From Kocuria subflava (GTDB lineage: Bacteria; Actinomycetota; Actinomycetes; Actinomycetales; Micrococcaceae): 64,000 nucleotides of DNA. Position 1 is the stretch's first letter; every line of letters begins with the position of its first letter. The notes below the pieces were generated by a model. That model saw only the letters and a program-made list of their open reading frames with translations. It had not been told where the DNA came from and did not search any database. The stretch spans positions 1 through 64,000 of the forward strand of contig NZ_JAAVUN010000015.1 in assembly GCF_012163155.1 (NCBI RefSeq). Reading direction: 5' to 3'. Position numbers and translations under genes: made by a program. This document shows, piece by piece, positions 1 to 64,000 of this stretch.

Positions 1-326
1 TCGGCAGTGCACCCATCAAATCGAAACCGACGACTCACAGAGCGACCGGACCGAATGAAGGGGGCGGCCCAGCTGCGCGCCGACGGAACAGTCGTGGCTG
101 CGGGCGATCACACCGAGCAGCAATGCAATGTCAACGCCTGGGCCACTCGACCACAGATGAACTGAAGTCCAGCGTGCCCGGTAATCGGCCGTCGATCACA
201 CGTTGAACCTAAACTCAACCACGTTCCGTAGCCGAATAACCTCAGCTTGCGAACTCGGCAAAGCCGTCTCACCCGACAAAACGGTCATCGCTCATGCGTG
301 ACAGTAACGTCGGGGAAAAGCGATCG
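1..326. other. Left edge of window, no supportable gene
   Basis: This stretch lies downstream of the stop codon of the minus-strand membrane protein gene and runs off the window. I see no reading frame with a plausible start, ribosome binding site and protein-like composition. Its one notable feature is a short sequence at 223-247 that resembles the end of ychF in inverted orientation (described separately). The accessory block probably continues leftwards beyond base 1, so its outer boundary and any integrase gene are not visible. Confidence 0.6.
223..247 (+). repeat. Possible inverted copy of the ychF 3'-end repeat
   Basis: Read on the plus strand, this segment begins with GTTCCGTAGC, continues with GA and then TAACCTC. 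These blocks line up without gaps with the minus-strand ychF-end copy at 4426-4473, with about 21 of 25 positions identical by my count. It is in opposite orientation to the other copies, and similarity does not extend upstream. It could be the far end of an inserted element, an inverted relic, or chance. Confidence 0.35.
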
Positions 327-1655
327 TCACAACCTGGGACCGTCGTTCCGATCCCAATCGACGGGACCCAGCGCGATAGTAGAGTCGGTCCACTCGTCGG
401 ACGTTCCTGGCCACGTCGTGGGCGGTTCGGCACCGGCATACCGATACTCTCCAAAGCGACCAGTCCCCCCGATCCCGAGCACCCAGCCTGACGGCAAACG
501 ACGCCACGCTCGCCACTTCTTCTTGTCGTTCGTCGTCTGAACAACGATGCCGTGCTGATCTGGTAAGCCCCACTTCGACACGGGGCTGACCACCATGTCG
601 GTGAGGTCATCCCAGAACGTCTCTCCCCGCCGTTCGTACCGGAGAGCCTGGGCAGTATGGATGAACTGCAGAGCGCGTTTAGTGCCGTCGAACTCTCTAC
701 GGTCGAGTTGAGCCCCCGTTTCGTCAACCCCGGCCTGACCTGAAAACATCTCCAGGGCTGCGAGCCGATCAGCTTCGAGTTGCTCGCGTCGGGTCACGTC
801 GTGTCGGAAGTCGCGCATCTCTGACAGCGCTCCCCTAAATGTTGTTGCTCGCGCCACGTGGTTGTAGCGGCCGGTCAGTTCCTTCGCCCAGCGCACAGAT
901 CCGTCTAGCCCCGCGGAGACTCCTAAGCGTGCACGTAGTGGCATCTCTTCGTTTGTCCACAGGAGCCGCTTCAATATCACTTCAATGGCGGCGTAGAACG
1001 CCACTGCGTAGAGGTAAGGGAACATCGCGAATGGGAGCCACACTGATAGCGCCAACGGAGCCAGTAGGTCGGGCCAGACGAGCTCGTCCCACTTGTTCAA
1101 GGTCTGGGCGGTGGTCCATGCGAGCAGGCCCAGTCCGATCAGCACGAGCGGGATCGAGAAACACCCGAGTACTCGTTGGCCCTTCTCGTCGCGCTGAGCA
1201 AAGGCCGTCATCGCCGCCAGGAGAAAGATGACCGGTTGCGCGATCAGCTCGCCCCACAGAGGCAGCGATTCCAAGTTCAGGTAGAACAGGAACAGCGTGG
1301 ACAGCGTGAGGGTCTCGCGACGGACGTGATCGAGGATCTCAACGCCGGACTTCGCTTCTATGGATTTGAAGAGGAGCGGGAAGCCAACACCGACCACGAT
1401 GACGACGGTGTCCTTCAATAGCTCCATGTGCCAGATGCCGAGGAGCCATGCGAGCCAGACCCACAGTGCGGCCCAAACGACGAAGAGCCCAAAGACGCGG
1501 AGCACCGCCCATTTGAAGAGAGAGCACGCAACAGAACCGAGAGCAGGGAACACGATGCCACGCCATTTAGGCAATACCATGGCGAGCACGACCAGCAACG
1601 CGATCAAGATCACGGACGCAAGTTCACGATTATTCAGCATGTTTGCCCAAGCCAC
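327..1655 (-). CDS. Hypothetical multi-pass membrane protein with soluble C-terminal half
   Basis: I do not recognise this 442-residue protein. Its first half has about six hydrophobic segments (for example near residues 12-30, 34-75 and 120-215), many with Trp/Leu-rich stretches. The last 200 residues are soluble and charged and contain many Arg and Trp. The GTG at 1655 gives the longest frame; an ATG at 1640 (protein beginning MLNNRELAS) is an alternative. Neither has a strong ribosome binding site. It is the outermost visible cargo gene of the block downstream of ychF and shares the orientation of the OLD nuclease, the small nuclease-like gene and the HEPN-like gene. A role in phage defence is only inferred from these neighbours. 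Confidence 0.6.
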   Translation of the reverse strand: MAWANMLNNRELASVILIALLVVLAMVLPKWRGIVFPALGSVACSLFKWAVLRVFGLFVVWAALWVWLAWLLGIWHMELLKDTVVIVVGVGFPLLFKSIEAKSGVEILDHVRRETLTLSTLFLFYLNLESLPLWGELIAQPVIFLLAAMTAFAQRDEKGQRVLGCFSIPLVLIGLGLLAWTTAQTLNKWDELVWPDLLAPLALSVWLPFAMFPYLYAVAFYAAIEVILKRLLWTNEEMPLRARLGVSAGLDGSVRWAKELTGRYNHVARATTFRGALSEMRDFRHDVTRREQLEADRLAALEMFSGQAGVDETGAQLDRREFDGTKRALQFIHTAQALRYERRGETFWDDLTDMVVSPVSKWGLPDQHGIVVQTTNDKKKWRAWRRLPSGWVLGIGGTGRFGEYRYAGAEPPTTWPGTSDEWTDSTIALGPVDWDRNDGPRL

Positions 1656-2001
1656 TTGTCACTACGGGTTTTGCCCAATCGTATCTAGGCACACCGACAA
1701 CTGTCGGATCCCTTAACGGGCACTCAAGACCGCTGAGGGCCGAGGAAACTCTACAACTTTCCCAGCGGTCAGGTTCGCGGTAGCAGCGCTTTGCCTGAGC
1801 GCAACTGCGAGGAAACCAATCTTGCCTAAGACCTCTCCGACAGAGTCTCTGTATCGTGCGTTCGCACTAGTGCGCGCTGAAGAACTAGCGACAGCCACCG
1901 CTAACAGAAGTTGGAGCGCAAATCTAAATTCCACCAATTTACGGCACGGAGCAACCTCTCACGCCCAGAGGGCTGGGGGCAAGCTCCGTCAGCGGGAAGG
2001 A
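1656..2001. other. Intergenic stretch with degraded ychF-end-like sequences
   Basis: No convincing gene is present between the membrane protein gene and the OLD gene. A minus-strand frame at 1713-1937 encodes 74 residues, but it starts with TTG, has no clear ribosome binding site and no recognisable domain. Two places recall the end of ychF: 1905-1935, which is fairly clear, and about 1744-1765, which encodes GKVVEF and is weak. The simplest reading is a cassette boundary with decayed sequence between two old junctions. Confidence 0.5.
1905..1935 (-). repeat. ychF 3'-end-like repeat, copy 4 (degraded)
   Basis: On the minus strand this begins GGTGGAATTT and ends AACTTCTG. It aligns without gaps to the copy at 3902-3944 at 24 of 31 positions by my count. 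In one frame it encodes VEFRF, as in YchF C-termini. It separates the membrane protein gene from the OLD gene. It is more divergent from ychF than the copies nearer ychF, as expected for an older junction. Confidence 0.5.
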
Positions 2002-3822
2002 TCAGAGCGGCGCGCGCTTGTGCGCGTCCACGATCTCGCTCAGCCACTTCGTCAAGGGCTTGATGGCGCGGTGCTGGCCTGACGTCGAGCCGAGGTGCTG
2101 CCGCAGCAGCGCCGACGGAACGTGCGGCTTCGCCTTGCCGGACTTCTTGCGGTCCGAGTTCCAGCCCTTCGCACCGAGGTGTGCCGCCATCGCCTCGCGA
2201 CCGGAGGCTCCAGTCGCGAAATCCTCCGCGGTCTCCTTGCTTACCTCCCCGGTCTCGTCGGGGCCGAGCATTCTCGCCAGCTTCTCCTGACCGACCACGT
2301 CGAGGAGCAGGCCTTCGAGATCGGAGCTCAGCACGAACGCGTCCCATGGCTGCAGAATCGTGTTGAGCTCCTCCTGGTGCTCGAGCGCAGCCTTGAGGGT
2401 CGTCACCCGTCTGTCCGCCAGATCGCGCAGGCCGTTGAGGAACAGCGTGGACGGCTTCGGGTCCTTGCCCTTCAGGATCTCGACCAGGGCACGCTTGTTG
2501 TCGCCGCTCTTGTGGACGCCGTCCTTGTCCGTGAGCACGTAGGCGCGGACGCCGAAGAGCTGAGCGAGCCGGAGCAGGTGCGAGATCGTCGTGATCCCGG
2601 ATGCCTCGATCACCGCGATGCCCAGGGCATAGTGGCCGCCCGGTCCACCGGTGATGCTCTCCAGCAGGTAGTCGATGACGAGCTTGTCGCCGTGGCCCTC
2701 GACCAGGATCACCGAGCTGGCGAACACGAGCTCGCTGTTTGTGGCGTCGCAGTAGCGCGTCAACCGTCCTTCTTCATCGACGGCCAGGTCCGGCTTCAAT
2801 GCCGAGTAGGTCATGCCCTCCGGACTGAGCGGAAGTCGCGCGATCCTGGTGACCGAAAACGAGTCGACGAGCACCGGGCTGTGGGTCGTCACGAGCAGCT
2901 GCGCCTCCGCCGAGATGTCCTTCAGGATCTTGGCCATGGCTCGCTGCGTCTGCGGGTGGAGAAAGGCCTCGGGCTCCTCGATGGCGAAGATGACGTTGGT
3001 CCCCGCCTGCCTGCTCTTCGACGAGACGTAGCGAAGGATGCCGAGCACCAGGGCGGACTGGAATCCGGTGCCGCGCTCGGCAATCGGCACCACGACGTCG
3101 TCGTGACTGGTGATCACTGCTTCTCGGAGCATTCCGCGCAGCGCGTGCTGGGGCGCAGGCAGGTCGACTCCGAGGACCGGATCCTGGAAGGGCAGCTCGG
3201 TCGCCACCGAGTTCACCGACTCGCTGAGGACCTCCCGCACCAGATCCTCGACCGGCTCCATCACCTTCGCGAAGTCCTTCTGGAGCTGCGTGGAGCGGGA
3301 GTTGCCCGAACGGACGAGCACGCCCTCCAGGGTGTCGTGGAGCCGCGTCAACGACTGGTCTGCATCGCCCTGGTCGGCACTGCCCACCCTGATGGAGGGG
3401 ATCTTCACGAAGTCGAACGACTGGAGCGCCCACTCGTAGATCTCGCGAGACCGCGCTTCCGTGCCCTTCCAAGTGCGATAGCTGATCTTGCCCTTCCTCG
3501 AGCAGGTGATCTGGACCCAGAACGTCCCATCGCGGCCGAGCGTGCCGTCCAGCTCGGTGGCCTCTGCTTGCGAGAGGCCACCGAAGTGGACCTTGATGCT
3601 CGACAGCATCCTGGGGCCGCCGTCGACGTAGTAGTCGTTCAGCGGCTTCAGCCGCCTGAAATCGTCCGACGTCGGATCCGAGAAGAAGGTCTCGAGCACA
3701 CGGATGAACGACGACTTGCCTGCGTTGTTCGGTCCTGCGATGAGCTGAAGGCTCGGGTCCACGTCAAGCGACAGCGCCTTGAAGCCCAGGAGGCGCTCGA
3801 TGTGGACCTGTTCGATGTGCAT
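2002..3822 (-). CDS. OLD-family ATP-dependent endonuclease (solitary)
   Basis: This 606-residue protein has the two-part architecture of overcoming-lysogenization-defect (OLD) nucleases. An N-terminal ABC-type ATPase carries Walker A GPNNAGKSS at residues 30-38, a Walker B region IEEPEAFLHP and a switch motif TTHSP. A C-terminal TOPRIM nuclease domain carries VEGHGDK near residue 370 and a later TDKDG metal site. Such proteins cut DNA and act in phage defence or DNA repair. No UvrD-like helicase gene lies beside it, so it fits class 1 (stand-alone) OLD rather than the Gabija pair GajA/GajB. It starts with ATG and sits between two ychF-end-like repeats, about 80 bp downstream of the copy at 3902-3944. 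Function in this host is inferred. Confidence 0.88.
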   Translation of the reverse strand: MHIEQVHIERLLGFKALSLDVDPSLQLIAGPNNAGKSSFIRVLETFFSDPTSDDFRRLKPLNDYYVDGGPRMLSSIKVHFGGLSQAEATELDGTLGRDGTFWVQITCSRKGKISYRTWKGTEARSREIYEWALQSFDFVKIPSIRVGSADQGDADQSLTRLHDTLEGVLVRSGNSRSTQLQKDFAKVMEPVEDLVREVLSESVNSVATELPFQDPVLGVDLPAPQHALRGMLREAVITSHDDVVVPIAERGTGFQSALVLGILRYVSSKSRQAGTNVIFAIEEPEAFLHPQTQRAMAKILKDISAEAQLLVTTHSPVLVDSFSVTRIARLPLSPEGMTYSALKPDLAVDEEGRLTRYCDATNSELVFASSVILVEGHGDKLVIDYLLESITGGPGGHYALGIAVIEASGITTISHLLRLAQLFGVRAYVLTDKDGVHKSGDNKRALVEILKGKDPKPSTLFLNGLRDLADRRVTTLKAALEHQEELNTILQPWDAFVLSSDLEGLLLDVVGQEKLARMLGPDETGEVSKETAEDFATGASGREAMAAHLGAKGWNSDRKKSGKAKPHVPSALLRQHLGSTSGQHRAIKPLTKWLSEIVDAHKRAPL

Positions 3823-3901
3823 GACGTCAGCCTAGAAGTTGGGCCGCGTCTGGTGCCGGCGGCCGGAGTGCACGAAGCGATGAGTCGTCGTTCAGCCTTT
3901 G

Positions 3902-3944
3902 GCAGACGTTAAAGTACAAAACGAAATTCCACCGCTTCACCGTC
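3902..3944 (-). repeat. ychF 3'-end-like repeat, copy 3
   Basis: The minus strand here matches the end of ychF at about 32 of 41 positions, allowing a two-base gap. Most differences in the coding part are third-position changes. It encodes DGEAVEFRFVL followed by TAA and forms the C-terminus of the small nuclease-like gene. Similarity continues past that stop into AACGTCTG, which in ychF is still coding. That continuation argues for shared DNA ancestry rather than chance protein similarity. Confidence 0.65.
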
Positions 3945-4421
3945 AAGTGCCTCGTATGCGGCGCGCATTTCGTCTGTCACGTCAATCCCTGCGTTCTCGA
4001 TCTGCCTCAGCGTCGGCTGTCGCCCGTTCGTGTGAGCACTGTACTGAGACACTGCTTCGACGTCGTTCGCGCTGACCTCACGAGCGAAGGCCAAATCGAA
4101 GGTCTGAAACTCGAAGACGAGGAAGACCGCAGTGTCGAAGTCGAAGCTACGAAACGGGCTGAACTTGCCAGCCTTGCCAGCAGTCCGCCCACCCATCGCC
4201 TTGACCTGAATCCTCCGGCCGCTGGGATCGGTGACGTCATGTGACTTCGTTGAGTTCGGCTCAAGAACTCCTCCACGAGCCGCAAGGACCACCTGTTCGG
4301 CGATGTCTCCCAGAGGCTTGTTATTGGTGCGCACCAAGCCTCGCTGGCGAAGCTCCTCGACTACGCTTGCTTCCACCTGGAGCAGCTCCCGTACGTGGAG
4401 CCTCGAGACGTCGGGCAGCAT
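3909..4421 (-). CDS. Small PD-(D/E)XK nuclease-like protein (DUF6998-like)
   Basis: This 170-residue protein has an N-terminal helical part followed by an arrangement typical of PD-(D/E)XK nucleases: GDIAEQVV with Glu42, Asp62 in KSHDVTDPSGR, and Gln72-Val-Lys74 in RRIQVKA. It resembles small restriction-endonuclease-like proteins annotated as DUF6998; I infer a nuclease fold but not a target. It starts with ATG four bases after the stop codon of the duplicated ychF tail at 4426-4473, so that tail may supply its ribosome binding site (GGGAAGAAG). Its last residues, DGEAVEFRFVL, resemble canonical YchF C-termini. The 3' end of the gene may therefore itself derive from a ychF end. Confidence 0.65.
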   Translation of the reverse strand: MLPDVSRLHVRELLQVEASVVEELRQRGLVRTNNKPLGDIAEQVVLAARGGVLEPNSTKSHDVTDPSGRRIQVKAMGGRTAGKAGKFSPFRSFDFDTAVFLVFEFQTFDLAFAREVSANDVEAVSQYSAHTNGRQPTLRQIENAGIDVTDEMRAAYEALDGEAVEFRFVL

Positions 4422-4425
4422 CGAG

Positions 4426-4473
4426 CTACTTCTTCCCGCCAGAGGTTAATCCGCTACGGAACTCCACAACGTC
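4426..4473 (-). repeat. ychF 3'-end duplication, copy 2 (probable att relic)
   Basis: This segment reproduces the last 15 codons and stop of ychF. 42 of 46 aligned positions match 5268-5313, and all four differences are synonymous codon changes (GTG/GTT, CTA/TTA, ACG/ACC, GGT/GGG); the stop is TAG instead of TGA. Weaker similarity extends upstream through ATGCAG with a three-base insertion. Purely synonymous differences mean both ends evolved under selection as part of functional ychF genes. One of them therefore arrived from another lineage, as happens when an element integrates in a gene end and restores it. Confidence 0.85.
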
Positions 4474-4477
4474 TCGA

Positions 4478-5269
4478 TCAGTCTGCATCATTGGGCATCC
4501 TTCGAATGACATCGTTCACAATGCATTGGGTCACATCCAGTAGTTCTCTACAGAGGCTCGTGATGTCATCGACATTCCGATATCTTCGAATGTTCTCGAG
4601 GCGCTTTCTTGCCGCCTCCGCGGGCTTAGTGACATCCAGTTCATGCGCGATCTCGTTTCGGGCGCTGAACGCCTTCTCCAGAAGGGAGGATCGAGTCTTC
4701 GTCGACCCGATCCGTTTTCTCAGATCGCCGTCGACTACGCCGAGAGCGCCCGCAATCTCAGAAACGCGGTCCGCCGACTGAGCGCTATTCGACTCCAGTG
4801 CGTAAATCCATCTTCCAACCATGATTTCTCGGGGATCTTTCCCCTCCCCTAAGAGGACGCGCACCAGATCCTTTGCCCGCACGGCACCATCTACGTCGCC
4901 AATCTGGGTCTCGGCGAAATCGCTGAGCTTCTTCGATACGCCTTGGTCCGATTTCGCTAGCAGGGGTAGCGCTTCAGCGACCAGCCTCTTGAGTGCCGTG
5001 TCCAATCCTGCACCGCAGAACAAAAGTGCAGATCGTAAGCAGTCAACCGCCTCCGATGTAAACTTCCCACGCACAGCCTTACCCTCGGCGGTCTTGCGAA
5101 GCGAGTTCATCGTGTAAGCCATCGCGATCGCCGACTCCGCGGAAGACCGAGCCGCACCGATCGCAACCTGCACCTCAGGAAGGTTGCCCCAGGCGCGCGG
5201 GTCCGGCTCTGTGAGGTTCGAAAACTCGAAGCCCCAGAGCGACTCCTCGGCGTCCTTCGCCGAGATCAC
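4478..5269 (-). CDS. HEPN-like domain protein, probable defence or toxin RNase
   Basis: This 263-residue, mostly helical protein carries RNEIAH near its C-terminus (Arg204 to His209). This fits the Rx4-6H active-site motif of HEPN ribonucleases, and the context SARNEIAHELD resembles RiboL-PSP-HEPN proteins. I do not recognise the first 190 residues. The GTG start overlaps the ychF stop codon (GTGA), so translation is probably coupled to ychF. The 3' end runs into the second copy of the ychF tail. It is flanked on both sides by ychF ends, and the 5268/4428 pair defines a unit of about 840 bp with this as its only gene. HEPN proteins commonly serve in abortive infection or toxin-antitoxin systems; no antitoxin partner is evident here. 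Confidence 0.6.
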   Translation of the reverse strand: MISAKDAEESLWGFEFSNLTEPDPRAWGNLPEVQVAIGAARSSAESAIAMAYTMNSLRKTAEGKAVRGKFTSEAVDCLRSALLFCGAGLDTALKRLVAEALPLLAKSDQGVSKKLSDFAETQIGDVDGAVRAKDLVRVLLGEGKDPREIMVGRWIYALESNSAQSADRVSEIAGALGVVDGDLRKRIGSTKTRSSLLEKAFSARNEIAHELDVTKPAEAARKRLENIRRYRNVDDITSLCRELLDVTQCIVNDVIRRMPNDAD

Positions 5270-5313
5270 TTCTTACCGCCAGACGTTAGTCCGCTACGGA
5301 ACTCCACCACGTC
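5266..5313 (-). repeat. Functional ychF 3' end, copy 1 of the repeat
   Basis: This is the current end of ychF, encoding DVVEFRSGLTSGGKK and TGA. It matches 4426-4473 almost perfectly and 3902-3944 partially. The core TCCG-TAG-CGGA is a small perfect inverted repeat, as often found at tyrosine-recombinase crossover sites. I regard it as the junction formed by the latest insertion. Confidence 0.8.
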
Positions 5314-6363
5314 CCCGTCCTGCATGATGTAGTCCTTGCCCTCCATGCGCACCTTGCCCGCAGCCTTGGCCTCAGCCATGGAGCCCGCAGCCAGCAGGTC
5401 GTCGAAGGACACCACTTCGGCCTTGATGAAGCCCCGCTCGAAGTCCGTGTGGATCACTCCGGCGGCCTGCGGCGCCGTCGCACCCTTGCGCACGGTCCAG
5501 GCCCGGGATTCCTTGGGACCCGCGGTCAGGTAGGTCTGCAGGCCAAGGGTGGAGAATCCCACCCGCGCCAGCTTGTCCAGGCCGGATTCCTCCTGGCCGG
5601 ACATCTCCAGCATCTCGCGGGCCTCCTCCTCGGAGAGCTCGACCAGCTCGGACTCCAGCTTGGCGTCCAGGAACACGCACTCAGCCGGGGCGACCAACGC
5701 AGCCAACTCGGCCTGGCGCTCAGGCGAACCCAGCACGCCGTCGTCGGCGTTGAACACGAAAATGAACGGCTTGGCGGACAGCAGCGTCAGATCCCGCAGC
5801 TGCTCCATGTCCAGGTCGGAAGCGCGGGAGAACACCGTGTGCCCCTCCCCCAGCACCTCAGCCGCCGCCTGATAAGCCGACAGCTTGGCCGGATCGGCCT
5901 TCTTGATCCTGACCTGCTTCTCCAGGCGCGGGATCGCGTTCTCCAGCGTCTGCATGTCCGCCAGAATCAGCTCGGTGTTGATGGTCTCGATGTCTGAGGT
6001 CGGGTTGACCGCGCCGTCCACGTGGATCACATCCGGATCCTCGAACGCGCGCACCACCTGGGCAATGGCGTCGGCCTCACGGATGTTGGCCAGGAACTGG
6101 TTGCCCAGACCTTCGCCCTCAGACGCACCCTTGACAATGCCCGCGATGTCCACGAAAGACACCGTGGCCGGGACCTCGCGCTCCGAACCGAACACGGAGG
6201 CCAGCTGCCCCAGCCGTTCATCCGGCAGGTTCACCACACCCACGTTGGGCTCAATGGTGGCGAACGGGTAGTTCGCCGCAAGCACGGTGTTACGGGTCAG
6301 CGCGTTGAAGAGGGTCGACTTGCCGACGTTGGGCAGTCCCACAATTCCAATAGTTAAAGCCAC
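5266..6363 (-). CDS. ychF: Redox-regulated ATPase/GTPase YchF
   Basis: YchF is a conserved Obg-family P-loop ATPase that binds ribosomes and takes part in translation and stress control. The 365-residue product matches the usual length of about 363. It has the P-loop GLPNVGKST at residues 8-16, a coiled-coil insertion in the middle and a C-terminal TGS domain. The GTG at 6361-6363 is chosen because the protein then begins VALTIGIVG; longer upstream frames are not protein-like. The C-terminus is RSGLTSGGKK after VVEF, whereas many YchF proteins end close to EFRFNV. This difference fits replacement of the gene end by an insertion. The stop overlaps the next gene, so the downstream cargo genes could be co-transcribed with ychF. 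Confidence 0.95.
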   Translation of the reverse strand: MALTIGIVGLPNVGKSTLFNALTRNTVLAANYPFATIEPNVGVVNLPDERLGQLASVFGSEREVPATVSFVDIAGIVKGASEGEGLGNQFLANIREADAIAQVVRAFEDPDVIHVDGAVNPTSDIETINTELILADMQTLENAIPRLEKQVRIKKADPAKLSAYQAAAEVLGEGHTVFSRASDLDMEQLRDLTLLSAKPFIFVFNADDGVLGSPERQAELAALVAPAECVFLDAKLESELVELSEEEAREMLEMSGQEESGLDKLARVGFSTLGLQTYLTAGPKESRAWTVRKGATAPQAAGVIHTDFERGFIKAEVVSFDDLLAAGSMAEAKAAGKVRMEGKDYIMQDGDVVEFRSGLTSGGKK

Positions 6364-6464
6364 GGGAGCCGAGTCTACCGGCCACCACCCACAGCACAGG
6401 AACGACGACGGCGACACCGATCGCAGGGCTGGGCCCTTCCCCGACACACACCACCCCGCACCCA

Positions 6465-6492
6465 TGTCATCTGTCACGGGTAGGTCATGACA
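6465..6492. promoter_or_regulatory. Possible operator upstream of the ABC/two-component operon
   Basis: An inverted repeat TGTCAT (6465-6470) and ATGACA (6487-6492) with a 16-base spacer lies 40-70 bp before the ABC ATPase start. The right half contains the palindrome GTCATGAC (6484-6491). Its position suits a binding site for the NarL-type response regulator encoded at the end of the same operon. The assignment is inferred from position only. Confidence 0.35.
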
Positions 6493-6535
6493 CTTGCCGC
6501 ATCCGCGCGGGCAGGAACCCACGCAGGATTGATGC

Positions 6536-7492
6536 ATGAACACACCAGCGGTCCAACTCATCGACCTCCACAAGACGTTCTCCACCCGTGGTGGCAAGGT
6601 ACGCGCCGTCGACGGTGTGGACCTGGTCATCGAAACCGGCGAGATCGTGGCCTTCCTTGGCCCCAACGGCGCAGGCAAGACCACCGCCCTGGACATGGTC
6701 CTCGGCTTCACCACCCCCACCTCCGGCCAATGCCTGGTCTACGGCTCCGAACCGCGCAAAGCGGTCCGCGACGGCCGCGTCTCGGCGGTCCTGCAGACGG
6801 GCTCCCTGCTCGATGACCTCTCCGTGCGGGAGACGGTGGCCATGGTCGCCTCCCAGCACGGCGTGCACCTCCCCGTGGACGAAGCGCTGGAGCGGGCCGG
6901 AGCCACGAACTTCGCCCACCGCAAGGTCTCCAAGTGCTCGGGCGGTGAACAGCAGCGTCTGCGCTTCGCCCTGGCACTGCTGCCCGAACCCGATCTGTTG
7001 ATCCTGGACGAACCCACGGCCGGCATGGACGTCAACGCCCGCCGCGACTTCTGGGCAGCCATGCATGCCGAAGCCGAACGCGGCCGCACCATCGTCTTCG
7101 CCACGCATTACCTGGAGGAAGCCGAACAGTTCGCCGACCGGATCGTCGTGATCACCGACGGCCGCATCCTGGCCGACGGCACCACCGAAGAGGTGCGCGC
7201 CTTGGGCGGCTTCCGCACCGTCTCCGTGCGTTGGAACGACGACGACGGCGACCCCACCGCCGCGCTGGCCGACATCCCCGGGGCCGAAACCGTCCAGGTC
7301 CACGGCGGCCGCACGGTGTTCACAGGGCCGGACACGGACGCCATCGCCAGGCACCTTCTGACCCGCACGTCCGCCAACGACTTGTTGATCGTGCAGGTTC
7401 CGTTGGAAGAGGCGTTCATCGGCCTCACGCACAAAACCACCGACCAGGCGTCCACGGAGCAGCAGTCCGTAGAAGGAGCACAGCAGTCATGA
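6536..7492 (+). CDS. ABC transporter ATP-binding protein (drug/lipid exporter type)
   Basis: This 318-residue protein is the ATP-hydrolysing subunit of an ABC-2 type exporter. It shows Walker A GPNGAGKTT near residue 42, signature CSGGEQQR, Walker B LILDEPTAGMD and switch histidine in FATHYLEEAEQF, followed by a C-terminal extension of about 100 residues. The stop overlaps the permease start (ATGA). It heads a four-gene run ABC ATPase - permease - sensor kinase - response regulator, each overlapping the next by four bases. This arrangement is typical of DesK/DesR- or LiaSR-like systems that sense membrane or drug stress and control a linked exporter. The substrate cannot be told from sequence. 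Confidence 0.92.
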   Translation: MNTPAVQLIDLHKTFSTRGGKVRAVDGVDLVIETGEIVAFLGPNGAGKTTALDMVLGFTTPTSGQCLVYGSEPRKAVRDGRVSAVLQTGSLLDDLSVRETVAMVASQHGVHLPVDEALERAGATNFAHRKVSKCSGGEQQRLRFALALLPEPDLLILDEPTAGMDVNARRDFWAAMHAEAERGRTIVFATHYLEEAEQFADRIVVITDGRILADGTTEEVRALGGFRTVSVRWNDDDGDPTAALADIPGAETVQVHGGRTVFTGPDTDAIARHLLTRTSANDLLIVQVPLEEAFIGLTHKTTDQASTEQQSVEGAQQS

Positions 7493-8322
7493 ACACCCAG
7501 ACCATCCCCGGCAACTCCGCCCCGTCGTCGTCGCCCGCGCGACCCAACGCCTTGGTGGGGATCCTCAAGTACGCGGCCTTCGACTTCCGGCGGCAACTGC
7601 GGATGTTCGAAAGCCTGTTCTTCATCATCGTGCTCCCGGCCGCACTGTTCATCATGTTCGGTTCGATCACCAGCTACGGAGACTTCCCCGCCGGGCACGG
7701 CACGGTTTCCGGGTCGATCGCCACCTCCATGGCCGTGTACGGCGCAGTCACGGCCACCACGAGCATCGCGGGTTCGGCCGCCGTCGAACGATCCCAGGGC
7801 TGGGGGCGTTTGCTGGCACTGACCCCGATGGCCCAGTGGCAGTACGTGGTCGCCAAGGTCGTGGTGGCCCTGGCCATCGCTGTCCTCCCCGTGGTGGTCG
7901 TGTTCGTCGTCGCCTCGATGACGGGAGCTGAACTCGGATCCCTGGGCATCTGGCTCTCGGCGGGCGCACTGAGCGTCCTGTGCTCCACGATGTTCGCCCT
8001 CTACGGCCTGTTCTTCGGCCTCATGTTCCGCTCGGAAGCGGCTGTCGGAGCCGCCGGCGGCCTGCTGGTGGTCCTCGGATTCTTCGGCAACCTCTTCACC
8101 CCGCTGTCCGGGACCATGCTGGAAATCGCCAAGTTCACCCCGCTGTACGGCATCCACGGTCTGGCCACCTGGCCGCAGATGGAAGGGGAACTGATGTCCT
8201 CCATGGGTGAGGCGCTCGATCCGGACACGTTGGGGATGCTGGTCACTAGTGTGGTGGTGTGGACCGTGATCTTCGGGCTGATGGCCCTCCTGGCTGCACG
8301 CCGGGGAACTCGGCGCGCATGA
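7489..8322 (+). CDS. ABC-2 type transporter permease
   Basis: This 277-residue integral membrane protein forms the pore of the exporter energised by the preceding ATPase. It has about six hydrophobic helices after a hydrophilic N-terminus of roughly 35 residues (for example near residues 42-60, 80-95, 118-145 and 150-200). The start ATG overlaps the ATPase stop and the stop overlaps the kinase start, so translation of the operon is probably coupled. Its length and layout match ABC-2 family permeases paired with NarL-type two-component systems. Substrate is unknown. Confidence 0.88.
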   Translation: MNTQTIPGNSAPSSSPARPNALVGILKYAAFDFRRQLRMFESLFFIIVLPAALFIMFGSITSYGDFPAGHGTVSGSIATSMAVYGAVTATTSIAGSAAVERSQGWGRLLALTPMAQWQYVVAKVVVALAIAVLPVVVVFVVASMTGAELGSLGIWLSAGALSVLCSTMFALYGLFFGLMFRSEAAVGAAGGLLVVLGFFGNLFTPLSGTMLEIAKFTPLYGIHGLATWPQMEGELMSSMGEALDPDTLGMLVTSVVVWTVIFGLMALLAARRGTRRA

Positions 8323-9443
8323 GCGACGACGCGACGTGCCCTCGGAAGGAGGACCCCTGGGGTCGTCCGCCCGAAGGCCTGCTCTACGCCTTGGGGTACC
8401 CCTCGGTCTGGTTGATCTTCCTGCTGTTCCCGATCGTCGGAACCTTGAGTTCCCAAGCCCCTCTGGGCTGGCGGATCCTCTCCCTGGCGGCACTGACGGT
8501 GTTCGGTTTCGCCTACGCGGCGTCCTGGTGGTTCACGCGCCCGATCCGGTCGCTGGGTCCCACGGGCAACACATTCGCCTGGACTCTCCTGCTGGCGGCC
8601 CTGTCCGCTGCCACCGCCCCCGCCATCGGCCTCAGCGCCCTGAGCACCGGCCCATTCCTGGTCGCCTGCCTGGCATTCAAGCTCCGGCCCAAGGTCTACG
8701 TGCCCGCGGTCCTGGTGCTCCTGGTCATCTACCTTGGCCTCGCCGTGTGGGCGGGTCCGCCGTTGAGCTACTGGGTCCCGCCCATGATGCTGGGCTCCAC
8801 CTTCCTGATGGCCGGGATCTCCGTCATGATCGACCGGGAGGACCGCTCGCGGCAGCTGACCCACGAACTGGAACTCGCCCGCCAGCGGGAGAGCATCGGC
8901 CGGGACGTCCACGACCTTCTGGGCCACTCTCTGACGGTCATCGCTGTCAAGACGGAGCTGGCGCGCAAGCTGCTCGACCGCGATCCCGCGCGAGCTGCTG
9001 CCGAACTGGAGTCGATCCTCGACCTGTCACGCGAGGCCCTCGGGGAAGTCCGCGCGACTGTGGGGCAACTGCGCACACCGGAATGGTCGGCGCAGGTGGC
9101 GTCGTCACGGACCGCACTGCGGGCGGCACAGATCGACGCCGACCTCCCGGGCTCCGCCGTCGAAATCCCGGCCGAACAGAAGCCGCTCCTGGCCTGGTGT
9201 CTCCGGGAAGCCGTGACCAACGTGGTTCGGCACTCTCGGGCATCCCGCTGCGTGGTCGAAGCGGGTTCCGGATATCTGACGGTCACCGACGACGGACGCG
9301 GCATCCCGTCCGATCGCGGTCAGGGAAACGGCCTGCGCGGTATGAAGGAACGCGTGGAAGAGGCTGGCGGTAGCCTCAGAATTGGCCCGTCACCTGATGC
9401 CCACCACTCCCCCGGAACCCGACTGGAGATCACCCTGCCGTGA
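8319..9443 (+). CDS. Sensor histidine kinase, NarL/DesK type
   Basis: This 374-residue membrane kinase has five or so hydrophobic helices in the first 170 residues. A HisKA_3 dimerisation domain with ESIGRDVHDLLGHS follows (phospho-acceptor probably His198), then a GHKL ATPase domain with the N-box in EAVTNVVRHS and a G-box DDGRGIPSD. It would autophosphorylate on sensing an envelope signal and pass phosphate to the following response regulator. It starts at the ATG that overlaps the permease stop. The absence of a large extracellular domain suggests sensing within the membrane, as in DesK-like and LiaS-like kinases. Confidence 0.92.
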   Translation: MSDDATCPRKEDPWGRPPEGLLYALGYPSVWLIFLLFPIVGTLSSQAPLGWRILSLAALTVFGFAYAASWWFTRPIRSLGPTGNTFAWTLLLAALSAATAPAIGLSALSTGPFLVACLAFKLRPKVYVPAVLVLLVIYLGLAVWAGPPLSYWVPPMMLGSTFLMAGISVMIDREDRSRQLTHELELARQRESIGRDVHDLLGHSLTVIAVKTELARKLLDRDPARAAAELESILDLSREALGEVRATVGQLRTPEWSAQVASSRTALRAAQIDADLPGSAVEIPAEQKPLLAWCLREAVTNVVRHSRASRCVVEAGSGYLTVTDDGRGIPSDRGQGNGLRGMKERVEEAGGSLRIGPSPDAHHSPGTRLEITLP

Positions 9444-10054
9444 GCGACCCCATCCGTCTGTTGCTGGCCGACGACCAGGCCTTGGTGCGCGGTGCCCTGG
9501 TTGCACTGTTGTCCCTGGAGGACGACCTGGACGTGGTGGCCGAGGTGTCCTCCGGGACGGAGGTCCTTGACCAGGTCAAGGCGCAGCGCGTGGACGTCGC
9601 GCTGCTGGACATCGAGATGCCGGGACGCGACGGCATCGACGCCGCCCGCGACATCGCAGCTTCCGGGCTGCCGTGTCGAAGCCTGGTGGTCACCACGTTC
9701 GGCAGGCCGGGGTACCTGCGCCGGGCTCTGGATGCGGGGGCCAGCGGCTTCGTCGTCAAGGACACCCCCGCGGATCAACTGGCCGAGGCGGTGCGTTCCG
9801 TCCACGCAGGGCGAAGGGTGATCGACCCCAGCCTGGCCGAAGAATCCCTGGTCTCCGGATCCAACCCGTTGACGGACCGCGAGCGCGATGTGCTCCGCGC
9901 GGCCTTGGACGGTCACGCCGTCAAGGAACTGGCCGCCCGCTTGAGCCTGTCACCCGGAACGGTGCGCAACCACCTGTCCTCGGCCATCGGTAAGACCCAC
10001 ACCGCCAACCGGACGGAAGCGGCGCTCAAAGCGCGCGAGAACGGGTGGTTGTGA
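9440..10054 (+). CDS. Response regulator, NarL/LuxR family
   Basis: The 204-residue protein has a receiver domain with the acidic pair Asp11/Asp12 and the phosphorylation site Asp57 (LLDIEMPG). A LuxR-type helix-turn-helix occupies the C-terminus (LTDRERDVL to LSPGTVRNHL). The GTG start overlaps the kinase stop. It is expected to control the linked ABC exporter operon, possibly through the inverted repeat upstream of 6536. The sequence resembles DesR-type regulators. Target genes elsewhere are unknown. Confidence 0.93.
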   Translation: MSDPIRLLLADDQALVRGALVALLSLEDDLDVVAEVSSGTEVLDQVKAQRVDVALLDIEMPGRDGIDAARDIAASGLPCRSLVVTTFGRPGYLRRALDAGASGFVVKDTPADQLAEAVRSVHAGRRVIDPSLAEESLVSGSNPLTDRERDVLRAALDGHAVKELAARLSLSPGTVRNHLSSAIGKTHTANRTEAALKARENGWL

Positions 10055-10095
10055 GCGTCGCTTAGGTTGTCCGAGGTCACTGGCAACCTGGGGAC

Positions 10096-11325
10096 ATGGA
10101 ATCGAACGCCCTGACTCTGTTGCTCCTGCCCCTGGTGCTGTTCGCTGTGGGTGTGGTCGCGGGGGTCGTGGTCGGGTGGGTCCTGGGCCAGCGCAAGGCC
10201 AATCAGTCCGACGACGCCACGCTGGGACGGTTGGAAGCGTTGACGCAGTCCAACCAGCAGCTGGCCACGGAGCACGCCGCCGCCGTGGAGGCCGCGCGTC
10301 TGCAGACCTCACGGGTTCAAGAGCTGGAAGAGCGGGCCGCACAGGACCAGGACATGCTCCGTGCGTTGGCCCCGCTCACGGACCGGATGCGGCAGATGCA
10401 GGACCACGTGACCCGTCTGGAACGCGACCGCTCCCAGCAGTTCGGGGACGTCTCGCGCGCCCTGCAAGCCGCTCGGGAATCGGACGTGAAGCTCCAGCAG
10501 GTCACCGGCGCCCTGGAAGGATCCCTGCGGTCCAACTCCGCGCGGGGAGTGTGGGGAGAGATGCAACTCCGGCGCGTGGTGGAGGCAGCCGGGATGCTCC
10601 GCCACGTCGATTTCACCGAGCAACTCACAGTGACCACGGAGCAGACGCAGGTGCGTCCGGACATGGTGGTCCACCTACCCGGTGACCAGCAGATCGTGGT
10701 GGACGCCAAAGCTCCCCTGGCCGCCTACCTGGAAGCTCAGGAAATCAGTGACCCGTCGGTCGCCGGCGCACGTCAACGCTCCGAGCAGCTGACACAGCAC
10801 GCCAAGGCCGTGCGGGCCCACGTGGATGCGCTGGGCAAGAAGAAGTACTGGGATGCCCTGCCTGGTTCTCCGGACCTGGTGCTCTGTTTCATCCCCGTGG
10901 AATCAGCGCTTGCCGCGGCCCTGGAAACCGACCCCACGTTGTTGGACCACGCGGCGGCACGAAAGGTCGCCCTGGTCTCCCCCGTGTCCCTGTTGGCCTC
11001 ACTGAAGGCCGTGGCCTTCTCCTGGCGGCAGGAGACCCTGGCACAGGACGCCACGGAACTCCTCCGACTGTCCCGCGAACTCTACGACCGTCTGGGCACC
11101 ATGGGCGGCCACCTCAGCAAGATGGGCGGCTCCATCCGCCGCAGCGTGGAGCAGTACAACCAACTCGTGGGCTCCCTCGAACGACGGGTACTCCCCACAG
11201 CCCGCAAGCTCAACGACCTGGACCCCACCGCCGGCGACGACGAACGGCTGGTCACCTCCGCCGTCGAAATCCAGCCGCAGGCGATCACCGCACCCGAACT
11301 ACTGAGGGACCTCCCGGACTCCTGA
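10096..11325 (+). CDS. rmuC: DNA recombination protein RmuC homologue
   Basis: RmuC-family proteins limit inversions at short inverted repeats and are predicted nucleases. This 409-residue protein has an N-terminal membrane anchor (about residues 5-28), a coiled-coil stretch of roughly 120 residues rich in Gln/Glu/Arg, and the RmuC domain starting near SARGVWGEMQL, with VVDAKAPLAAY further on. It begins with ATG at 10096. It is probably transcribed separately from the preceding two-component genes, 41 bp upstream. Given the many perfect inverted repeats in this genome, this function is a relevant companion. Confidence 0.9.
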   Translation: MESNALTLLLLPLVLFAVGVVAGVVVGWVLGQRKANQSDDATLGRLEALTQSNQQLATEHAAAVEAARLQTSRVQELEERAAQDQDMLRALAPLTDRMRQMQDHVTRLERDRSQQFGDVSRALQAARESDVKLQQVTGALEGSLRSNSARGVWGEMQLRRVVEAAGMLRHVDFTEQLTVTTEQTQVRPDMVVHLPGDQQIVVDAKAPLAAYLEAQEISDPSVAGARQRSEQLTQHAKAVRAHVDALGKKKYWDALPGSPDLVLCFIPVESALAAALETDPTLLDHAAARKVALVSPVSLLASLKAVAFSWRQETLAQDATELLRLSRELYDRLGTMGGHLSKMGGSIRRSVEQYNQLVGSLERRVLPTARKLNDLDPTAGDDERLVTSAVEIQPQAITAPELLRDLPDS

Positions 11326-11363
11326 ACGCGAAGTGTGGATCTGGTCGGGAGGGCTCAGAAAAC

Positions 11364-12446
11364 TCAGCGGTTGGGGCGCGCTCCGCGGCCACCCAGGTTG
11401 CGGTCGGCGTCACCATCCGCAGTCAGTCGCGCGCGCAACTCCTTGGGCAGGGAGAACAGGATGTCCTCCTCAGCGGTGACCACTTCCTCGATCTCCCCAT
11501 AGCCGTAGTCGGCCAGCAGAGCCAGGACGTCACGCACCAGCACCTCGGGCACGGAGGCCCCGGAGGTCACGCCAACGGTGGCCACGCCTTCAAACCACGT
11601 TTCATCCACCTGGTTGGCGTTGTCCACGCGTTCTGCGCGGTCGGCACCGTATTCGGCAGCAACTTCCTTCAGCCTCACGGAGTTGGAGGAGTTGGAAGAG
11701 CCCACCACAATCACCAGGTCCGCACGCGGTGCGATCTCCTTGATGGCACCCTGCCGGTTGGAGGTGGCGTAGCAGATGTCATCCGAAGGCGGATCCTGCA
11801 GGTTGGGGAATCGTTTGCGCAGACGCGTCACGGTCTCCAGCGCCTCGTCCACGCTCAACGTGGTCTGGGAGAGCCACACCAGGTTGTCCGGGTCATCCAC
11901 CTCAATGGTGTCAGCGTCCTCGGGGCTGTTGACAATGATGGTCTGATCCGGCGCCTCGCCGTAGGTGCCCTCGACCTCCTCGTGCCCCACGTGCCCGATC
12001 AGCAGAATCTGCTGGCCGCGCTTGGCAAAGCGCACTGCTTCCCGGTGCACCTTGGTCACCAATGGGCAGGTGGCGTCAATGGTCTCCAGGTTTTTCTCCG
12101 CTGCAGATTGCACCACTGCAGGTGAGACACCGTGAGCGGAGAACACCAACAGGGAACCCTCCGGAACCTCGTCCACTTCCTCCACGAACACCGCACCCTG
12201 TGCTTCCAGGGTCTCCACCACGTGCTTGTTGTGCACAATCTGCTTACGCACATACACGGGAGCCCCGTAGTGCTCCAGGGCCTTCTCCACAGCGATCACG
12301 GCACGGTCAACACCGGCGCAGTACCCACGGGGTGAGGCCAACAGGACCTTCTTGGGGCCGTCCACGGGCGCTGCAGCAGCAACGTCTTCCGGGGTGCGGC
12401 GGAGACGCGGAACTGACGGCATGGCAAGTGCTACGGGCGTGGACAT
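11364..12446 (-). CDS. ispH: 4-hydroxy-3-methylbut-2-enyl diphosphate reductase (IspH)
   Basis: IspH catalyses the last step of the MEP isoprenoid pathway, making IPP and DMAPP from HMBPP with a [4Fe-4S] cluster. The three cluster cysteines are present in [23 protein letters not shown] and [10 protein letters not shown], together with the conserved ISQTTL-like LSQTTLS. I choose the ATG at 12446, giving 360 residues, because the product then begins [13 protein letters not shown], like relatives as I recall them. An ATG at 12455 adds three residues. The gene converges on rmuC with a 38-bp gap in which I see no strong hairpin. Confidence 0.95.
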
Positions 12447-12563
12447 GTCCCCCATCGTACGGGGTCACTGCTGACAGGTAACCTGCTGAGCCAAGCCGTG
12501 ATGAGGATCGCAGAAACCTACGCTTCAGCAGCCAGACGGGGCCCTCTGCCGAGTTGTGCCACC

Positions 12564-13610
12564 TCAGATCTCCACCACGCGGCGTCGTCGTTGATCTTGG
12601 GTGAGCGTGTGTCCCGTTTCCCAACTGTCCCGTGAACAGGAGCGCCACAGCAGCCGAGCGGCGGCCAGCAGCGCCCCCACGACGGCGACCGCCACCCCTC
12701 CCCACAGCCACGGCGCCAGGGTGTGGTCCATGCCCGTGAGCAGAATCTGGAAGACCCGTTCCACCAGACTGCGCCCCACGTCCTGCAGGTCTGGTGAGGC
12801 CAGGACGGTGGACGTCAGCTCCTGAGCACCACGCTGGGCCACCGCTACCGCAGTGGCCGCACCCACACCGGCTCCCACGAGGACCCATTCCCGGTGGCGG
12901 CTCAGCAGCACAGCCAACACCAGGGCGGCCACACCGCCCCACAGCAACAGCGGTGCCTGGACGGTGGAATCGGCAATGGTGTCAAAGGCAGGGCCTGTGG
13001 CTGAATCTCGCACCACAATGATTCCGTCCTGACCGCCCAGCCCCTCCTGGTCGCGCAGATCCAGATTCAGGCGCACGCCCAGCGTGTCTTGCAGCCGGTC
13101 CTCGATGTGGGACTCCAGCGACCCCACCACGGGCGCCACGTACAGCTCCAGGTCCTCCGGAGCGCCGTCCCCAGAAGTTTCCGGCAGGGAGCCTGCAGGT
13201 TCAATGTTGATCTGGTGCGTGGTCAGCAGGACGTCATTCCAGTCATCCACGTACTGATCGGAGTCAACGTATTCGCGGATGTAACCGGCGATGCGGCGAT
13301 CTGCCATGTCCTTGAGGGCTCCACTGAAGGGCACCGCCCCCAGGTCTTGGCCCTGGACGGCATCCGAGGCCTGGGTCACGGCAGTGTCCGTCAACTCCTG
13401 CTGCAGAGATTCATCGTGGGCGAGTTCCTGGGAGATCTGCGCAAACCCGTCCCTGTCCACCAGAGAATCCTGCAACCACTGGAGAGTCACACCGACCACC
13501 ACGGCAGCGGCTCCAGCCAGCGCCAGGACGCACCCCAGAACCGTGCGCAGCATTCCCACCCAGCCGTGCTGGCGGCGGGACCGGGAACTCTTCAGCTCTG
13601 ATTCGCCCAA
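12564..13610 (-). CDS. Hypothetical membrane protein upstream of ispH
   Basis: This protein of about 348 residues is not recognised. It has one N-terminal membrane segment (about residues 20-43) and a long soluble region likely outside the membrane, with Gln/Asp-rich stretches such as DESLQQELTDTAV. At least three membrane segments follow in the last 130 residues. The TTG at 13610 is preferred because GGAGG lies five bases upstream; the frame remains open further upstream without a better start. It is divergent from xseA and co-directional with ispH. The layout suggests an envelope protein, but no function can be assigned. Confidence 0.7.
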   Translation of the reverse strand: MGESELKSSRSRRQHGWVGMLRTVLGCVLALAGAAAVVVGVTLQWLQDSLVDRDGFAQISQELAHDESLQQELTDTAVTQASDAVQGQDLGAVPFSGALKDMADRRIAGYIREYVDSDQYVDDWNDVLLTTHQINIEPAGSLPETSGDGAPEDLELYVAPVVGSLESHIEDRLQDTLGVRLNLDLRDQEGLGGQDGIIVVRDSATGPAFDTIADSTVQAPLLLWGGVAALVLAVLLSRHREWVLVGAGVGAATAVAVAQRGAQELTSTVLASPDLQDVGRSLVERVFQILLTGMDHTLAPWLWGGVAVAVVGALLAAARLLWRSCSRDSWETGHTLTQDQRRRRVVEI

Positions 13611-13833
13611 CGGGGCCTCCGAACATGACGGGGATGACGTGCGGGGTCTGTGACAAGCCCATGGAACGCACGGTCTGCCAACCTCCAACAGCTGCCACCC
13701 TACGCGGAACCTCTGGCCGTCTCCGCTCCACAGCCACCTCTTGCCCATACCTGTTGGAGCTTGCCCACGGACTCGTCATTTTTCTGCGCGGATCAGCGGT
13801 GGGCTGTCCGTGCAGGGTGGTAGGCATGTGTTC

Positions 13834-15120
13834 ATGAGTTCTGACGACGCCGATCAGCCCGCCCAGGAGCGCACCCTCCCGCCGCGCGCTGGACTCACCA
13901 CGCCGGAGAATCCTTGGCCGTTGCGTCTGCTCTCCGAGAACCTCCACGCCTACATTGCCCGCTGCGACCCCACCTGGGTTGAGGGGCAGGTGGTGGAACT
14001 GAACCAGCGCGCCCGGGTGACCTACTTGACCTTGCGGGACGTGGACGAGGAAGTCTCCGTGCCCGTCACGCTGTTCGCCCGTGAAATGGCCCAGATGGAA
14101 ACCCCACTGGAACGCGGGATGCGCGTGGTGGCGCAGATCAAACCAGACTTCTGGACCAAGACCGGTCGGCTGTCCATGATCGGACAGGGTGTCCGGCCCG
14201 TGGGCCTGGGCGATCTGCTGGTCAGGATCGAACGTCTGCGCCGGGCCTTGGCGGACGAGGGCCTGTTCGATGCCGAGCGCAAGAAACCCCTGCCACCCTT
14301 GCCGCAGCGGGTTGGCCTGATCACCGGGCGCAATTCAGATGCGGAAAAGGATGTGGTCCGCAACGCTCGGCTGCGGTGGCCCGCCGTCGAATTCGAAATC
14401 CGCAATGTGGCCGTTCAAGGAACCAGCGCCGTGCGCGGCGTCACCGGCGCTCTTGAGGAGCTCGACGCCGATCCCCGGGTGGACGTGATCATCATTGCAC
14501 GCGGCGGTGGCGCCTTTGAGGACCTGCTGCCCTTCAGCGATGAATCCCTGATTCGGGCGGTGGCCGCTGCGCAGACGCCGGTGGTTTCCGCCATCGGCCA
14601 CGAAAACGATCAACCGTTGCTGGATCATGTGGCAGATCTACGCGCCTCCACCCCCACGGACGCCGGTAAACGGGTGGTCCCTGACCTGGTGGAGGAACGA
14701 GCCAACGTGGCGCGTGCTCGTGTGGTGTTGGACCGGGCCGTGATCCAGTTCCTGGACCGTGAGCAAGCAGCTTTGGATTCCATCCGCTCCCGCCCCGTGT
14801 TGGATCAACCGGAAGGCATGATCTTGGTGCGGGAGGAGGACGTGGACCGCCTCCGGGAACGATCCCTGCGTACCGTGCTGCACCGTAGCGAACGTGAACA
14901 GGAGACCATCCGCCAGATGAAGCACCGCGTGCGTGCACTCTCCCCCCAGGAAACTCTTTCCCGCGGATACGCCGTGGTCATGACGCAAGACGGTGGAGTG
15001 GTCAAGGATTCCGCGCAGGTCAAGGTCCAGGACACCTTGGCCATCCGACTTGCCCTCGGTGAGGTCACCGCAGCGGTCACCCAGACCTCCCAACGCCAGC
15101 CAGGTGACGCGGCCACCTGA
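13834..15120 (+). CDS. xseA: Exodeoxyribonuclease VII large subunit
   Basis: XseA forms exonuclease VII with XseB, degrading single-stranded DNA from both ends in mismatch repair and recombination. The 428-residue protein has an N-terminal OB-fold (VEGQVVELNQRARVTYLTL) and the exonuclease domain with GLITGRNSDAEKDV, IIARGGGAFEDL and SAIGHENDQPLLD. The C-terminus has ETLSRGYAVV. ATG 13834 is selected over upstream in-frame codons because the protein then starts MSSDDADQ, before a short low-complexity leader. xseB follows after 110 bp, as in many actinobacteria. Confidence 0.95.
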   Translation: MSSDDADQPAQERTLPPRAGLTTPENPWPLRLLSENLHAYIARCDPTWVEGQVVELNQRARVTYLTLRDVDEEVSVPVTLFAREMAQMETPLERGMRVVAQIKPDFWTKTGRLSMIGQGVRPVGLGDLLVRIERLRRALADEGLFDAERKKPLPPLPQRVGLITGRNSDAEKDVVRNARLRWPAVEFEIRNVAVQGTSAVRGVTGALEELDADPRVDVIIIARGGGAFEDLLPFSDESLIRAVAAAQTPVVSAIGHENDQPLLDHVADLRASTPTDAGKRVVPDLVEERANVARARVVLDRAVIQFLDREQAALDSIRSRPVLDQPEGMILVREEDVDRLRERSLRTVLHRSEREQETIRQMKHRVRALSPQETLSRGYAVVMTQDGGVVKDSAQVKVQDTLAIRLALGEVTAAVTQTSQRQPGDAAT

Positions 15121-15230
15121 AGCAACTCCTCCACCCCAACCCGCTCCGGCGCCAGATGCGCGCCCGCCCAGACGCCCACTTGACCAGACAGCCAGTTGCA
15201 CCCTCACATTCGTAGACAGGAACACCACCC

Positions 15231-15494
15231 ATGAGCCCCAAGAAAGACACCCAGCAGCCCGCCACCGGACCAGACCTCTCCGACATCCAGAAGATGGGCT
15301 ACGAGGAAGCACGCGAAGAACTGGTGCGCACCGTGGCCAAGCTGGAGGCCGGCGGCACCGCACTGGAAGAGTCCCTGGCCCTGTGGGAGCGCGGCGAAGC
15401 CCTGGCCAACAGGTGTGAGCAGTGGCTGGACGGTGCCCGCGAGCGCCTGGAAGCAGCACGCGAGCGCCGCGAAGAAGCCGAGGACCAGGGCTGA
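15231..15494 (+). CDS. xseB: Exodeoxyribonuclease VII small subunit
   Basis: The 87-residue helical protein matches XseB, with MGYEEAREELVRTVAKLEAG and LEESLALWERGEALANRCE as diagnostic blocks. It is the accessory subunit that, in several copies, binds the long helical arm of XseA. ATG 15231 follows a short purine-rich stretch. It is the second gene of the xseA-xseB unit and converges on the TetR gene, with a small stem (CCCCTG/CAGGGG, 15510-15525) at the junction. Confidence 0.94.
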   Translation: MSPKKDTQQPATGPDLSDIQKMGYEEAREELVRTVAKLEAGGTALEESLALWERGEALANRCEQWLDGARERLEAARERREEAEDQG

Positions 15495-15518
15495 CGCCCC
15501 GCTGAGCCACCCCTGGAG

Positions 15519-16058
15519 TCAGGGGCGCAGCCGCTCCAGAACCTCCAGCAGTTGGTCCAGGATGACCCGGCTTTCGCCCTGGTTGGCCGGGACCCATCCG
15601 ATGCTGGCGTTGTAGTAGAGCCCGTCGCCCATGTGCAGAACAGCATTGGCCACAGCGGGCTCGCCCAGGTCAGTCAACAGGAGGTCGTACCAGCGGGCCT
15701 TGAGGTCCTGCAGGGCTTCCCGGGCGGCGTCCTCACCACCTTGGGCCAGGCGGGAGACGGCCACGATGGCCAGGTCGATCTCCGACCCCGCCCACACCGA
15801 GTTGCGCAGGAACTGCCGGGCGGCGCCTTCGGAGGATTCCGCCATGGATCTGCAGTCCTGGTCCCCCAGGGTTTTCATGTGTTCCAGCATGGCGTGGACC
15901 AGTTCCTGGCGACTGGCGAAGTGGTAGAGCAACCCACCCTTGGAGACCCCCGCCCTTGCGGCAACGGCCTCCAGGGTGGCGGCGCGTTCGCCGTCGTCCA
16001 CCAGGATCGCCTGGAAGGCTTCCAGCGCGCGATCGCGGGCCACGGGTTTGCGTGCCAC
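15519..16058 (-). CDS. TetR-family repressor of the adjacent MFS pump
   Basis: This 179-residue regulator has an N-terminal TetR helix-turn-helix (LEAVAARAGVSKGGLLYHF) and a helical ligand-binding C-terminal domain. It is divergent from the 14-helix MFS exporter, and a perfect palindrome lies between them at 16175-16198. The natural inference is that it represses the pump gene and is released by a drug ligand, as QacR does with QacA. The GTG at 16058 is chosen because GGAGT lies six bases upstream; longer forms would add residues without homology to TetR proteins. Confidence 0.9.
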   Translation of the reverse strand: MARKPVARDRALEAFQAILVDDGERAATLEAVAARAGVSKGGLLYHFASRQELVHAMLEHMKTLGDQDCRSMAESSEGAARQFLRNSVWAGSEIDLAIVAVSRLAQGGEDAAREALQDLKARWYDLLLTDLGEPAVANAVLHMGDGLYYNASIGWVPANQGESRVILDQLLEVLERLRP

Positions 16059-16174
16059 GGGTGAACTCCTTGTCTTCCACTGGGGGTCGGGGCCGACTTT
16101 GAGCATACGGGGCGCAGCTGGCCACGGTGGTGGCCAACGGCACAGCCTCCCGTCATTGCCTTACCTCCCCCCAA

Positions 16175-16198
16175 ACTGTACCGTCTGGTCGGTACAGT
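16175..16198. promoter_or_regulatory. TetR operator, perfect inverted repeat
   Basis: ACTGTACCG (16175-16183) and its exact reverse complement CGGTACAGT (16190-16198) flank a six-base spacer. The site lies 51 bp before the MFS start and 117 bp before the TetR start in the divergent region. Arm length, spacing and position are typical of TetR-family operators that control both genes. Confidence 0.85.
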
Positions 16199-16248
16199 AT
16201 TGGCGCTTTGACGGCGCATCACCCTTTGTCACCCGTGGGGAGGTATTC

Positions 16249-17853
16249 ATGTCCACAGCATCCACCGGCACCCAGCAGACAGGCACGGTGCGCACCGCGC
16301 AGCCTGAGCAGCCGCGCAAGATCCATCCGTGGTTGGCCCTGGCAGCCCTGATGTTCCCGGTGCTCACCGTCTCCGTGACCACCACCGCACTGAGTTTTGC
16401 CCTGCCGGACATTGCCGCTGACCTGCGCCCCACGGCCACGCAGCTGCTGTGGATTGTGGACGTCTACCCCCTGATCCTGGCAGGTCTTTTGATCCCCATG
16501 GGCACCGTGGGCGACCGTGTGGGCCGCCGTCTGCTGCTGATCATCGGGTCCCTGGGGTTTGCAGGCGCCTCCGTGTTCGGCGGACTGGCCACCTCCGCAG
16601 AAATGCTGATTGCCGCCCGCGTGGCCATTGCCGTGTTCGGCTCCATGCTCCTGCCTGCCACACTGTCCCTGATCCGCGTGATCTTCGACGACGACGCCGC
16701 CCGCCGCACCGCCATTGCCATCTGGACGGCGGGATTCAGCGCCGGCGCGGCCCTTGGACCCATTGTGGGCGGATCCCTGATGCAGGTCTTCAGCTGGCAC
16801 GCAGCAGTGCTGGTGGCCGTTCCCGTGTGTTTGGGCTTTGCCGTGGTGGCGCCTTTTGCCCTGCCGGAGTCCAAGGACCCGCGCCCCGGGAAACTGGATG
16901 TGGTCTCCGCGTTCCTGGCCATTCTGACCATGACGCCCATTGTCTACGGCATCAAGACCCTGGCCACGGGTGGTCAGGTGCTCAACGGCGTGGTGGCCAT
17001 TGTGTTCGGCCTGGCCGTGGGTGTGATCTTTGTGCTACGCCAGAACCGCCTGGCCAACCCCATGGTGGAGCTGGCGCTGTTCCGCAGCGGCCGGTTCACC
17101 GGTGGTGTGCTGGTGAACATCATGGGCAACCTGGTGCAGTTCGGTTTCCTGTTCTTCATCACCCAGCACTTGCAGCTGGTGGCAGGTCTTGATGCCTTCA
17201 CCGCCGGTCTGCTGATCATTCCGGGCATGACCCTGGCCATCCTGTCTGGATTGTTCGGGGCACGCTGGGCCGGTCAGGTGGGTGCGCGCACGGTGGTTGT
17301 CACCGGCCTTGTCCTCTCCGCAGCCGGTTATCTGGTGGTTGCGGCCACCGTGAACAACGGCTCCTGGCCCATGGTGGTGGCCTACTGCGTGTTGGGTCTG
17401 GGCATTGGTTTTGCCACCACCCTGTCCACCGAGCTGGTGGTGGGTTCCGTACCGGTTGAGAAGTCCGGTGCTGCATCTGCCATCTCGGAGACCGGGTACG
17501 AGGTCGGAGCGGTTCTGGGCACCGCTGTGGTGGGTGGCCTGGTGACCGGGTTCTACCAGGCGTTCCTGGCCGTGCCCGCCAACGTGGACTCAGCCTCCGC
17601 GGCTGCTGCTCGCGAGACCCTGGGCGGCGCCCACTCCGTGGCTCAGACCATTCCGGCAGGTGCCGATCTGACGGCTGCGGCCTCATTGGCTTACAACCAG
17701 GCGATCTCCCTGACCGGTGTGTCCGTGGGGATCACGGTCCTGGCCTTCACCGTCCTGGTGTTCTGGCTTCTGCGCACACCTCGCAAGGTCATGGAACTGG
17801 ACACCCGCACCGGTCAGCTGACCATGGTCCCTGCTCCGGGCGCGCAGAACTGA
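16249..17853 (+). CDS. DHA2-family MFS multidrug exporter (QacA/SmvA-like)
   Basis: This 534-residue protein has about 14 membrane helices, the layout of DHA2 drug:proton antiporters. Diagnostic stretches are WIVDVYPLILAGLLIPMG followed by the motif A loop GDRVGRR, and the helix-5 proline/glycine region GFSAGAALGPIVGG. Substrates of relatives are quaternary ammonium compounds, dyes and other cations. The ATG at 16249 has a strong GGGGAGGT ribosome binding site. Expression is probably controlled by the divergent TetR gene through the palindrome at 16175-16198. It ends at a strong bidirectional terminator. Confidence 0.92.
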   Translation: MSTASTGTQQTGTVRTAQPEQPRKIHPWLALAALMFPVLTVSVTTTALSFALPDIAADLRPTATQLLWIVDVYPLILAGLLIPMGTVGDRVGRRLLLIIGSLGFAGASVFGGLATSAEMLIAARVAIAVFGSMLLPATLSLIRVIFDDDAARRTAIAIWTAGFSAGAALGPIVGGSLMQVFSWHAAVLVAVPVCLGFAVVAPFALPESKDPRPGKLDVVSAFLAILTMTPIVYGIKTLATGGQVLNGVVAIVFGLAVGVIFVLRQNRLANPMVELALFRSGRFTGGVLVNIMGNLVQFGFLFFITQHLQLVAGLDAFTAGLLIIPGMTLAILSGLFGARWAGQVGARTVVVTGLVLSAAGYLVVAATVNNGSWPMVVAYCVLGLGIGFATTLSTELVVGSVPVEKSGAASAISETGYEVGAVLGTAVVGGLVTGFYQAFLAVPANVDSASAAAARETLGGAHSVAQTIPAGADLTAAASLAYNQAISLTGVSVGITVLAFTVLVFWLLRTPRKVMELDTRTGQLTMVPAPGAQN

Positions 17854-17867
17854 GCCCACACCTTTGA

Positions 17868-17914
17868 GCATGGATAAAGGCGCCACAGAAGGTCTGTGGC
17901 GCCTTTATCCATGC
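17868..17914. terminator. Bidirectional terminator with 22-bp perfect stem
   Basis: Arms 17868-17889 and 17893-17914 are exact reverse complements of 22 bp around a three-base loop (AGG). The stem includes AAAGGCGCCACAG. It sits between the convergent MFS and aminotransferase genes, so it can stop transcripts from both sides. The length without a mismatch is unusual for a simple intrinsic terminator. Confidence 0.8.
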
Positions 17915-17938
17915 CCAAAGTTCCCGAAGGTAGCCGGC

Positions 17939-19165
17939 TCAGAGCACCTGCTGGTACCCGGAGAGGAACTCCTCGATCCGGTCCAGGGCCGTGTCCAACT
18001 GCTCCACAGGCGGTAGGAATACCAGCCGGAAGTGGTCCGGGGTGTTGAAGTTGAACGCCGATCCGTGGCTGACCAGGATCTTCTGTTCCTTGAGCAGATC
18101 CAGCGCAAAGCGTTCATCATCCGTGATGTTGAACTTCTCCACGTCCAGTTTGGGGAACAGGTACAAGGCACCGTCAGCGGGTTCGCAGCTCACCCCGTCA
18201 ATCGCGTTGAGACGCTCAAAGGCCAAATCACGCTGAGCCTTGAGCCGACCGCCAGGCAGGATCAGATCATTGATGGACTGATACCCGCCCAATGCGGTCT
18301 GAATGGCGTGCTGGGCCGGGACGTTGGCGCACATGCGCATGTTGGCCAACAGCTTGATGCCCTCCAGGTAGGACTCCGCCTTCCAGTTGGGGCCTGTGAT
18401 GGCCATCCACCCTGAGCGGTAACCCGCCACCCGATAGGCCTTGGACAGCCCGGAGAAGGTCAGGCACAGGACGTCTTCCCCCGTGAGGGTGGCCAGGTTG
18501 ATCATCTGGGCGTCGTCGTAGGTGATCTTCTCGTAGATTTCATCGGCAAAGATGATCAGCTCGTGTTCCTTGGCGATCTCCACAATGCCCTTGAGGGTTT
18601 CGCGGGAGTACACCGCGCCGGTGGGGTTGTTGGGGTTGATCACCACAATGCCGCGGGTGCGCTCCGTGATCTTGGAACGGATGTCCTCAAGGTCCGGGTT
18701 CCAGCCATCGGTTTCATCGCACACGTAGTGGACGGCCGTACCGCCGGAGAGTGTGGTGGCTCCGGTCCACAGCGGATAGTCCGGGGAGGGCACCAGGATT
18801 TCGTCCCCGGGGTTGCACAAGGCCTGCAGCGCCAGGGTGATCAGTTCGGAGACACCGTTGCCCAGGAAGACCTCGTCCACGGAGAGGTTCATGATGCCCT
18901 TGGTCTGGTAGTACTGCACCACGGCCGTGCGGGCGGAAAAGATGCCGCGGGAATCCGAGTAGCCCTGCGCGTAGGGCAGGTTCTTGATCATGTCCACCAG
19001 CACCGCATCGGGTGCCTCGAAGCCGAACGGTGCTGGGTTGCCGATGTTCAGACGCAGGATCCGGTGACCGGCGTCCTCCATCTTCTCGGCCTGTTCCAGG
19101 ACCGGGCCTCGAACGTCATAGCGGACATTGGCAAGCTTCTCTGATTGCGTAACCTTCTTGGGCAT
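17939..19165 (-). CDS. alaA: Pyridoxal-phosphate aminotransferase, alanine transaminase type
   Basis: This 408-residue fold-type I aminotransferase closely resembles AlaA/AlaC-like enzymes that exchange amino groups between alanine/pyruvate and glutamate/2-oxoglutarate. Key features are NIGNPAPFGFEAP near residue 40, INPNNPTGAVY near 176, the PLP-phosphate region and Lys242 in TFSGLSKAYRVAGYR as the Schiff-base lysine. The ATG at 19165 gives the expected N-terminus with no leader. It is a single gene, converging on the MFS exporter with a strong terminator between them. The exact amino acid preference is inferred. Confidence 0.9.
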   Translation of the reverse strand: MPKKVTQSEKLANVRYDVRGPVLEQAEKMEDAGHRILRLNIGNPAPFGFEAPDAVLVDMIKNLPYAQGYSDSRGIFSARTAVVQYYQTKGIMNLSVDEVFLGNGVSELITLALQALCNPGDEILVPSPDYPLWTGATTLSGGTAVHYVCDETDGWNPDLEDIRSKITERTRGIVVINPNNPTGAVYSRETLKGIVEIAKEHELIIFADEIYEKITYDDAQMINLATLTGEDVLCLTFSGLSKAYRVAGYRSGWMAITGPNWKAESYLEGIKLLANMRMCANVPAQHAIQTALGGYQSINDLILPGGRLKAQRDLAFERLNAIDGVSCEPADGALYLFPKLDVEKFNITDDERFALDLLKEQKILVSHGSAFNFNTPDHFRLVFLPPVEQLDTALDRIEEFLSGYQQVL

Positions 19166-19259
19166 GCTTTCACGATACCCCCGGGTGGGCGCTGCCCCGT
19201 CCGCGCCCGATCACCGATCCCTCCCGCGCCGAGTCACCTGCCGCCAGCCACCAGCCAGG

Positions 19260-20327
19260 TCACGGCTGGACGGTGCCGTACCAGTAGCTCGCGGCGTCCT
19301 CGGGCGAGTACGGGGTGGAGGCCGTGGTCATGCGGGTCAACAGCACCAGGGCATCCGTGTCCAACCGGCCCGTGATGTTGTTGACCTCATCCACAGCGCT
19401 GCGTGGCAGATCCGCACCGGCCACGGGGATCACCCGTTCCGGCACCAGCGCATCCCGGTTGTCATCCAGCACCTTCAAGGAGTTGTCCCCCACGGCTGGC
19501 GACGCTGAGAGGATGCCCGCCACATCGATCTCACCGTCCAGCAAGGCCTGGGTGACCTCCTGCAGGGAGTTGTAGTCCTTCACCTCGCCAGGGGTGCAGT
19601 TGTAGGTGTCCTCCACGGCAGCTGACGTCACGGCGGCTTGGTCCTCACCGGTGAGCGCGCCGAACTTCAGGTCCGAACAGTGCCTGGAGAGGTCCGCAAT
19701 GGAGTTCACGGACAATTTGGCCTGAGTGGCTGAGGTGACTGCCAGGACCCGTTTGTTCTCCGCCGGCGCCGGATTGAGCATCTGGACATCGGCGGGCAGT
19801 TGGTCCGCCAGCGCTGCCTCCACGTCAGCATCGGTGACCCCCTGCTGACCTTGCCCCAGCAGGTTGGCCAGGGAGTTCACAAGATTCTCCGTGGTTCCGG
19901 GGGTGGAAGGCGATGCAGAGGCCGTGGTGGCTGTGGGATCAGCGGTCGAGGTTGCCGCCGGGCTCGGCTCGGTGCCGCGCAATTCCAGGTAGAGATCCCC
20001 GGTGTAGTCCGGATAGAGGTCGATCTCCCCGTCCTCAACGGCTTGCAGGTACCCCGCCCGGCCGCCTTCCACTTCCTTGACCTCCACCTGCGCGCCCGAA
20101 TCCTCCAGAGCCAACGCCCACACCTCAGCCACGGTTCGGCTTTGCTGCGTGGGGCCCATTCCCACCACAACGGTGCTCGCCTCACCGCTACCGGTGGCCG
20201 TGGGCTGCGGATCGGCAGCGTTGTCCTGATTGCACGCGGTCAGTGCCAACAGCCCCACGGCAGCCAGGGCTGCAGCACCACGACGACGACGGCCGTGCGC
20301 AAGCTTGCTGAATGCAGCTGTGTTCAT
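19260..20327 (-). CDS. Glycine betaine/choline-type ABC substrate-binding lipoprotein
   Basis: The 355-residue protein has a lipoprotein signal with lipobox LTAC (Cys32), then an OpuAC/ProX-like periplasmic binding fold. Indicative stretches are EVKEVEGGRAGYLQAVEDGEIDLYPDYTGD and, further on, VAGILSASPAVGDNSL. An insertion of about 70 Thr/Ala/Pro-rich residues interrupts the domain after LYLELRG. No permease or ATPase lies next to it, so it is an orphan binding protein here. Its ATG overlaps the Nudix gene stop (ATGA), so the two are translationally coupled. A compatible-solute role is inferred from family resemblance. Confidence 0.8.
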   Translation of the reverse strand: MNTAAFSKLAHGRRRRGAAALAAVGLLALTACNQDNAADPQPTATGSGEASTVVVGMGPTQQSRTVAEVWALALEDSGAQVEVKEVEGGRAGYLQAVEDGEIDLYPDYTGDLYLELRGTEPSPAATSTADPTATTASASPSTPGTTENLVNSLANLLGQGQQGVTDADVEAALADQLPADVQMLNPAPAENKRVLAVTSATQAKLSVNSIADLSRHCSDLKFGALTGEDQAAVTSAAVEDTYNCTPGEVKDYNSLQEVTQALLDGEIDVAGILSASPAVGDNSLKVLDDNRDALVPERVIPVAGADLPRSAVDEVNNITGRLDTDALVLLTRMTTASTPYSPEDAASYWYGTVQP

Positions 20328-20899
20328 GCCGTGGCTCCTTGTTCCGTGGCCGCTGTGCGTTGTTCTGTACCTGCTTTGAGTTGTTCCGGGGCCAAGCCCA
20401 GCTCCTCGGTGTTGTGGCCTGCCAGATCCAGGCCCACCCGCACCAGGTCCAGCACCGGTAGATCTTTGAGATCAGTCAGGGGAATCCACCGGGCGTCGTC
20501 GGAGGACCCGCCCACCTCCGGAGTCAAGGTGCCGCCGTTGACGGTGGCCCGGTAAATCACTCGCAACGCATGCAGGTGCCCTTGACCGGCGGACTGGCGC
20601 AGTTCCGGGGCGATGTAAAAGCTGCTGACACCCAGAAGTTCTTGTAATTCCACAATGTGCCCGGTCTCCTCGAAGACCTCACGAACCGCTGTCTGCTCGG
20701 GTTGCTCGCCCAGTTCCATGCCACCGCCGGGCAAGGTCCAGGAGGGCTGCAACGCGGCGATCCGCGGCACCCAGCGGGAGAGCAGAATGCTGTCACCTTC
20801 CACCATCACGGCATAGGCACCCGCGCGTGTGTCCATGGGCGTCTGGGGTGACTGCGTGGCAGTGGGCGGGGCTGGCTGAGCTGCCGGTGGTGGGGCCAT
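20324..20899 (-). CDS. Nudix hydrolase
   Basis: This 191-residue protein carries a full Nudix box, in two parts GGGMELGEQPEQTAV and REVFEETGH, matching Gx5Ex7REUXEEXGU. It therefore hydrolyses a nucleoside diphosphate linked to some other group. The ATG at 20899 gives a short Pro/Ala-rich leader before the domain (AGAYAVMVEGDSILLSRWV). Longer frames upstream overlap the divergent corA start and are not protein-like. It overlaps the downstream binding-protein gene by four bases. Substrate is not predictable. Confidence 0.88.
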   Translation of the reverse strand: MAPPPAAQPAPPTATQSPQTPMDTRAGAYAVMVEGDSILLSRWVPRIAALQPSWTLPGGGMELGEQPEQTAVREVFEETGHIVELQELLGVSSFYIAPELRQSAGQGHLHALRVIYRATVNGGTLTPEVGGSSDDARWIPLTDLKDLPVLDLVRVGLDLAGHNTEELGLAPEQLKAGTEQRTAATEQGATA

Positions 20900-20946
20900 G
20901 CGCACCAGTTTAGGGATGCTGCCTGGTTGGGCTCGATAATGGGTTC

Positions 20947-22023
20947 GTGAGCATTGTTGACAACGCCGTGTACAAAGCTGGACGCCGGGTGGCCTCCCCC
21001 GCCTCTCTGGAAGAAACTTTCCAACTCTTGAGGGAGCTGGATCACCAATCCGCCGGTGACCATGAGTGCTACCCCACTCCACACACTCCCTGCACGGACG
21101 TTGACCACCATCACGAACACTCCGCCCTGGCCTGGATCGGGCTCTACCGTCCCGCCAAGGCGGAGATCCTGGCACTCAAGGAGCAGTTCGGTCTGCACGA
21201 TCTGGCGGTGGAGGACACCGTTCTGGCACACCAGCGCCCCAAGACCGAACGCTACGGTCAGACGCTGTTCACCGTGCTGCGCCCGGCCTCTTACCACGAG
21301 GCCGATGAAGCCATCCGCCTGGGTGAAATCCATGTGTTCACCGGACCCAACTTTGTGATCACCGTGCGGCACGCCGAAACCAATGGGGTGGGCAAGGTCC
21401 GCCACCGTGCGGAACGTGAACCGCAGCTGCTGGCACGCGGCCCGGAGGCGGTGCTGTACGCGCTGATCGATCAAGTGGTGGATGACTACTTCCCCATTTT
21501 GGAGGCCGTGGAAGATGACACCGACCAGATCGAGGACAGCCTGTTCTCCGGGGAGTCAGATGTGTCCCAGCGGATCTACGAGTTGGCGCGGCAGGTCAAT
21601 ATTTTTCACCGCGCAGTGGCTCCCCTGACCCTGCTGGCCGATCAGTTCGAGGCCGGATTCAACAAGTGGCACACGGATCAAGAACTGCAACACATGCTCC
21701 GGGACGTCCGCGACCACGTGCTGGTGGTCAACTCCCGTGTGGAGTCCTTCCGCGCCCAACTCAATGACGCCATGCAGTTGGACGCCACCTTGACCGCGGC
21801 CCGCCAGAACGATGCCGCCATGGAACTCAACGAACAAACCAAGAAGATCTCCGCCTGGGCCGCCATCTTGTTTGCCCCATCCATGATCGGCTCCATTTAC
21901 GGGATGAACTTCCAGCACATGCCGGAACTCAGTTGGGAGTACGGCTATGCCTACTCACTGGTTCTCATGCTGGCGGTCGGGGTGGTGCTGTACGTGGTGT
22001 TCAAACGCAAGGACTGGCTGTGA
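20947..22023 (+). CDS. corA: CorA-family magnesium/cobalt transporter
   Basis: The 358-residue protein has the CorA layout: a large N-terminal cytoplasmic domain, a long stalk helix and two C-terminal membrane helices. The signature GMN lies at residues 319-321 in SIYGMNFQHMPEL, followed by a basic tail KRKDW. CorA forms a pentameric Mg2+/Co2+ channel in the cytoplasmic membrane. The GTG at 20947 is the first start after the 47-bp gap to the divergent Nudix gene. It converges on dedA with a 41-bp gap. Confidence 0.93.
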   Translation: MSIVDNAVYKAGRRVASPASLEETFQLLRELDHQSAGDHECYPTPHTPCTDVDHHHEHSALAWIGLYRPAKAEILALKEQFGLHDLAVEDTVLAHQRPKTERYGQTLFTVLRPASYHEADEAIRLGEIHVFTGPNFVITVRHAETNGVGKVRHRAEREPQLLARGPEAVLYALIDQVVDDYFPILEAVEDDTDQIEDSLFSGESDVSQRIYELARQVNIFHRAVAPLTLLADQFEAGFNKWHTDQELQHMLRDVRDHVLVVNSRVESFRAQLNDAMQLDATLTAARQNDAAMELNEQTKKISAWAAILFAPSMIGSIYGMNFQHMPELSWEYGYAYSLVLMLAVGVVLYVVFKRKDWL

Positions 22024-22064
22024 TGGGCTGACCGGGCACTGCCACAGTCAGCCGAGCATTGCGC

Positions 22065-22883
22065 TCACCCTCGACGACGACGCGCCGCCTTACGTTCTGC
22101 AACCTGCTGCGCGCGAGCAGCCACCTTGGCGTCACGGCGAGCCAGCACTTCATCCACCGTTTCTTTGCGTGCTCCATCCGCCAGGCCCTTGCGGTTACGG
22201 ATGATGCGCTTGATCACCCACCACAGCACAAACACCACCACGGCCACGTACACCACGTTGGAGAACACCCCGGCGTACTGCTCTGCAATGTGCCACTGGG
22301 AGCCCAGGAACCATCCGGCGAGCACAAAAATGGTGTTCCAGATCAGGGAACCCAACAGGCTCAACCCCACGAACATGCCGATCTGCATTCGCTCAATGCC
22401 CGCTGGAATGGAGATCAGGGACCTGAACAGCGGGATCATGCGGCCAAAGAAGATGGTGTAGGGGCCGTATTTGTCGAACCAGTCCTCGGTGCGTTCAACG
22501 TCGTGGATGTCCACCAGCGGCATCTTGTCCACGATCAGGTACAGACGACGCCGCCCCAGGGCTGCCCCCAGCCAGTACAACGCGATGGCACCCACAATGG
22601 AGCCCAAGGTGGTCCAGAACAGGGCCTCCCACAAGGTGAAACCACCCTGGGCGGCGGTGAAACCGGCCAGCGGCAGAATGATCTCGGAGGGCAGCGGAGG
22701 GAACAGGTTCTCCAAGGCCACCAACAACCCCGCACCTGGTGCCCCAATGGCTTCCATGACATCCACCGCCCAGCCGGCAATACCGGTCAGCCCCGATTCT
22801 TCGGAAACGGACTGTGCGGGGAGGGCGGCGGGCGTCGTCGTCAATGCGGTGGCGACCGTGGAGGTGAGAGTTGGTGAGGCCAT
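22065..22883 (-). CDS. DedA-family membrane protein
   Basis: DedA/VTT-domain proteins are undecaprenyl-phosphate or phospholipid flippase-like membrane proteins needed for envelope homeostasis. The 272-residue protein has the diagnostic re-entrant motif ENLFPPLPSEIILPLAGF and the later GRMIPLFRSLISIPAG with the conserved arginines. It has about five hydrophobic segments. The C-terminal 50 residues are strongly basic (RRDAKVAARAQQVAERKAA), an extension beyond the core domain. Starts with ATG, divergent from the mscS-like gene. Confidence 0.92.
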   Translation of the reverse strand: MASPTLTSTVATALTTTPAALPAQSVSEESGLTGIAGWAVDVMEAIGAPGAGLLVALENLFPPLPSEIILPLAGFTAAQGGFTLWEALFWTTLGSIVGAIALYWLGAALGRRRLYLIVDKMPLVDIHDVERTEDWFDKYGPYTIFFGRMIPLFRSLISIPAGIERMQIGMFVGLSLLGSLIWNTIFVLAGWFLGSQWHIAEQYAGVFSNVVYVAVVVFVLWWVIKRIIRNRKGLADGARKETVDEVLARRDAKVAARAQQVAERKAARRRRG

Positions 22884-22964
22884 GGGGCTCCTTGACGGTG
22901 AATGCGGCGGGTGCTGCCGGGCGGTACCAAGTTGACGTGGAGGCGGGCTGCGTAGGGTGTCCGT

Positions 22965-23951
22965 GTGGACCTCTTGGCGAATGCGAGCACAACCATGCCG
23001 AACATGGCGTCCTGGGAATTCTGGCTGGGAATCCCAGCACGAATCCTGCTGATCTTACTGATCGCCGGCGTTGCCTCCGCGGCGATCCGGTTGATCATCC
23101 ACCGAATAGTGCGCGGAATCGAGCGCGGAACCCGCTCCCGGGTGATCCGCAAACTGGATTCGGGAGCGGCCCGGTGGGTGGAGGACGCCGGACTGGCGCG
23201 GCAGAGGCAGGCTCAGCGGGCCAAGACCGTGGGTTCCGTCCTGGCTTCTGTGGCCACTTTGGCGGTGTGGGCCATTGCCCTGTTGATGATCGTGTCCGAA
23301 CTCGGCTTCAACATTGCTCCGGTGATCGCTTCGGCGGGCATTGCGGGTGTGGCGTTGTCTTTTGGTGCGCAGTCTCTGGTGAAGGACTACCTGTCAGGGA
23401 TCTTCATGGTGGCCGAGGACCAGTTGGGCATCGGGGATGTGGTGGACCTGGGGGAAGCCACCGGCACGGTGGAGGACGTTGGCCTGCGCGTGACGCAGGT
23501 GCGGGATGTCCAAGGGACGCTGTGGCACGTGCGCAACGGGGAGATTCTGCGCGTGGGCAATTCCTCCCAGGGGTGGGCTCGCGCGGTGTTGGACGTACCC
23601 CTGCCCTATGACGCCGACCTGGACTCCATGACCACACTGCTGCGCCAAACCTTGGCCGGGATCAAACATGACCCCGACGTGGGCGAATACGTCCTGGATG
23701 ACCCCGAGGTCTGGGGCGTGGAGTCCCTGACCGGCGAGTCAGTGACGGTGCGTGTGGTGGTCAAGACCGCCCCGGCCCAGCAATGGGCCGTGAGCCGAGT
23801 GCTGCGTGTGAAGGTCAAGAAGATGCTGGACCAGCACGGTCTCTCCGTCCCGCTGCTCAACCAGACCATGGTGCGCGGCGGCACGGCAAAGGACCTGTAC
23901 GGGGGTGGAGGCGCAGGTACTTCTGCTGGGGCGGCTTCCGAGGACGGTTGA
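22965..23951 (+). CDS. MscS-family mechanosensitive channel
   Basis: The 328-residue protein has three or so N-terminal membrane helices. The pore-lining helix and beta domain of small-conductance mechanosensitive channels follow: VIASAGIAGVALSFGAQSLVKDYLSG, then GDVVDLGEATGTVEDVGLR and LWHVRNGEILRVGNSS. It would release solutes on osmotic downshock. The start is uncertain: GTG at 22965 gives the listed form and ATG at 22995 a ten-residue shorter one; neither has a strong ribosome binding site. A 19-bp perfect stem follows the stop codon immediately. Confidence 0.92.
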   Translation: MDLLANASTTMPNMASWEFWLGIPARILLILLIAGVASAAIRLIIHRIVRGIERGTRSRVIRKLDSGAARWVEDAGLARQRQAQRAKTVGSVLASVATLAVWAIALLMIVSELGFNIAPVIASAGIAGVALSFGAQSLVKDYLSGIFMVAEDQLGIGDVVDLGEATGTVEDVGLRVTQVRDVQGTLWHVRNGEILRVGNSSQGWARAVLDVPLPYDADLDSMTTLLRQTLAGIKHDPDVGEYVLDDPEVWGVESLTGESVTVRVVVKTAPAQQWAVSRVLRVKVKKMLDQHGLSVPLLNQTMVRGGTAKDLYGGGGAGTSAGAASEDG

Positions 23952-23952
23952 G

Positions 23953-24002
23953 ATCATGGGGGACGTACGTTCTTCGGCCTGAAAACGTACGTCCCCCATG
24001 AT
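23953..24002. terminator. Bidirectional terminator with 19-bp perfect stem
   Basis: Arms 23953-23971 and 23984-24002 are exact reverse complements around a 12-base loop. The stem contains GGGGGACGTACGTT. It starts two bases after the stop codon of the mscS-like gene and ends 18 bp before the end of the convergent LysR-effector-domain gene. Confidence 0.78.
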
Positions 24003-24020
24003 GTTGTCTGGCTCAGGACC

Positions 24021-25019
24021 TCAGCGGCCCTTGCGCCCTCCCCCGCCACGCGTGCTGGGGCGGCCCGGTTTGGCGCCGCGGCGGGCCTTGCCACCGGCCA
24101 GGCGCTTGCCCTTCAGCTGATCTCCCCGGCTGGTGCCCTTGGCTGTGCGGGATGCTGTCTCCCCCGGCTTGAGTTTGGTGGTCCCGGCCTTGGCCTTGGC
24201 CCGCTTGGGCTTGGCAGTTTTCTGCCGGGTCGGCTGCGGATCGGTGTCCGTTCCCAGCTGAGTTGCCTGGCCACGGGAGCTGTCCTTCTTGCGTCCGCGC
24301 ACCACCCCCACCAGGTCCTGGACCATGGCCTCGGTCTCCTCCTCCAGATCCTGGGGCCACACCACGACGACGTCGATACCCGGCAGGTCCTCCACCACCC
24401 GGTACGTCAGATCCTTGCGATGGAAGAACCTGGCAATGGACATGGGAACCACCGCCAGGCCGATGCCCGCAGCCACATATTCCATGACGTCCTCGGGACC
24501 GCGAGCTTCAAGGGGCGGGAGGGGTGCGCCGTCGTCGTCCGTGCCGGCACCCGTGGGTGAGGGGCGGTGTTCGGGAAGGTCGGTGAGGTCGTGGACCAGG
24601 CGTTCATCGGCAAGGTCGGTAATGCTGAGGTCGTCCAGGAGGGTGAGTTCGTGATCGATCGGCAGGACCGCCACCTGAAGTTCCTGGTAGGCAGGCACGG
24701 CGCGGTGGTGGCCGCGCAGCCCCTCCAGGTCCTGGCTGCCGGGCTTGGGGTGGGCCGGCAGGCGGATCAGGGCCACGTCCTGGGCCTGCCCCAACATCTG
24801 AGACCACGTACCCGATTCCACCTGGGTGTCCTGCAGGCGGGCGCCGGGCAGGCGGTCACGCCAGCGGTCGAACCACTTGGCGGGCATCATGCCGGTCTCG
24901 TAGGCAACACGCAGAGTGGGGCCGGTCTCCGTGAGCTCAGCGGCCTGGTCGGCCTCCACGGAGCCGACTTGTTCAGCGTCCGGGGTGTCCGTGGGCTCAA
25001 CTGAAGTGTCCTGATCCAT
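24021..25019 (-). CDS. LysR effector domain protein lacking HTH, with basic histone-like tail
   Basis: Residues from about 35 to 230 resemble the substrate-binding (effector) domain of LysR regulators, with TLRVAYETGMMPAKWFDRW at the start and EYVAAGIGLAVVPMSIARF later. The N-terminal DNA-binding helix-turn-helix is missing. The last 90 residues are instead Lys/Arg/Ala/Gly-rich (for example RAKAKAGTTKLKPGE and GGKARRGAKPGRPSTRGGGG), like actinobacterial nucleoid-protein tails. It could sense a small molecule and bind nucleic acid through the tail. Similar HTH-less proteins are annotated in actinobacteria; function is unknown. ATG 25019 is used; a GTG two codons upstream is possible. Confidence 0.8.
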   Translation of the reverse strand: MDQDTSVEPTDTPDAEQVGSVEADQAAELTETGPTLRVAYETGMMPAKWFDRWRDRLPGARLQDTQVESGTWSQMLGQAQDVALIRLPAHPKPGSQDLEGLRGHHRAVPAYQELQVAVLPIDHELTLLDDLSITDLADERLVHDLTDLPEHRPSPTGAGTDDDGAPLPPLEARGPEDVMEYVAAGIGLAVVPMSIARFFHRKDLTYRVVEDLPGIDVVVVWPQDLEEETEAMVQDLVGVVRGRKKDSSRGQATQLGTDTDPQPTRQKTAKPKRAKAKAGTTKLKPGETASRTAKGTSRGDQLKGKRLAGGKARRGAKPGRPSTRGGGGRKGR

Positions 25020-25134
25020 GAGCACCAGCGTAGTGGGCCGGGTGAACGCGCTCCGGCATGGTCCGCGAGTGGAGGGGCCCCGGGGTCAGGCGTAGCATGG
25101 GCCGCAACGCATCCGGTCAGCTGCCGGGGCGTGC

Positions 25135-25207
25135 GGGGCTATAGCTCAGTTGGTAGAGCGTTTCGTTCGCAATGAAAAGGTCAGGGGTTCGATTCCCCTT
25201 AGCTCCA
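25135..25207 (+). tRNA. tRNA-Ala (anticodon CGC)
   Basis: A 73-base cloverleaf runs from GGGGCTA to the discriminator A. The acceptor stem pairs GGGGCTA with TAGCTCC and contains the G3-U70 pair that identifies alanine tRNA. The D-arm is GCTCAGTTGGTAGAGC. The anticodon stem is TTTCG/TGAAA with loop TTCGCAA, giving anticodon CGC, which reads GCG. The T-arm is GGGG-TTCGATT-CCCC. The final CCA is not encoded. The following 1.1 kb consists of gene remnants, so the gene may be an old insertion site. Confidence 0.96.
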
Positions 25208-25279
25208 CTGCTTTCACCAGGGGGAAATACCCACGGTGTCGCTCGACCTACGGGTTTCATGTGTCACTGATGCGTCACG

Positions 25280-25311
25280 GCGCTGACCAGAGCGCCGCCA
25301 GTGGTCAGCGC
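25280..25311. terminator. Hairpin downstream of tRNA-Ala
   Basis: GCGCTGACCA (25280-25289) and TGGTCAGCGC (25302-25311) form a perfect 10-bp stem with a 12-base loop, 73 bp after the tRNA. It may terminate the tRNA transcript. No T-run follows, so this is tentative. The rest of 25208-25377 shows no gene. Confidence 0.45.
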
Positions 25312-25377
25312 ACCCGATCCCTGGACTCGATCCTCTTCCGACCGGCCGGAGGACGTCACCTAACTCCTCGAGTGGGT

Positions 25378-25653
25378 CTAGCGTTCGGTAGCCAGGGAAG
25401 TAGCAACGCTCCGCATCGTTGTGTCGTGGCTGACGATGGTGGCATCGCGTCCGGAGGGGATCACTGACCCCACATGGATGGCGTCAAGGGCCTTGAGGAG
25501 ACGTTCGATCGAATCCGCTACAGCCAGCACGCCTTCGGTGACCGGCACCAGGGCCAGGACGTCGAGAAGCTCGTCCCACCGAGACACAGGAAGACCCTCA
25601 CGACGCAGCACCCGGGTCAGCTCGGTTCGCAGAATTCTGGACGAGACAACCGT
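25378..25653 (-). pseudogene. Remnant of a PIN-domain (VapC-type) toxin gene
   Basis: The last 91 codons of this frame resemble the C-terminal two thirds of a VapC toxin: SSRILRTELTRVLRREG with the conserved Glu, LLKALDAIHVGS with an Asp, and ATIVSHDTTMRSVA with the last Asp. The N-terminal part with the first catalytic Asp (LDTSA-like) is absent. The frame upstream of about 25653 is not protein-like, and no antitoxin gene accompanies it. It is best read as a truncated relic. It is distinct from the intact VapC at 26312-26713. Confidence 0.7.
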
Positions 25654-25767
25654 GTGCTGGACGTCCGCAGTGGTGTGGCAGGTCGGTCGATCAGGCAGTA
25701 CTAGGTACAGGTCATCAGTGCTGTCGACTGCAGCCCAGCGACTCCCCCACCCAGTAGGCTCCCGATC

Positions 25768-26202
25768 ATGGACGGGAGAGCACACATCGGACAGGTCAGT
25801 GAGTGGGCCGACACGCTGGAGAACCACCGCCAATGGGTCCGGGGCCTGATCGCAAACCCCGGCACGGCCACAGCCTTCGACACCGACGTGGACACCAAGC
25901 TGGCCGTCGTCGGGGCCGTGGCCCAACAACTGGACCTGGAGAACACCACGGGGTAGCAGGCACTGGGCGTCGTGTTCGGGGACGCCCTCGGTATGGCCGT
26001 CGGTCTGCCGTGGGGTGAAATCACGGACGAGTACGGAACGGACCCCTGTCTGGTGGCCGATGCTCGAACCGACAGCGTGGTCTTTCCTCTCACCATGCTC
26101 TCGAAACGAGCCGAGCGTGGTGAACGCCTCGATCCCGTGAGCATCCGAAACCTGTTCGACGACGTCGGCACCGACGCCCTGCGGCTGAGCAGGCAAAGCT
26201 GA
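25768..26202 (+). pseudogene. DUF3806-like gene interrupted by an in-frame TAG
   Basis: The frame starting at 25768 encodes 62 residues, meets TAG at 25954-25956, then continues in the same frame to TGA at 26200-26202. The part after the stop (QALGVVFGDALGMAVGLPW, EITDEYGTDPCLVAD, VFPLTMLSKRAERGE, DPVSIRNLFDDV) is characteristic of DUF3806 proteins. The part before it (NHRQWVRGLI and later DLENTTG) is a fitting N-terminus. One nonsense change separates the halves, so decay looks recent. An alternative is re-initiation downstream, but no ribosome binding site is evident. Confidence 0.75.
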
Positions 26203-26346
26203 CAGGACCAGTGGGATCTGCTGGAGCATTACCCGCGAGCCACGTACGCGGTGCTCGACGCCGCCGGACACCTGCTGCAGATCGAACGCCCGCGGCTCAC
26301 GGAAGCCTTCATCATGGACTGGCTGGATCGGGTCGCAAAATCGTGA
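26203..26346 (+). pseudogene. 3' fragment of an alpha/beta hydrolase gene
   Basis: These 47 codons after the DUF3806 remnant encode QWDLLEHYPRATYAVLDAAG, then HLLQIERPRLTEAF and a Trp-Leu-Asp-Arg-Val end. This is the typical C-terminus of an alpha/beta hydrolase, including the catalytic His in AGHLLQIE. There is no start codon or N-terminal part. The 3' end overlaps the convergent VapC gene. It is a leftover of a deletion. Confidence 0.75.
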
Positions 26347-26713
26347 GTCCCTCGTTCACGGCGGCTGCGGCCTGCCGGTCGTCGTAGGTCAACAGGCGAT
26401 CGGCCTCAACCGTCAGCGCCGTGGCGATGTGCAACGCGTCAAGCGTGCCCAGATGCTGCGCGGGTATCCGGGAGGCAAGGTGCAAGACGCCTTCGGTCAA
26501 CCGCAGCACGGTGAACGGCCTCAGTACAGGTTCAACCTTGTCCTGGTCCACTCCGAGCCGAATGGCCAAACGGCGCAACTCCACGGTGGCAATCGTTGAG
26601 ACCACCATGGGCTCCGCGGAACCCGCCAGTCGACTCAACTCGGCCCGGAGGAACGCAGACTCCGCTTCCTCCACCAGCAGTTTGGCCAAGGCGGAGGTGT
26701 CCAGCAGTATCAC
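26312..26713 (-). CDS. vapC: VapC-family PIN-domain toxin
   Basis: This 133-residue protein is a complete PIN domain ribonuclease. Its acidic residues are in MILLDTSALAKLLVEE (first Asp), VSTIATVELRRLA (Glu), LGTLDALHIATAL (Asp) and LLTYDDRQAAAA (Asp). VapC toxins cleave specific RNAs, often tRNAs, and are held inactive by a partner antitoxin. The GTG start overlaps the antitoxin stop codon (GTGA), the usual toxin-antitoxin arrangement. It converges on, and slightly overlaps, the alpha/beta hydrolase fragment. Confidence 0.92.
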   Translation of the reverse strand: MILLDTSALAKLLVEEAESAFLRAELSRLAGSAEPMVVSTIATVELRRLAIRLGVDQDKVEPVLRPFTVLRLTEGVLHLASRIPAQHLGTLDALHIATALTVEADRLLTYDDRQAAAAVNEGLTILRPDPASP

Positions 26714-26964
26714 CGGTCGCCCCGCAGCTCCGCCAGCGCATCTGCTGTGGGCCGTGCCACATGGACACCGGTGGGAAATTCCATGGCGCCGCTGCCCTCC
26801 CGGACCACCAACTCCGCGAGCACTTGATGCGGTTGTTCGGTGATCGGTCTGATCACAGCCACAGGGACACCACGGCTGGTCACCCGGATGCTGGCCCCCT
26901 GAGCCACTTCACGCATGACCTTGGCGTTGTCATTGCGCAACTCGCGCTGGCTGATCGTCCTCAT
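26710..26964 (-). CDS. vapB: Phd/YefM-family antitoxin of the VapC toxin
   Basis: The 84-residue protein opens with MRTISQRELRNDNAKVMREV, then GASIRVTSRGVPVAVIRPI, the standard prevent-host-death antitoxin fold that binds DNA. A C-terminal tail follows that would wrap around the toxin. ATG 26964 is chosen over upstream starts because homology begins exactly there. There is no clear Shine-Dalgarno, so the mRNA may be leaderless. A direct repeat just upstream is a possible autoregulatory site. Confidence 0.9.
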   Translation of the reverse strand: MRTISQRELRNDNAKVMREVAQGASIRVTSRGVPVAVIRPITEQPHQVLAELVVREGSGAMEFPTGVHVARPTADALAELRGDR

Positions 26965-26973
26965 ACGGCGAAT

Positions 26974-26991
26974 GTAGCACTTCCGTAGCAC
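26974..26991 (-). promoter_or_regulatory. Direct repeat upstream of the antitoxin gene
   Basis: GTGCTAC occurs twice on the minus strand (26985-26991 and 26974-26980), 11 bp apart, close to one helical turn, and ending 10 bp before the antitoxin ATG. It may be an operator for the toxin-antitoxin complex or part of the promoter. Direct rather than inverted repeats are less common for Phd-type antitoxins. Confidence 0.4.
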
Positions 26992-27047
26992 CTGGTGAGA
27001 TTGCAGCCCCTCATCGCCCACAGGACCCTGCGCCCGCAACACCAGGA

Positions 27048-28196
27048 TTACGACGCCGCAGTCACGGCCCGCCGTCGTCGTGCCAGAACCCCGAGCGTGA
27101 CGGCCGGGATCAAGGTCAGGACAACAATGGAAGCGCCCACCGTGGCCGGCCCGGAGAGTCCCAGCGGGCCCGCCAGGGTTGCCCCGGCAACCGTGGTGCC
27201 GATGGCGGTGCCGGCGTTGAAGGCGGCCACGGCCAGCCCGGATCCCAACGTGGCCGCACGGCCGGCGTGACTGACTGCCAGGTGGATCAGCACGCTGTTG
27301 GCGCTGAGCCCGAAGACACCCAAAAGCACCACCAGGGTGACCGTGACCGCCGTGGCTCCCGTGAACAAGGCCATGGCCAGCAGCACCACGGTGCTGACCA
27401 TGGGGGTCACGATGATCACCGCATGCGGCCTGGTATCCCCCAACCGCCCGCCGAGCAGGGTGCCAAAGAACGAACAGATGCCGAATCCGGCCAGCACCAA
27501 CGGGACCAGCCCAGCCGACAATCCGGCCTGATCGGTGAGGATGGGGGTGACGTAGGAGTAGGTGGCCAGTACGCCACCGGTGGTGGTCAGGCAGGCAGCC
27601 AGAACCAGCCAGAGTCGGGGCGAGCGCAGATCAACAAGCCCCCGGAACACTGACTCCTCCTTGGGCGGTGGCGTGTCCGTGGGCACCAAACGGGCGATGG
27701 ACACCACGGCCACAGCAGCTGCCAGCGCCAACACCCAGAAGGTGCCACGCCAGCCCACATGTTGGGCAATGAACGCACCGATCGGCACGCCCAACACCGT
27801 GGCCAGTGACCCACCGGCCACCACAGCAGAAACCGCCCAGAAAGCCCCGGCGGCCAGTGCAGTGACGAATCGGGCCGTCATCAGAACCGTCATGTCTGAG
27901 CTGAGGGCAACCACCATGTGTCCCACCACAAACACGATCAGCGCAATCAACAACGTGAGCTTTTTGGACAGGCGCATGGTGGCCAGCGCAAGCAGTGGGG
28001 CACCAATCACCATGCCCACCGCAAACACTGTGATCAGAGAGCCCGCCTGGGCGATCTCATCCAACACGGATCCATCCAGTGACACTCCGGCTGACAGCGG
28101 CCGGGAGTTCACGCTGGGCGGGTTGACCTGGGTGCCGGTTTCGAACTGTGCTTCATCCTGCTCTACCGGACGGGAGGAGGTGTGGTCCTGAGTCAT
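27048..28196 (-). pseudogene. MFS transporter (DHA1 type) lacking the first membrane helix
   Basis: From about residue 50 the protein is a typical DHA1 exporter: IAQAGSLITVFAVGMVIGAP, then RLSKKLTLL and FVTALAAGAFWAVSA, with about eleven membrane helices in 382 residues. The first 50 residues are hydrophilic (MTQDHTSSRPVEQDEAQFET and beyond), where relatives have transmembrane helix 1. The ATG at 28196 has GGAGG five bases upstream, so the protein may still be made. However, the frame is also open upstream into the second half of the broken acdS gene. I read it as a truncated, probably non-functional transporter; a genuine 11-helix variant cannot be excluded. Confidence 0.65.
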
Positions 28197-29041
28197 GGTG
28201 GCCTCCACGGTGGGCTCCACCGGAATGCCGTACAGGTGTCCGGCCCATCCCTCCAGAACAGTGATTTCCTCCTGGCGGACCTCACGGCCCAGACCGATCA
28301 GCTCGGCCGTGTTGCGGGCAATGCGGCCCACCTGATCCCGGGTCTTCTCCAGGGTGGCTGAGGCATCGATTCCCAGGACTCGTCGCGCACGCCCACCGGC
28401 CTCTTTCAGCGCGGCAAAGCCTGCGATCATGCCGGCATGTGTGGAACCGGTGACGGTGCACACCACAATCGTGTCGAAGAAAACGCCCAGTTCCTCCTCC
28501 TGCTGGGCCACTCGTAGGCCCAGTTGGCGAATCCCAGGCCGCCGTACTTGTGTTCGGAGGCACCGGCCGGGATGGGGTAGGGCTTGCCACCGGCCTCCTC
28601 CACCTCAGCCAGGGCGTTTTCCCAGCTGGATCGGATGCCGATGTCAAAACCAGCCGGATCCAACCGGACGTCAGCGCCCATGATCCGGGACAGTTCAATG
28701 TTTCCCACCTTGTCATTGACGGGGTCATTCCAGTCCACCCACTTCTCCTGGACCAGGCGGGCCTTCAGCCCCAGGTGAGCCGCAACCGCTGCCACCTGCC
28801 GGGTGTGATTGGACTGGTAGCCGCCAATGGACACCAAGGTGTCGGCACCGGATTCCAGGATGTCCGGGACGATGTTCTCCAGCTTGCGGGTCTTGTTGCC
28901 ACCAAAGGCCAACCCGGAGTTGACGTCCTCACGCTTGGCCCAGATCTGGGCACCACCCAGGTGGGCGGTCAGATTCTTGAGCTGATGGATCGGGCTGGGG
29001 CCGAATGTCAGCGGGTAGCGGGGGAAATCGGTGATGGCCAT
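28197..29041 (-). pseudogene. acdS: 1-aminocyclopropane-1-carboxylate deaminase, frameshifted and truncated
   Basis: The N-terminal frame from ATG 29041 ([20 protein letters not shown]) has the PLP lysine region [13 protein letters not shown] and [19 protein letters not shown], typical of AcdS. It reads correctly to ANWAYE, where one base appears missing near 28510. The next frame continues the protein ([55 protein letters not shown]). Homology stops at EPTVEA near 28200, lacking roughly the last 50 residues. The enzyme normally breaks ACC into ammonia and 2-oxobutyrate and is common in plant-associated bacteria. Here it should be inactive. Confidence 0.85.
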
Positions 29042-29072
29042 GAGGGACTCTTGCTCGCCGGGTGTCACTTTC

Positions 29073-29094
29073 GATATGCAATATATTGCGTATC
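29073..29094. promoter_or_regulatory. GntR operator, 22-bp near-perfect palindrome
   Basis: The halves GATATGCAATA (29073-29083) and TATTGCGTATC (29084-29094) form a palindrome with one mismatched pair. It is an AT-rich island in GC-rich DNA, located 32 bp from the acdS start and 46 bp from the divergent gntR start. This is the expected place and style for a FadR/GntR-type operator controlling both genes. Confidence 0.78.
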
Positions 29095-29139
29095 GGCGGT
29101 TTAGACTGTCAAGGACGTTTTCCCACTGCCGGAGGATCC

Positions 29140-29838
29140 ATGCCCGTTCCCCAGACCCGTGGCCTTCACCAACGCTCGCTGCTGCGAGACGACGTCTACC
29201 GCAGCCTGCGTGATGCCATCATCCGCGGCGATCTCCAACCCGGGGAAAAGCTGCGTGATGCCGAACTCAGCGACTGGTTGGGGGTCTCCCGCACACCCAT
29301 CCGTGAGGCGCTGCTACGTCTGGAGCGCGCCGGACTGGTGGTGGCCACCCCGGGGCGGCTCACCATGGTGGCCCCGGAGAACGACGACGCCGTCCGGCAC
29401 GCCCAGCAGGTGGCAGCAGAACTGCATGCCCTGGCCATCACGCTGGCAGCACCCACGCTGGGACCGGAGGATTTTGCGGAGATGGAACGAGCCAACCAGG
29501 CCTTGACCACCGCACTGGACACTGTGGCAGCACCCGGGGACGACTCCCAGCACAGTCGCAGGTTATCATGCGCGTCTGAGGCCATTGACGCTGATGACGC
29601 CTTCCACGACGTGGCGGTGCAGGTCTGCGGCAACCCGTTGATTGGGCAGCACCTGGAATCAGTGACGGCCACGCTGCGGCGTCGTGAATTTCTGCATGTC
29701 GGGTCCCTGACGGGCTCCGACTCCCCCGACCAGCACCGTGCCATCATGCACGCACTGCAAGAGGGTCACGTGTCCACGGCAGCGGAGCTGACCCGGCAAA
29801 ACTGGCTGCGTTTGGCACCGCCCGTCCAACAGGACTGA
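29140..29838 (+). CDS. GntR-family regulator (FCD-type)
   Basis: This 232-residue regulator has a winged helix N-terminus ([39 protein letters not shown]) and a helical FCD-type ligand domain with His residues such as [16 protein letters not shown] 29140 has GGAGG four bases upstream; the frame extends further upstream but without homology. Divergent from acdS, it probably regulated acdS and the linked MFS gene through the palindrome at 29073-29094. It now sits beside a broken target operon. Confidence 0.9.
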
Positions 29839-29854
29839 GCTCCGACGCACCAAC

Positions 29855-31315
29855 TCAACGCGGGGGCAATGTCCATTCGAGGGCCTCGGACAATCGCTGG
29901 TGCCGGAACGGGAAGCCCACTGTTTCCAGTGCCTCCGGGGTCACCCGCTGGTTGGCCAGGGCCAATTCCTTGGCGCCGTCCCGCCCCAGCAGCACCGCCG
30001 GACCGAATGACGGCACGGGCAGCACAGCAGGCCGCCGCAGTGCCTTGCCCAGGACCTTGGCGAACTCCTTTTGCCGCACAGGCTCCGGTGCCACGGCATT
30101 GACCGGCCCGGTGACGGACTCATCCACCGCGGCCCACGCGTACATACTGGCGATGTCATCCAGGGACACCCAGGAGAACCACTGCTGACCACTGCCCAGG
30201 GGCCCGCCGGCGCCGACCAGGTACAGGGGAAGTTGTAATTTCAAAACCCCACCCAGGCTGGAAAGCACAATGCCCGTGCGGATGGAGACCCACCGCATGC
30301 CCAGCTCCTGGACTCGTGCCGCTTCCGATTCCCACTGCTGGCAGACCTCAGCCAGGAACCCGTCCCCGAAATCGTCTTTCTCGCTGAGCAAGGCGTCTCC
30401 GCGGTCCGTGCCGTAGGCACCGATGGCAGAGGCACAGATGAAAGCCTGTGGTCGGTCTGCCGCGTCCAAGGCGGCACAGGACTCAACAATCAGCCGTGTG
30501 CTCTCAATGCGCGAGTTCAGGATCTCCTGCTTGTTGGATTCCGTGAACCGGGTGGCAATGGACTTACCTCCCAGATGAATCACCACATCTGCCCAGACCA
30601 CAGCACTGGGATCCAGGATCCCCTTGGCCGGGTCCCACTGGACCTGATCTTCACGACGACGCCGCCCCCGCACCAACGTACGGACCTGATGACCTGCGGT
30701 GGACAACAATGCAGCAACTTGGGAACCCACCAGCCCGGAGGCTCCGCCGATCAGAATGTTCAGCTCCTGCTGGCCGAAACGCTGTTCCAGTTGAGTCTGG
30801 AATGCCAGATCAGCACGCAATCTCTCCGTGCGGTCGGCAAAGGTCTTGGCCAAGGTGGAGTGCATGGCACGGTGGGTGAAAGCCCCTGCGAATGTGTCCC
30901 CGGCCGAGCTGAGACCGCGCAACTTCTGAGGAACGGCCTGGTACTGGATGCGGTCATGGACCACACAGGCCTCACTGGCATCCCGGCCTGATCCTGTGCT
31001 GGTGTCCGGATCGGCAAACGTGTGAGTGTGCGTCCAGGAAGCCAACGGCCCCTTGACCATCCGATCCACAAAGGACCGGGGCACGGGGCCGTCGTCGTGC
31101 TCGGAGACGAATGGCACGCGCACGGTCCCTGCTGTGCCCGGCACGGAAGTCAACAAGCGCGCACGGGTACCGGGCTGCAGCGGCGGGAAGGACTCACTGA
31201 CCACTGCCTGCGCCCACTCGGGGCTCAGTCGGGTCAACGCACCCGGGCGCTGATGCCAGGCCCAGACCCGATCCAAGGGGTACTCGAGGCGTTCGGTGGA
31301 TTCGAAGACGGCCAT
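29855..31315 (-). CDS. TIGR01777-family NAD-dependent epimerase with N-terminal SRPBCC domain
   Basis: The 486-residue protein is a fusion. Residues 1 to about 160 form an SRPBCC (START-like) domain with FESTERLEYPLDRVWAWHQR. The rest is a short-chain dehydrogenase-like epimerase of the YfcH/TIGR01777 type with nucleotide-binding GGASGLVGSQVAALL and motifs VIHLGGKSIATRFTESNK and SAIGAYGTDRGD. The reaction is unknown; relatives are sometimes called cell-division inhibitor SulA-like in error. ATG 31315 (MAVFESTERL) is preferred; an upstream TTG at 31342 would overlap the CHAD gene stop. It is co-directional with the CYTH-CHAD gene. Confidence 0.88.
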   Translation of the reverse strand: MAVFESTERLEYPLDRVWAWHQRPGALTRLSPEWAQAVVSESFPPLQPGTRARLLTSVPGTAGTVRVPFVSEHDDGPVPRSFVDRMVKGPLASWTHTHTFADPDTSTGSGRDASEACVVHDRIQYQAVPQKLRGLSSAGDTFAGAFTHRAMHSTLAKTFADRTERLRADLAFQTQLEQRFGQQELNILIGGASGLVGSQVAALLSTAGHQVRTLVRGRRRREDQVQWDPAKGILDPSAVVWADVVIHLGGKSIATRFTESNKQEILNSRIESTRLIVESCAALDAADRPQAFICASAIGAYGTDRGDALLSEKDDFGDGFLAEVCQQWESEAARVQELGMRWVSIRTGIVLSSLGGVLKLQLPLYLVGAGGPLGSGQQWFSWVSLDDIASMYAWAAVDESVTGPVNAVAPEPVRQKEFAKVLGKALRRPAVLPVPSFGPAVLLGRDGAKELALANQRVTPEALETVGFPFRHQRLSEALEWTLPPR

Positions 31316-31338
31316 GGGAGCTCCCTCAGTGTGGTTGA

Positions 31339-33174
31339 TCAAGCGTCAGGTGACGTTTCCGACAGTAGCCTGTCAATCAGCTCGGGCGCACGCCGTTCGT
31401 AATCCTGGACCCGGGCACGTTCGTGTCCGTGCAGCAGACCCACGACGTAGCGGTCCCCGCCGGTGCGGATCAGCGAGCGCGCGGCAAAGGCGAACCAGTC
31501 ATCCATCACGGCCGAATCCATCATCTGTGACAGCTCCGCCTGGATCTGCCCGGCGTTGTCCAGCAGACCCCGCCAGGACTTCTTGGGAACCAACCCGGTG
31601 GTGACAGCCAACCCATCCAGCCCGTAGCGCAGATTGCGCAGGGCCTTGCGGTGCGCGTGCACCAGATCCACCGCCTGGGAGATCTTGATCTGGGCATCCG
31701 GCAGCTCGATCTCGGGGTGCTCCGCCTGGTTGTCCTCTCCTGCGGGGTCCTCCTGCGTCACGGCAGCAGTCTCCTGCGCGGCGTCCTGCGAGCTGGGCAG
31801 GGTCTGGTCCGCTTCTGCCACTGCCCGGCTCCACCGCTTGACGGCCCGCGTGGCCAGCTTCTTGGTGGAAATCTCCCGGGCCTTGGGATTCAATTCGATG
31901 CCCTCGGCCCAGGTAGCAAGGTCAGCCAGCAGCTGCATGTGCGCCTTGCTGTTGAGGTGACGGACAGCCGCGGCTCGCGTGGACTCACGGTTGGACTGTG
32001 CCAAGGCATTGAGCTGCCCCAGACCCGCACTGCTGACCTGCTCCCCCACCAGGGCAGCACGCTGCGGCAACAGTTCCACCACAACCTCAGCATCCCGGGC
32101 AGCAGAGAGCTGGTCACTGAAGGCAGCCAACTGCTCTGAGAGCTCCGGGTGTGATTCACCGGCCAGTTCCTGGCCCACTCCCTCGATCACGGCAATCAGG
32201 CGGCGGGTAGCCACACGCACCGCGTGCACACCCTCCGGATCGCCAATACGCAGCAGGAAATCGGCGTAGAGCAATCCCGCCACGGAGGTGTTGACCAGAA
32301 CCCACACCTGGTCCTCAGCGGACTCTGGGGCCACCTGCTCCGGCTCCACCGCAGCAGGGTCTACGGGGGTCTCCTGTGCAGGGGTTGCACCCTTGTCGTT
32401 GAACTTGCCTTTGTCCTCGCCCTTGGACTTGCCCTTCTTCTTGGACTCGTCCTTTTTCTTGGCGTCGGCTTTCTGCTTGGACTTCTTCTTGTCGGCCTTG
32501 GACTCGTCCTTGGATCCGCCCACGGGATCGCCGTTCAGATCCGTGACAGTCACCGCGGCAGCGTCGTCGTCGGCACCCATCGCACGGGCGATCTTGGCCG
32601 CAGAGGCGGAGGGCTTGAGACCGCCGGCGAACAGCGCGGTTTCCAGCTCCTCGAACACAGCGGTACCGTCTGCACCGCTGCCGTTGACCAGCTCGACCTC
32701 GTACTCGGACCAGGAACGCTTGAGACCGGCGCGCTCGTCCGTGGCCACGACGTCGTCAATGCAGATCTCTGCCACGTGGCCAAAATCCGGGTGCTGCACA
32801 TTGAGCACCTGACGGTTGTTGACCACCGTGGCCAGGGGCTCCAGCTCCTGCCCGGCCAACAACCCGGCAACATACTGCTTCATCTGCGCAGGCAGACGGT
32901 CAGAGGTCTTCAGCATGGGCACGTGAAGTTCGTGCTTGCCCATCTGATCCCGGTACTTCAGGTGCCAACCGGCATCCGGCCCACCCTTGCGGCGTCGCAG
33001 AACAATGCCGAAGGCCGCCAAGCGGTTGCCCGGGGTGTCAAAGTAGACGGCGTGGAGATCACGCGGTACCTGCTCCGGCTCCACAGTGAGGACAGGAAGT
33101 GTGCTCCAGTCCAGTTCCGCACCGGCCGGCACTTCGTACTTGCGCTCGACCTCCAACTGCACGTTCGGGGTCAT
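31339..33174 (-). CDS. CYTH-CHAD domain protein with lysine-rich linker
   Basis: The 611-residue protein starts with a CYTH triphosphate tunnel domain (VQLEVERKYEVPA with the ExExK signature). Near residues 215-270 a highly charged linker follows (runs such as ADKKKSKQKADAKKKDESKK). A C-terminal CHAD domain has conserved histidine/arginine helices (GDPEGVHAVRVATRRLIAV and AHRKALRNLRYGLDGL). CHAD domains bind inorganic polyphosphate, and CYTH domains bind or hydrolyse triphosphates, so a polyphosphate-associated role is likely. ATG 33174 has AAAGGA upstream. The linker length and charge are unusual. Confidence 0.9.
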   Translation of the reverse strand: MTPNVQLEVERKYEVPAGAELDWSTLPVLTVEPEQVPRDLHAVYFDTPGNRLAAFGIVLRRRKGGPDAGWHLKYRDQMGKHELHVPMLKTSDRLPAQMKQYVAGLLAGQELEPLATVVNNRQVLNVQHPDFGHVAEICIDDVVATDERAGLKRSWSEYEVELVNGSGADGTAVFEELETALFAGGLKPSASAAKIARAMGADDDAAAVTVTDLNGDPVGGSKDESKADKKKSKQKADAKKKDESKKKGKSKGEDKGKFNDKGATPAQETPVDPAAVEPEQVAPESAEDQVWVLVNTSVAGLLYADFLLRIGDPEGVHAVRVATRRLIAVIEGVGQELAGESHPELSEQLAAFSDQLSAARDAEVVVELLPQRAALVGEQVSSAGLGQLNALAQSNRESTRAAAVRHLNSKAHMQLLADLATWAEGIELNPKAREISTKKLATRAVKRWSRAVAEADQTLPSSQDAAQETAAVTQEDPAGEDNQAEHPEIELPDAQIKISQAVDLVHAHRKALRNLRYGLDGLAVTTGLVPKKSWRGLLDNAGQIQAELSQMMDSAVMDDWFAFAARSLIRTGGDRYVVGLLHGHERARVQDYERRAPELIDRLLSETSPDA

Positions 33175-33194
33175 GAGAATCCTTTGGGTGGGGA

Positions 33195-34001
33195 TCAGGC
33201 GCGGCGACGGTTCAGGACGTCGTCCACATTGATGCCTGGGGTCTTGGCAGCAGGCTCGGGTGCCTTGGCAGCATCCTTCAGGCTCTGGCCGCGATCAGCA
33301 ACAGGGGCCTGGGGAACTTCCAGAGCCTTGGGTGCCTCACGGTGAGCCACGGCCGTGCGGGCATAGGTGGGCTTGGGAACCAGAGTGGGCTCCCACGTCC
33401 GGTTGGCGGACTGGGCTGCCACCTGACGCGCGGCGGCCACCAACTCGTCATGGGTGGGGATCTCCCGCGCCACCTTGGTGGGCGCTGCCACCTCAAGGTC
33501 GGCATCCGTCAGTTGCTCGGGCAGCTCCTGCGGAGCCTGTTCGGCTGCGGGCAAGCTGTAGCTGCCCTGACCGGAGTCCTCGGCAAACCGGAGGTCATCC
33601 AGGAAAGCCTGGTCCTCCGGCAGGTCAAGATCTGCGCGCTCTTGCTGTTCGCGGCGCACAGACTCCTGTGCCATGTATTCCTCGTTGTTGAAAACAGTGG
33701 CACGGGTGGCTGATGAGGCTTCGGCCACGCTGCCCGTTGCGGTACCTCCCGTGACTCCAGCAGCACGCTCGCGGCGTTCCTGCACGGCCAGGTAGCGCAG
33801 GGCCGCAATGGACCCCGCTCCCACCAGAACCAGGAACACCGGCCACGGCCAGGTCACCGCAACGGTCAGCGGTGCCAAGATTCCCGTGATGATGGCCAGG
33901 AAGAGAGCAGCGCAGCCCAACAAGAAGATGATGGTGCGATCCCACTTGATGCTCAGGCCCTCGAAGGCGGTCTCCACCTTCTTGGTCGCGCTGATGGCCA
34001 T
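33195..34001 (-). CDS. Hypothetical membrane-anchored protein
   Basis: This 268-residue protein has two hydrophobic helices at about residues 25-45 and 48-72, followed by a soluble acidic, Ala/Gln/Glu-rich tail of nearly 200 residues with probable coiled-coil stretches. I do not recognise a domain. ATG 34001 has AAGGAG upstream. It lies 20 bp upstream of the CYTH-CHAD gene in the same direction, so they probably form an operon with the epimerase gene. A scaffold or envelope-linked role is conceivable but unsupported. Confidence 0.7.
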   Translation of the reverse strand: MAISATKKVETAFEGLSIKWDRTIIFLLGCAALFLAIITGILAPLTVAVTWPWPVFLVLVGAGSIAALRYLAVQERRERAAGVTGGTATGSVAEASSATRATVFNNEEYMAQESVRREQQERADLDLPEDQAFLDDLRFAEDSGQGSYSLPAAEQAPQELPEQLTDADLEVAAPTKVAREIPTHDELVAAARQVAAQSANRTWEPTLVPKPTYARTAVAHREAPKALEVPQAPVADRGQSLKDAAKAPEPAAKTPGINVDDVLNRRRA

Positions 34002-34219
34002 ATCCTGACTCCTTGGGGGTCATCAGCCACGGGCTCAGGTGTACCCGGGACTGGTTGTGCAGAGAATGCTCGGCGTTGGCGGGAAGTGGATCACGAGCTG
34101 CCCCTGGCCAGTACATGGAATTGTGCCGTTGGAGCCGCCGGATCGGGTACAACAATATCGGAGAATCACACCCGTGTAATGCCAGATCCCAGGTGTGTCC
34201 GGTCAGTTCTTGAACCCAC

Positions 34220-34284
34220 CTGCCGAGACCTCCGTTCGAGCCCTCTCTGCGGCCTGAAACGGGCCGAAACGGAGGTCTGGGCAG
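34220..34284. terminator. Terminator-like branched hairpin after the acetyltransferase gene
   Basis: Arms 34220-34236 and 34268-34284 pair over 17 bp with one mismatch; 11 bp next to the loop are perfect (AGACCTCCGTT with AACGGAGGTCT). The 31-base loop contains an inner stem CGGCC/GGCCG. It begins six bases after the stop codon of the minus-strand acetyltransferase. The rest of the 34002-34289 gap shows no gene. Confidence 0.65.
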
Positions 34285-34289
34285 AGGTC

Positions 34290-34922
34290 TCAGCGCACCG
34301 TGATGCCAGTCTGCGTACCCGTGAACTTCCTCACCAAGCCACCCGGAACCTCCGGTGCGGTCAGAGCGAACGCTCGATGATCCGCCCACTGCCCCGCAAT
34401 GTGCAGGTAGTTCCGGTGGTAGCCCTCCTCCCGGAACCCCAGCTTCTCCACCACCCGCAAGGAAGCCGTGTTCTCCGGACGGATGTTGATCTGCATCCGG
34501 TGCAGTTTGCGGTGCTGGAAGCAGAAGTCGGTTGCCATGGCCACAGCCATGGGCGTGATCCCCCGTCCGGCCTGGCGATGATCCACCCAGTAGCCCAGGG
34601 AGGCGGAGCGAAATGCCCCCAGGATGATGGAGGAAACCGTCAGCTGCCCCACCAAGTCGTGGTGGCCGGTCTGCGGGTCACGCTCCGTGATGACCCACGG
34701 CAGACTTCCACCGGCGCGGGCATCACGGTTCTGATCACGCACGAACCGCCTGAACGACGGCAGTCGTTCAGACGGTTCGGGTTGGGAGGCTTCCCACGGT
34801 GCCAGCCACTCCCGGTTGTGCCACCGCACTGCATCCCATTCAGCGCGGTCACTCATGCGCATGGGCCGCAGCAGCAGGTCTCCCCAGGACAAGCTCACGG
34901 GCCAATGGGCCCCCGCGGTCAC
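34290..34922 (-). CDS. GNAT acetyltransferase, RimJ-like
   Basis: The 210-residue protein has the GNAT fold of RimJ/RimL N-terminal acetyltransferases. It contains RPMRMSDRAEWDAVRWHNREWLAPW near the start, the acetyl-CoA region SASLGYWVDHRQAGRGITP and the late motif NTASLRVVEKLGFREEGY. Substrates of relatives are ribosomal protein or other protein N-termini. The GTG at 34922 overlaps the galU stop codon (GTGA), so it is translationally coupled to galU. A longer frame exists but reads into galU. Confidence 0.88.
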   Translation of the reverse strand: MTAGAHWPVSLSWGDLLLRPMRMSDRAEWDAVRWHNREWLAPWEASQPEPSERLPSFRRFVRDQNRDARAGGSLPWVITERDPQTGHHDLVGQLTVSSIILGAFRSASLGYWVDHRQAGRGITPMAVAMATDFCFQHRKLHRMQINIRPENTASLRVVEKLGFREEGYHRNYLHIAGQWADHRAFALTAPEVPGGLVRKFTGTQTGITVR

Positions 34923-35854
34923 TTGGCGTCGAGTCCCTCCACGAACTCCACCAGCCACTCACGCAGCTCCGGACCCAGGTCCTCACGCTCGGAGGCAATG
35001 GTGATGTTCGCCTTGATGTAGGAGAGCTTGTCACCGGTGTCATAACGGCGGCCACGGAAGACGACGCCGTACACGCCGCCGCCTTCGCCCTCACGGCCGG
35101 CCAGTTCCTGCAGGGCATCCGTCAACTGAATCTCGTCACCGGCGCCGGGCTCGGTGTGCTCCAGGACCTCAAAGACGTCCGGGTGCAACACGTAACGGCC
35201 AATGATCGCCAGGTTGGACGGGGCCTCTTCCGGCCTGGGCTTTTCCACCAGGCGGTTGACCTTGACGTAGTCCTGGCCCTCCACCACGGAGACGTCGGCA
35301 CAGCCGTAGGCGCTGATGGCCTCCTGCGGAACCTCCATCAGGGCGATCACGGTGGCCCCCGTGGTCTCCTGCACCTTGATCATGTCGGAGAGCAGGGTCT
35401 CCTTCTCGTCAATCAGGTCGTCACCGAGCAGGACGGCAAACGGCTCCTGACCCACGTGGGTCTTGGCGCGCAGCACGGCGTGGCCCAGGCCCTTGGGATC
35501 ACCTTGCCGCAGGTAGTGCAGATCCCCCAGGTCAGAGGCATGCTGAACAGCTTCCAGCAGCTTGGTCTTGCCGGAGGCCTCCAGCTGATCCTCCAGGGAG
35601 GGGATCCGGTCGAAGTGGTCTTCCAGAGCACGCTTGGAGCGGCCCGTGATCACCAGCAGGTCATCCAGACCTGCGTCCACGGCTTCCTGCACCACGTACT
35701 GAATGGCGGGGCGGTCCACCACGGGCAGCATCTCCTTGGGAGTGGCCTTGGTGGCGGGCAGGAAACGAGTGCCGAGCCCTGCAGCGGGCAGAACGGCCTT
35801 CCGGACGGGGTGCTTCACGTTTTCTTGGGTCATGGGGCTGAGAATATCTGACAT
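34919..35854 (-). CDS. galU: UTP-glucose-1-phosphate uridylyltransferase
   Basis: GalU makes UDP-glucose from UTP and glucose-1-phosphate for cell wall polymers, trehalose and glycolipids. The 311-residue protein has the nucleotide-binding signature VLPAAGLGTRFLPATKATPKEM, the LGDDLID metal region and VEKPRPEEAPSNLAIIGRYV. The ATG at 35854 is listed; an internal ATG at 35833 (MTQENVKHP) is possible. The gene is divergent from the 5-formyl-THF cyclo-ligase gene with about 200 bp between them, an arrangement common in actinobacteria. Confidence 0.95.
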   Translation of the reverse strand: MSDILSPMTQENVKHPVRKAVLPAAGLGTRFLPATKATPKEMLPVVDRPAIQYVVQEAVDAGLDDLLVITGRSKRALEDHFDRIPSLEDQLEASGKTKLLEAVQHASDLGDLHYLRQGDPKGLGHAVLRAKTHVGQEPFAVLLGDDLIDEKETLLSDMIKVQETTGATVIALMEVPQEAISAYGCADVSVVEGQDYVKVNRLVEKPRPEEAPSNLAIIGRYVLHPDVFEVLEHTEPGAGDEIQLTDALQELAGREGEGGGVYGVVFRGRRYDTGDKLSYIKANITIASEREDLGPELREWLVEFVEGLDAK

Positions 35855-36050
35855 GCACCACTTAACCGAGGGTGTGCTGAATCTCCATCACCACGGGACG
35901 GCCTACAAAACCACTCTGGGAACTGTGTGCGAGCGGGCCACCGAGTCACGTCCACCTAGCCCGATACATGCACTCGAGTGAGCCGCGACGCATGTGAGAG
36001 CGCACCACGTCACCCACACTGTGGACGAACCCAGCCGGGAGATCTTGTTC

Positions 36051-36674
36051 ATGAACCAACATCTTGACCGACACGAAGCCAAGAAGAACTTGCGCCGCAC
36101 CATCCGAAGGCAGCGCCAAGGCCTCACGCAGCCCTTCCGTTCCCAGGCAGCTGCCGGTTTTCGCAGTGGGTTGGACCAGCTGTGCCAGGAGCTTCCAGTG
36201 GGCCCGGTCCTGGCATACCTGCCCACGGAACAGGAACCACCCCTGCGCCCGGCCCTGGAGAAACTTCAGCTCACCCGTCAGGTCTGGTTGCCCGTGGTCC
36301 AGCCCGAACGGCAACTGCTGTGGGTCCGCTGGTCCCCTCAGACCCGGTTCCGCCCCACCGGTCCCGGCGGGCTCATGCAACCCGTTGGGCCTGCATTGCC
36401 CGCCCCGCAGCGTCCCGCACTGGTTCTGGTCCCTGCCATGGCCATCGACGACGACGGTGTACGGCTGGGGATGGGTGGTGGGTATTACGACATTTTCTTG
36501 GCTGACCTCAATGGCTTGGCTGAGGCGAACCGCGATTGCGTCCCTCCCGCGGCCCAAGTGGCCTGCGTGTTCCACCAGGAGGTCCTGCCTACCGGGGCAG
36601 TACCCGCTGACCCGTGGGACGCACGCATTCCGATGGTGCTCACCGAACGCGGAGTCCGGGATCTGAGCGCGTAG
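36051..36674 (+). CDS. 5-formyltetrahydrofolate cyclo-ligase
   Basis: The 207-residue enzyme converts 5-formyl-THF to 5,10-methenyl-THF with ATP, recycling folate. It shows basic N-terminal helices, VLAYLPTEQEPPLRP and the phosphate-binding RLGMGGGYYDIFLA. ATG 36051 lies about nine bases after GGGAG. It is followed after 94 bp by the FmdB-like zinc-ribbon gene on the same strand, a frequent neighbourhood in actinobacteria. Confidence 0.93.
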   Translation: MNQHLDRHEAKKNLRRTIRRQRQGLTQPFRSQAAAGFRSGLDQLCQELPVGPVLAYLPTEQEPPLRPALEKLQLTRQVWLPVVQPERQLLWVRWSPQTRFRPTGPGGLMQPVGPALPAPQRPALVLVPAMAIDDDGVRLGMGGGYYDIFLADLNGLAEANRDCVPPAAQVACVFHQEVLPTGAVPADPWDARIPMVLTERGVRDLSA

Positions 36675-36768
36675 AATCTTGAGCCGACCTCCAGCCCGCT
36701 CCGGTGTTCCCGGAGGCCCGGGCGCGGGACCATTCGCGCCATTCCACAGAACACACCAGGAGTTCTCC

Positions 36769-37188
36769 GTGCCCGTTTACGCCTACAAGTGCAAGGACTG
36801 TAACCACCAGTTCGATCTGCGTCAGTCCTTCTCAGATCCTGCCGTGAAGGTCTGCCCCGAATGCGGCGGTGAGGTGCGTAAGCAGTTCAACTCGGTGGGT
36901 GTGGTGTTCAAGGGATCCGGTTTCTACCGCAATGACTCCCGAGACTCCGGCAAGAACACCTCCAGCGGGTCTGGCAACTCCGGTCATTCCAATGGCTCGG
37001 CAAAGTCCGATGGCTCCGGTGGTTCCAATGGCTCTGGCAGTTCCAACGGCTCGGGCAGTTCTGGCAGCAGTGGATCAGGCAGCGGCAGTGGGTCCTCCGG
37101 CTCCTCCGATTCGTCATCGTCATCGGGGTCCTCCAGCTCTTCCAGTGGCTCCCGGACCACCAGCACGTCTGGTTCATCCGGCGCCTGA
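36769..37188 (+). CDS. FmdB-family zinc-ribbon protein with long Gly/Ser tail
   Basis: Residues 1-55 form the FmdB regulatory zinc ribbon: MPVYAYKCKDCNHQFDLRQS with the first CxxC and VKVCPECGG with the second, then FKGSGFYRNDSR. After that the protein is almost purely Gly, Ser, Asn and Asp for about 80 residues. This makes it twice the usual length of 70-100. GTG 36769 has AGGAG six bases upstream. The tail is encoded by degenerate simple repeats and is likely disordered. FmdB proteins are putative transcription or nucleic-acid binding factors. Confidence 0.9.
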   Translation: MPVYAYKCKDCNHQFDLRQSFSDPAVKVCPECGGEVRKQFNSVGVVFKGSGFYRNDSRDSGKNTSSGSGNSGHSNGSAKSDGSGGSNGSGSSNGSGSSGSSGSGSGSGSSGSSDSSSSSGSSSSSSGSRTTSTSGSSGA

Positions 37189-37301
37189 GTCCAGCCCTGG
37201 CGACTCCACAAGTCCCATGGCCGGTGCGGAACGGCCCACCTGCATCCACATATTGCGGTGCCCCACTGATGTGATCAACCGGTGATCCTTACCGTGCTGA
37301 C

Positions 37302-38141
37302 ATGCGCACCACAAGGACCACCTCATCACGCAGAACACGAAAGTCGCGGCCCACGTATCCCCTGGCCTTGCAGCTGCGCACCGCCATCTCCCGCAAACGC
37401 CGCCTGGTGGCTGCAGCCCTGTTGAGCCTTGCCGCAGCCCTGATCATCCTGGTGTTGAGTCCCGGGGATCGTGACACCGTGCCCGTGGTGGTGGCCGCCA
37501 AGTCCCTGGGAGCAGGCACGGTGCTGGCATCCGGTGATCTGACGGTGGCTCAGTACCCGGTGGATCTGGTTCCCGCAGGCAACACGGAGAACACATCCTC
37601 CACCTCACAGGCTTCTGCCGTGGACGGCTCAGCGGAGGTGATCAGTCCTCCAGCATCCTCGGATCGGGTGGAGGACTGGGTGGGGCGCACGTTGTCCACC
37701 GCAGTGGTTGAAGGCCAGCCACTGACGGTTGCCAGTGTGGTGGGCCCTGACCTGCTGGCAGGCCAGCCTGAGGGAACCACGGCCGTGACTGTCCGGGTGG
37801 CCGACCCCGGCGCGCTTACTCATCTTCGACCAGGCCAACGCGTGGACCTGGTGCACCGGTCCACCACCAACTCCGTGGATCAGCCCGAACCCAGCCCCTC
37901 GAGCTCCCCGGAGGCCGACGCCAATCGCAGCGTGGTGGCTCGTGACGTCACCGTGCTCTGGGTGGCCGACCCCGTGGAACCCAGCACGGGATTCCTGTCA
38001 TCTGCAGGCGGATCGGAACAGGACCTTCTGGTGGTCGGGGCAGACTCCCCCACGGCTCAGGCGATCGCTGCCAGTGACACCAAGGAGCTTGTTCCCGTTC
38101 TGGTGGCCCTCAACCCCAGTGGGGAGGCCGCTGCGCCCTGA
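37302..38141 (+). CDS. SAF-domain protein, CpaB/RcpC-like
   Basis: The 279-residue protein has a basic N-terminus, one membrane helix (about residues 37-55) and an SAF domain (VPVVVAAKSLGAGTVLASGD, then LVGRTLSTAV-like VGRTLSTAVVEGQPL). A C-terminal region with Ser/Pro linkers follows. This layout matches CpaB/RcpC proteins of Flp/Tad pilus systems, which sit outside the membrane. No tad genes are nearby, so it may serve another envelope function. ATG 37302. A hairpin GCGGG/CCCGC at 38152-38169 follows. Confidence 0.82.
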   Translation: MRTTRTTSSRRTRKSRPTYPLALQLRTAISRKRRLVAAALLSLAAALIILVLSPGDRDTVPVVVAAKSLGAGTVLASGDLTVAQYPVDLVPAGNTENTSSTSQASAVDGSAEVISPPASSDRVEDWVGRTLSTAVVEGQPLTVASVVGPDLLAGQPEGTTAVTVRVADPGALTHLRPGQRVDLVHRSTTNSVDQPEPSPSSSPEADANRSVVARDVTVLWVADPVEPSTGFLSSAGGSEQDLLVVGADSPTAQAIAASDTKELVPVLVALNPSGEAAAP

Positions 38142-38354
38142 TCCATTGATCGCGGGCATCGGTTCCCGCCTCCAGGTCCTGAGCGCCCTCCGGATCGGTT
38201 GTCTGCTCTCCCAACCCGGCCCACCGCGGTTCCCGGTCAGTTCCCGTGCTCGGAGCGCGATCCCCGGAACCACCGCTGCCGGTGGATCTGGGCGAGGTTG
38301 AACCGCCGGAGGCACGCCGTGTGCCGCGCGCCGGCCTGGATCGTGGCCCCTGAG

Positions 38355-41300
38355 TCACGAGGTGCTGTGCTCCGATCCCGCCGACTGGCTCTGCCGGGCC
38401 CCGGACAAACCCAAGTAGCGCCGGATCAGCTCTGCCACGGTGTCCGGGTCCGTGAACACCTCGATGGTCCACAGCGTCAGGTAGTTCCAGCCGGCCCGTT
38501 CCAAACTTTGCGGGCGCAGTCGGGCACGCTCCCGAACGGACATCCGGGCGGAGTGCTCGGAGCCATCCGATTCAACGGCCACGGGAATGCGCAGCGGTTG
38601 CCCTTCTTCCCGACGACGCCCACTGACCACCGCCCCGGCAGACATGGACTCGGCGGATTCGGACCATGCGATCAGATCGATCATGTCCTGGAAGTGATGG
38701 CGCACCACGGCTCCGCGCTGCACCAGGCGGCGTGACAGGTCTTGGACCAGGGCGTCCTCGTGCACGGCAGCATCTGCCAGGTCCATGGGATCGTGCACCA
38801 CAGCTCGCGGCTGCGGATCAGCGGCCTGCAGCGCCTCTGGGCCATCCGCACCGTCAGGGGTTTCGGTGTCAGAGGACTGAGGCTCGGAGTCATCCGCCGA
38901 TCGAGTTTCTCGGCTGATGGTGGGTTCATCGGAGGCGTCATCGCGCACCAGGGAGAGCACCGGACGCTTGAGAGTCTCCTCACCGGAGGAGGTCTCAGGT
39001 CCATCGGTCCCTGCAGCGTCGTCGTCGGGGTCGTTGTGCGGATCGGGGTCGTTGTGCGGATCGGGGTCCTCTTGCGGCACCAACGGAGCCAGCTCCACGG
39101 CCTCGCGGACGTTTCCGGCCCCCTCCAGCCGCTCCAGCAGCCGGTGGAAGTCACGTGCTCCATGTTGCAGCGTGTGCTGTTCAACGTCCTGGGGGCGGAT
39201 GGAGGAGACCACCAAGGTCTGGTGGCGCGCCCGGGTCAGCCCCAGCACAAAGTTCTGCCGTCCGTGACGCTCGGAGAGCTCACCGAAATACGGGGCGACC
39301 ACACCGTCCTGCGTGGCACCAAATCCCAGGCTGAAGATGATGGTGTCACGCTGAAGCCCCACGGCCCGGTGCAGATCCACCACGCGGAAAGGCTCATTGC
39401 CGGCCTTGAAGAACTCGGCCACCTCCGGACGTTGCGCCAACACGGCGCGCAGTCCCTGCGCCACTCGGTTGGCATGCGTGGCGCTGGGGGTCACCACGGC
39501 CAAAGAGCGCTTGGGAGTCTGAGTGGCATGGCGCAGAATCAGCTGCACCACCCGGCGAATCTCCGCGTTGGGCGACTGAACACCTCCACGTCCGGCGGTC
39601 TCCACCCCCGTGCCGTCCTCCACGTACTCCACCTGGAGCATGGGCCTGCCCCCGATGACCGCATCCGCAGTGGGCATCCGAGTGAGTTGGGAGTCGTAGA
39701 AATCCTGATTCAACTGGGTGAACAACTCAGCGTCCATGTCCCGGTACATGGTGCTCAGCACCCGCTCGGGCACCACACGGGCCAAGGCATCGTAGGCTGA
39801 GTCGATCTCCGCCGGCGCGGGGCGCTGGGCAGAAGTCATGGGCGCCACCGTGAACGGCTGGGGAACGCCCAGGGCCGGGTCACCGAAAACCACCACCTGG
39901 TTGGCTCGAGTGACTGCAGGCAACACGGAGGCCAGCGGGGAGGACTCACCGTCCAGGACCACAACGGCATCCACGTCCACGTCCTCCGGAAGGGCCGCGG
40001 AGAGCACCAGAGGGCTGGCCGTCCACACCGGCACCAGCGAGCCCACCAGCGGTTCACACGCTCGCAGCACTTGGTGCAGGGGGGCTGACCCCACCCGCAG
40101 CATGTCCCGCAGCTGCCCGGCTGCTTCCGGGTTCTCGCTCACGGTGGTGTGCCAGCGTTGCGCCAGGGACCACTCCAACCGGGACGGCCCGGAGGAAATG
40201 TGTGCCCAGTCCGCACGTCGGAACTGCTGCTCGGCCACCCGCAGGGAGGGGCCATCGGTCATGGGCAGGAAGTCGTCACCGGTGATCATGGCCTCCAGGA
40301 TCGACTGCCACCAGGCGAGGTCGAACTCCTGGGACACCTTGTCCTTGGGCGTCCGATGCTTGATGAGGTTTTCAATGAACTCACCCAAGCCCCGGTCCCG
40401 CAGCCCCTCCAGCAGAAGGATGCGTTCGGGGATGGTGGCCAGGTTGTCTTCGTCGTCGATCAGGTCGTTGAGGACTTCACGCAACACCGTGGCGTCCCGG
40501 TCCATCAGACCCCGGCCGGTCTCCGAGCCGTCCAGAGCCACCGCCAGGCCCTCCAGGTCCTGCATGAACCGGGCATGGACGGCTGCGATCTCATCGATCT
40601 CTTCTGACACGCTGGGCTGTTCCAACGTGGAGGACCAGGAACGCCATCGGTCGCGTTCGGACTGGACCTTGACCAACGCCGAGTGGAGGTCCGGCAGGTG
40701 AACGCCGGGGCGGATGTATTCCTTGGCGGCCTTGCGCAGACGGGAACGCTGCAGACCGGACATGGCGATGGCATGATCCTTGCGCCAGGAAGACCCTGCC
40801 GTGGCGGCAATCAGATCGGTCACCGGGCGGTCAAAGATGTCTGGCGTGAAGCGCTTGAGCGAGTCCCTGACTTCCTGGAGCAGCCGCAACTGCTGACCCC
40901 ACTCGGGTACCGTTGCCGCTGCCGGCAGATCGGAGACGGCCAGCACCTTGCGCATGCCGGTCTCCAACGTGGTGAGCTCCAACAACAGAGATTGCGCCAG
41001 GTGGCGGGCCTGACGTGTCTCGTCCTCGTTGATCAGGCGCGCACCCTCCCACGGGCCCTCCAGTGTGGAGGCCTCAAAAGCCCCGAGCTCGGCAGCCCGC
41101 TCCAACTGCCGCGTGATTTCCTGGCGGTGGGCGGAGGCATCCAGCACCCCACGGGAGAACCGGACCTTGGTGCGCGGCCCGTCCGGGCGGGAGGTCAGAT
41201 CAGCAAGAGCCTGCATGGCCTGATACGGGGAGGCACCCCACCGGGTGCGGTGGGAGTGCAGGGACTGCATGTGTCCGGCCAATTTTGCGCGGGTGGAGCG

Positions 41301-42482
41301 CAGCTGCTCGTGCAAGGCAGCAAGGTCCGGTTCATCGGCGCGTTCATTGCGGGTGATGGCGGCAATCAGCTGCTGGGCGACGTCCTCACCGGTCAGGTGT
41401 GATCCCAACTTCAGCACGGTGGAGCTCAAGCCCAGCATCTCGAACCCGCCGTGGAAATCCGCCAGGGTGGAGCGGCGTTCGGCCAGCACCAACACCGAGC
41501 GTCCACGAGCCACCAACGCACCGACGGTGTTCACAGCCGTGGCGATCTGCCCGGTGCCCGGTGCCGCCTTGACCACAAAAGAATGCCCCTCGGTGGCCAG
41601 ATCCACCACGTCCTGCTGGGAGGAATCCGCATCCAGCAACAGCAGTTCGTCGTCGGGGTCCCGGTGGTCCAGGGGGGCTGCCGTGGAGTGGATCGGCTGA
41701 ACCCGGGGTACCTGGGAACCCGGTTCCTTCAGCTGAGACAGGTCCCGGACCAACGGCGTGCGTGCAGGCACGCGGTCATCCGAGGGCCGATCATGCACAT
41801 CGGCAAAAGTGGAGACCAGCAGACGGTGTTCAACGTGCATGCCCGGCACCCCGGCGGCCACCGCGCGCAAGGTTTCCAGGACGGGCGCTGGATCCAGGCG
41901 GCGGGTTCCGTAGGCCAACCGGGCGAGTTCACCGGTGCTGAGGTCAACATCGTGATCGGCCAGCAACCGCCGTACCAGGGCGGGGTTCATCCGGGCCGGA
42001 CCCACCAGTTGGAGGTCGAAGTCACCGTGATCCGCACGCGGCTTGATGGTGATCGGGGCCAGAAGCACGGGTGCGATGAACCGCTTCTCCGCGCTCAACT
42101 GCCCCGCCCCCGCGGCCGACCCCTTGGGCCCCTTGCCCGCGGGCCCCTGGTACAACCACGACGCCGTCCCCGCCGCCAGGTAGGCCGCATCCAGGCCGTG
42201 CTGGGTGGAGAGCTCGTGCACCTTGGTGCGCAAGGCCTGAGCCGCCGTGGCGGCGCGGGAGAACTCGTGTGGTTCCCTGAGGATGGTGGACAGCCGGGTG
42301 GGTCGGCTCATCAGAAGCTGCGCCTGACCGGAGGAGTTGGCCTCCGTGAGGTCAATGCAGACGTTGTCCACCTGGTTGAAGTCCAGCAACGTGTCCGGGC
42401 CCGTGTAGGCGTCCATCTGACGGGTCCAGGCGTGCAGAGAGACGGTGCCCTGGGTGGTGGGCGTGGTGGACGAGGGGGACAA
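38355..42482 (-). CDS. Giant SF1-helicase-like protein with degenerate Walker motifs and C-terminal nuclease-like domain
   Basis: This protein of about 1375 residues resembles large Upf1-like/DUF4011 helicase-nuclease proteins but its ATPase motifs look broken. Where Walker A should be (about residue 308) it reads AAPGTGQIA, with Gln for the essential Lys. The motif II region reads VVVLDGESSPLAS instead of DEAS, and motif III reads VVFGDPALGVP. Later motifs remain recognisable (VVDLHRAVGLQRDTIIFSLG and NFVLGLTRARHQTLVVSS). The C-terminus (about 1300-1345) has VAVESDGSEHSARMSVRERA, then LERAGWNYLTLWTIEVF, like a Vsr/MTES-type nuclease domain. The TTG at 42482 is chosen because GGAG lies five bases upstream. 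The protein is probably a non-motor scaffold or regulatory protein, unless ATP binding uses other residues. Confidence 0.75.
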   Translation of the reverse strand: MSPSSTTPTTQGTVSLHAWTRQMDAYTGPDTLLDFNQVDNVCIDLTEANSSGQAQLLMSRPTRLSTILREPHEFSRAATAAQALRTKVHELSTQHGLDAAYLAAGTASWLYQGPAGKGPKGSAAGAGQLSAEKRFIAPVLLAPITIKPRADHGDFDLQLVGPARMNPALVRRLLADHDVDLSTGELARLAYGTRRLDPAPVLETLRAVAAGVPGMHVEHRLLVSTFADVHDRPSDDRVPARTPLVRDLSQLKEPGSQVPRVQPIHSTAAPLDHRDPDDELLLLDADSSQQDVVDLATEGHSFVVKAAPGTGQIATAVNTVGALVARGRSVLVLAERRSTLADFHGGFEMLGLSSTVLKLGSHLTGEDVAQQLIAAITRNERADEPDLAALHEQLRSTRAKLAGHMQSLHSHRTRWGASPYQAMQALADLTSRPDGPRTKVRFSRGVLDASAHRQEITRQLERAAELGAFEASTLEGPWEGARLINEDETRQARHLAQSLLLELTTLETGMRKVLAVSDLPAAATVPEWGQQLRLLQEVRDSLKRFTPDIFDRPVTDLIAATAGSSWRKDHAIAMSGLQRSRLRKAAKEYIRPGVHLPDLHSALVKVQSERDRWRSWSSTLEQPSVSEEIDEIAAVHARFMQDLEGLAVALDGSETGRGLMDRDATVLREVLNDLIDDEDNLATIPERILLLEGLRDRGLGEFIENLIKHRTPKDKVSQEFDLAWWQSILEAMITGDDFLPMTDGPSLRVAEQQFRRADWAHISSGPSRLEWSLAQRWHTTVSENPEAAGQLRDMLRVGSAPLHQVLRACEPLVGSLVPVWTASPLVLSAALPEDVDVDAVVVLDGESSPLASVLPAVTRANQVVVFGDPALGVPQPFTVAPMTSAQRPAPAEIDSAYDALARVVPERVLSTMYRDMDAELFTQLNQDFYDSQLTRMPTADAVIGGRPMLQVEYVEDGTGVETAGRGGVQSPNAEIRRVVQLILRHATQTPKRSLAVVTPSATHANRVAQGLRAVLAQRPEVAEFFKAGNEPFRVVDLHRAVGLQRDTIIFSLGFGATQDGVVAPYFGELSERHGRQNFVLGLTRARHQTLVVSSIRPQDVEQHTLQHGARDFHRLLERLEGAGNVREAVELAPLVPQEDPDPHNDPDPHNDPDDDAAGTDGPETSSGEETLKRPVLSLVRDDASDEPTISRETRSADDSEPQSSDTETPDGADGPEALQAADPQPRAVVHDPMDLADAAVHEDALVQDLSRRLVQRGAVVRHHFQDMIDLIAWSESAESMSAGAVVSGRRREEGQPLRIPVAVESDGSEHSARMSVRERARLRPQSLERAGWNYLTLWTIEVFTDPDTVAELIRRYLGLSGARQSQSAGSEHSTS
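39027..39077 (-). repeat. 18-bp in-frame tandem repeat inside the helicase-like gene
   Basis: The plus strand shows the 18-base unit GGGGTCGTTGTGCGGATC at 39027-39044 and 39045-39062, then a degraded third unit from 39063. It encodes repeats of Asp-Pro-His-Asn-Asp-Pro in an acidic low-complexity linker before the nuclease-like domain. Copy number could vary between strains by slippage. Confidence 0.85.
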
Positions 42483-42537
42483 TGCTTCTCCTGACGAATT
42501 CAAGCTCGTGAGACGTTTGGCGGGTGGGGTTACCGCG

Positions 42538-44181
42538 TCACTCCCATTCGATGGTTCCGGGCGGCTTGGACGTCACGTCCAGCACAACTCGGTTGATCTC
42601 CTCCACCTCATTGGTGATCCGATTGGAGATCCGGGCCAGCAGATCGCTGGGCAAACGGGACCAGTCGGCCGTCATGGCGTCCTCACTGGAGACCGGGCGC
42701 AGCACGATCGGGTGACCGTAGGTGCGGCCATCCCCCTGGACGCCCACCGAGTGGACGTCTGCCAACAGGACCACCGGCATCTGCCACACCTGGTCGTCCA
42801 GACCGGCCGCGGTCAGTTCGGCGCGGGCGATGGCATCGGCCCGGCGCAGAATGTACAGGCGGTGTTCGGTGACCTCTCCGATGATGCGGATGCCAAGTCC
42901 CGGTCCCGGGAACGGCTGCCGGCCCACAATGGTTTCCGGCAGGCCCAGTTGACGGCCCACCTCACGGACCTCGTCCTTGAACAGTTCGCGCAGCGGCTCC
43001 ACCAGTTCGAACTCCAGGTCCTCCGGCAGACCACCCACGTTGTGATGGGACTTGATGGTGGCAGCACCCTCACCACCACCGGATTCCACGATGTCCGGGT
43101 ACAGGGTTCCCTGCACCAGGTAACCCACCTTGGCGCCGTCGGCCTTGGCATCCAGCAGCACCTGAGCCTCAGCGGCTTCAAAGGCACGGATGAACTCACG
43201 GCCAATGATCTTGCGCTTGGTTTCCGGGTCCGTGACACCGGCCAAGGCACTCAGGAAGCGGTCCGCCTCCCTGGCGATGTGGAGGTTCACACCGGTGGCG
43301 GCCACGTAGTCCTGTTCCACCTGTTCAACCTCATCCTGGCGCATCAGACCGTGGTCCACCAGAACACAGGTCAGGCGGTCCCCGATGGCTCGCTGCACCA
43401 GTGCTGCCGCCACGGCTGAGTCCACACCACCGGAGAGGCCGCAGATGGCTCGCCCCTCCCCCACCTGCTCGCGGATCTTGGTGACTTCACGCTCAATGAT
43501 GTTTTCCGTGGACCAGGTGGGCTTCAGCCCAGCGATCTGGAACAGGAAGTTGCGCAGCACCTGCTGGCCGTACTGGGAGTGGCGGACCTCCGGATGCCAC
43601 TGCACACCGGCCAACTTCCGGGACTCGTCCGCGAACGCCGCCACGGGTGCACCGGGAGTGGAGGCCAGCACCGTGAAGCCCTCGGGTGCCTGAGTCACCG
43701 AATCCCCGTGACTCATCCACGCCACCTGGGTGGCGGGAGTCCCTTCCAGGATCGACGACGGTTCGGCCCCGTCCGTGACGTCCACGGCAACGTCCGTGGA
43801 GCCGTATTCGCGTGCCCCAGTCTTGGCCACCGTTCCACCGAGTGCCTGGGCCATGACCTGAAACCCGTAGCAGATGCCGAACACGGGCACACCGGCCTGG
43901 AACAAGGCGGCGTCGCGCTGTGGAGCGCCTTCGGCCCACACGGAGGAGGGACCGCCGGAGAGGATCAGTGCCGAGGGGTTCTTGGCCAGGATCTCCTGGG
44001 TGCTCAGCGTGTGCGGAACGATCTCCGAATACACGTCAGCCTCCCGGACACGCCGGGCAATCAGCTGGGCGTACTGGGCGCCGTAGTCCACGACGAGCAC
44101 GGGCCCCTGCTGGAGGCCGTCCGGAGAAGTTGCTGCGGATGGGTGGGCCGGTTCAGTTGAGTGCGAGGTCACGGCCGTCAT
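42538..44181 (-). CDS. guaA: GMP synthase (glutamine-hydrolysing)
   Basis: GuaA converts XMP to GMP using glutamine and ATP. The 547-residue protein has an N-terminal class I glutamine amidotransferase domain ([18 protein letters not shown], nucleophile Cys in [12 protein letters not shown], His-containing [10 protein letters not shown]). The ATP-pyrophosphatase domain follows ([16 protein letters not shown]), then the C-terminal dimerisation domain ending [12 protein letters not shown] 20-residue leader precedes the domain, and the ATG at 44181 is kept. It belongs to a run of guanine-nucleotide genes on the minus strand with guaB3 and guaB upstream. Confidence 0.97.
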
Positions 44182-44214
44182 TCTAGGTCAATCCGCCCCC
44201 GCACTTCTGCCGAT

Positions 44215-44817
44215 TCAGTAGCGCTTGGCGGCCTTGGGGTTGGCAGCGAGCTCTGCCGTGGTGGTGCGGTGGATCTTGCGTTCCACAAAGAAGGACAGGA
44301 AGGGCACCACACCGCCCAACGCCATGACGATCAGCTGCGGGAACGGCCAACGCATCATCAGCCAGATCCGGAAGCAGGAGAACAGGTACACCACGTAGAA
44401 CCAACCGTGAATGATCAGGATCCAGGTGGAGATGTTCACCCCGCCCTCAATGCTCATCAACTCGTTGTTGCGCATGCCCAACACGTTCGACTCACCCGTG
44501 GCCGCCCAGGTGCCCCCGGCGATGAGGTCATACCCAAAGCCGTAGCGGGTGATCATCTCCGCCACCAGCAGCAGCAGGAACGTACCTGAGACCCAAGCAC
44601 AGACCATGTAGAACCACAGCGCACCGCGGATCTGGGACTCGGTTCCGCCAAAGCGGCGTCTGGTACGAATGGCAGCCGAATCGGGGCCGCCGGGGCGCAA
44701 CGCCTTGTTGGGGTCAGCGCCTGCCGGCACCGGCACCCGTACTCCGTCAGTGCGTTCCTGTGGGCGCGCGGCAGCGGAGTCGGTGGGCGAAGCCGCGGGG
44801 TCAGTTGGCTGAGTCAT
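44215..44817 (-). CDS. DUF3817 integral membrane protein
   Basis: The 200-residue protein has a hydrophilic Pro/Ala-rich N-terminus of about 60 residues, followed by three membrane helices in a DUF3817 arrangement (ALWFYMVCAWVSGTFLLLLV, STWILIIHGWFYVVYLFSCF, LIVMALGGVVPFLSFFVERK). Function is unknown. It lies between surf1 and guaA, a conserved neighbourhood in actinobacteria, and is probably co-transcribed with the SURF1 gene 10 bp upstream. Confidence 0.88.
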   Translation of the reverse strand: MTQPTDPAASPTDSAAARPQERTDGVRVPVPAGADPNKALRPGGPDSAAIRTRRRFGGTESQIRGALWFYMVCAWVSGTFLLLLVAEMITRYGFGYDLIAGGTWAATGESNVLGMRNNELMSIEGGVNISTWILIIHGWFYVVYLFSCFRIWLMMRWPFPQLIVMALGGVVPFLSFFVERKIHRTTTAELAANPKAAKRY

Positions 44818-44826
44818 GGCGTGGTG

Positions 44827-45792
44827 TCACTTTCTGTTCGTCTCCGGGCGGCCGGCACCGGACTCAGCCGGTTGTTGGTCGTCAAAGAAGTAGTAGGCCT
44901 GCGCAACGGGGTCGTAGTAGTAGTAACGCCCGGTCTGCTCATCCCAGTAGTACGGAGTTTCTTCCCCGCCCAGGACAAACCAGTCCTCGGGGTCGGTTTG
45001 GCGCTTGTGGTCATCGGCCACGGAGCGGTACCAGATCCACAGGGCGAACGCTGCAAAAACGATCCATTCCACGGCGTAGAACAGGTTCAGCCAGTTCACG
45101 GAGGTGTCCGTGGGCTGCTGGTCCACCTGGACCACCTGGAGTCCTGAGCTGAGCAGTTCACCGTCCTGGGGCAGGGTGCCGTCGTCGTTGATCTGGGGGC
45201 CGTCAGCCGCCGTGGACTCGGCTTCTGCTGTGACGAATCCGGAGTAGACGGGCGCATCCCACACGTTGGTCAGTTGCGCCGGGGACAAACTGCGGTACAC
45301 GCCCGGGTCCTGGTCCTCGGTGGACAGCGGCGCCTCGGGTGGCAGGAATCGCCCCACCACCACGACGTCGCCTGACGGGACGTGAATCTCCTGGGCCGCC
45401 TCCGGCTCGGAAATCCAGCCGCGCACCACGGGGATGACCATGTCCTGACCCGCATCCGACCATTGCCCGGCCGAATCCGTGACGGTCAGTGCATCCACCA
45501 CCCACCATCCGGTCTGGCCGTTCTGGATCCGGCCGTCGACCAGAACTGTGGAGTCCTCCCGGTAGGAGCCTTCGGCCTCCACGGCTTGGTCCGCGAATGA
45601 AGCCAGTGCAGGTTCCCCGGCAGGAATGGCGTTGACCAGCGGTTGCACCGTTTCCTTGGCGGGGTCGAAGACCGTGCGGCCCTCCTCGCTGGAACTCAAC
45701 TGCCAGCGACTGAGCAGCACAAAAACGGTGGCGATGCTCAGACAGACCGCCAGAACGATCAATGACTTGGGTCTGAGAGCTGTCCGGAGCAC
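44827..45792 (-). CDS. SURF1-family protein with aromatic C-terminal tail
   Basis: SURF1 proteins assist assembly of haem-copper cytochrome oxidase. The 321-residue protein has an N-terminal membrane helix (residues 10-28), the SURF1 domain (GSYREDSTVLVDGRIQNGQT, then GWWVVDALTV) and a second membrane helix near residue 245. Unusually, about 60 residues follow, with a dense aromatic stretch (PYYWDEQTGRYYYYDPVAQA and then YYFF) resembling the eukaryotic OCRE aromatic-repeat pattern. ATG 45792. Neighbours are DUF3817 downstream and guaB3 upstream. Confidence 0.9.
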   Translation of the reverse strand: MLRTALRPKSLIVLAVCLSIATVFVLLSRWQLSSSEEGRTVFDPAKETVQPLVNAIPAGEPALASFADQAVEAEGSYREDSTVLVDGRIQNGQTGWWVVDALTVTDSAGQWSDAGQDMVIPVVRGWISEPEAAQEIHVPSGDVVVVGRFLPPEAPLSTEDQDPGVYRSLSPAQLTNVWDAPVYSGFVTAEAESTAADGPQINDDGTLPQDGELLSSGLQVVQVDQQPTDTSVNWLNLFYAVEWIVFAAFALWIWYRSVADDHKRQTDPEDWFVLGGEETPYYWDEQTGRYYYYDPVAQAYYFFDDQQPAESGAGRPETNRK

Positions 45793-45845
45793 CGTGTCAG
45801 TCTAGTGATCGCATCCGGGAGTCATCCAATCCAGATCCGGGCGGC

Positions 45846-46967
45846 TCAGCCGCGGACCACGACCTCCGAACGCTGGAAGGACTTCAGATCGGTGTACCCG
45901 GTGGTGGCCATGGCACCACGTAGTGAGCCCACCAGGTTGGAGGTCCCGTCCACGTGGTAGGAGGGCCCACGCAACAACTGTTCCAGCGGTGCCACGGACC
46001 CCACGTGGGTCCGGGCCCCGCGCGGTAGCTCCGCGTGGTGGGCCTCAGCACCCCAGTGGTAGCCCTGCCCCGGAGCCTCTTCCGCCCGTGCCAGGGCGGT
46101 GCCCAGCATGACGGAATCAGCGCCCATGGCCAGCGCCTTGACGATCGAACCGGAGGTGCCCAAACCGCCGTCGGCAATCACGTGGACGTATCGGCCACCG
46201 GATTCATCCAGATAGTCCCGGCGGGCGGCAGCGACGTCGGAAATCGCGGAGGCACCGGCGGCGTGGATGCCCAGGACGTGCTCGGTACGGGCAGCGGCTC
46301 CGCCACCCAGGCCCACCAGGACACCGGCTGCACCGGTGCGCATCAGGTGCAGTGCAGGGGTGTACCCGGCGGCACCTCCCACGATCACGGGAACGTCCAG
46401 GTCATAGATGAACTTCTTGAGATCCAGCGGCTCCTGGGCCTCGGAGACGTGCTCGGCAGACACCGTGGTCCCCCGGATCACAAACAGGTCCACGCCGGCT
46501 TCCAGCACGGTGCGGTAGTGCTCCTGGGTGCGCTGCGGGGTGAGAGCACCGGCCACGATCACACCGGCCTCACGGATTTCCCGCAGGCGTTCGGTGATGA
46601 GTTCGGGCTGGATGGGTTCGGCGTAGATCTCCTGCATGCGGCGGGTGGCTGCAGAGACGTCGTCGCCGGGCAGATCCGCGATCTCGTCCAGCAGCGGCTG
46701 GGGGTCCTCGTAACGGGTCCACAAACCTTCCAGGTTGAGCACTCCCAGGACACCCAACTTGCCCATGGCGATCGCGGTGGCAGGTGAGGTCACCGAGTCC
46801 ATGGGCGCACCGATGAACGGGGTGTCAAAGGAGTAGGCGTCGATCTTCCACGCAGTGGAGACCTCACGCGGGTCCCGAGTGCGCCGGGAGGGCACCAGTG
46901 CCACCTCGTCCAGGGAGAAGGTCCGGCGAGCGCGCTTGGAGCGGCCGATCTCAATGTCCAGATTCAT
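45846..46967 (-). CDS. guaB3: GuaB3 family IMP dehydrogenase-related protein
   Basis: This 373-residue TIM-barrel protein belongs to the actinobacterial GuaB3 group. It lacks CBS domains and has FSLDEVALVPSRRTRDPREV, GAPMDSVTSPATAIAMGKLG and VIADGGLGTSGSIVKALAMG. The catalytic-loop Cys sequence of true IMPDH (GSICTTR) is absent; VLVGLGGGAAARTE stands at that region, consistent with a different or lost activity. ATG 46967 is preferred to a TTG at 46973. It sits just downstream of guaB, as commonly seen. Confidence 0.93.
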   Translation of the reverse strand: MNLDIEIGRSKRARRTFSLDEVALVPSRRTRDPREVSTAWKIDAYSFDTPFIGAPMDSVTSPATAIAMGKLGVLGVLNLEGLWTRYEDPQPLLDEIADLPGDDVSAATRRMQEIYAEPIQPELITERLREIREAGVIVAGALTPQRTQEHYRTVLEAGVDLFVIRGTTVSAEHVSEAQEPLDLKKFIYDLDVPVIVGGAAGYTPALHLMRTGAAGVLVGLGGGAAARTEHVLGIHAAGASAISDVAAARRDYLDESGGRYVHVIADGGLGTSGSIVKALAMGADSVMLGTALARAEEAPGQGYHWGAEAHHAELPRGARTHVGSVAPLEQLLRGPSYHVDGTSNLVGSLRGAMATTGYTDLKSFQRSEVVVRG

Positions 46968-47044
46968 GTTCAATGGTCTGCGTCCTGATCAGTTCGGTAC
47001 GGGCTTGCACCCGGTGGTCTGGGCCTTGATGTGACTCGTGCGGT

Positions 47045-48616
<1,572 letters not shown>

Positions 48617-48646
48617 TCATGGGCGGCACGGACTGGCCTGCCGCGC

Positions 48647-50884
48647 TCAGAAGTACGTGGGGTCACTGGTCGGGTCGAAGGTGTCTTCAGCATCCTGCGG
48701 CAAGGGCAGATCAGGCTGTACCGGCACGTCAAAACCGTCGGACTCCACGGCTTCCGTGAACCGTTGGGCAAAGACCGGAGCCAAGGACTTGGTGAAAGGA
48801 ATCGTCAGGTGCCCACCGTCGCGCTGAACGTAGACGTTGCCGATCGAGGCCGGGCACTGCTGCTCCGGGCAGACCTGATCCAGCAGATCGATCTGGGAGA
48901 ACAGCGGATTCTCGTCAGCCATGCCCTGCATGGGATCCGGGGTGCCCAACATGGAATGGGTGCCGGTGCACTCGGGGTCAGTGGGGTCCCCGGAATCCAT
49001 GGCACATTCGATCAACCAGTCGTCAAACCGGGGAATGTCTCGAATGCCCAGAATCCGGTGCCCCTCATCCGTGTAGCGCTGCATCCGATCCACAAACCCG
49101 GCACGGTCGTACTCCACCTGGGAGTTGGTGAAGGTGGAGGTGGTGACCATCAGATCCGGATCAACGGCATCAATCAACGGGTCCACACCATCCAGCCACG
49201 GGATGCAGTTCTCAAAGGCCTGGTCCTGGTCACTGGTGATGAAACACCCGGGGCCGATGTAGGTGACCACTCGCCAGTTGTCGGCCTCCGCCAACGGACG
49301 CAGGGCATCCAACCAGTGTTCGGTGTGGGAGTTGCCGATCAACAGGATCGTCCGGTCAGGATTCTGGATCTCCGGGGTGGCGTTGGTGCACTGCTCCTGT
49401 GAAACCTCCGGGATGTTCCAGTCATCCGGGCAGGAGGGGCCACGATTGGGTGATTGGCGATCCAGCTGCCCGGGCAGCGGCAGCGCAGGCGCACCCGCGT
49501 TGCCCGTGAACTCAAAACCTGGCTGGAGGACGTAGGCGCCGGGGTTGTCCACCGTGGGACCCATGGCCGCGTTCTCCACCTGGTTGTCAATCGCGCCCTG
49601 CCACGCAAGCACCGGGGCAAGCCCCACAGCCAGGCACACCGCCACGGCACCGGCCATGCGGGGCTTGGTGAGTTCAGGCCACTTCCACTTCTTCAACGGA
49701 CGCTCAATGAACTTGGTGGCCGCAATGGCCAGACCCAAGGACATCAGAATCAGCACGACGCCGGAGATCGGTCCCGCCTGTGTCCGGTCCCGCACCACCA
49801 GGTAGGTGATCAACAGCGGCCAGTGCACCAGGTAGAGGGCATAGGAGGCATCCCCGAGTTTCACCAAGGCACGGGAGGCAAAGATCCGGTCCAGGCCGAG
49901 CGGAGAATTGGACTGCCCGGCAACCATGATTGCGGCGGCAGACAGCAGCGGCCACAGTGCGATCCACCCGGGGAACGCACCTTGGACGTCCACCACAAGA
50001 CCCACCAGGATCATGGAGATGAATCCGGCCCACCCCAGCACCACGCGCAACCACTGCGGCGGGTTCAGGAACGGGATGGCCAGGGCCAGCAGGGAGCCCA
50101 GGGCGAACTCCCACAGGCGGGTTCGGGTGTCAAAGTAGGCGAACTCCTGCTGGGAGGTCGTGGTGATCATGGAGAACACCAGGGAGGAGACGAACACCAG
50201 GCTGAAGGCCGTGGCCAGAACCGGCACCACCTTCAACCGGGTGCGCTTGACGATCAACCAGCTCAGACCAAAGATCAAGGGCCACAGCAGGAACACCTGA
50301 CCTTGAACGGACAAGGACCAGAAGTGCTGCAGCGGGCTGGCCGTGGAGCGGTCCGCAGCGTAGTAGTCCACCTGGGTGAAGGCCAGTTCCCAGTTCTGGG
50401 TGTAGGTCACCGTGGCAACGGACTGGTCAAGCACCTCTTGGTAGCGCGACGGCGGGAAGAAGATGGCCGTGAGCACCAAGGTTCCCAACACGGTGATGAC
50501 CGCCAGCGGAAGCAGCCGCTTGAACGTGTGCAACCAGTAGCGCCCCAGTTGCAGAGGGCGTCCACCCTCGAGCTTGCGCACAAAGGACAGGGTCATGAAG
50601 AACGCGGAGATCAGCAGGAAGATGTCCACGCCACCGGAAACCCGGCCCAAGAAGATGTGGTAGAAGACCACCATGAACACGGCCACGGCACGCAGGCCCT
50701 GGATTTCCGGTCGGAAGCCGGAGTAGCGAGCCACGCGGTCCACGGAGGCGGGGTCCAGGCCGACTGTCCCCTGGCCCTGAGCCTTTGCACCGCGCCCAGT
50801 TCCTGTCCCGTGCCCAGCTGCAGTCCCGTGCCCCATGCGTCCTGCTGCAGGAGTTTGTCCCCACGGCACCGCTTGTTCACCCAT
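48647..50884 (-). CDS. Membrane acyltransferase with extracellular SGNH domain (OatA/OafA-like)
   Basis: The 745-residue protein has an N-terminal acyltransferase-3 domain with about ten membrane helices (IQGLRAVAVFMVVFYHIFLG with the key Arg/His, GGVDIFLLISAFFMTLSF). A C-terminal extracellular SGNH hydrolase domain follows (ILLIGNSHTEHWLDALRPLA, GPGCF, and GGHLTIPFTKSLAPV with the catalytic His). Such enzymes O-acetylate peptidoglycan or surface glycans, often giving lysozyme resistance. ATG 50884 has GAGGA upstream and yields a Gly/Ala-rich leader. The groEL terminator lies between it and groEL, so it is separately transcribed. Confidence 0.92.
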   Translation of the reverse strand: MGEQAVPWGQTPAAGRMGHGTAAGHGTGTGRGAKAQGQGTVGLDPASVDRVARYSGFRPEIQGLRAVAVFMVVFYHIFLGRVSGGVDIFLLISAFFMTLSFVRKLEGGRPLQLGRYWLHTFKRLLPLAVITVLGTLVLTAIFFPPSRYQEVLDQSVATVTYTQNWELAFTQVDYYAADRSTASPLQHFWSLSVQGQVFLLWPLIFGLSWLIVKRTRLKVVPVLATAFSLVFVSSLVFSMITTTSQQEFAYFDTRTRLWEFALGSLLALAIPFLNPPQWLRVVLGWAGFISMILVGLVVDVQGAFPGWIALWPLLSAAAIMVAGQSNSPLGLDRIFASRALVKLGDASYALYLVHWPLLITYLVVRDRTQAGPISGVVLILMSLGLAIAATKFIERPLKKWKWPELTKPRMAGAVAVCLAVGLAPVLAWQGAIDNQVENAAMGPTVDNPGAYVLQPGFEFTGNAGAPALPLPGQLDRQSPNRGPSCPDDWNIPEVSQEQCTNATPEIQNPDRTILLIGNSHTEHWLDALRPLAEADNWRVVTYIGPGCFITSDQDQAFENCIPWLDGVDPLIDAVDPDLMVTTSTFTNSQVEYDRAGFVDRMQRYTDEGHRILGIRDIPRFDDWLIECAMDSGDPTDPECTGTHSMLGTPDPMQGMADENPLFSQIDLLDQVCPEQQCPASIGNVYVQRDGGHLTIPFTKSLAPVFAQRFTEAVESDGFDVPVQPDLPLPQDAEDTFDPTSDPTYF

Positions 50885-50964
50885 GGATTCCTCGATCACT
50901 GTGTGACGTCTTCCGGGTGGCCACTCTCCCCGGGACCACCCGGGGCATGAACTTATCAGCGAAA

Positions 50965-50998
50965 AGCCTCGCCTCCCCGTCATCGGGGAGGCGAGGCT
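50965..50998 (-). terminator. groESL terminator
   Basis: Arms 50965-50979 and 50984-50998 are perfect 15-bp reverse complements with a four-base loop. On the minus strand the stem is followed by a TTTT run. It lies 53 bp after the groEL stop, a textbook intrinsic terminator for the groES-groEL transcript. Confidence 0.88.
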
Positions 50999-51050
50999 CA
51001 TCACGTCATGCGGCGTTCATCCGCCGGTCACAGCTGGTTGGGCAACCACC

Positions 51051-52652
<1,602 letters not shown>

Positions 52653-52657
52653 TCAGA

Positions 52658-52954
52658 TCACTTCTCGACGACGGCGAGGACGTCGCGAGCCGGCAGCACC
52701 AGGTACTCCTGACCGCCGTACTTGACCTCGGTTCCGCCGTACTTGGAGAAGATCACGACGTCGCCTTCCTTGACGTCCATGGGAAGGCGGTTGCCGGACT
52801 CGTCGAAACGGCCGGGGCCAACAGCCAGGACCTTGCCCTCCTGGGGCTTCTCCTTGGCGGTGTCCGGGATGACCAGACCGGAAGCGGTGGTCTGCTCGGC
52901 CTCAACGACCTGGACAACAATGCGGTCTTCGAGCGGCTTGATGGAGATCGACAC
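52658..52954 (-). CDS. groES: Co-chaperonin GroES
   Basis: The 98-residue protein has the GroES fold ([20 protein letters not shown], mobile loop [19 protein letters not shown], then [20 protein letters not shown]). It caps the GroEL ring. GTG 52954 has a strong AAAGGAGA seven bases upstream. The predicted promoter lies some 225 bases upstream, so the transcript has a long leader. Confidence 0.97.
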
Positions 52955-53153
52955 GATGTCTCCTTTTCTTGGACTCGAGTGTGAGTCCCAGTTGAGTTTT
53001 TGTGCTTGTCATGTCCCATCCACACAAGCTGCTGCTCCCCGGGCAAGGCAGCCACCGAACCAGGTTCGACGGCGATGCCGCGGGGATCTTGACGTGGATG
53101 TTGACCTGCGGGGGTGCCAATCGTCGTCGCGGTGCCGATCGGCCCGAATCCCA

Positions 53154-53180
53154 TTAGCACCCTCCCAGGGAGAGTGCCAA
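53154..53180 (-). promoter_or_regulatory. CIRCE element 1 (HrcA operator)
   Basis: TTAGCACCC (53154-53162), nine bases, GAGTGCCAA (53172-53180) matches the CIRCE consensus TTAGCACTC-N9-GAGTGCTAA at 16 of 18 arm positions, with exact spacing. It begins at about +1 of the predicted groES promoter, so bound HrcA would block transcription. Confidence 0.92.
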
Positions 53181-53185
53181 CGCTC

Positions 53186-53214
53186 ACTGTAAGAGGCCCC
53201 TAGCAGTCGGTCAA
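53186..53214 (-). promoter_or_regulatory. groESL sigma-70-type promoter
   Basis: On the minus strand TTGACC (53214-53209) and TACAGT (53191-53186) are separated by exactly 17 bases. The start site would fall near 53180, at the edge of CIRCE 1, while the -35 box lies inside CIRCE 2. Confidence 0.85.
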
Positions 53215-53226
53215 GGCGAGTGCCAG
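53200..53226 (-). promoter_or_regulatory. CIRCE element 2 (degenerate)
   Basis: CTAGCAGTC (53200-53208), nine bases, GAGTGCCAG (53218-53226) has the exact 9-9-9 CIRCE geometry, with 14 of 18 arm positions matching consensus by my count. It overlaps the -35 box and spacer of the groES promoter. Two CIRCE sites, 46 bp apart, suggest cooperative HrcA control. Confidence 0.75.
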
Positions 53227-53343
53227 GGGGGTAGCTGTGAGCGGAATCCTGAAGCGGGAGGATCCATCCACATGACCAAGACACCAGAATTAGCGAACAT
53301 ATGTATGTCTTAATTTGTCTCACATGCGATCTGACTCATCAAC

Positions 53344-53362
53344 TTAGGCTAGCCTTCCCTAT
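53344..53362 (+). promoter_or_regulatory. DtxR/IdeR iron box
   Basis: TTAGGCTAGCCTTCCCTAT closely follows the 19-bp DtxR/IdeR consensus TTAGGTTAGCCTAACCTAA, with 15 of 19 matches by my count. It lies about 100 bp before the siderophore-binding protein gene, so iron-bound DtxR/IdeR should repress the uptake operon in iron-replete cells. The rest of the 53227-53460 gap shows no gene. Confidence 0.85.
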
Positions 53363-53460
53363 GTCATCGCGCGCACCACATCCACCGGTTGTGTCCGTGA
53401 ACGCCACCTTTCACCTGGCCTTCACGTGCGTCTCAACCGGTTCACGCAGAAGGGATCTCC

Positions 53461-54441
53461 ATGCTCTCCCCACGCACCCGCTGGGTGGCTCTCTCCGGTG
53501 CTCTGGCTCTGGCCCTGTCCGCTTGCGGCGCCACCTCAGACGGCAACCAGGAATCCAACGGTGAGACCACCACCGTTGAAGTTGAGGACAACCACGGCAC
53601 CCAGTCCGTGGAGGTTCCGCCCGCAACCGTGGTGGCCACGGACAACCGCGTTTTCGAAACGCTGGACACATGGAATGTTGAGCTGGCTGCCGCCCCCAAG
53701 CCGATCATGCCGGACACCGTTTCCTACACGAAGAACGCAGACGTCATTGATCTGGGCAACCACCGCGAACCCGATCTGGAAGCCGTGGTGGCGGCCGACC
53801 CTGACTTGATCATCAACGGCCAGCGCTTTGCCGACTATTACGACGACTTCCAGCAGCTGACCCCGGACGCCACCCTGGTGGAGCTGGATCCCCGTGACGG
53901 CGAGCCCTTTGATGAGGAACTGAAGCGTCAGACCTCCACCTTGGGCGAAATCTTTGACAATGAAGATGAGGCCGACCAGATCAACCAGGATCTGGATGAC
54001 GCCATTGAACGCGTCAAGAACGCCTACCAGGAGGGTGAGACGGTCATGGCCGTCAACGTCTCAGGTGGCGAAATCGGCTACATCGCACCCGGTGTGGGCC
54101 GGACCCTGGGCCCGGTCTTCGAGATTCTGGGGTTGACCCCCGCTCTGGAGATCGAAGGCGCCAGTGACGACCACCAGGGTGATGACATCTCCGTGGAAGC
54201 CATTGCCGATGCCAACCCGGACTGGATCCTGGTGATGGACCGGGATGCCGCAGTCAGCGCGGATGAGGTCTACACGCCTGCCGAACAGGTGATCCAGGGC
54301 TCCGAGGCCTTGAGCAACGTCTCCGCCGTCCAGGAGGGCAACGTGGTCTACATGCCCAGCGACACCTACACCAACGAGGGCATCCAGACCTACACCGAGT
54401 TCTTCAACGCCCTGGCCGATGCCATGGAGAACAAGAGCTGA
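53461..54441 (+). CDS. Siderophore ABC transporter substrate-binding lipoprotein
   Basis: The 326-residue lipoprotein has lipobox LSAC (Cys22), then a FecB/CeuE-type binding domain: VEVPPATVVATDNRVFETLD, DVIDLGNHREPDLEAVVAAD and PDLIINGQRFADYYDD, with the long alpha-helical backbone of this class. It captures ferric siderophore outside the membrane and hands it to the two permeases that follow. ATG 53461 has AAGGGA upstream. It heads a four-gene operon behind the iron box at 53344. The siderophore type is unknown; resemblance to YclQ/CeuE suggests a catecholate. Confidence 0.93.
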   Translation: MLSPRTRWVALSGALALALSACGATSDGNQESNGETTTVEVEDNHGTQSVEVPPATVVATDNRVFETLDTWNVELAAAPKPIMPDTVSYTKNADVIDLGNHREPDLEAVVAADPDLIINGQRFADYYDDFQQLTPDATLVELDPRDGEPFDEELKRQTSTLGEIFDNEDEADQINQDLDDAIERVKNAYQEGETVMAVNVSGGEIGYIAPGVGRTLGPVFEILGLTPALEIEGASDDHQGDDISVEAIADANPDWILVMDRDAAVSADEVYTPAEQVIQGSEALSNVSAVQEGNVVYMPSDTYTNEGIQTYTEFFNALADAMENKS

Positions 54442-54448
54442 TTCACCC

Positions 54449-55456
54449 ATGACACCACCACGAGCAGCAGTTTCCACCACGGCAACCCGCCCCGAGCATC
54501 GATTCAAGGGGAGGTTGTTCGACTGGAAGCTGCTGCTCGGCGTTGTGGGTGTGGCAGGACTTCTGATGCTGTCCCTCACCACTGGCGTCTACGACGTCTT
54601 CGGCGCAGGGGACGGCGGTCAGATGTTCGCCATCACCCGCATCCCCCGGACCATCGCGTTGGTCTTGGCAGGTGCAGCCATGGCCATGTCCGGTCTGGTC
54701 ATGCAGTTGCTGACCCAGAACCGGTTTGTGGAACCCACCACCACGGGGACCACCGAGTGGGCCGGACTGGGCCTGCTGACGGTCATGATCATTTTCCCCA
54801 CCGCCTCCATCATCGGTCGGATGACCGGGGCCGTGATCGCAGCCTTCATCGGCACCATGGTGTTTTTCCTATTCCTGCGCCGAGTCTCCCTGCGGTCCTC
54901 CCTGATCGTGCCGATCGTCGGCATCATGCTGGGAGCCGTGGTGGGCTCGATCTCCACGTTCATCGCCTTGCAGACGGACACCCTGCAGAACCTGGGGGTG
55001 TGGTTTGCAGGCTCCTTCACCTCCGTGCTGCGTGGCCAGTACGAGTTGCTGTGGATCGTGGCCCTGATTGCAGTGGCCGTGTTCTTGGTGGCGGATCGGC
55101 TCACCGTGGCGGGTCTGGGTGAGGACGTCGCCACCAACGTGGGGCTGAACTACAACCGGATCATGTTGCTGGGCACCGGATTGATTGCCGTGGCCACAGG
55201 GGTGGTGACGGTCGTCGTCGGGAATCTGCCGTTCCTGGGGCTGATCGTGCCGAACATCGTGTCCATGTTCCGAGGGGACGATCTGCGCTCCAACCTGCCG
55301 TGGGTGTGCCTGCTCGGCATTGCGATCGTGACTGTCTGCGACTTGATCGCGAGGACCATCATCATGCCGTTCGAGGTCCCGGTCTCCGTGATCCTGGGAA
55401 TCGTGGGGGCCGTGGTGTTCATCTTCCTGCTGCTGCGTCAGAGGCGTCGTGCTTAG
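54449..55456 (+). CDS. Iron-siderophore ABC permease 1 (FecCD family)
   Basis: This 335-residue permease of the FecCD family has about nine membrane helices. It shows IPRTIALVLAGAAMAMSGLV near residue 67 and later GNLPFLGLIVPNIVSMFRG, the conserved loop that contacts the ATPase. ATG 54449 lies 7 bp after the binding protein stop. It forms a heterodimer with the next permease. Confidence 0.92.
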   Translation: MTPPRAAVSTTATRPEHRFKGRLFDWKLLLGVVGVAGLLMLSLTTGVYDVFGAGDGGQMFAITRIPRTIALVLAGAAMAMSGLVMQLLTQNRFVEPTTTGTTEWAGLGLLTVMIIFPTASIIGRMTGAVIAAFIGTMVFFLFLRRVSLRSSLIVPIVGIMLGAVVGSISTFIALQTDTLQNLGVWFAGSFTSVLRGQYELLWIVALIAVAVFLVADRLTVAGLGEDVATNVGLNYNRIMLLGTGLIAVATGVVTVVVGNLPFLGLIVPNIVSMFRGDDLRSNLPWVCLLGIAIVTVCDLIARTIIMPFEVPVSVILGIVGAVVFIFLLLRQRRRA

Positions 55457-55469
55457 GCCGGGGGCAGTG

Positions 55470-56531
55470 ATGCAGAAGAAGATCAGACGACCCGGCACGG
55501 CACTCAGAACACCCCGGGTGACGCAGGTGCGCCACGGCGCCAGCGCCTTCCCCACGTCCGCCGCCAAGCGCCGGTACTTCACCATCCTGTTGGTGATGGT
55601 GGTGGCCTCGGCGGCCTTCGGCTTCGGGCTGCTGGCCTGGAACAACCCCGCACCGTACGGCAGCTCCGGATTCTGGCGGATCGCGGAGATGCGGACCACC
55701 AACGTGATCATCATGGCTGTGGTGGCCTTCTGCCAGGCCATGGCCACAGTCAGCTTCCAGACCGTCACCAACAACCGGATCATCACCCCGTCCATCATGG
55801 GTTTTGAGTCCCTCTACGTGGCCATCCAGACCTCCACGGTGTACCTGCTGGGGGCCGCCGGGCTGATTGCCTTCAGCGGAACTCCCCAGTTCTTGTTCCA
55901 GATCAGCGTGATGGTGACCTTCGCGTTGCTGCTCTACGGCTGGTTGCTCTCCGGGAAGTACGGCAACATGCAGGTGATGTTGCTGGTGGGCATCATCATC
56001 GGCGGCGGGCTGGGCTCCGTGTCCACGTTCATGCAGCGCCTGCTCTCCCCCAGCGAGTTCGATCTGCTCTCCGCCCGGCTCTTTGGCTCCGTGACCAATG
56101 CAGAGGCCGGTTACCTGCCGATCGCCATCCCCCTGTGCCTGGTGGCCGGGGCGGCCCTGTGGTTCAACGCCCGGCGCCTGAACCTGGTGTCCCTGGGCCG
56201 GGATTCCACCGTCAATCTGGGCCTGAACCACCGGTTTGAAACCATCAAGGTGCTGTTTCTGGTCTCCATCCTGATGGCCATCTCCACCGCTTTGGTGGGT
56301 CCCATGACTTTCCTGGGCTTCCTGGTGGCCACATTGGCCTACCAGTTCGCCGACACCTACGACCACCGATTCGTGTTCCCCATGGCCTTCTTCACCGGCT
56401 TTGTGGTGCTCACCGGCGCCTACTTTGTGATGAACCACGTGTTCTACGCCCAAGGTGTGGTGGGCATCATCATCGAGTTAGTGGGCGGATCGGTCTTCCT
56501 GTACGTCATCCTGCGAAAGGGACGCTTGTGA
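55470..56531 (+). CDS. Iron-siderophore ABC permease 2 (FecCD family)
   Basis: The 353-residue protein is the second FecCD-type permease, with FQTVTNNRIITPSIMGFESL and later GPMTFLGFLVATLAYQFAD as family landmarks. It has about nine membrane helices after a basic N-terminus of some 40 residues. The start is ambiguous among GTG 55449, GTG 55467 and ATG 55470; the ATG is listed. Its stop overlaps the ATPase start. Confidence 0.9.
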   Translation: MQKKIRRPGTALRTPRVTQVRHGASAFPTSAAKRRYFTILLVMVVASAAFGFGLLAWNNPAPYGSSGFWRIAEMRTTNVIIMAVVAFCQAMATVSFQTVTNNRIITPSIMGFESLYVAIQTSTVYLLGAAGLIAFSGTPQFLFQISVMVTFALLLYGWLLSGKYGNMQVMLLVGIIIGGGLGSVSTFMQRLLSPSEFDLLSARLFGSVTNAEAGYLPIAIPLCLVAGAALWFNARRLNLVSLGRDSTVNLGLNHRFETIKVLFLVSILMAISTALVGPMTFLGFLVATLAYQFADTYDHRFVFPMAFFTGFVVLTGAYFVMNHVFYAQGVVGIIIELVGGSVFLYVILRKGRL

Positions 56532-57283
56532 TCACCCTGACGGACGTTGCCAAGAGCTACAACAGTGAGGTTTCGATCGGCCCGGTCAACCTCCAACTTC
56601 CCGCCGGAGGCATCACGGCCTTGGTGGGACCCAACGGTGCCGGGAAGTCCACGCTGCTGACCATGATCGGCCGGCTGCTGGGCGTGGACCGCGGTGCGAT
56701 TGAAGTGGGTGGGCTGGATGTGTCCACCACCAAGTCCAAGGACCTGGCCAAGATCGTCTCCATCCTGCGCCAGGAGAACCACTACGTGACCCGGTTGACC
56801 GTGCGCCAGTTGGTGGGATTCGGCCGCTTCCCCTACTCCAAGGGTCGCCTGACGCTGCTGGACGAGGAGATCATCTCCCGCTACATCGACTTCCTGGACC
56901 TGGGCGGGTTGGAGGACCGGTACCTGGACCAGCTCTCCGGCGGTCAGCGCCAGCGCGCCTACGTGGCCATGGTGCTGTGCCAGGAAACGGATTACGTGCT
57001 CCTGGACGAGCCTCTGAACAACCTGGACATGCGCCACTCCGTGCAGATGATGCAACACCTTCACCAAGCGGCCAGGGAATTGGGGCGCACCATCATCATC
57101 GTGCTGCACGACATCAACTTTGCCTGCCACTACGCGGACCGCATCTGTGCGGTCAAGGACGGTCAAATAGCCGAGTTCGGAACCCCGGAGGAGATCATGT
57201 CTGATGATCTGCTCAGCCGGGTGTTTGAGACCCCGGTCCAGTGCATCAACGGTCCGCGCGGTCGGTTGGCCTGCTTCTACTGA
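56528..57283 (+). CDS. Iron-siderophore ABC transporter ATP-binding protein
   Basis: The 251-residue ATPase has Walker A GPNGAGKST near residue 35, signature LSGGQRQRAYVAM, Walker B YVLLDEPLNNLD and switch VLHDINFACHYAD. It energises uptake through the two preceding permeases. The GTG start overlaps the permease stop (GTGA). It is the last gene of the iron uptake operon. Confidence 0.95.
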   Translation: MITLTDVAKSYNSEVSIGPVNLQLPAGGITALVGPNGAGKSTLLTMIGRLLGVDRGAIEVGGLDVSTTKSKDLAKIVSILRQENHYVTRLTVRQLVGFGRFPYSKGRLTLLDEEIISRYIDFLDLGGLEDRYLDQLSGGQRQRAYVAMVLCQETDYVLLDEPLNNLDMRHSVQMMQHLHQAARELGRTIIIVLHDINFACHYADRICAVKDGQIAEFGTPEEIMSDDLLSRVFETPVQCINGPRGRLACFY

Positions 57284-57326
57284 ACCCGTCTCTCAGGCCC
57301 GTTCCCGGGCAGGTAGCGTGGTCCAG

Positions 57327-58718
57327 GTGAGACCCCACCTCCCCTCCGACAACCACGACGACGCAACCCCCTTGGCGCAACTGCTCACCCCTGAGGGCAT
57401 GCACCTTGTGGATTCCCTGGGTCCCTATAGCGAGGACCAGGTGCTCGCCGTGTCCACCCGGCTGCGGGCAGAGGGGTTTGCCCCCGAGGTTGTCTCCGAG
57501 GCACTCACCCAGTCCCGCCTGCGAACAGCCGGTGCCGAAAAATTCGGCGAATTCGCCTCCCGCATGTTGTTCACCCAAACCGGGTTGGAGCAGGCCACAC
57601 GTATGCAGGTTTCCGCCTTGCACGCCCAGCGGTTTGTGGATGCGGACATCACGTCTGTGGCAGATCTGGGGTGTGGAATCGGTGCCGATTCCATGGCGCT
57701 GGCGGGCCTGGGCCTGAGCGTAGTGGCGGTGGAGCGAGACCACACCACCGCTGCGGTGGCCACCGTCAACCTGATGCCCTTCCCCAACGCCCAGGTGGTG
57801 GCCGGCGATGCGCAAGCCATCGATTGGGACTCCGTCCCCGGAGGCCGCCCCCACTCCCTGTGGTTGGATCCGGCGCGGCGTACGGATGACCGCCCGCGTT
57901 CGGCTTCCTCACAGCGCATTTTTGATCCTGAAGCATTCTCCCCGCCGCTGTCCTTTGTCCAGGAGTTGGCTGCCACCGGCATTCCCATGGGCGTGAAAAT
58001 GGGCCCCGGCATGCCGCACTCAGCCATCCCGGCCGATTGTGAAGCCCAGTGGGTTTCGCATCGCGGGGACGTGGTGGAAGTGGTGCTGTGGTTCAACGCC
58101 CTGGCACGGCCCGGTGTCCGCCGCGCCGCCTTGGTCCTTCACGACGACGCCACCCGGCAGGAGCTCACGTCCGCCACCGAGTTCCCGGATCTGGCTGAAG
58201 AGCCTGACCACGTGGACTCGCCGCCCACATCAGAGGATCACGGTGCCCCCGAGGCAGATGGTCACGGTCACTTTCCTCAGGTGATTCCGGGCTGCGTGCT
58301 GTGGGAACCACATGGTGCCGTGATTCGCGCGGGGTTGGTGCAAGAAGTTGGTCAGCGGTTGGGCGCACGGCTGATCCATCCACGGATCGCCTACCTGGTG
58401 GGGCCAGCCGGTGGTGAGCTGGTGAGCGGAACGGGGGGTACGGCGTCGTCGTGGGGATTTGCGCGCGGGTACAGGATCCGGGAGGTGCTGCCGCACACGG
58501 TCAAGGTGCTGAAGACCTGGGTGAAGGCCAACCGTGTGGGCACGTTGGAGATCAAGAAGCGTGGCACGGACGTGACCCCGGAGCAGTTGCGCAAGCAGCT
58601 CAAGCCGTCAGGGCCCAACCGAGCCACCCTGATTGTCACGCGGATGGCCACCCCCGAAGGCGAGCGCCGTGTGGTCCTGGTGGCAGACCCCCTCCCCTCC
58701 TCCCATTCCGCCGAGTAG
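57327..58718 (+). CDS. SAM-dependent methyltransferase with THUMP-like domain
   Basis: The 463-residue protein has a Rossmann-type SAM-binding site (VADLGCGIGADSMALAGLG), the acidic VVAVERDH, and WLDPARRT in the position of the catalytic DPPY-like motif. A C-terminal THUMP-like domain follows (ELVSGTGGTASSWGFARGYR and VKVLKTWVKANRVGTLEIKK). RNA methylation is the likely role. GTG 57327 (VRPHLPSDNHDD) is the best guess; ribosome binding site support is weak. The stop codon lies inside the arm of a long terminator stem. Confidence 0.88.
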   Translation: MRPHLPSDNHDDATPLAQLLTPEGMHLVDSLGPYSEDQVLAVSTRLRAEGFAPEVVSEALTQSRLRTAGAEKFGEFASRMLFTQTGLEQATRMQVSALHAQRFVDADITSVADLGCGIGADSMALAGLGLSVVAVERDHTTAAVATVNLMPFPNAQVVAGDAQAIDWDSVPGGRPHSLWLDPARRTDDRPRSASSQRIFDPEAFSPPLSFVQELAATGIPMGVKMGPGMPHSAIPADCEAQWVSHRGDVVEVVLWFNALARPGVRRAALVLHDDATRQELTSATEFPDLAEEPDHVDSPPTSEDHGAPEADGHGHFPQVIPGCVLWEPHGAVIRAGLVQEVGQRLGARLIHPRIAYLVGPAGGELVSGTGGTASSWGFARGYRIREVLPHTVKVLKTWVKANRVGTLEIKKRGTDVTPEQLRKQLKPSGPNRATLIVTRMATPEGERRVVLVADPLPSSHSAE

Positions 58719-58771
58719 GCCTTTTGATCGCTGCTGAGCGCTCAGGGGCGATCAAAAGGCCTACTCGGCGG
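58708..58771. terminator. Bidirectional terminator with 23-bp perfect stem
   Basis: Arms 58708-58730 and 58749-58771 are perfect reverse complements. The stem contains GAGTAGGCCTTTTGATCG and includes the methyltransferase stop codon. The 18-base loop holds a further palindrome, CTGAGCGCTCAG (58734-58745). It separates convergent genes. Confidence 0.82.
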
Positions 58772-58797
58772 GGAGAGGGAGGGGGTGAGGGGTGAGG

Positions 58798-60216
58798 TCA
58801 GCCGGCGTCCTGGATCCTGGCGACCACGTCCTCATGGTTGCCGGGCTCGCTGGGCGGGACCGGGAGGTCTGCTTGGAGCTGGGCGTAACGCATCTGCAGT
58901 GCCACCACACGGGTTGCAGCTTCATCCAGGCGCTCCTGCGCAATGGCACCTGACTCCACGGCTTGAACGATGTCTGCGTGAGCGGCAGGCGCATTCGCGG
59001 GCATCAACAACATGTCGGCACCTGCCTGCAGAGCGGCACCGGCCGGGGTGCTCACGCCGGTGTCCACGGGCAGCCCATCCCCCACAATTCCGGAGAGGGC
59101 TCCCATGTCCAAGGCGTCCGTGACCACCACACCATCAAAACCCAAGTCCTGACGCAGCGCCTGATAGGCAGCAGGCTCCAGTGTTGCCGGCACGTCCGGA
59201 TTCCACTCCTCCACCGCTATGTGGCCCATCATCACGGTGGGCACCCCGGCATCCACGGCAGCCTGGAACGGCACCCAATCCGTGGTGGAAAGTTCCTCCA
59301 CTGACATCTCTTGCAGCGGCAGCCCCACGTGGGAATCGGTGGTCACTCCTCCGTGTCCGGGGAAGTGTTTGGCAGAGGACACCACGCCGGCGTTGTTGTG
59401 CCCTTCCACGGAGGCCACCACATGATCGGAAACCTGGGCGGCCTCAGTGCCGAAGGCCCGGTCACGGATCACGGCGTCACCAGGCGTGGTGATGTCTGCG
59501 GTGGGCGCGTTGTTCATGGTGAAACCCAGCCCCGCCAGTTCAGATGCCAGTCCCTCGGCCGCCTCCTGGGTCAACTCCGGGTCATCGGCGGCACCGATCT
59601 CTGAGGTCAGCGGCCACTCGGTGAGCGGCGAGCCCAGGCGGGTGACCGTGCCGCCCTCCTGGTCGACGGAGATGATCCCCGGCCAGTCCTGCCCGTCATG
59701 CGAACGGGACAGTGCGGTCTGGAACTCCTGGATCTGCCCGGACATGGCCTGCACATCAACGCCTTGAGCCCCACCCAGCGGAGTGTCCTCCTGAGTCTGC
59801 CCGGAGCCCTGCTCGGTGGGGACGTTACGGCCCATCACAATCACCCCGCCCAGGTGCAGGTCCTGGATCTGACCGACCTCAACGTCCACTGCGGCTTGAT
59901 CGGCGCCGTCATAGGTGGCCACCAGGACTTGACCGGCTTTCTCCTCCACAGTCATGGCGGCCACCGCGGATTCGGCTGCCTCCCACGTGGCTTCATCCAC
60001 GGCCCACGGTCCCGACGCCGGCCCTCGACTGTCCGCACCCGCCGCAGTTGCGGCAGGGTCAGCTGACGCAGAGTCAGTGGGTGAAGATGTGGCGGGCGGC
60101 GGCGTCGTTGAGGACGTGCTGCCACCGTCTGACGTACAGGCAGGGAGGACCAGCAGCAGGCCCGCCAAGGTCAGGGATGAGGCCAGGCGCAGGTGGGGAA
60201 TCAAGTTACGGCGCAT
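58798..60216 (-). CDS. Glycoside hydrolase family 3 lipoprotein (NagZ-like)
   Basis: The 472-residue lipoprotein has a signal with LVLPAC, a Ser/Thr-rich linker, then a family 3 beta-N-acetylhexosaminidase domain. It shows the substrate loop AKHFPGHGGVTTDSHVGLP with the catalytic His/Asp and the nucleophile Asp in GVVVTDALDMGAL. NagZ-type enzymes remove N-acetylglucosamine from peptidoglycan fragments. Surface anchoring indicates action on exogenous or shed wall material. ATG 60216 is preferred to longer frames that run into the divergent glutamate-cysteine ligase region. Confidence 0.93.
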   Translation of the reverse strand: MRRNLIPHLRLASSLTLAGLLLVLPACTSDGGSTSSTTPPPATSSPTDSASADPAATAAGADSRGPASGPWAVDEATWEAAESAVAAMTVEEKAGQVLVATYDGADQAAVDVEVGQIQDLHLGGVIVMGRNVPTEQGSGQTQEDTPLGGAQGVDVQAMSGQIQEFQTALSRSHDGQDWPGIISVDQEGGTVTRLGSPLTEWPLTSEIGAADDPELTQEAAEGLASELAGLGFTMNNAPTADITTPGDAVIRDRAFGTEAAQVSDHVVASVEGHNNAGVVSSAKHFPGHGGVTTDSHVGLPLQEMSVEELSTTDWVPFQAAVDAGVPTVMMGHIAVEEWNPDVPATLEPAAYQALRQDLGFDGVVVTDALDMGALSGIVGDGLPVDTGVSTPAGAALQAGADMLLMPANAPAAHADIVQAVESGAIAQERLDEAATRVVALQMRYAQLQADLPVPPSEPGNHEDVVARIQDAG

Positions 60217-60335
60217 GTCCCCCAGGGTAAGGGCCCGGCAAGTTATCGGGAGCACACTGCCTAAACTAGAGTGAGCTGTCCTGGCTGCCCTTGCTGGCAA
60301 CCACTTCCTGTCGGCCCACACGCCAGCGAGGTCCC

Positions 60336-61481
60336 GTGCACATCGAGTTCGAGCACTCCTCTCAATCCACCATCGGGTTGGAATGGGAGGTTGCACTGGT
60401 TGACACCGAATCCGGGGCTTTGGTTCCCCGCGGTCAAGAGGTCATGAAGGCAGTGCACGCCGCCTTGCCGGAGCGTGCGGAGGAAAGCACGGCCAGTCCC
60501 ACGCTGACCGGGGAATTCCTGGAGAACACGGTGGAGATGGTCACCGGCGTGTGTTCCACGGTGGCTGAGGCCACCGGTCAGTTGGGCCAGTTGTTGGAGG
60601 ACATCCGCCAGGTTGCAACCCCCCGGAATCTGGCGGTGTACGCGGCCGGTACGCACCCGTTCTCCCGTTGGCAGGATCAGTCCGTGGTGGACAAGGACCG
60701 CTACTTCACCGTGGTGGACCGCGCTCAGTACTGGGGCCGCCAAATGGTCATTTACGGGATGCACGTGCACGTGGGGGTGAACTCGCAGGAGAAGGCGTTG
60801 CCGGTGCAGGACCGGTTGCTGGCCCATTACCCCCACCTGTTGGCGCTGTCCGCCAACTCCCCCTACTGGAACGGCCAGGACACCGGTTACGCCTCCCACC
60901 GCTCCCAGATCTTCCAGCAGCTTCCGACCGCGGGCCTGCCGTACGCGTTTGCTGACTGGTCCGAGTACCAGCAGCATCTCAGCGATCTCCTGGACACCGG
61001 CGTGATCGATGACATCAGTGAATCCCGCCTGGATGTACGCCCCGTGCCCCGCTACGGCACCATCGAGATGCGCTTCTGCGACTCCCCCTCCAGCCTGAGG
61101 GACATCGGCGCGATTGCCGCACTCACCCAGTGCCTGGTAGAGGAGACCTCCCGGATCCTGGATGACGGCGGAACTGTGGAACAGATGCGCCCCTGGCTGG
61201 TCAAGGAGAACAAGTGGCGGGCTGCGCGCTACGGGTTGGATGCGGTCATCATCAAGGACAACTCCTTGGAGGAGCCGCTGGTCACGGATCATCTGCGCCA
61301 GATCGTGGACCGGCTCATGCCCATTGCCCGCGACCTGGATTGCGCAGAGGAGCTGGGTTGGGTCAACCACATCATCGATCACGGTGCCGGATACCAGCGC
61401 CAGCGCGCGGTTGCCGAGCGCGCTGACGGTGATCTGAAGGCGGCCGCTCTGGATGTGGTCCGTCAGGTCCAGGAGGGCTGA
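60336..61481 (+). CDS. Glutamate-cysteine ligase, YbdK/carboxylate-amine ligase family
   Basis: The 381-residue protein is a GCS2-type ligase: STIGLEWEVALVDTESGAL, LTGEFLENTVEMVTGVC, MHVHVGVNSQEKALPVQDRL and YGTIEMRFCDSPSS. These give the glutamate and metal binding residues. It makes gamma-glutamyl-cysteine or a related amide with ATP; in actinobacteria relatives feed glutathione-like or ergothioneine thiols, but its true substrate is unknown. GTG 60336 has GAGG five bases upstream. Confidence 0.92.
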   Translation: MHIEFEHSSQSTIGLEWEVALVDTESGALVPRGQEVMKAVHAALPERAEESTASPTLTGEFLENTVEMVTGVCSTVAEATGQLGQLLEDIRQVATPRNLAVYAAGTHPFSRWQDQSVVDKDRYFTVVDRAQYWGRQMVIYGMHVHVGVNSQEKALPVQDRLLAHYPHLLALSANSPYWNGQDTGYASHRSQIFQQLPTAGLPYAFADWSEYQQHLSDLLDTGVIDDISESRLDVRPVPRYGTIEMRFCDSPSSLRDIGAIAALTQCLVEETSRILDDGGTVEQMRPWLVKENKWRAARYGLDAVIIKDNSLEEPLVTDHLRQIVDRLMPIARDLDCAEELGWVNHIIDHGAGYQRQRAVAERADGDLKAAALDVVRQVQEG

Positions 61482-61518
61482 CCTCGCGGACGCTCTCCCG
61501 CCTTAGCCCGCTCGAACG

Positions 61519-61562
61519 GTGATTTGTCCCGCCCATCAGGCGTGACGGGCGGGACAAATCAC
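61519..61562. terminator. Bidirectional terminator with 16-bp perfect stem
   Basis: GTGATTTGTCCCGCCC (61519-61534) pairs perfectly with 61547-61562 around a 12-base loop. It lies between the convergent glutamate-cysteine ligase and malate synthase genes. Confidence 0.82.
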
Positions 61563-61592
61563 TACTCAATGGTGCCGGACAGCCACCGTACG

Positions 61593-63335
<1,743 letters not shown>

Positions 63336-63368
63336 GGTGTGCTCCTGGATGGTGTGTGCGGGGTGGTC

Positions 63369-63395
63369 CTGGTCCGGACGGAATGTCCGGACCAG
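63369..63395. terminator. Hairpin between aceA and aceB
   Basis: CTGGTCCGGAC (63369-63379) and GTCCGGACCAG (63385-63395) form an 11-bp perfect stem with loop GGAAT. No T-run follows on the minus strand. It could attenuate read-through into aceB or protect the aceA message. Confidence 0.6.
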
Positions 63396-63427
63396 GCCTG
63401 AGGTGCAGCGTGGGGTGGGTCTGCGGT

Positions 63428-64000
63428 TCAGTGGAACTGGCCGGCTTCCGTGGAACCGGCCAGGGCCAGCGTGGAGCCCTCTGGGTTCAAGGCCGTGGCA
63501 ATGGCGTCGAAGTAGCCGGTGCCCACTTCCCGTTGGTGCTTGGTGGCGGTGTACCCGTTGGCCTCGTCAGCGAACTCACGTTCCTGCAACTCCACGTAGG
63601 CGGACATCTGACGATCCTTGTAACCACGCGCCAAATCGAACATCGAGTGGTTCAGCGCGTGGAACCCGGCCAGGGTGATGAACTGGAACGTGAAGCCCAT
63701 GGCACCGAGTTCACGCTGGAACTTGGCGATGGTGGCGTCATCCAGATTCTGGCGCCAGTTGAACGACGGCGAGCAGTTGTAGGCCAACATCTGATCCGGG
63801 AACTCGGCCTTGACCGATTCCGCGAAGTGCCGGGCCAGCTCCAGGTCCGGGGTGCCGGTTTCCATCCAGATCAGATCCGCGTACGGCGCGTAGGCCTTGG
63901 CACGGGCGATGCACGGTTCCACGCCGTTGCGCACCTTGTAGAAGCCTTCCGGGGTGCGCTCGCCGGTCAAGAACTCCCGATCACGCTCGTCAATGTCGGA
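63428..64000 (-). CDS. aceA: Isocitrate lyase, C-terminal part (cut by window end)
   Basis: Only the last 190 codons are in the window; the frame is open to base 64000. [40 protein letters not shown] and [20 protein letters not shown] are diagnostic for isocitrate lyase, which splits isocitrate into succinate and glyoxylate. The product feeds malate synthase encoded downstream. The catalytic KKCGH region lies outside the window. Confidence 0.97.

Follow-up and report, generated by a model that had tools for sequence, protein, structure and literature searches.

Repeated ends of ychF as probable attachment sites of mobile elements in Kocuria and other Actinomycetota

The repeated ends of ychF described here are, with high probability, attachment sites, the 3' end of ychF in Actinomycetota (coding for DVVEFR-FNV) being a target of mobile elements. 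I came to this view through a stretch of Kocuria subflava DNA of 64,000 nucleotides (called the window below, at its full length), in which the sequence at 4426-4473 repeats the end of ychF. This copy is most likely the tail of a restriction-endonuclease-like cassette, parted from ychF by an 840-bp HEPN-like unit. The evidence comes from comparison of sequences, within the window and with other genomes, which are referred to by G numbers (genomes), C numbers (contigs) and L numbers (loci) where they need to be told apart.

Results and Discussion

The two copies of the ychF end

Two stretches of the minus strand, 4426-4473 and 5266-5313 (the latter the 3' end of ychF), each code for DVVEFRSGLTSGGKK followed by a stop, the last 15 codons of ychF occupying 5269-5313 and those of the second copy 4429-4473. 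They are unlike at 6 of 48 positions, four of them coding (all synonymous) and two in the stop (TGA/TAG). Given that 25% of random single substitutions in these codons are synonymous, the chance of four in four is about 0.004. Alignment of the copies bears out the original prediction that their 15 terminal residues are identical despite four unlike codons and an unlike stop. A 31-base repeat pattern, with up to three mismatches allowed, has two matches in the window against none expected, and three diverged copies of a 17-bp core, missed by that prediction, start on the minus strand of the same island at 3938, 1940 and 225. When 91 bases spanning the copy were searched against the strain's own assembly, the matches were the copy itself, the ychF end and two more at E-values of 0.8 and 1.6, with no further copy of similar identity.

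Native and swapped ends of ychF

Each species is represented by one genome in the sets searched. Among 27 Kocuria genomes, ychF ends with RFNV in 17, with RFAI or RFAV in 3 and with a swapped tail in 7, that of the window included. The native end may be written VEFR-FNV and the swapped one VEFR-[S/T/H]G[L/Q]TSG[G/S][K/R]K; in the window an acquired SGLTSGGKK replaces the native FNV. In three genomes (G003, G014 and G023) one common flank directly follows the RFNV end. In G005, G006 and G022 the same flank is displaced from ychF, by 11.6, 10.2 and 1.3 kb respectively, which makes the 3' end of the gene an insertion site. The far junction carries a repeat of the ychF tail in G005 and G006; at that in G022 a core or tail repeat was looked for and none was found.

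A 40-base tail pattern matched 12 of the 395 family genomes, spread over 6 of 32 genera, and its reversed control matched none. In a collection of named genomes the pattern found 41 stretches in 39 genomes, from 22 named genera and two MAGs named to family, all of them actinobacterial as judged from their titles. The genera include Brevibacterium, Cutibacterium, Corynebacterium, Actinomyces, Schaalia, Janibacter, Microbacterium, Nocardiopsis, Dietzia and Rothia. Viral contigs searched with the pattern gave 0 matches. There are 45 distinct tail loci, of which 37 end a ychF (two of them, L080 and L084, begin at or near the end of the locus, their ychF being recognized by the DV prefix or assumed) and eight do not, the window's second copy among them. 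The swapped tail is, in all likelihood, an arm of an attachment (att) site, brought by elements that insert at the 3' end of ychF.

An array of sites and cassettes in the window

Sites were sought with a 17-bp PWM trained on sites from 20 Kocuria regions, the window excluded; the training sites were chosen by fuzzy match, so scores within those regions are partly circular. The five best scores in the 64-kb window (starts 5313, 225, 4473, 1940 and 3938; scores 27.3 to 20.5) are the five sites, all on the ychF strand and within the first 5.3 kb, and the next best score in the window is 16.1. In 200 dinucleotide shuffles of the island, a mean of 0.1 sites scored 14 or more. The putative sites and the cassettes that they delimit are these:

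5266..6363, minus strand: ychF, redox-regulated ATPase/GTPase (Pfam YchF-GTPase_C and MMR_HSR1)
5266..5313, minus strand: att site 1, attL-like, at the ychF 3' end; core 5297-5313 (PWM 27.3)
4478..5269, minus strand: cassette 1 gene, 263 aa, weakly HEPN-like (PF18735, E 0.0062, under the cut-off)
4474-5313, minus strand, 840 bp: cassette 1, bounded by att sites 1 and 2
4426..4473, minus strand: att site 2, the tail DVVEFRSGLTSGGKK of the next cassette; core 4457-4473 (PWM 22.9)
3909..4421, minus strand: cassette 2 gene, 170 aa, type II methyl-directed restriction-endonuclease-like (PADLOC mREase_II 7.8e-24; Pfam DUF6998 4.2e-6)
3939-4473, minus strand, 535 bp: cassette 2, delimited by cores and by homologues at tails elsewhere
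3909..3938, minus strand: att site 3, inside the 3' end of the cassette 2 gene; core 3922-3938 (PWM 20.5)
2002..3822, minus strand: cassette 3 gene, 606 aa, OLD/GajA-like ATPase with TOPRIM (PF13175, PF20469; PADLOC GajA 1.8e-34, Old 1.4e-31)
1941-3938, minus strand, 1998 bp: cassette 3, bounded by att sites 3 and 4
1924..1940, minus strand: att site 4 core (PWM 21.4)
327..1655, minus strand: cassette 4 gene, 442 aa, probable membrane protein of no family (open frame; hydrophobic segments by eye)
226-1940, minus strand, 1715 bp: cassette 4, bounded by att sites 4 and 5
209..225, minus strand: att site 5 core, then a native-type RFNV tail (PWM 25.3)
1..208, no strand assigned: beginning of a further cassette, which the contig end truncates; 72-208 common to Kocuria G013

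Each of the four units in the window holds one gene, on the strand of ychF. The cassette 1 protein carries, as read from the sequence, RNEIAH, which I take to be an instance of the HEPN motif Rx4-6H; its structure model (mean pLDDT 39.6) was unusable. The gene was found in 2 of 148 genomes of relatives, one of them its own, and in two Streptomyces plasmids at 24-31% identity. The cassette 3 protein combines an ABC-type ATPase with TOPRIM, according to the PF13175, PF20469, GajA and Old models, and the neighbours of its gene (endonuclease-like and membrane protein) gave no match to GajB, the helicase partner expected for Gabija. The cassette 4 protein matched no family in Pfam, PADLOC or NCBIfam.

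The window begins at a contig end (C57), leaving 4.4 kb readable beyond the copy at 4426-4473. Site 5, with its native-type tail, was considered as the end of the island and rejected, since in G013 the same right flank stands within the array; the window's array therefore runs past the end of the contig. Behind site 5, 157 bp of the window (72-228) match, at 97.5% identity, a unit of G013 that stands at its own att site, and the RCC1-like gene in that unit has the opposite orientation. Positions 1-71 of the window do not align with the G013 cassette, which may mean that the RCC1-like gene is cut short or disrupted at that point, or that the assembly contains an error. Within the strain's own assembly no link between the window's contig and the native flank could be made, most matches to that flank being short and several lying at contig ends, and these matches look like repeats.

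Similar arrays occur elsewhere. Thirty regions behind a ychF or a tail (a count that leaves aside the uninterrupted native regions of G003, G014 and G023, in which no further PWM site was found) contain 45 further sites scoring at least 18 on the ychF strand and none on the other, and 71,864 bases of control DNA contain none. Near-duplicates (G008/G017 and Brevibacterium linens/Microbacterium gubbeenense) are counted separately here, and 16 of the 45 sites lie in sequences outside the PWM training set. Eleven of the thirty regions, those of Rothia and Zhihengliuella included, have no second site; two of the eleven (G011 and G026) are cut by contig ends. Unit sizes over the arrays range from 482 bp to 17.8 kb, with 21 of 45 at or below 2.6 kb, and some units hold several genes. 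The complete genome of Brachybacterium sp. Z12 (L138) has six tandem sites, a swapped ychF end included. In G018 (L037), 861 bp behind the ychF core, ychF is again followed directly by a one-gene unit, whose 268-aa product is HNH-like by eye and found no match in Pfam or PADLOC.

Cassettes that recur as units

The endonuclease unit of the window is 88.4% identical over 561 bp to a unit in G027, a member of another genus, and in both genomes the homology runs from the first base of the core to 26 bases into the next core. It is 79.1% identical to a unit in Nesterenkonia sedimenti, where it lies directly behind ychF, and att site 2 is the start of the block of homology common to G027 and Nesterenkonia. 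From att site 3 on, the C-termini of the homologues diverge: that of Nesterenkonia is DEALELHSGLTSGGGKK and the frame in G027 runs on, while att site 3 lies inside the 3' end of the cassette 2 gene, whose protein therefore ends ...EAVEFRFVL. It is the boundaries of cassette 2, not those of cassettes 1, 3 and 4, that independent homologues confirm.

Other units recur as well. A 5.1-kb block occupies slot 1 in G008 and slot 4 in G013 (97.1% identity), with a core at its start in both; its end falls 99 bp and 1.2 kb before the next cores. A 2.6-kb unit of G010, with a core at each side, is present in G013 (97.3%), where a core is called at its end and not at its start. Brevibacterium casei (L085) has an endonuclease-like gene behind the ychF tail at 5668, with its homology split over two frames, and this copy looks broken.

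The simplest history of the window would be that the endonuclease cassette once ended ychF and that the HEPN-like cassette was inserted between them later. The original prediction that the copy was imported on a mobile unit is supported, the copy being the tail of an endonuclease-like cassette found behind ychF in N. sedimenti. A further part of it, that the two ends derive from functional ychF genes of two lineages, the 3' end of a donor ychF having been dragged in on the mobile unit, was rejected and strikes me as very improbable. The synonymous-only differences between the copies would fit such an origin, as would the similar tail DNA in other genera. The tail, however, is not the native end in Kocuria, which is RFNV. 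At the second copy the homology sets in with the core and is preceded by no ychF body, and across genera an SGLTSGGKK-type tail travels with the element and not with the body of ychF. When it was asked, as had been proposed, which version matches vertical relatives of ychF, neither proved to be the vertical end, RFNV being the ending in 17 of the 27 Kocuria genomes.

Scarcely credible, in my estimate, is the view that the ychF end was duplicated locally, in tandem, when the HEPN-like gene went in, and drifted afterwards, even though the copies are 91% identical over 46 bp and lie 840 bp apart. All four of their coding differences are synonymous, three more diverged cores divide the island, and the endonuclease cassette brings its own tail in G027 and Nesterenkonia; local duplication was rejected, being contradicted by cassette boundaries that are common to other genomes.

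The tail as C-terminus and as start signal

If the repeats are attachment sites at the ends of mobile units, they are sites that also appear to encode protein. Among the distinct tails of the named genome collection, 36 of 37 read [S/T]GLTSG[G/S][K/R]K, a conservation that the search pattern in part enforces. The pattern fixes several positions, at which conservation is accordingly built in, and its one free codon (NNN) is the free test: it encodes Ser or Thr in 40 of 41 matches, Ser being AGC, AGT or TCT. Both tails of the window look as if they had been selected as protein-coding sequence, and the original prediction of coding selection on both ends agrees with this codon and with the synonymous-only differences between the copies.

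The tail also appears to give the first gene of the cassette its GTG start and a Shine-Dalgarno-like stretch for ribosome binding. In TCTGGNGGNAAGAAGTGA, GGNGG stands six bases ahead of a GTG that overlaps the TGA of ychF, and in the window the GTG overlapping the ychF stop starts the HEPN-like gene. The frame of this GTG was assessed in 33 tails attached to ychF, 24 of them with TGA, after exclusion of unattached tails and of repeated downstream DNA. It stays open for at least 100 codons in 19 of the 24 TGA-type tails, as against 3 of 24 in the +2 frame (Fisher p 6.5e-6), the sole control, since the +1 frame begins with the stop itself; the counts include related cargo genes.

In G021 (L038, at 16777 and 17259 from the ychF core) and Corynebacterium meridianum (L124, at 17650), GAGG...AAGTGA or GGTGG...AAGTGA is kept behind FNV-type tails, outside or past the ychF-type frame. 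Retention of these stretches behind native-type tails suggests selection on initiation itself.

A complete element and its recombinase

From the tail on, B. linens ATCC 9172 and M. gubbeenense DSM 15944 are 99.96% identical over 9202 bp, and the bodies of their ychF genes are 72.1% identical. At the far end of this common 9.2-kb element identity stops at ...CTGTCCGGAACGTGGT, past which lie two unlike sequences, GGAGTTCCGGTTTAATGTGTAG and CGAGTTTCGCTTCAATGTCTGA, both coding for VEFRFNV, the native type. The junctions look like attL and attR in site-specific integration, each defined in both genomes, and the far-end VEFRFNV tails would be the hosts' own displaced ychF ends.

A 515-aa protein of the element (L122) matches PF00239 (Resolvase, 3.8e-27) and PF07508 (Recombinase, 3.6e-10) and is, by these matches, a large serine recombinase related to phage serine integrases. 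Its identity to each of 461 records is below 60%, and no higher than 42.9% among the ten matches listed. Three island recombinases scored 45.4-57.9 bits against CcrB (cut-off 900) and 23.8-31.2 against CcrA (cut-off 700), and one of the three scored 31.6 bits against CcrC (cut-off 900). Their best NCBIfam match is XisF, at 67.0-85.2 bits, under its cut-off of 375. PF07508 has a match in 28 of 33 tail-bearing genome handles (N. sedimenti being counted twice), and eight of the genomes (G018, G021, G012, G302, G188, G454, G468 and G471) have it on the strand of the tail, no more than about 12 kb downstream. A stretch of 5.9 kb, recombinase included, is common to Rothia koreensis and a Zhihengliuella genome; a far-end site was sought for it and none was found. 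In L122 (3780-4319) and in L038 of G021 (7148-7711 from the ychF core) the recombinase is followed, after a short palindrome, by a small gene that is similar in the two elements.

The attP of an element was reconstructed by joining its two arms, and dyad symmetry was tested against shuffles. A dyad with its centre at the same base occurs in three of five recombinase-bearing regions: that of B. linens/M. gubbeenense, centred at GTGG|TCGA (p 0.0035), that of C. meridianum (0 of 2000 shuffles as good) and that of Kocuria rhizophila G012 (p 0.0045). No significant dyad was found in the other two recombinase-holding regions, G018 (p 0.85) and Pauljensenia hongkongensis (p 0.08), or in three cassette-only arrays, the HEPN-like unit of the window (p 0.14), G008 (0.997) and G013 (0.54).

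By Pfam and PADLOC there is no recombinase at 1-5265 of the window; the array passes the contig end, and one may lie beyond. Elsewhere in the strain's assembly, the sole PF07508 match is on contig C190, and two PF00589 matches are on C124 and C230. Fifteen genomes (G005 not among them) were searched for PF00589 near ychF, and none was found. The arrays of eight genomes have no PF00239 match, save one about 20 kb behind ychF in G010.

Cargo

Hand-picked cargo genes were profiled, nine with Pfam and ten with PADLOC, and eight of the ten have a PADLOC match. Among the matches are a Bpu10I-type endonuclease, HsdM, a type III methyltransferase, DrmD, Ppl, a YobI/Tmn-like NTPase, AbiD, PDC-S56 and an OLD/AriA-like ATPase. 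Other cargo of the arrays is, by eye, transporter-like, glyoxalase-like or ArsR-like. Going by such matches, the ychF locus is probably a hotspot of defence genes, at least among the genes picked.

How the arrays may arise

Comparison of genomes shows that some elements at the 3' end of ychF bear a large serine recombinase, that their DNA starts at the tail of the gene, YchF thereby coming to end in the element's residues, and that a native-type VEFRFNV tail lies at their far end. It also shows units stacked in tandem behind ychF between copies of one core, all in one orientation, with the same unit in different slots in different species. In the window, the endonuclease unit would have been first behind ychF and the HEPN-like unit would then have come between. 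Units lacking a recombinase would be moved in trans by a related one, and cargo would be transcribed from ychF and translated by reinitiation at the GTG of the tail. The logic might be integron-like, working on att sites common to serine-recombinase elements: small promoterless defence cassettes, often of one gene, would be captured, stacked and reshuffled behind a conserved housekeeping gene. A stretch of about 45 bp would serve three purposes at once, as att arm, as in-frame C-terminus of a protein (YchF, or the product of the cassette before) and as ribosome-binding site and start of the next cassette. This scheme as a whole, trans mobilization included, I offer tentatively, as quite possible but hardly assured.

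The units might instead move mainly by homologous recombination between cores or cargo, for example after natural transformation, the recombinases mattering for their own elements alone. The want of a recombinase in cis in most arrays examined speaks for this, as do the lack of a significant attP dyad in the cassette-only arrays tested and the common unit of G008 and G013 that ends away from a core. I nevertheless think it unlikely. Cores of about 17 bp are short for homologous recombination, and the same cores serve elements that bear a recombinase. Moreover, homology ends at most about 26 bp from the start of a core in the endonuclease unit, the B. linens element and one end of the G010/G013 unit. 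A tyrosine integrase as the main enzyme at the ychF site is decidedly improbable: G005 does have an integrase-like ORF (by eye) beside attL and a shorter repeat, TTCCGCTTCAACGTCT, at both ends, but this repeat is offset from the core of the arrays, and the search of 15 genomes, G005 apart, produced no PF00589 match near ychF.

Relation to known systems

Integrons have rows of small units, each bounded by a recombination site, that take different slots in different species. The ychF arrays, too, are rows of small units bounded by recombination sites, with slots that vary by species. They differ from integrons in that no IntI-type integrase was found near ychF (PF00589, 15 genomes), the sites resemble the 3' end of a gene, and units may reach 17.8 kb, some with several genes and at least one gene (RCC1-like, in G013) reversed. 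CIMEs, known from accretion, are recombinase-less units bounded by att sites and stacked at one locus, as are units at ychF, the latter being smaller.

The closest analogue is the staphylococcal cassette chromosome (SCC/SCCmec). The part of the source available (PMC4723332) describes serine-recombinase elements at the 3' end of rlmH/orfX that keep the gene intact, short direct repeats in the region that encode the last residues of rlmH, and pseudo-SCC elements without ccr. The ychF region is likewise divided by direct repeats encoding the last residues of the gene, and has recombinase-less units. The target here, however, is ychF in Actinomycetota and not rlmH, the island recombinases fall far under the Ccr cut-offs (best 57.9 bits, against 900 for CcrB), the units go down to one gene and about 0.5-2 kb, and the ychF tail lengthens the host protein and appears to carry the start signal of the cargo. 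The working principle seems to be alike, and membership in SCC fails on target and recombinase. Elements of the Enterococcus cassette chromosome (ECC) at rlmH, in the portion of PMC6222049 available, have large serine recombinases and att sites of about 50 bp with dyad symmetry. As there described they resemble the ychF elements in aiming at the end of a gene with large serine recombinases, and differ in their CcrAB-type recombinases and in their sizes, which start at 21 kb; ECC elements in tandem, with several ccr genes, were not observed. Pneumococcal prophages, according to the available parts of PMC6375853, PMC8637289 and PMC10383233, insert upstream of ychF, in one case at a 14-bp attB and with a changed ychF promoter. 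They, too, are mobile elements beside ychF, by these accounts upstream of the gene and not at its 3' end. A search of the open-access literature, in which YchF also figures as a mere phylogenetic marker, found no description of the 3' end of ychF as such an insertion site.

These observations point to a widespread actinobacterial landing site for anti-phage genes and make the ychF tail a simple handle for finding new defence genes. They would extend SCC-like island building beyond the Firmicutes, down to units of a single gene, and suggest a way in which promoterless cargo can be expressed once it has arrived. The recombinases, whose target appears to be the end of a conserved gene, could serve as integration tools.

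Other elements at the same gene end

The 11.6 kb directly behind ychF in G005 (L056, 0-11.6 kb) hold a prophage-like element with a tyrosine-integrase-like gene, recognized by eye, and the shifted repeat noted above; it is apparently an independent use of the ychF 3' end. Four Kocuria loci with a native FNV end (L044, L046, L047 and L049) have in common, just behind ychF, a left-end stretch CTCTGACCAGGG...TTCCG...ACCATCA, possibly the mark of a further type of unit.
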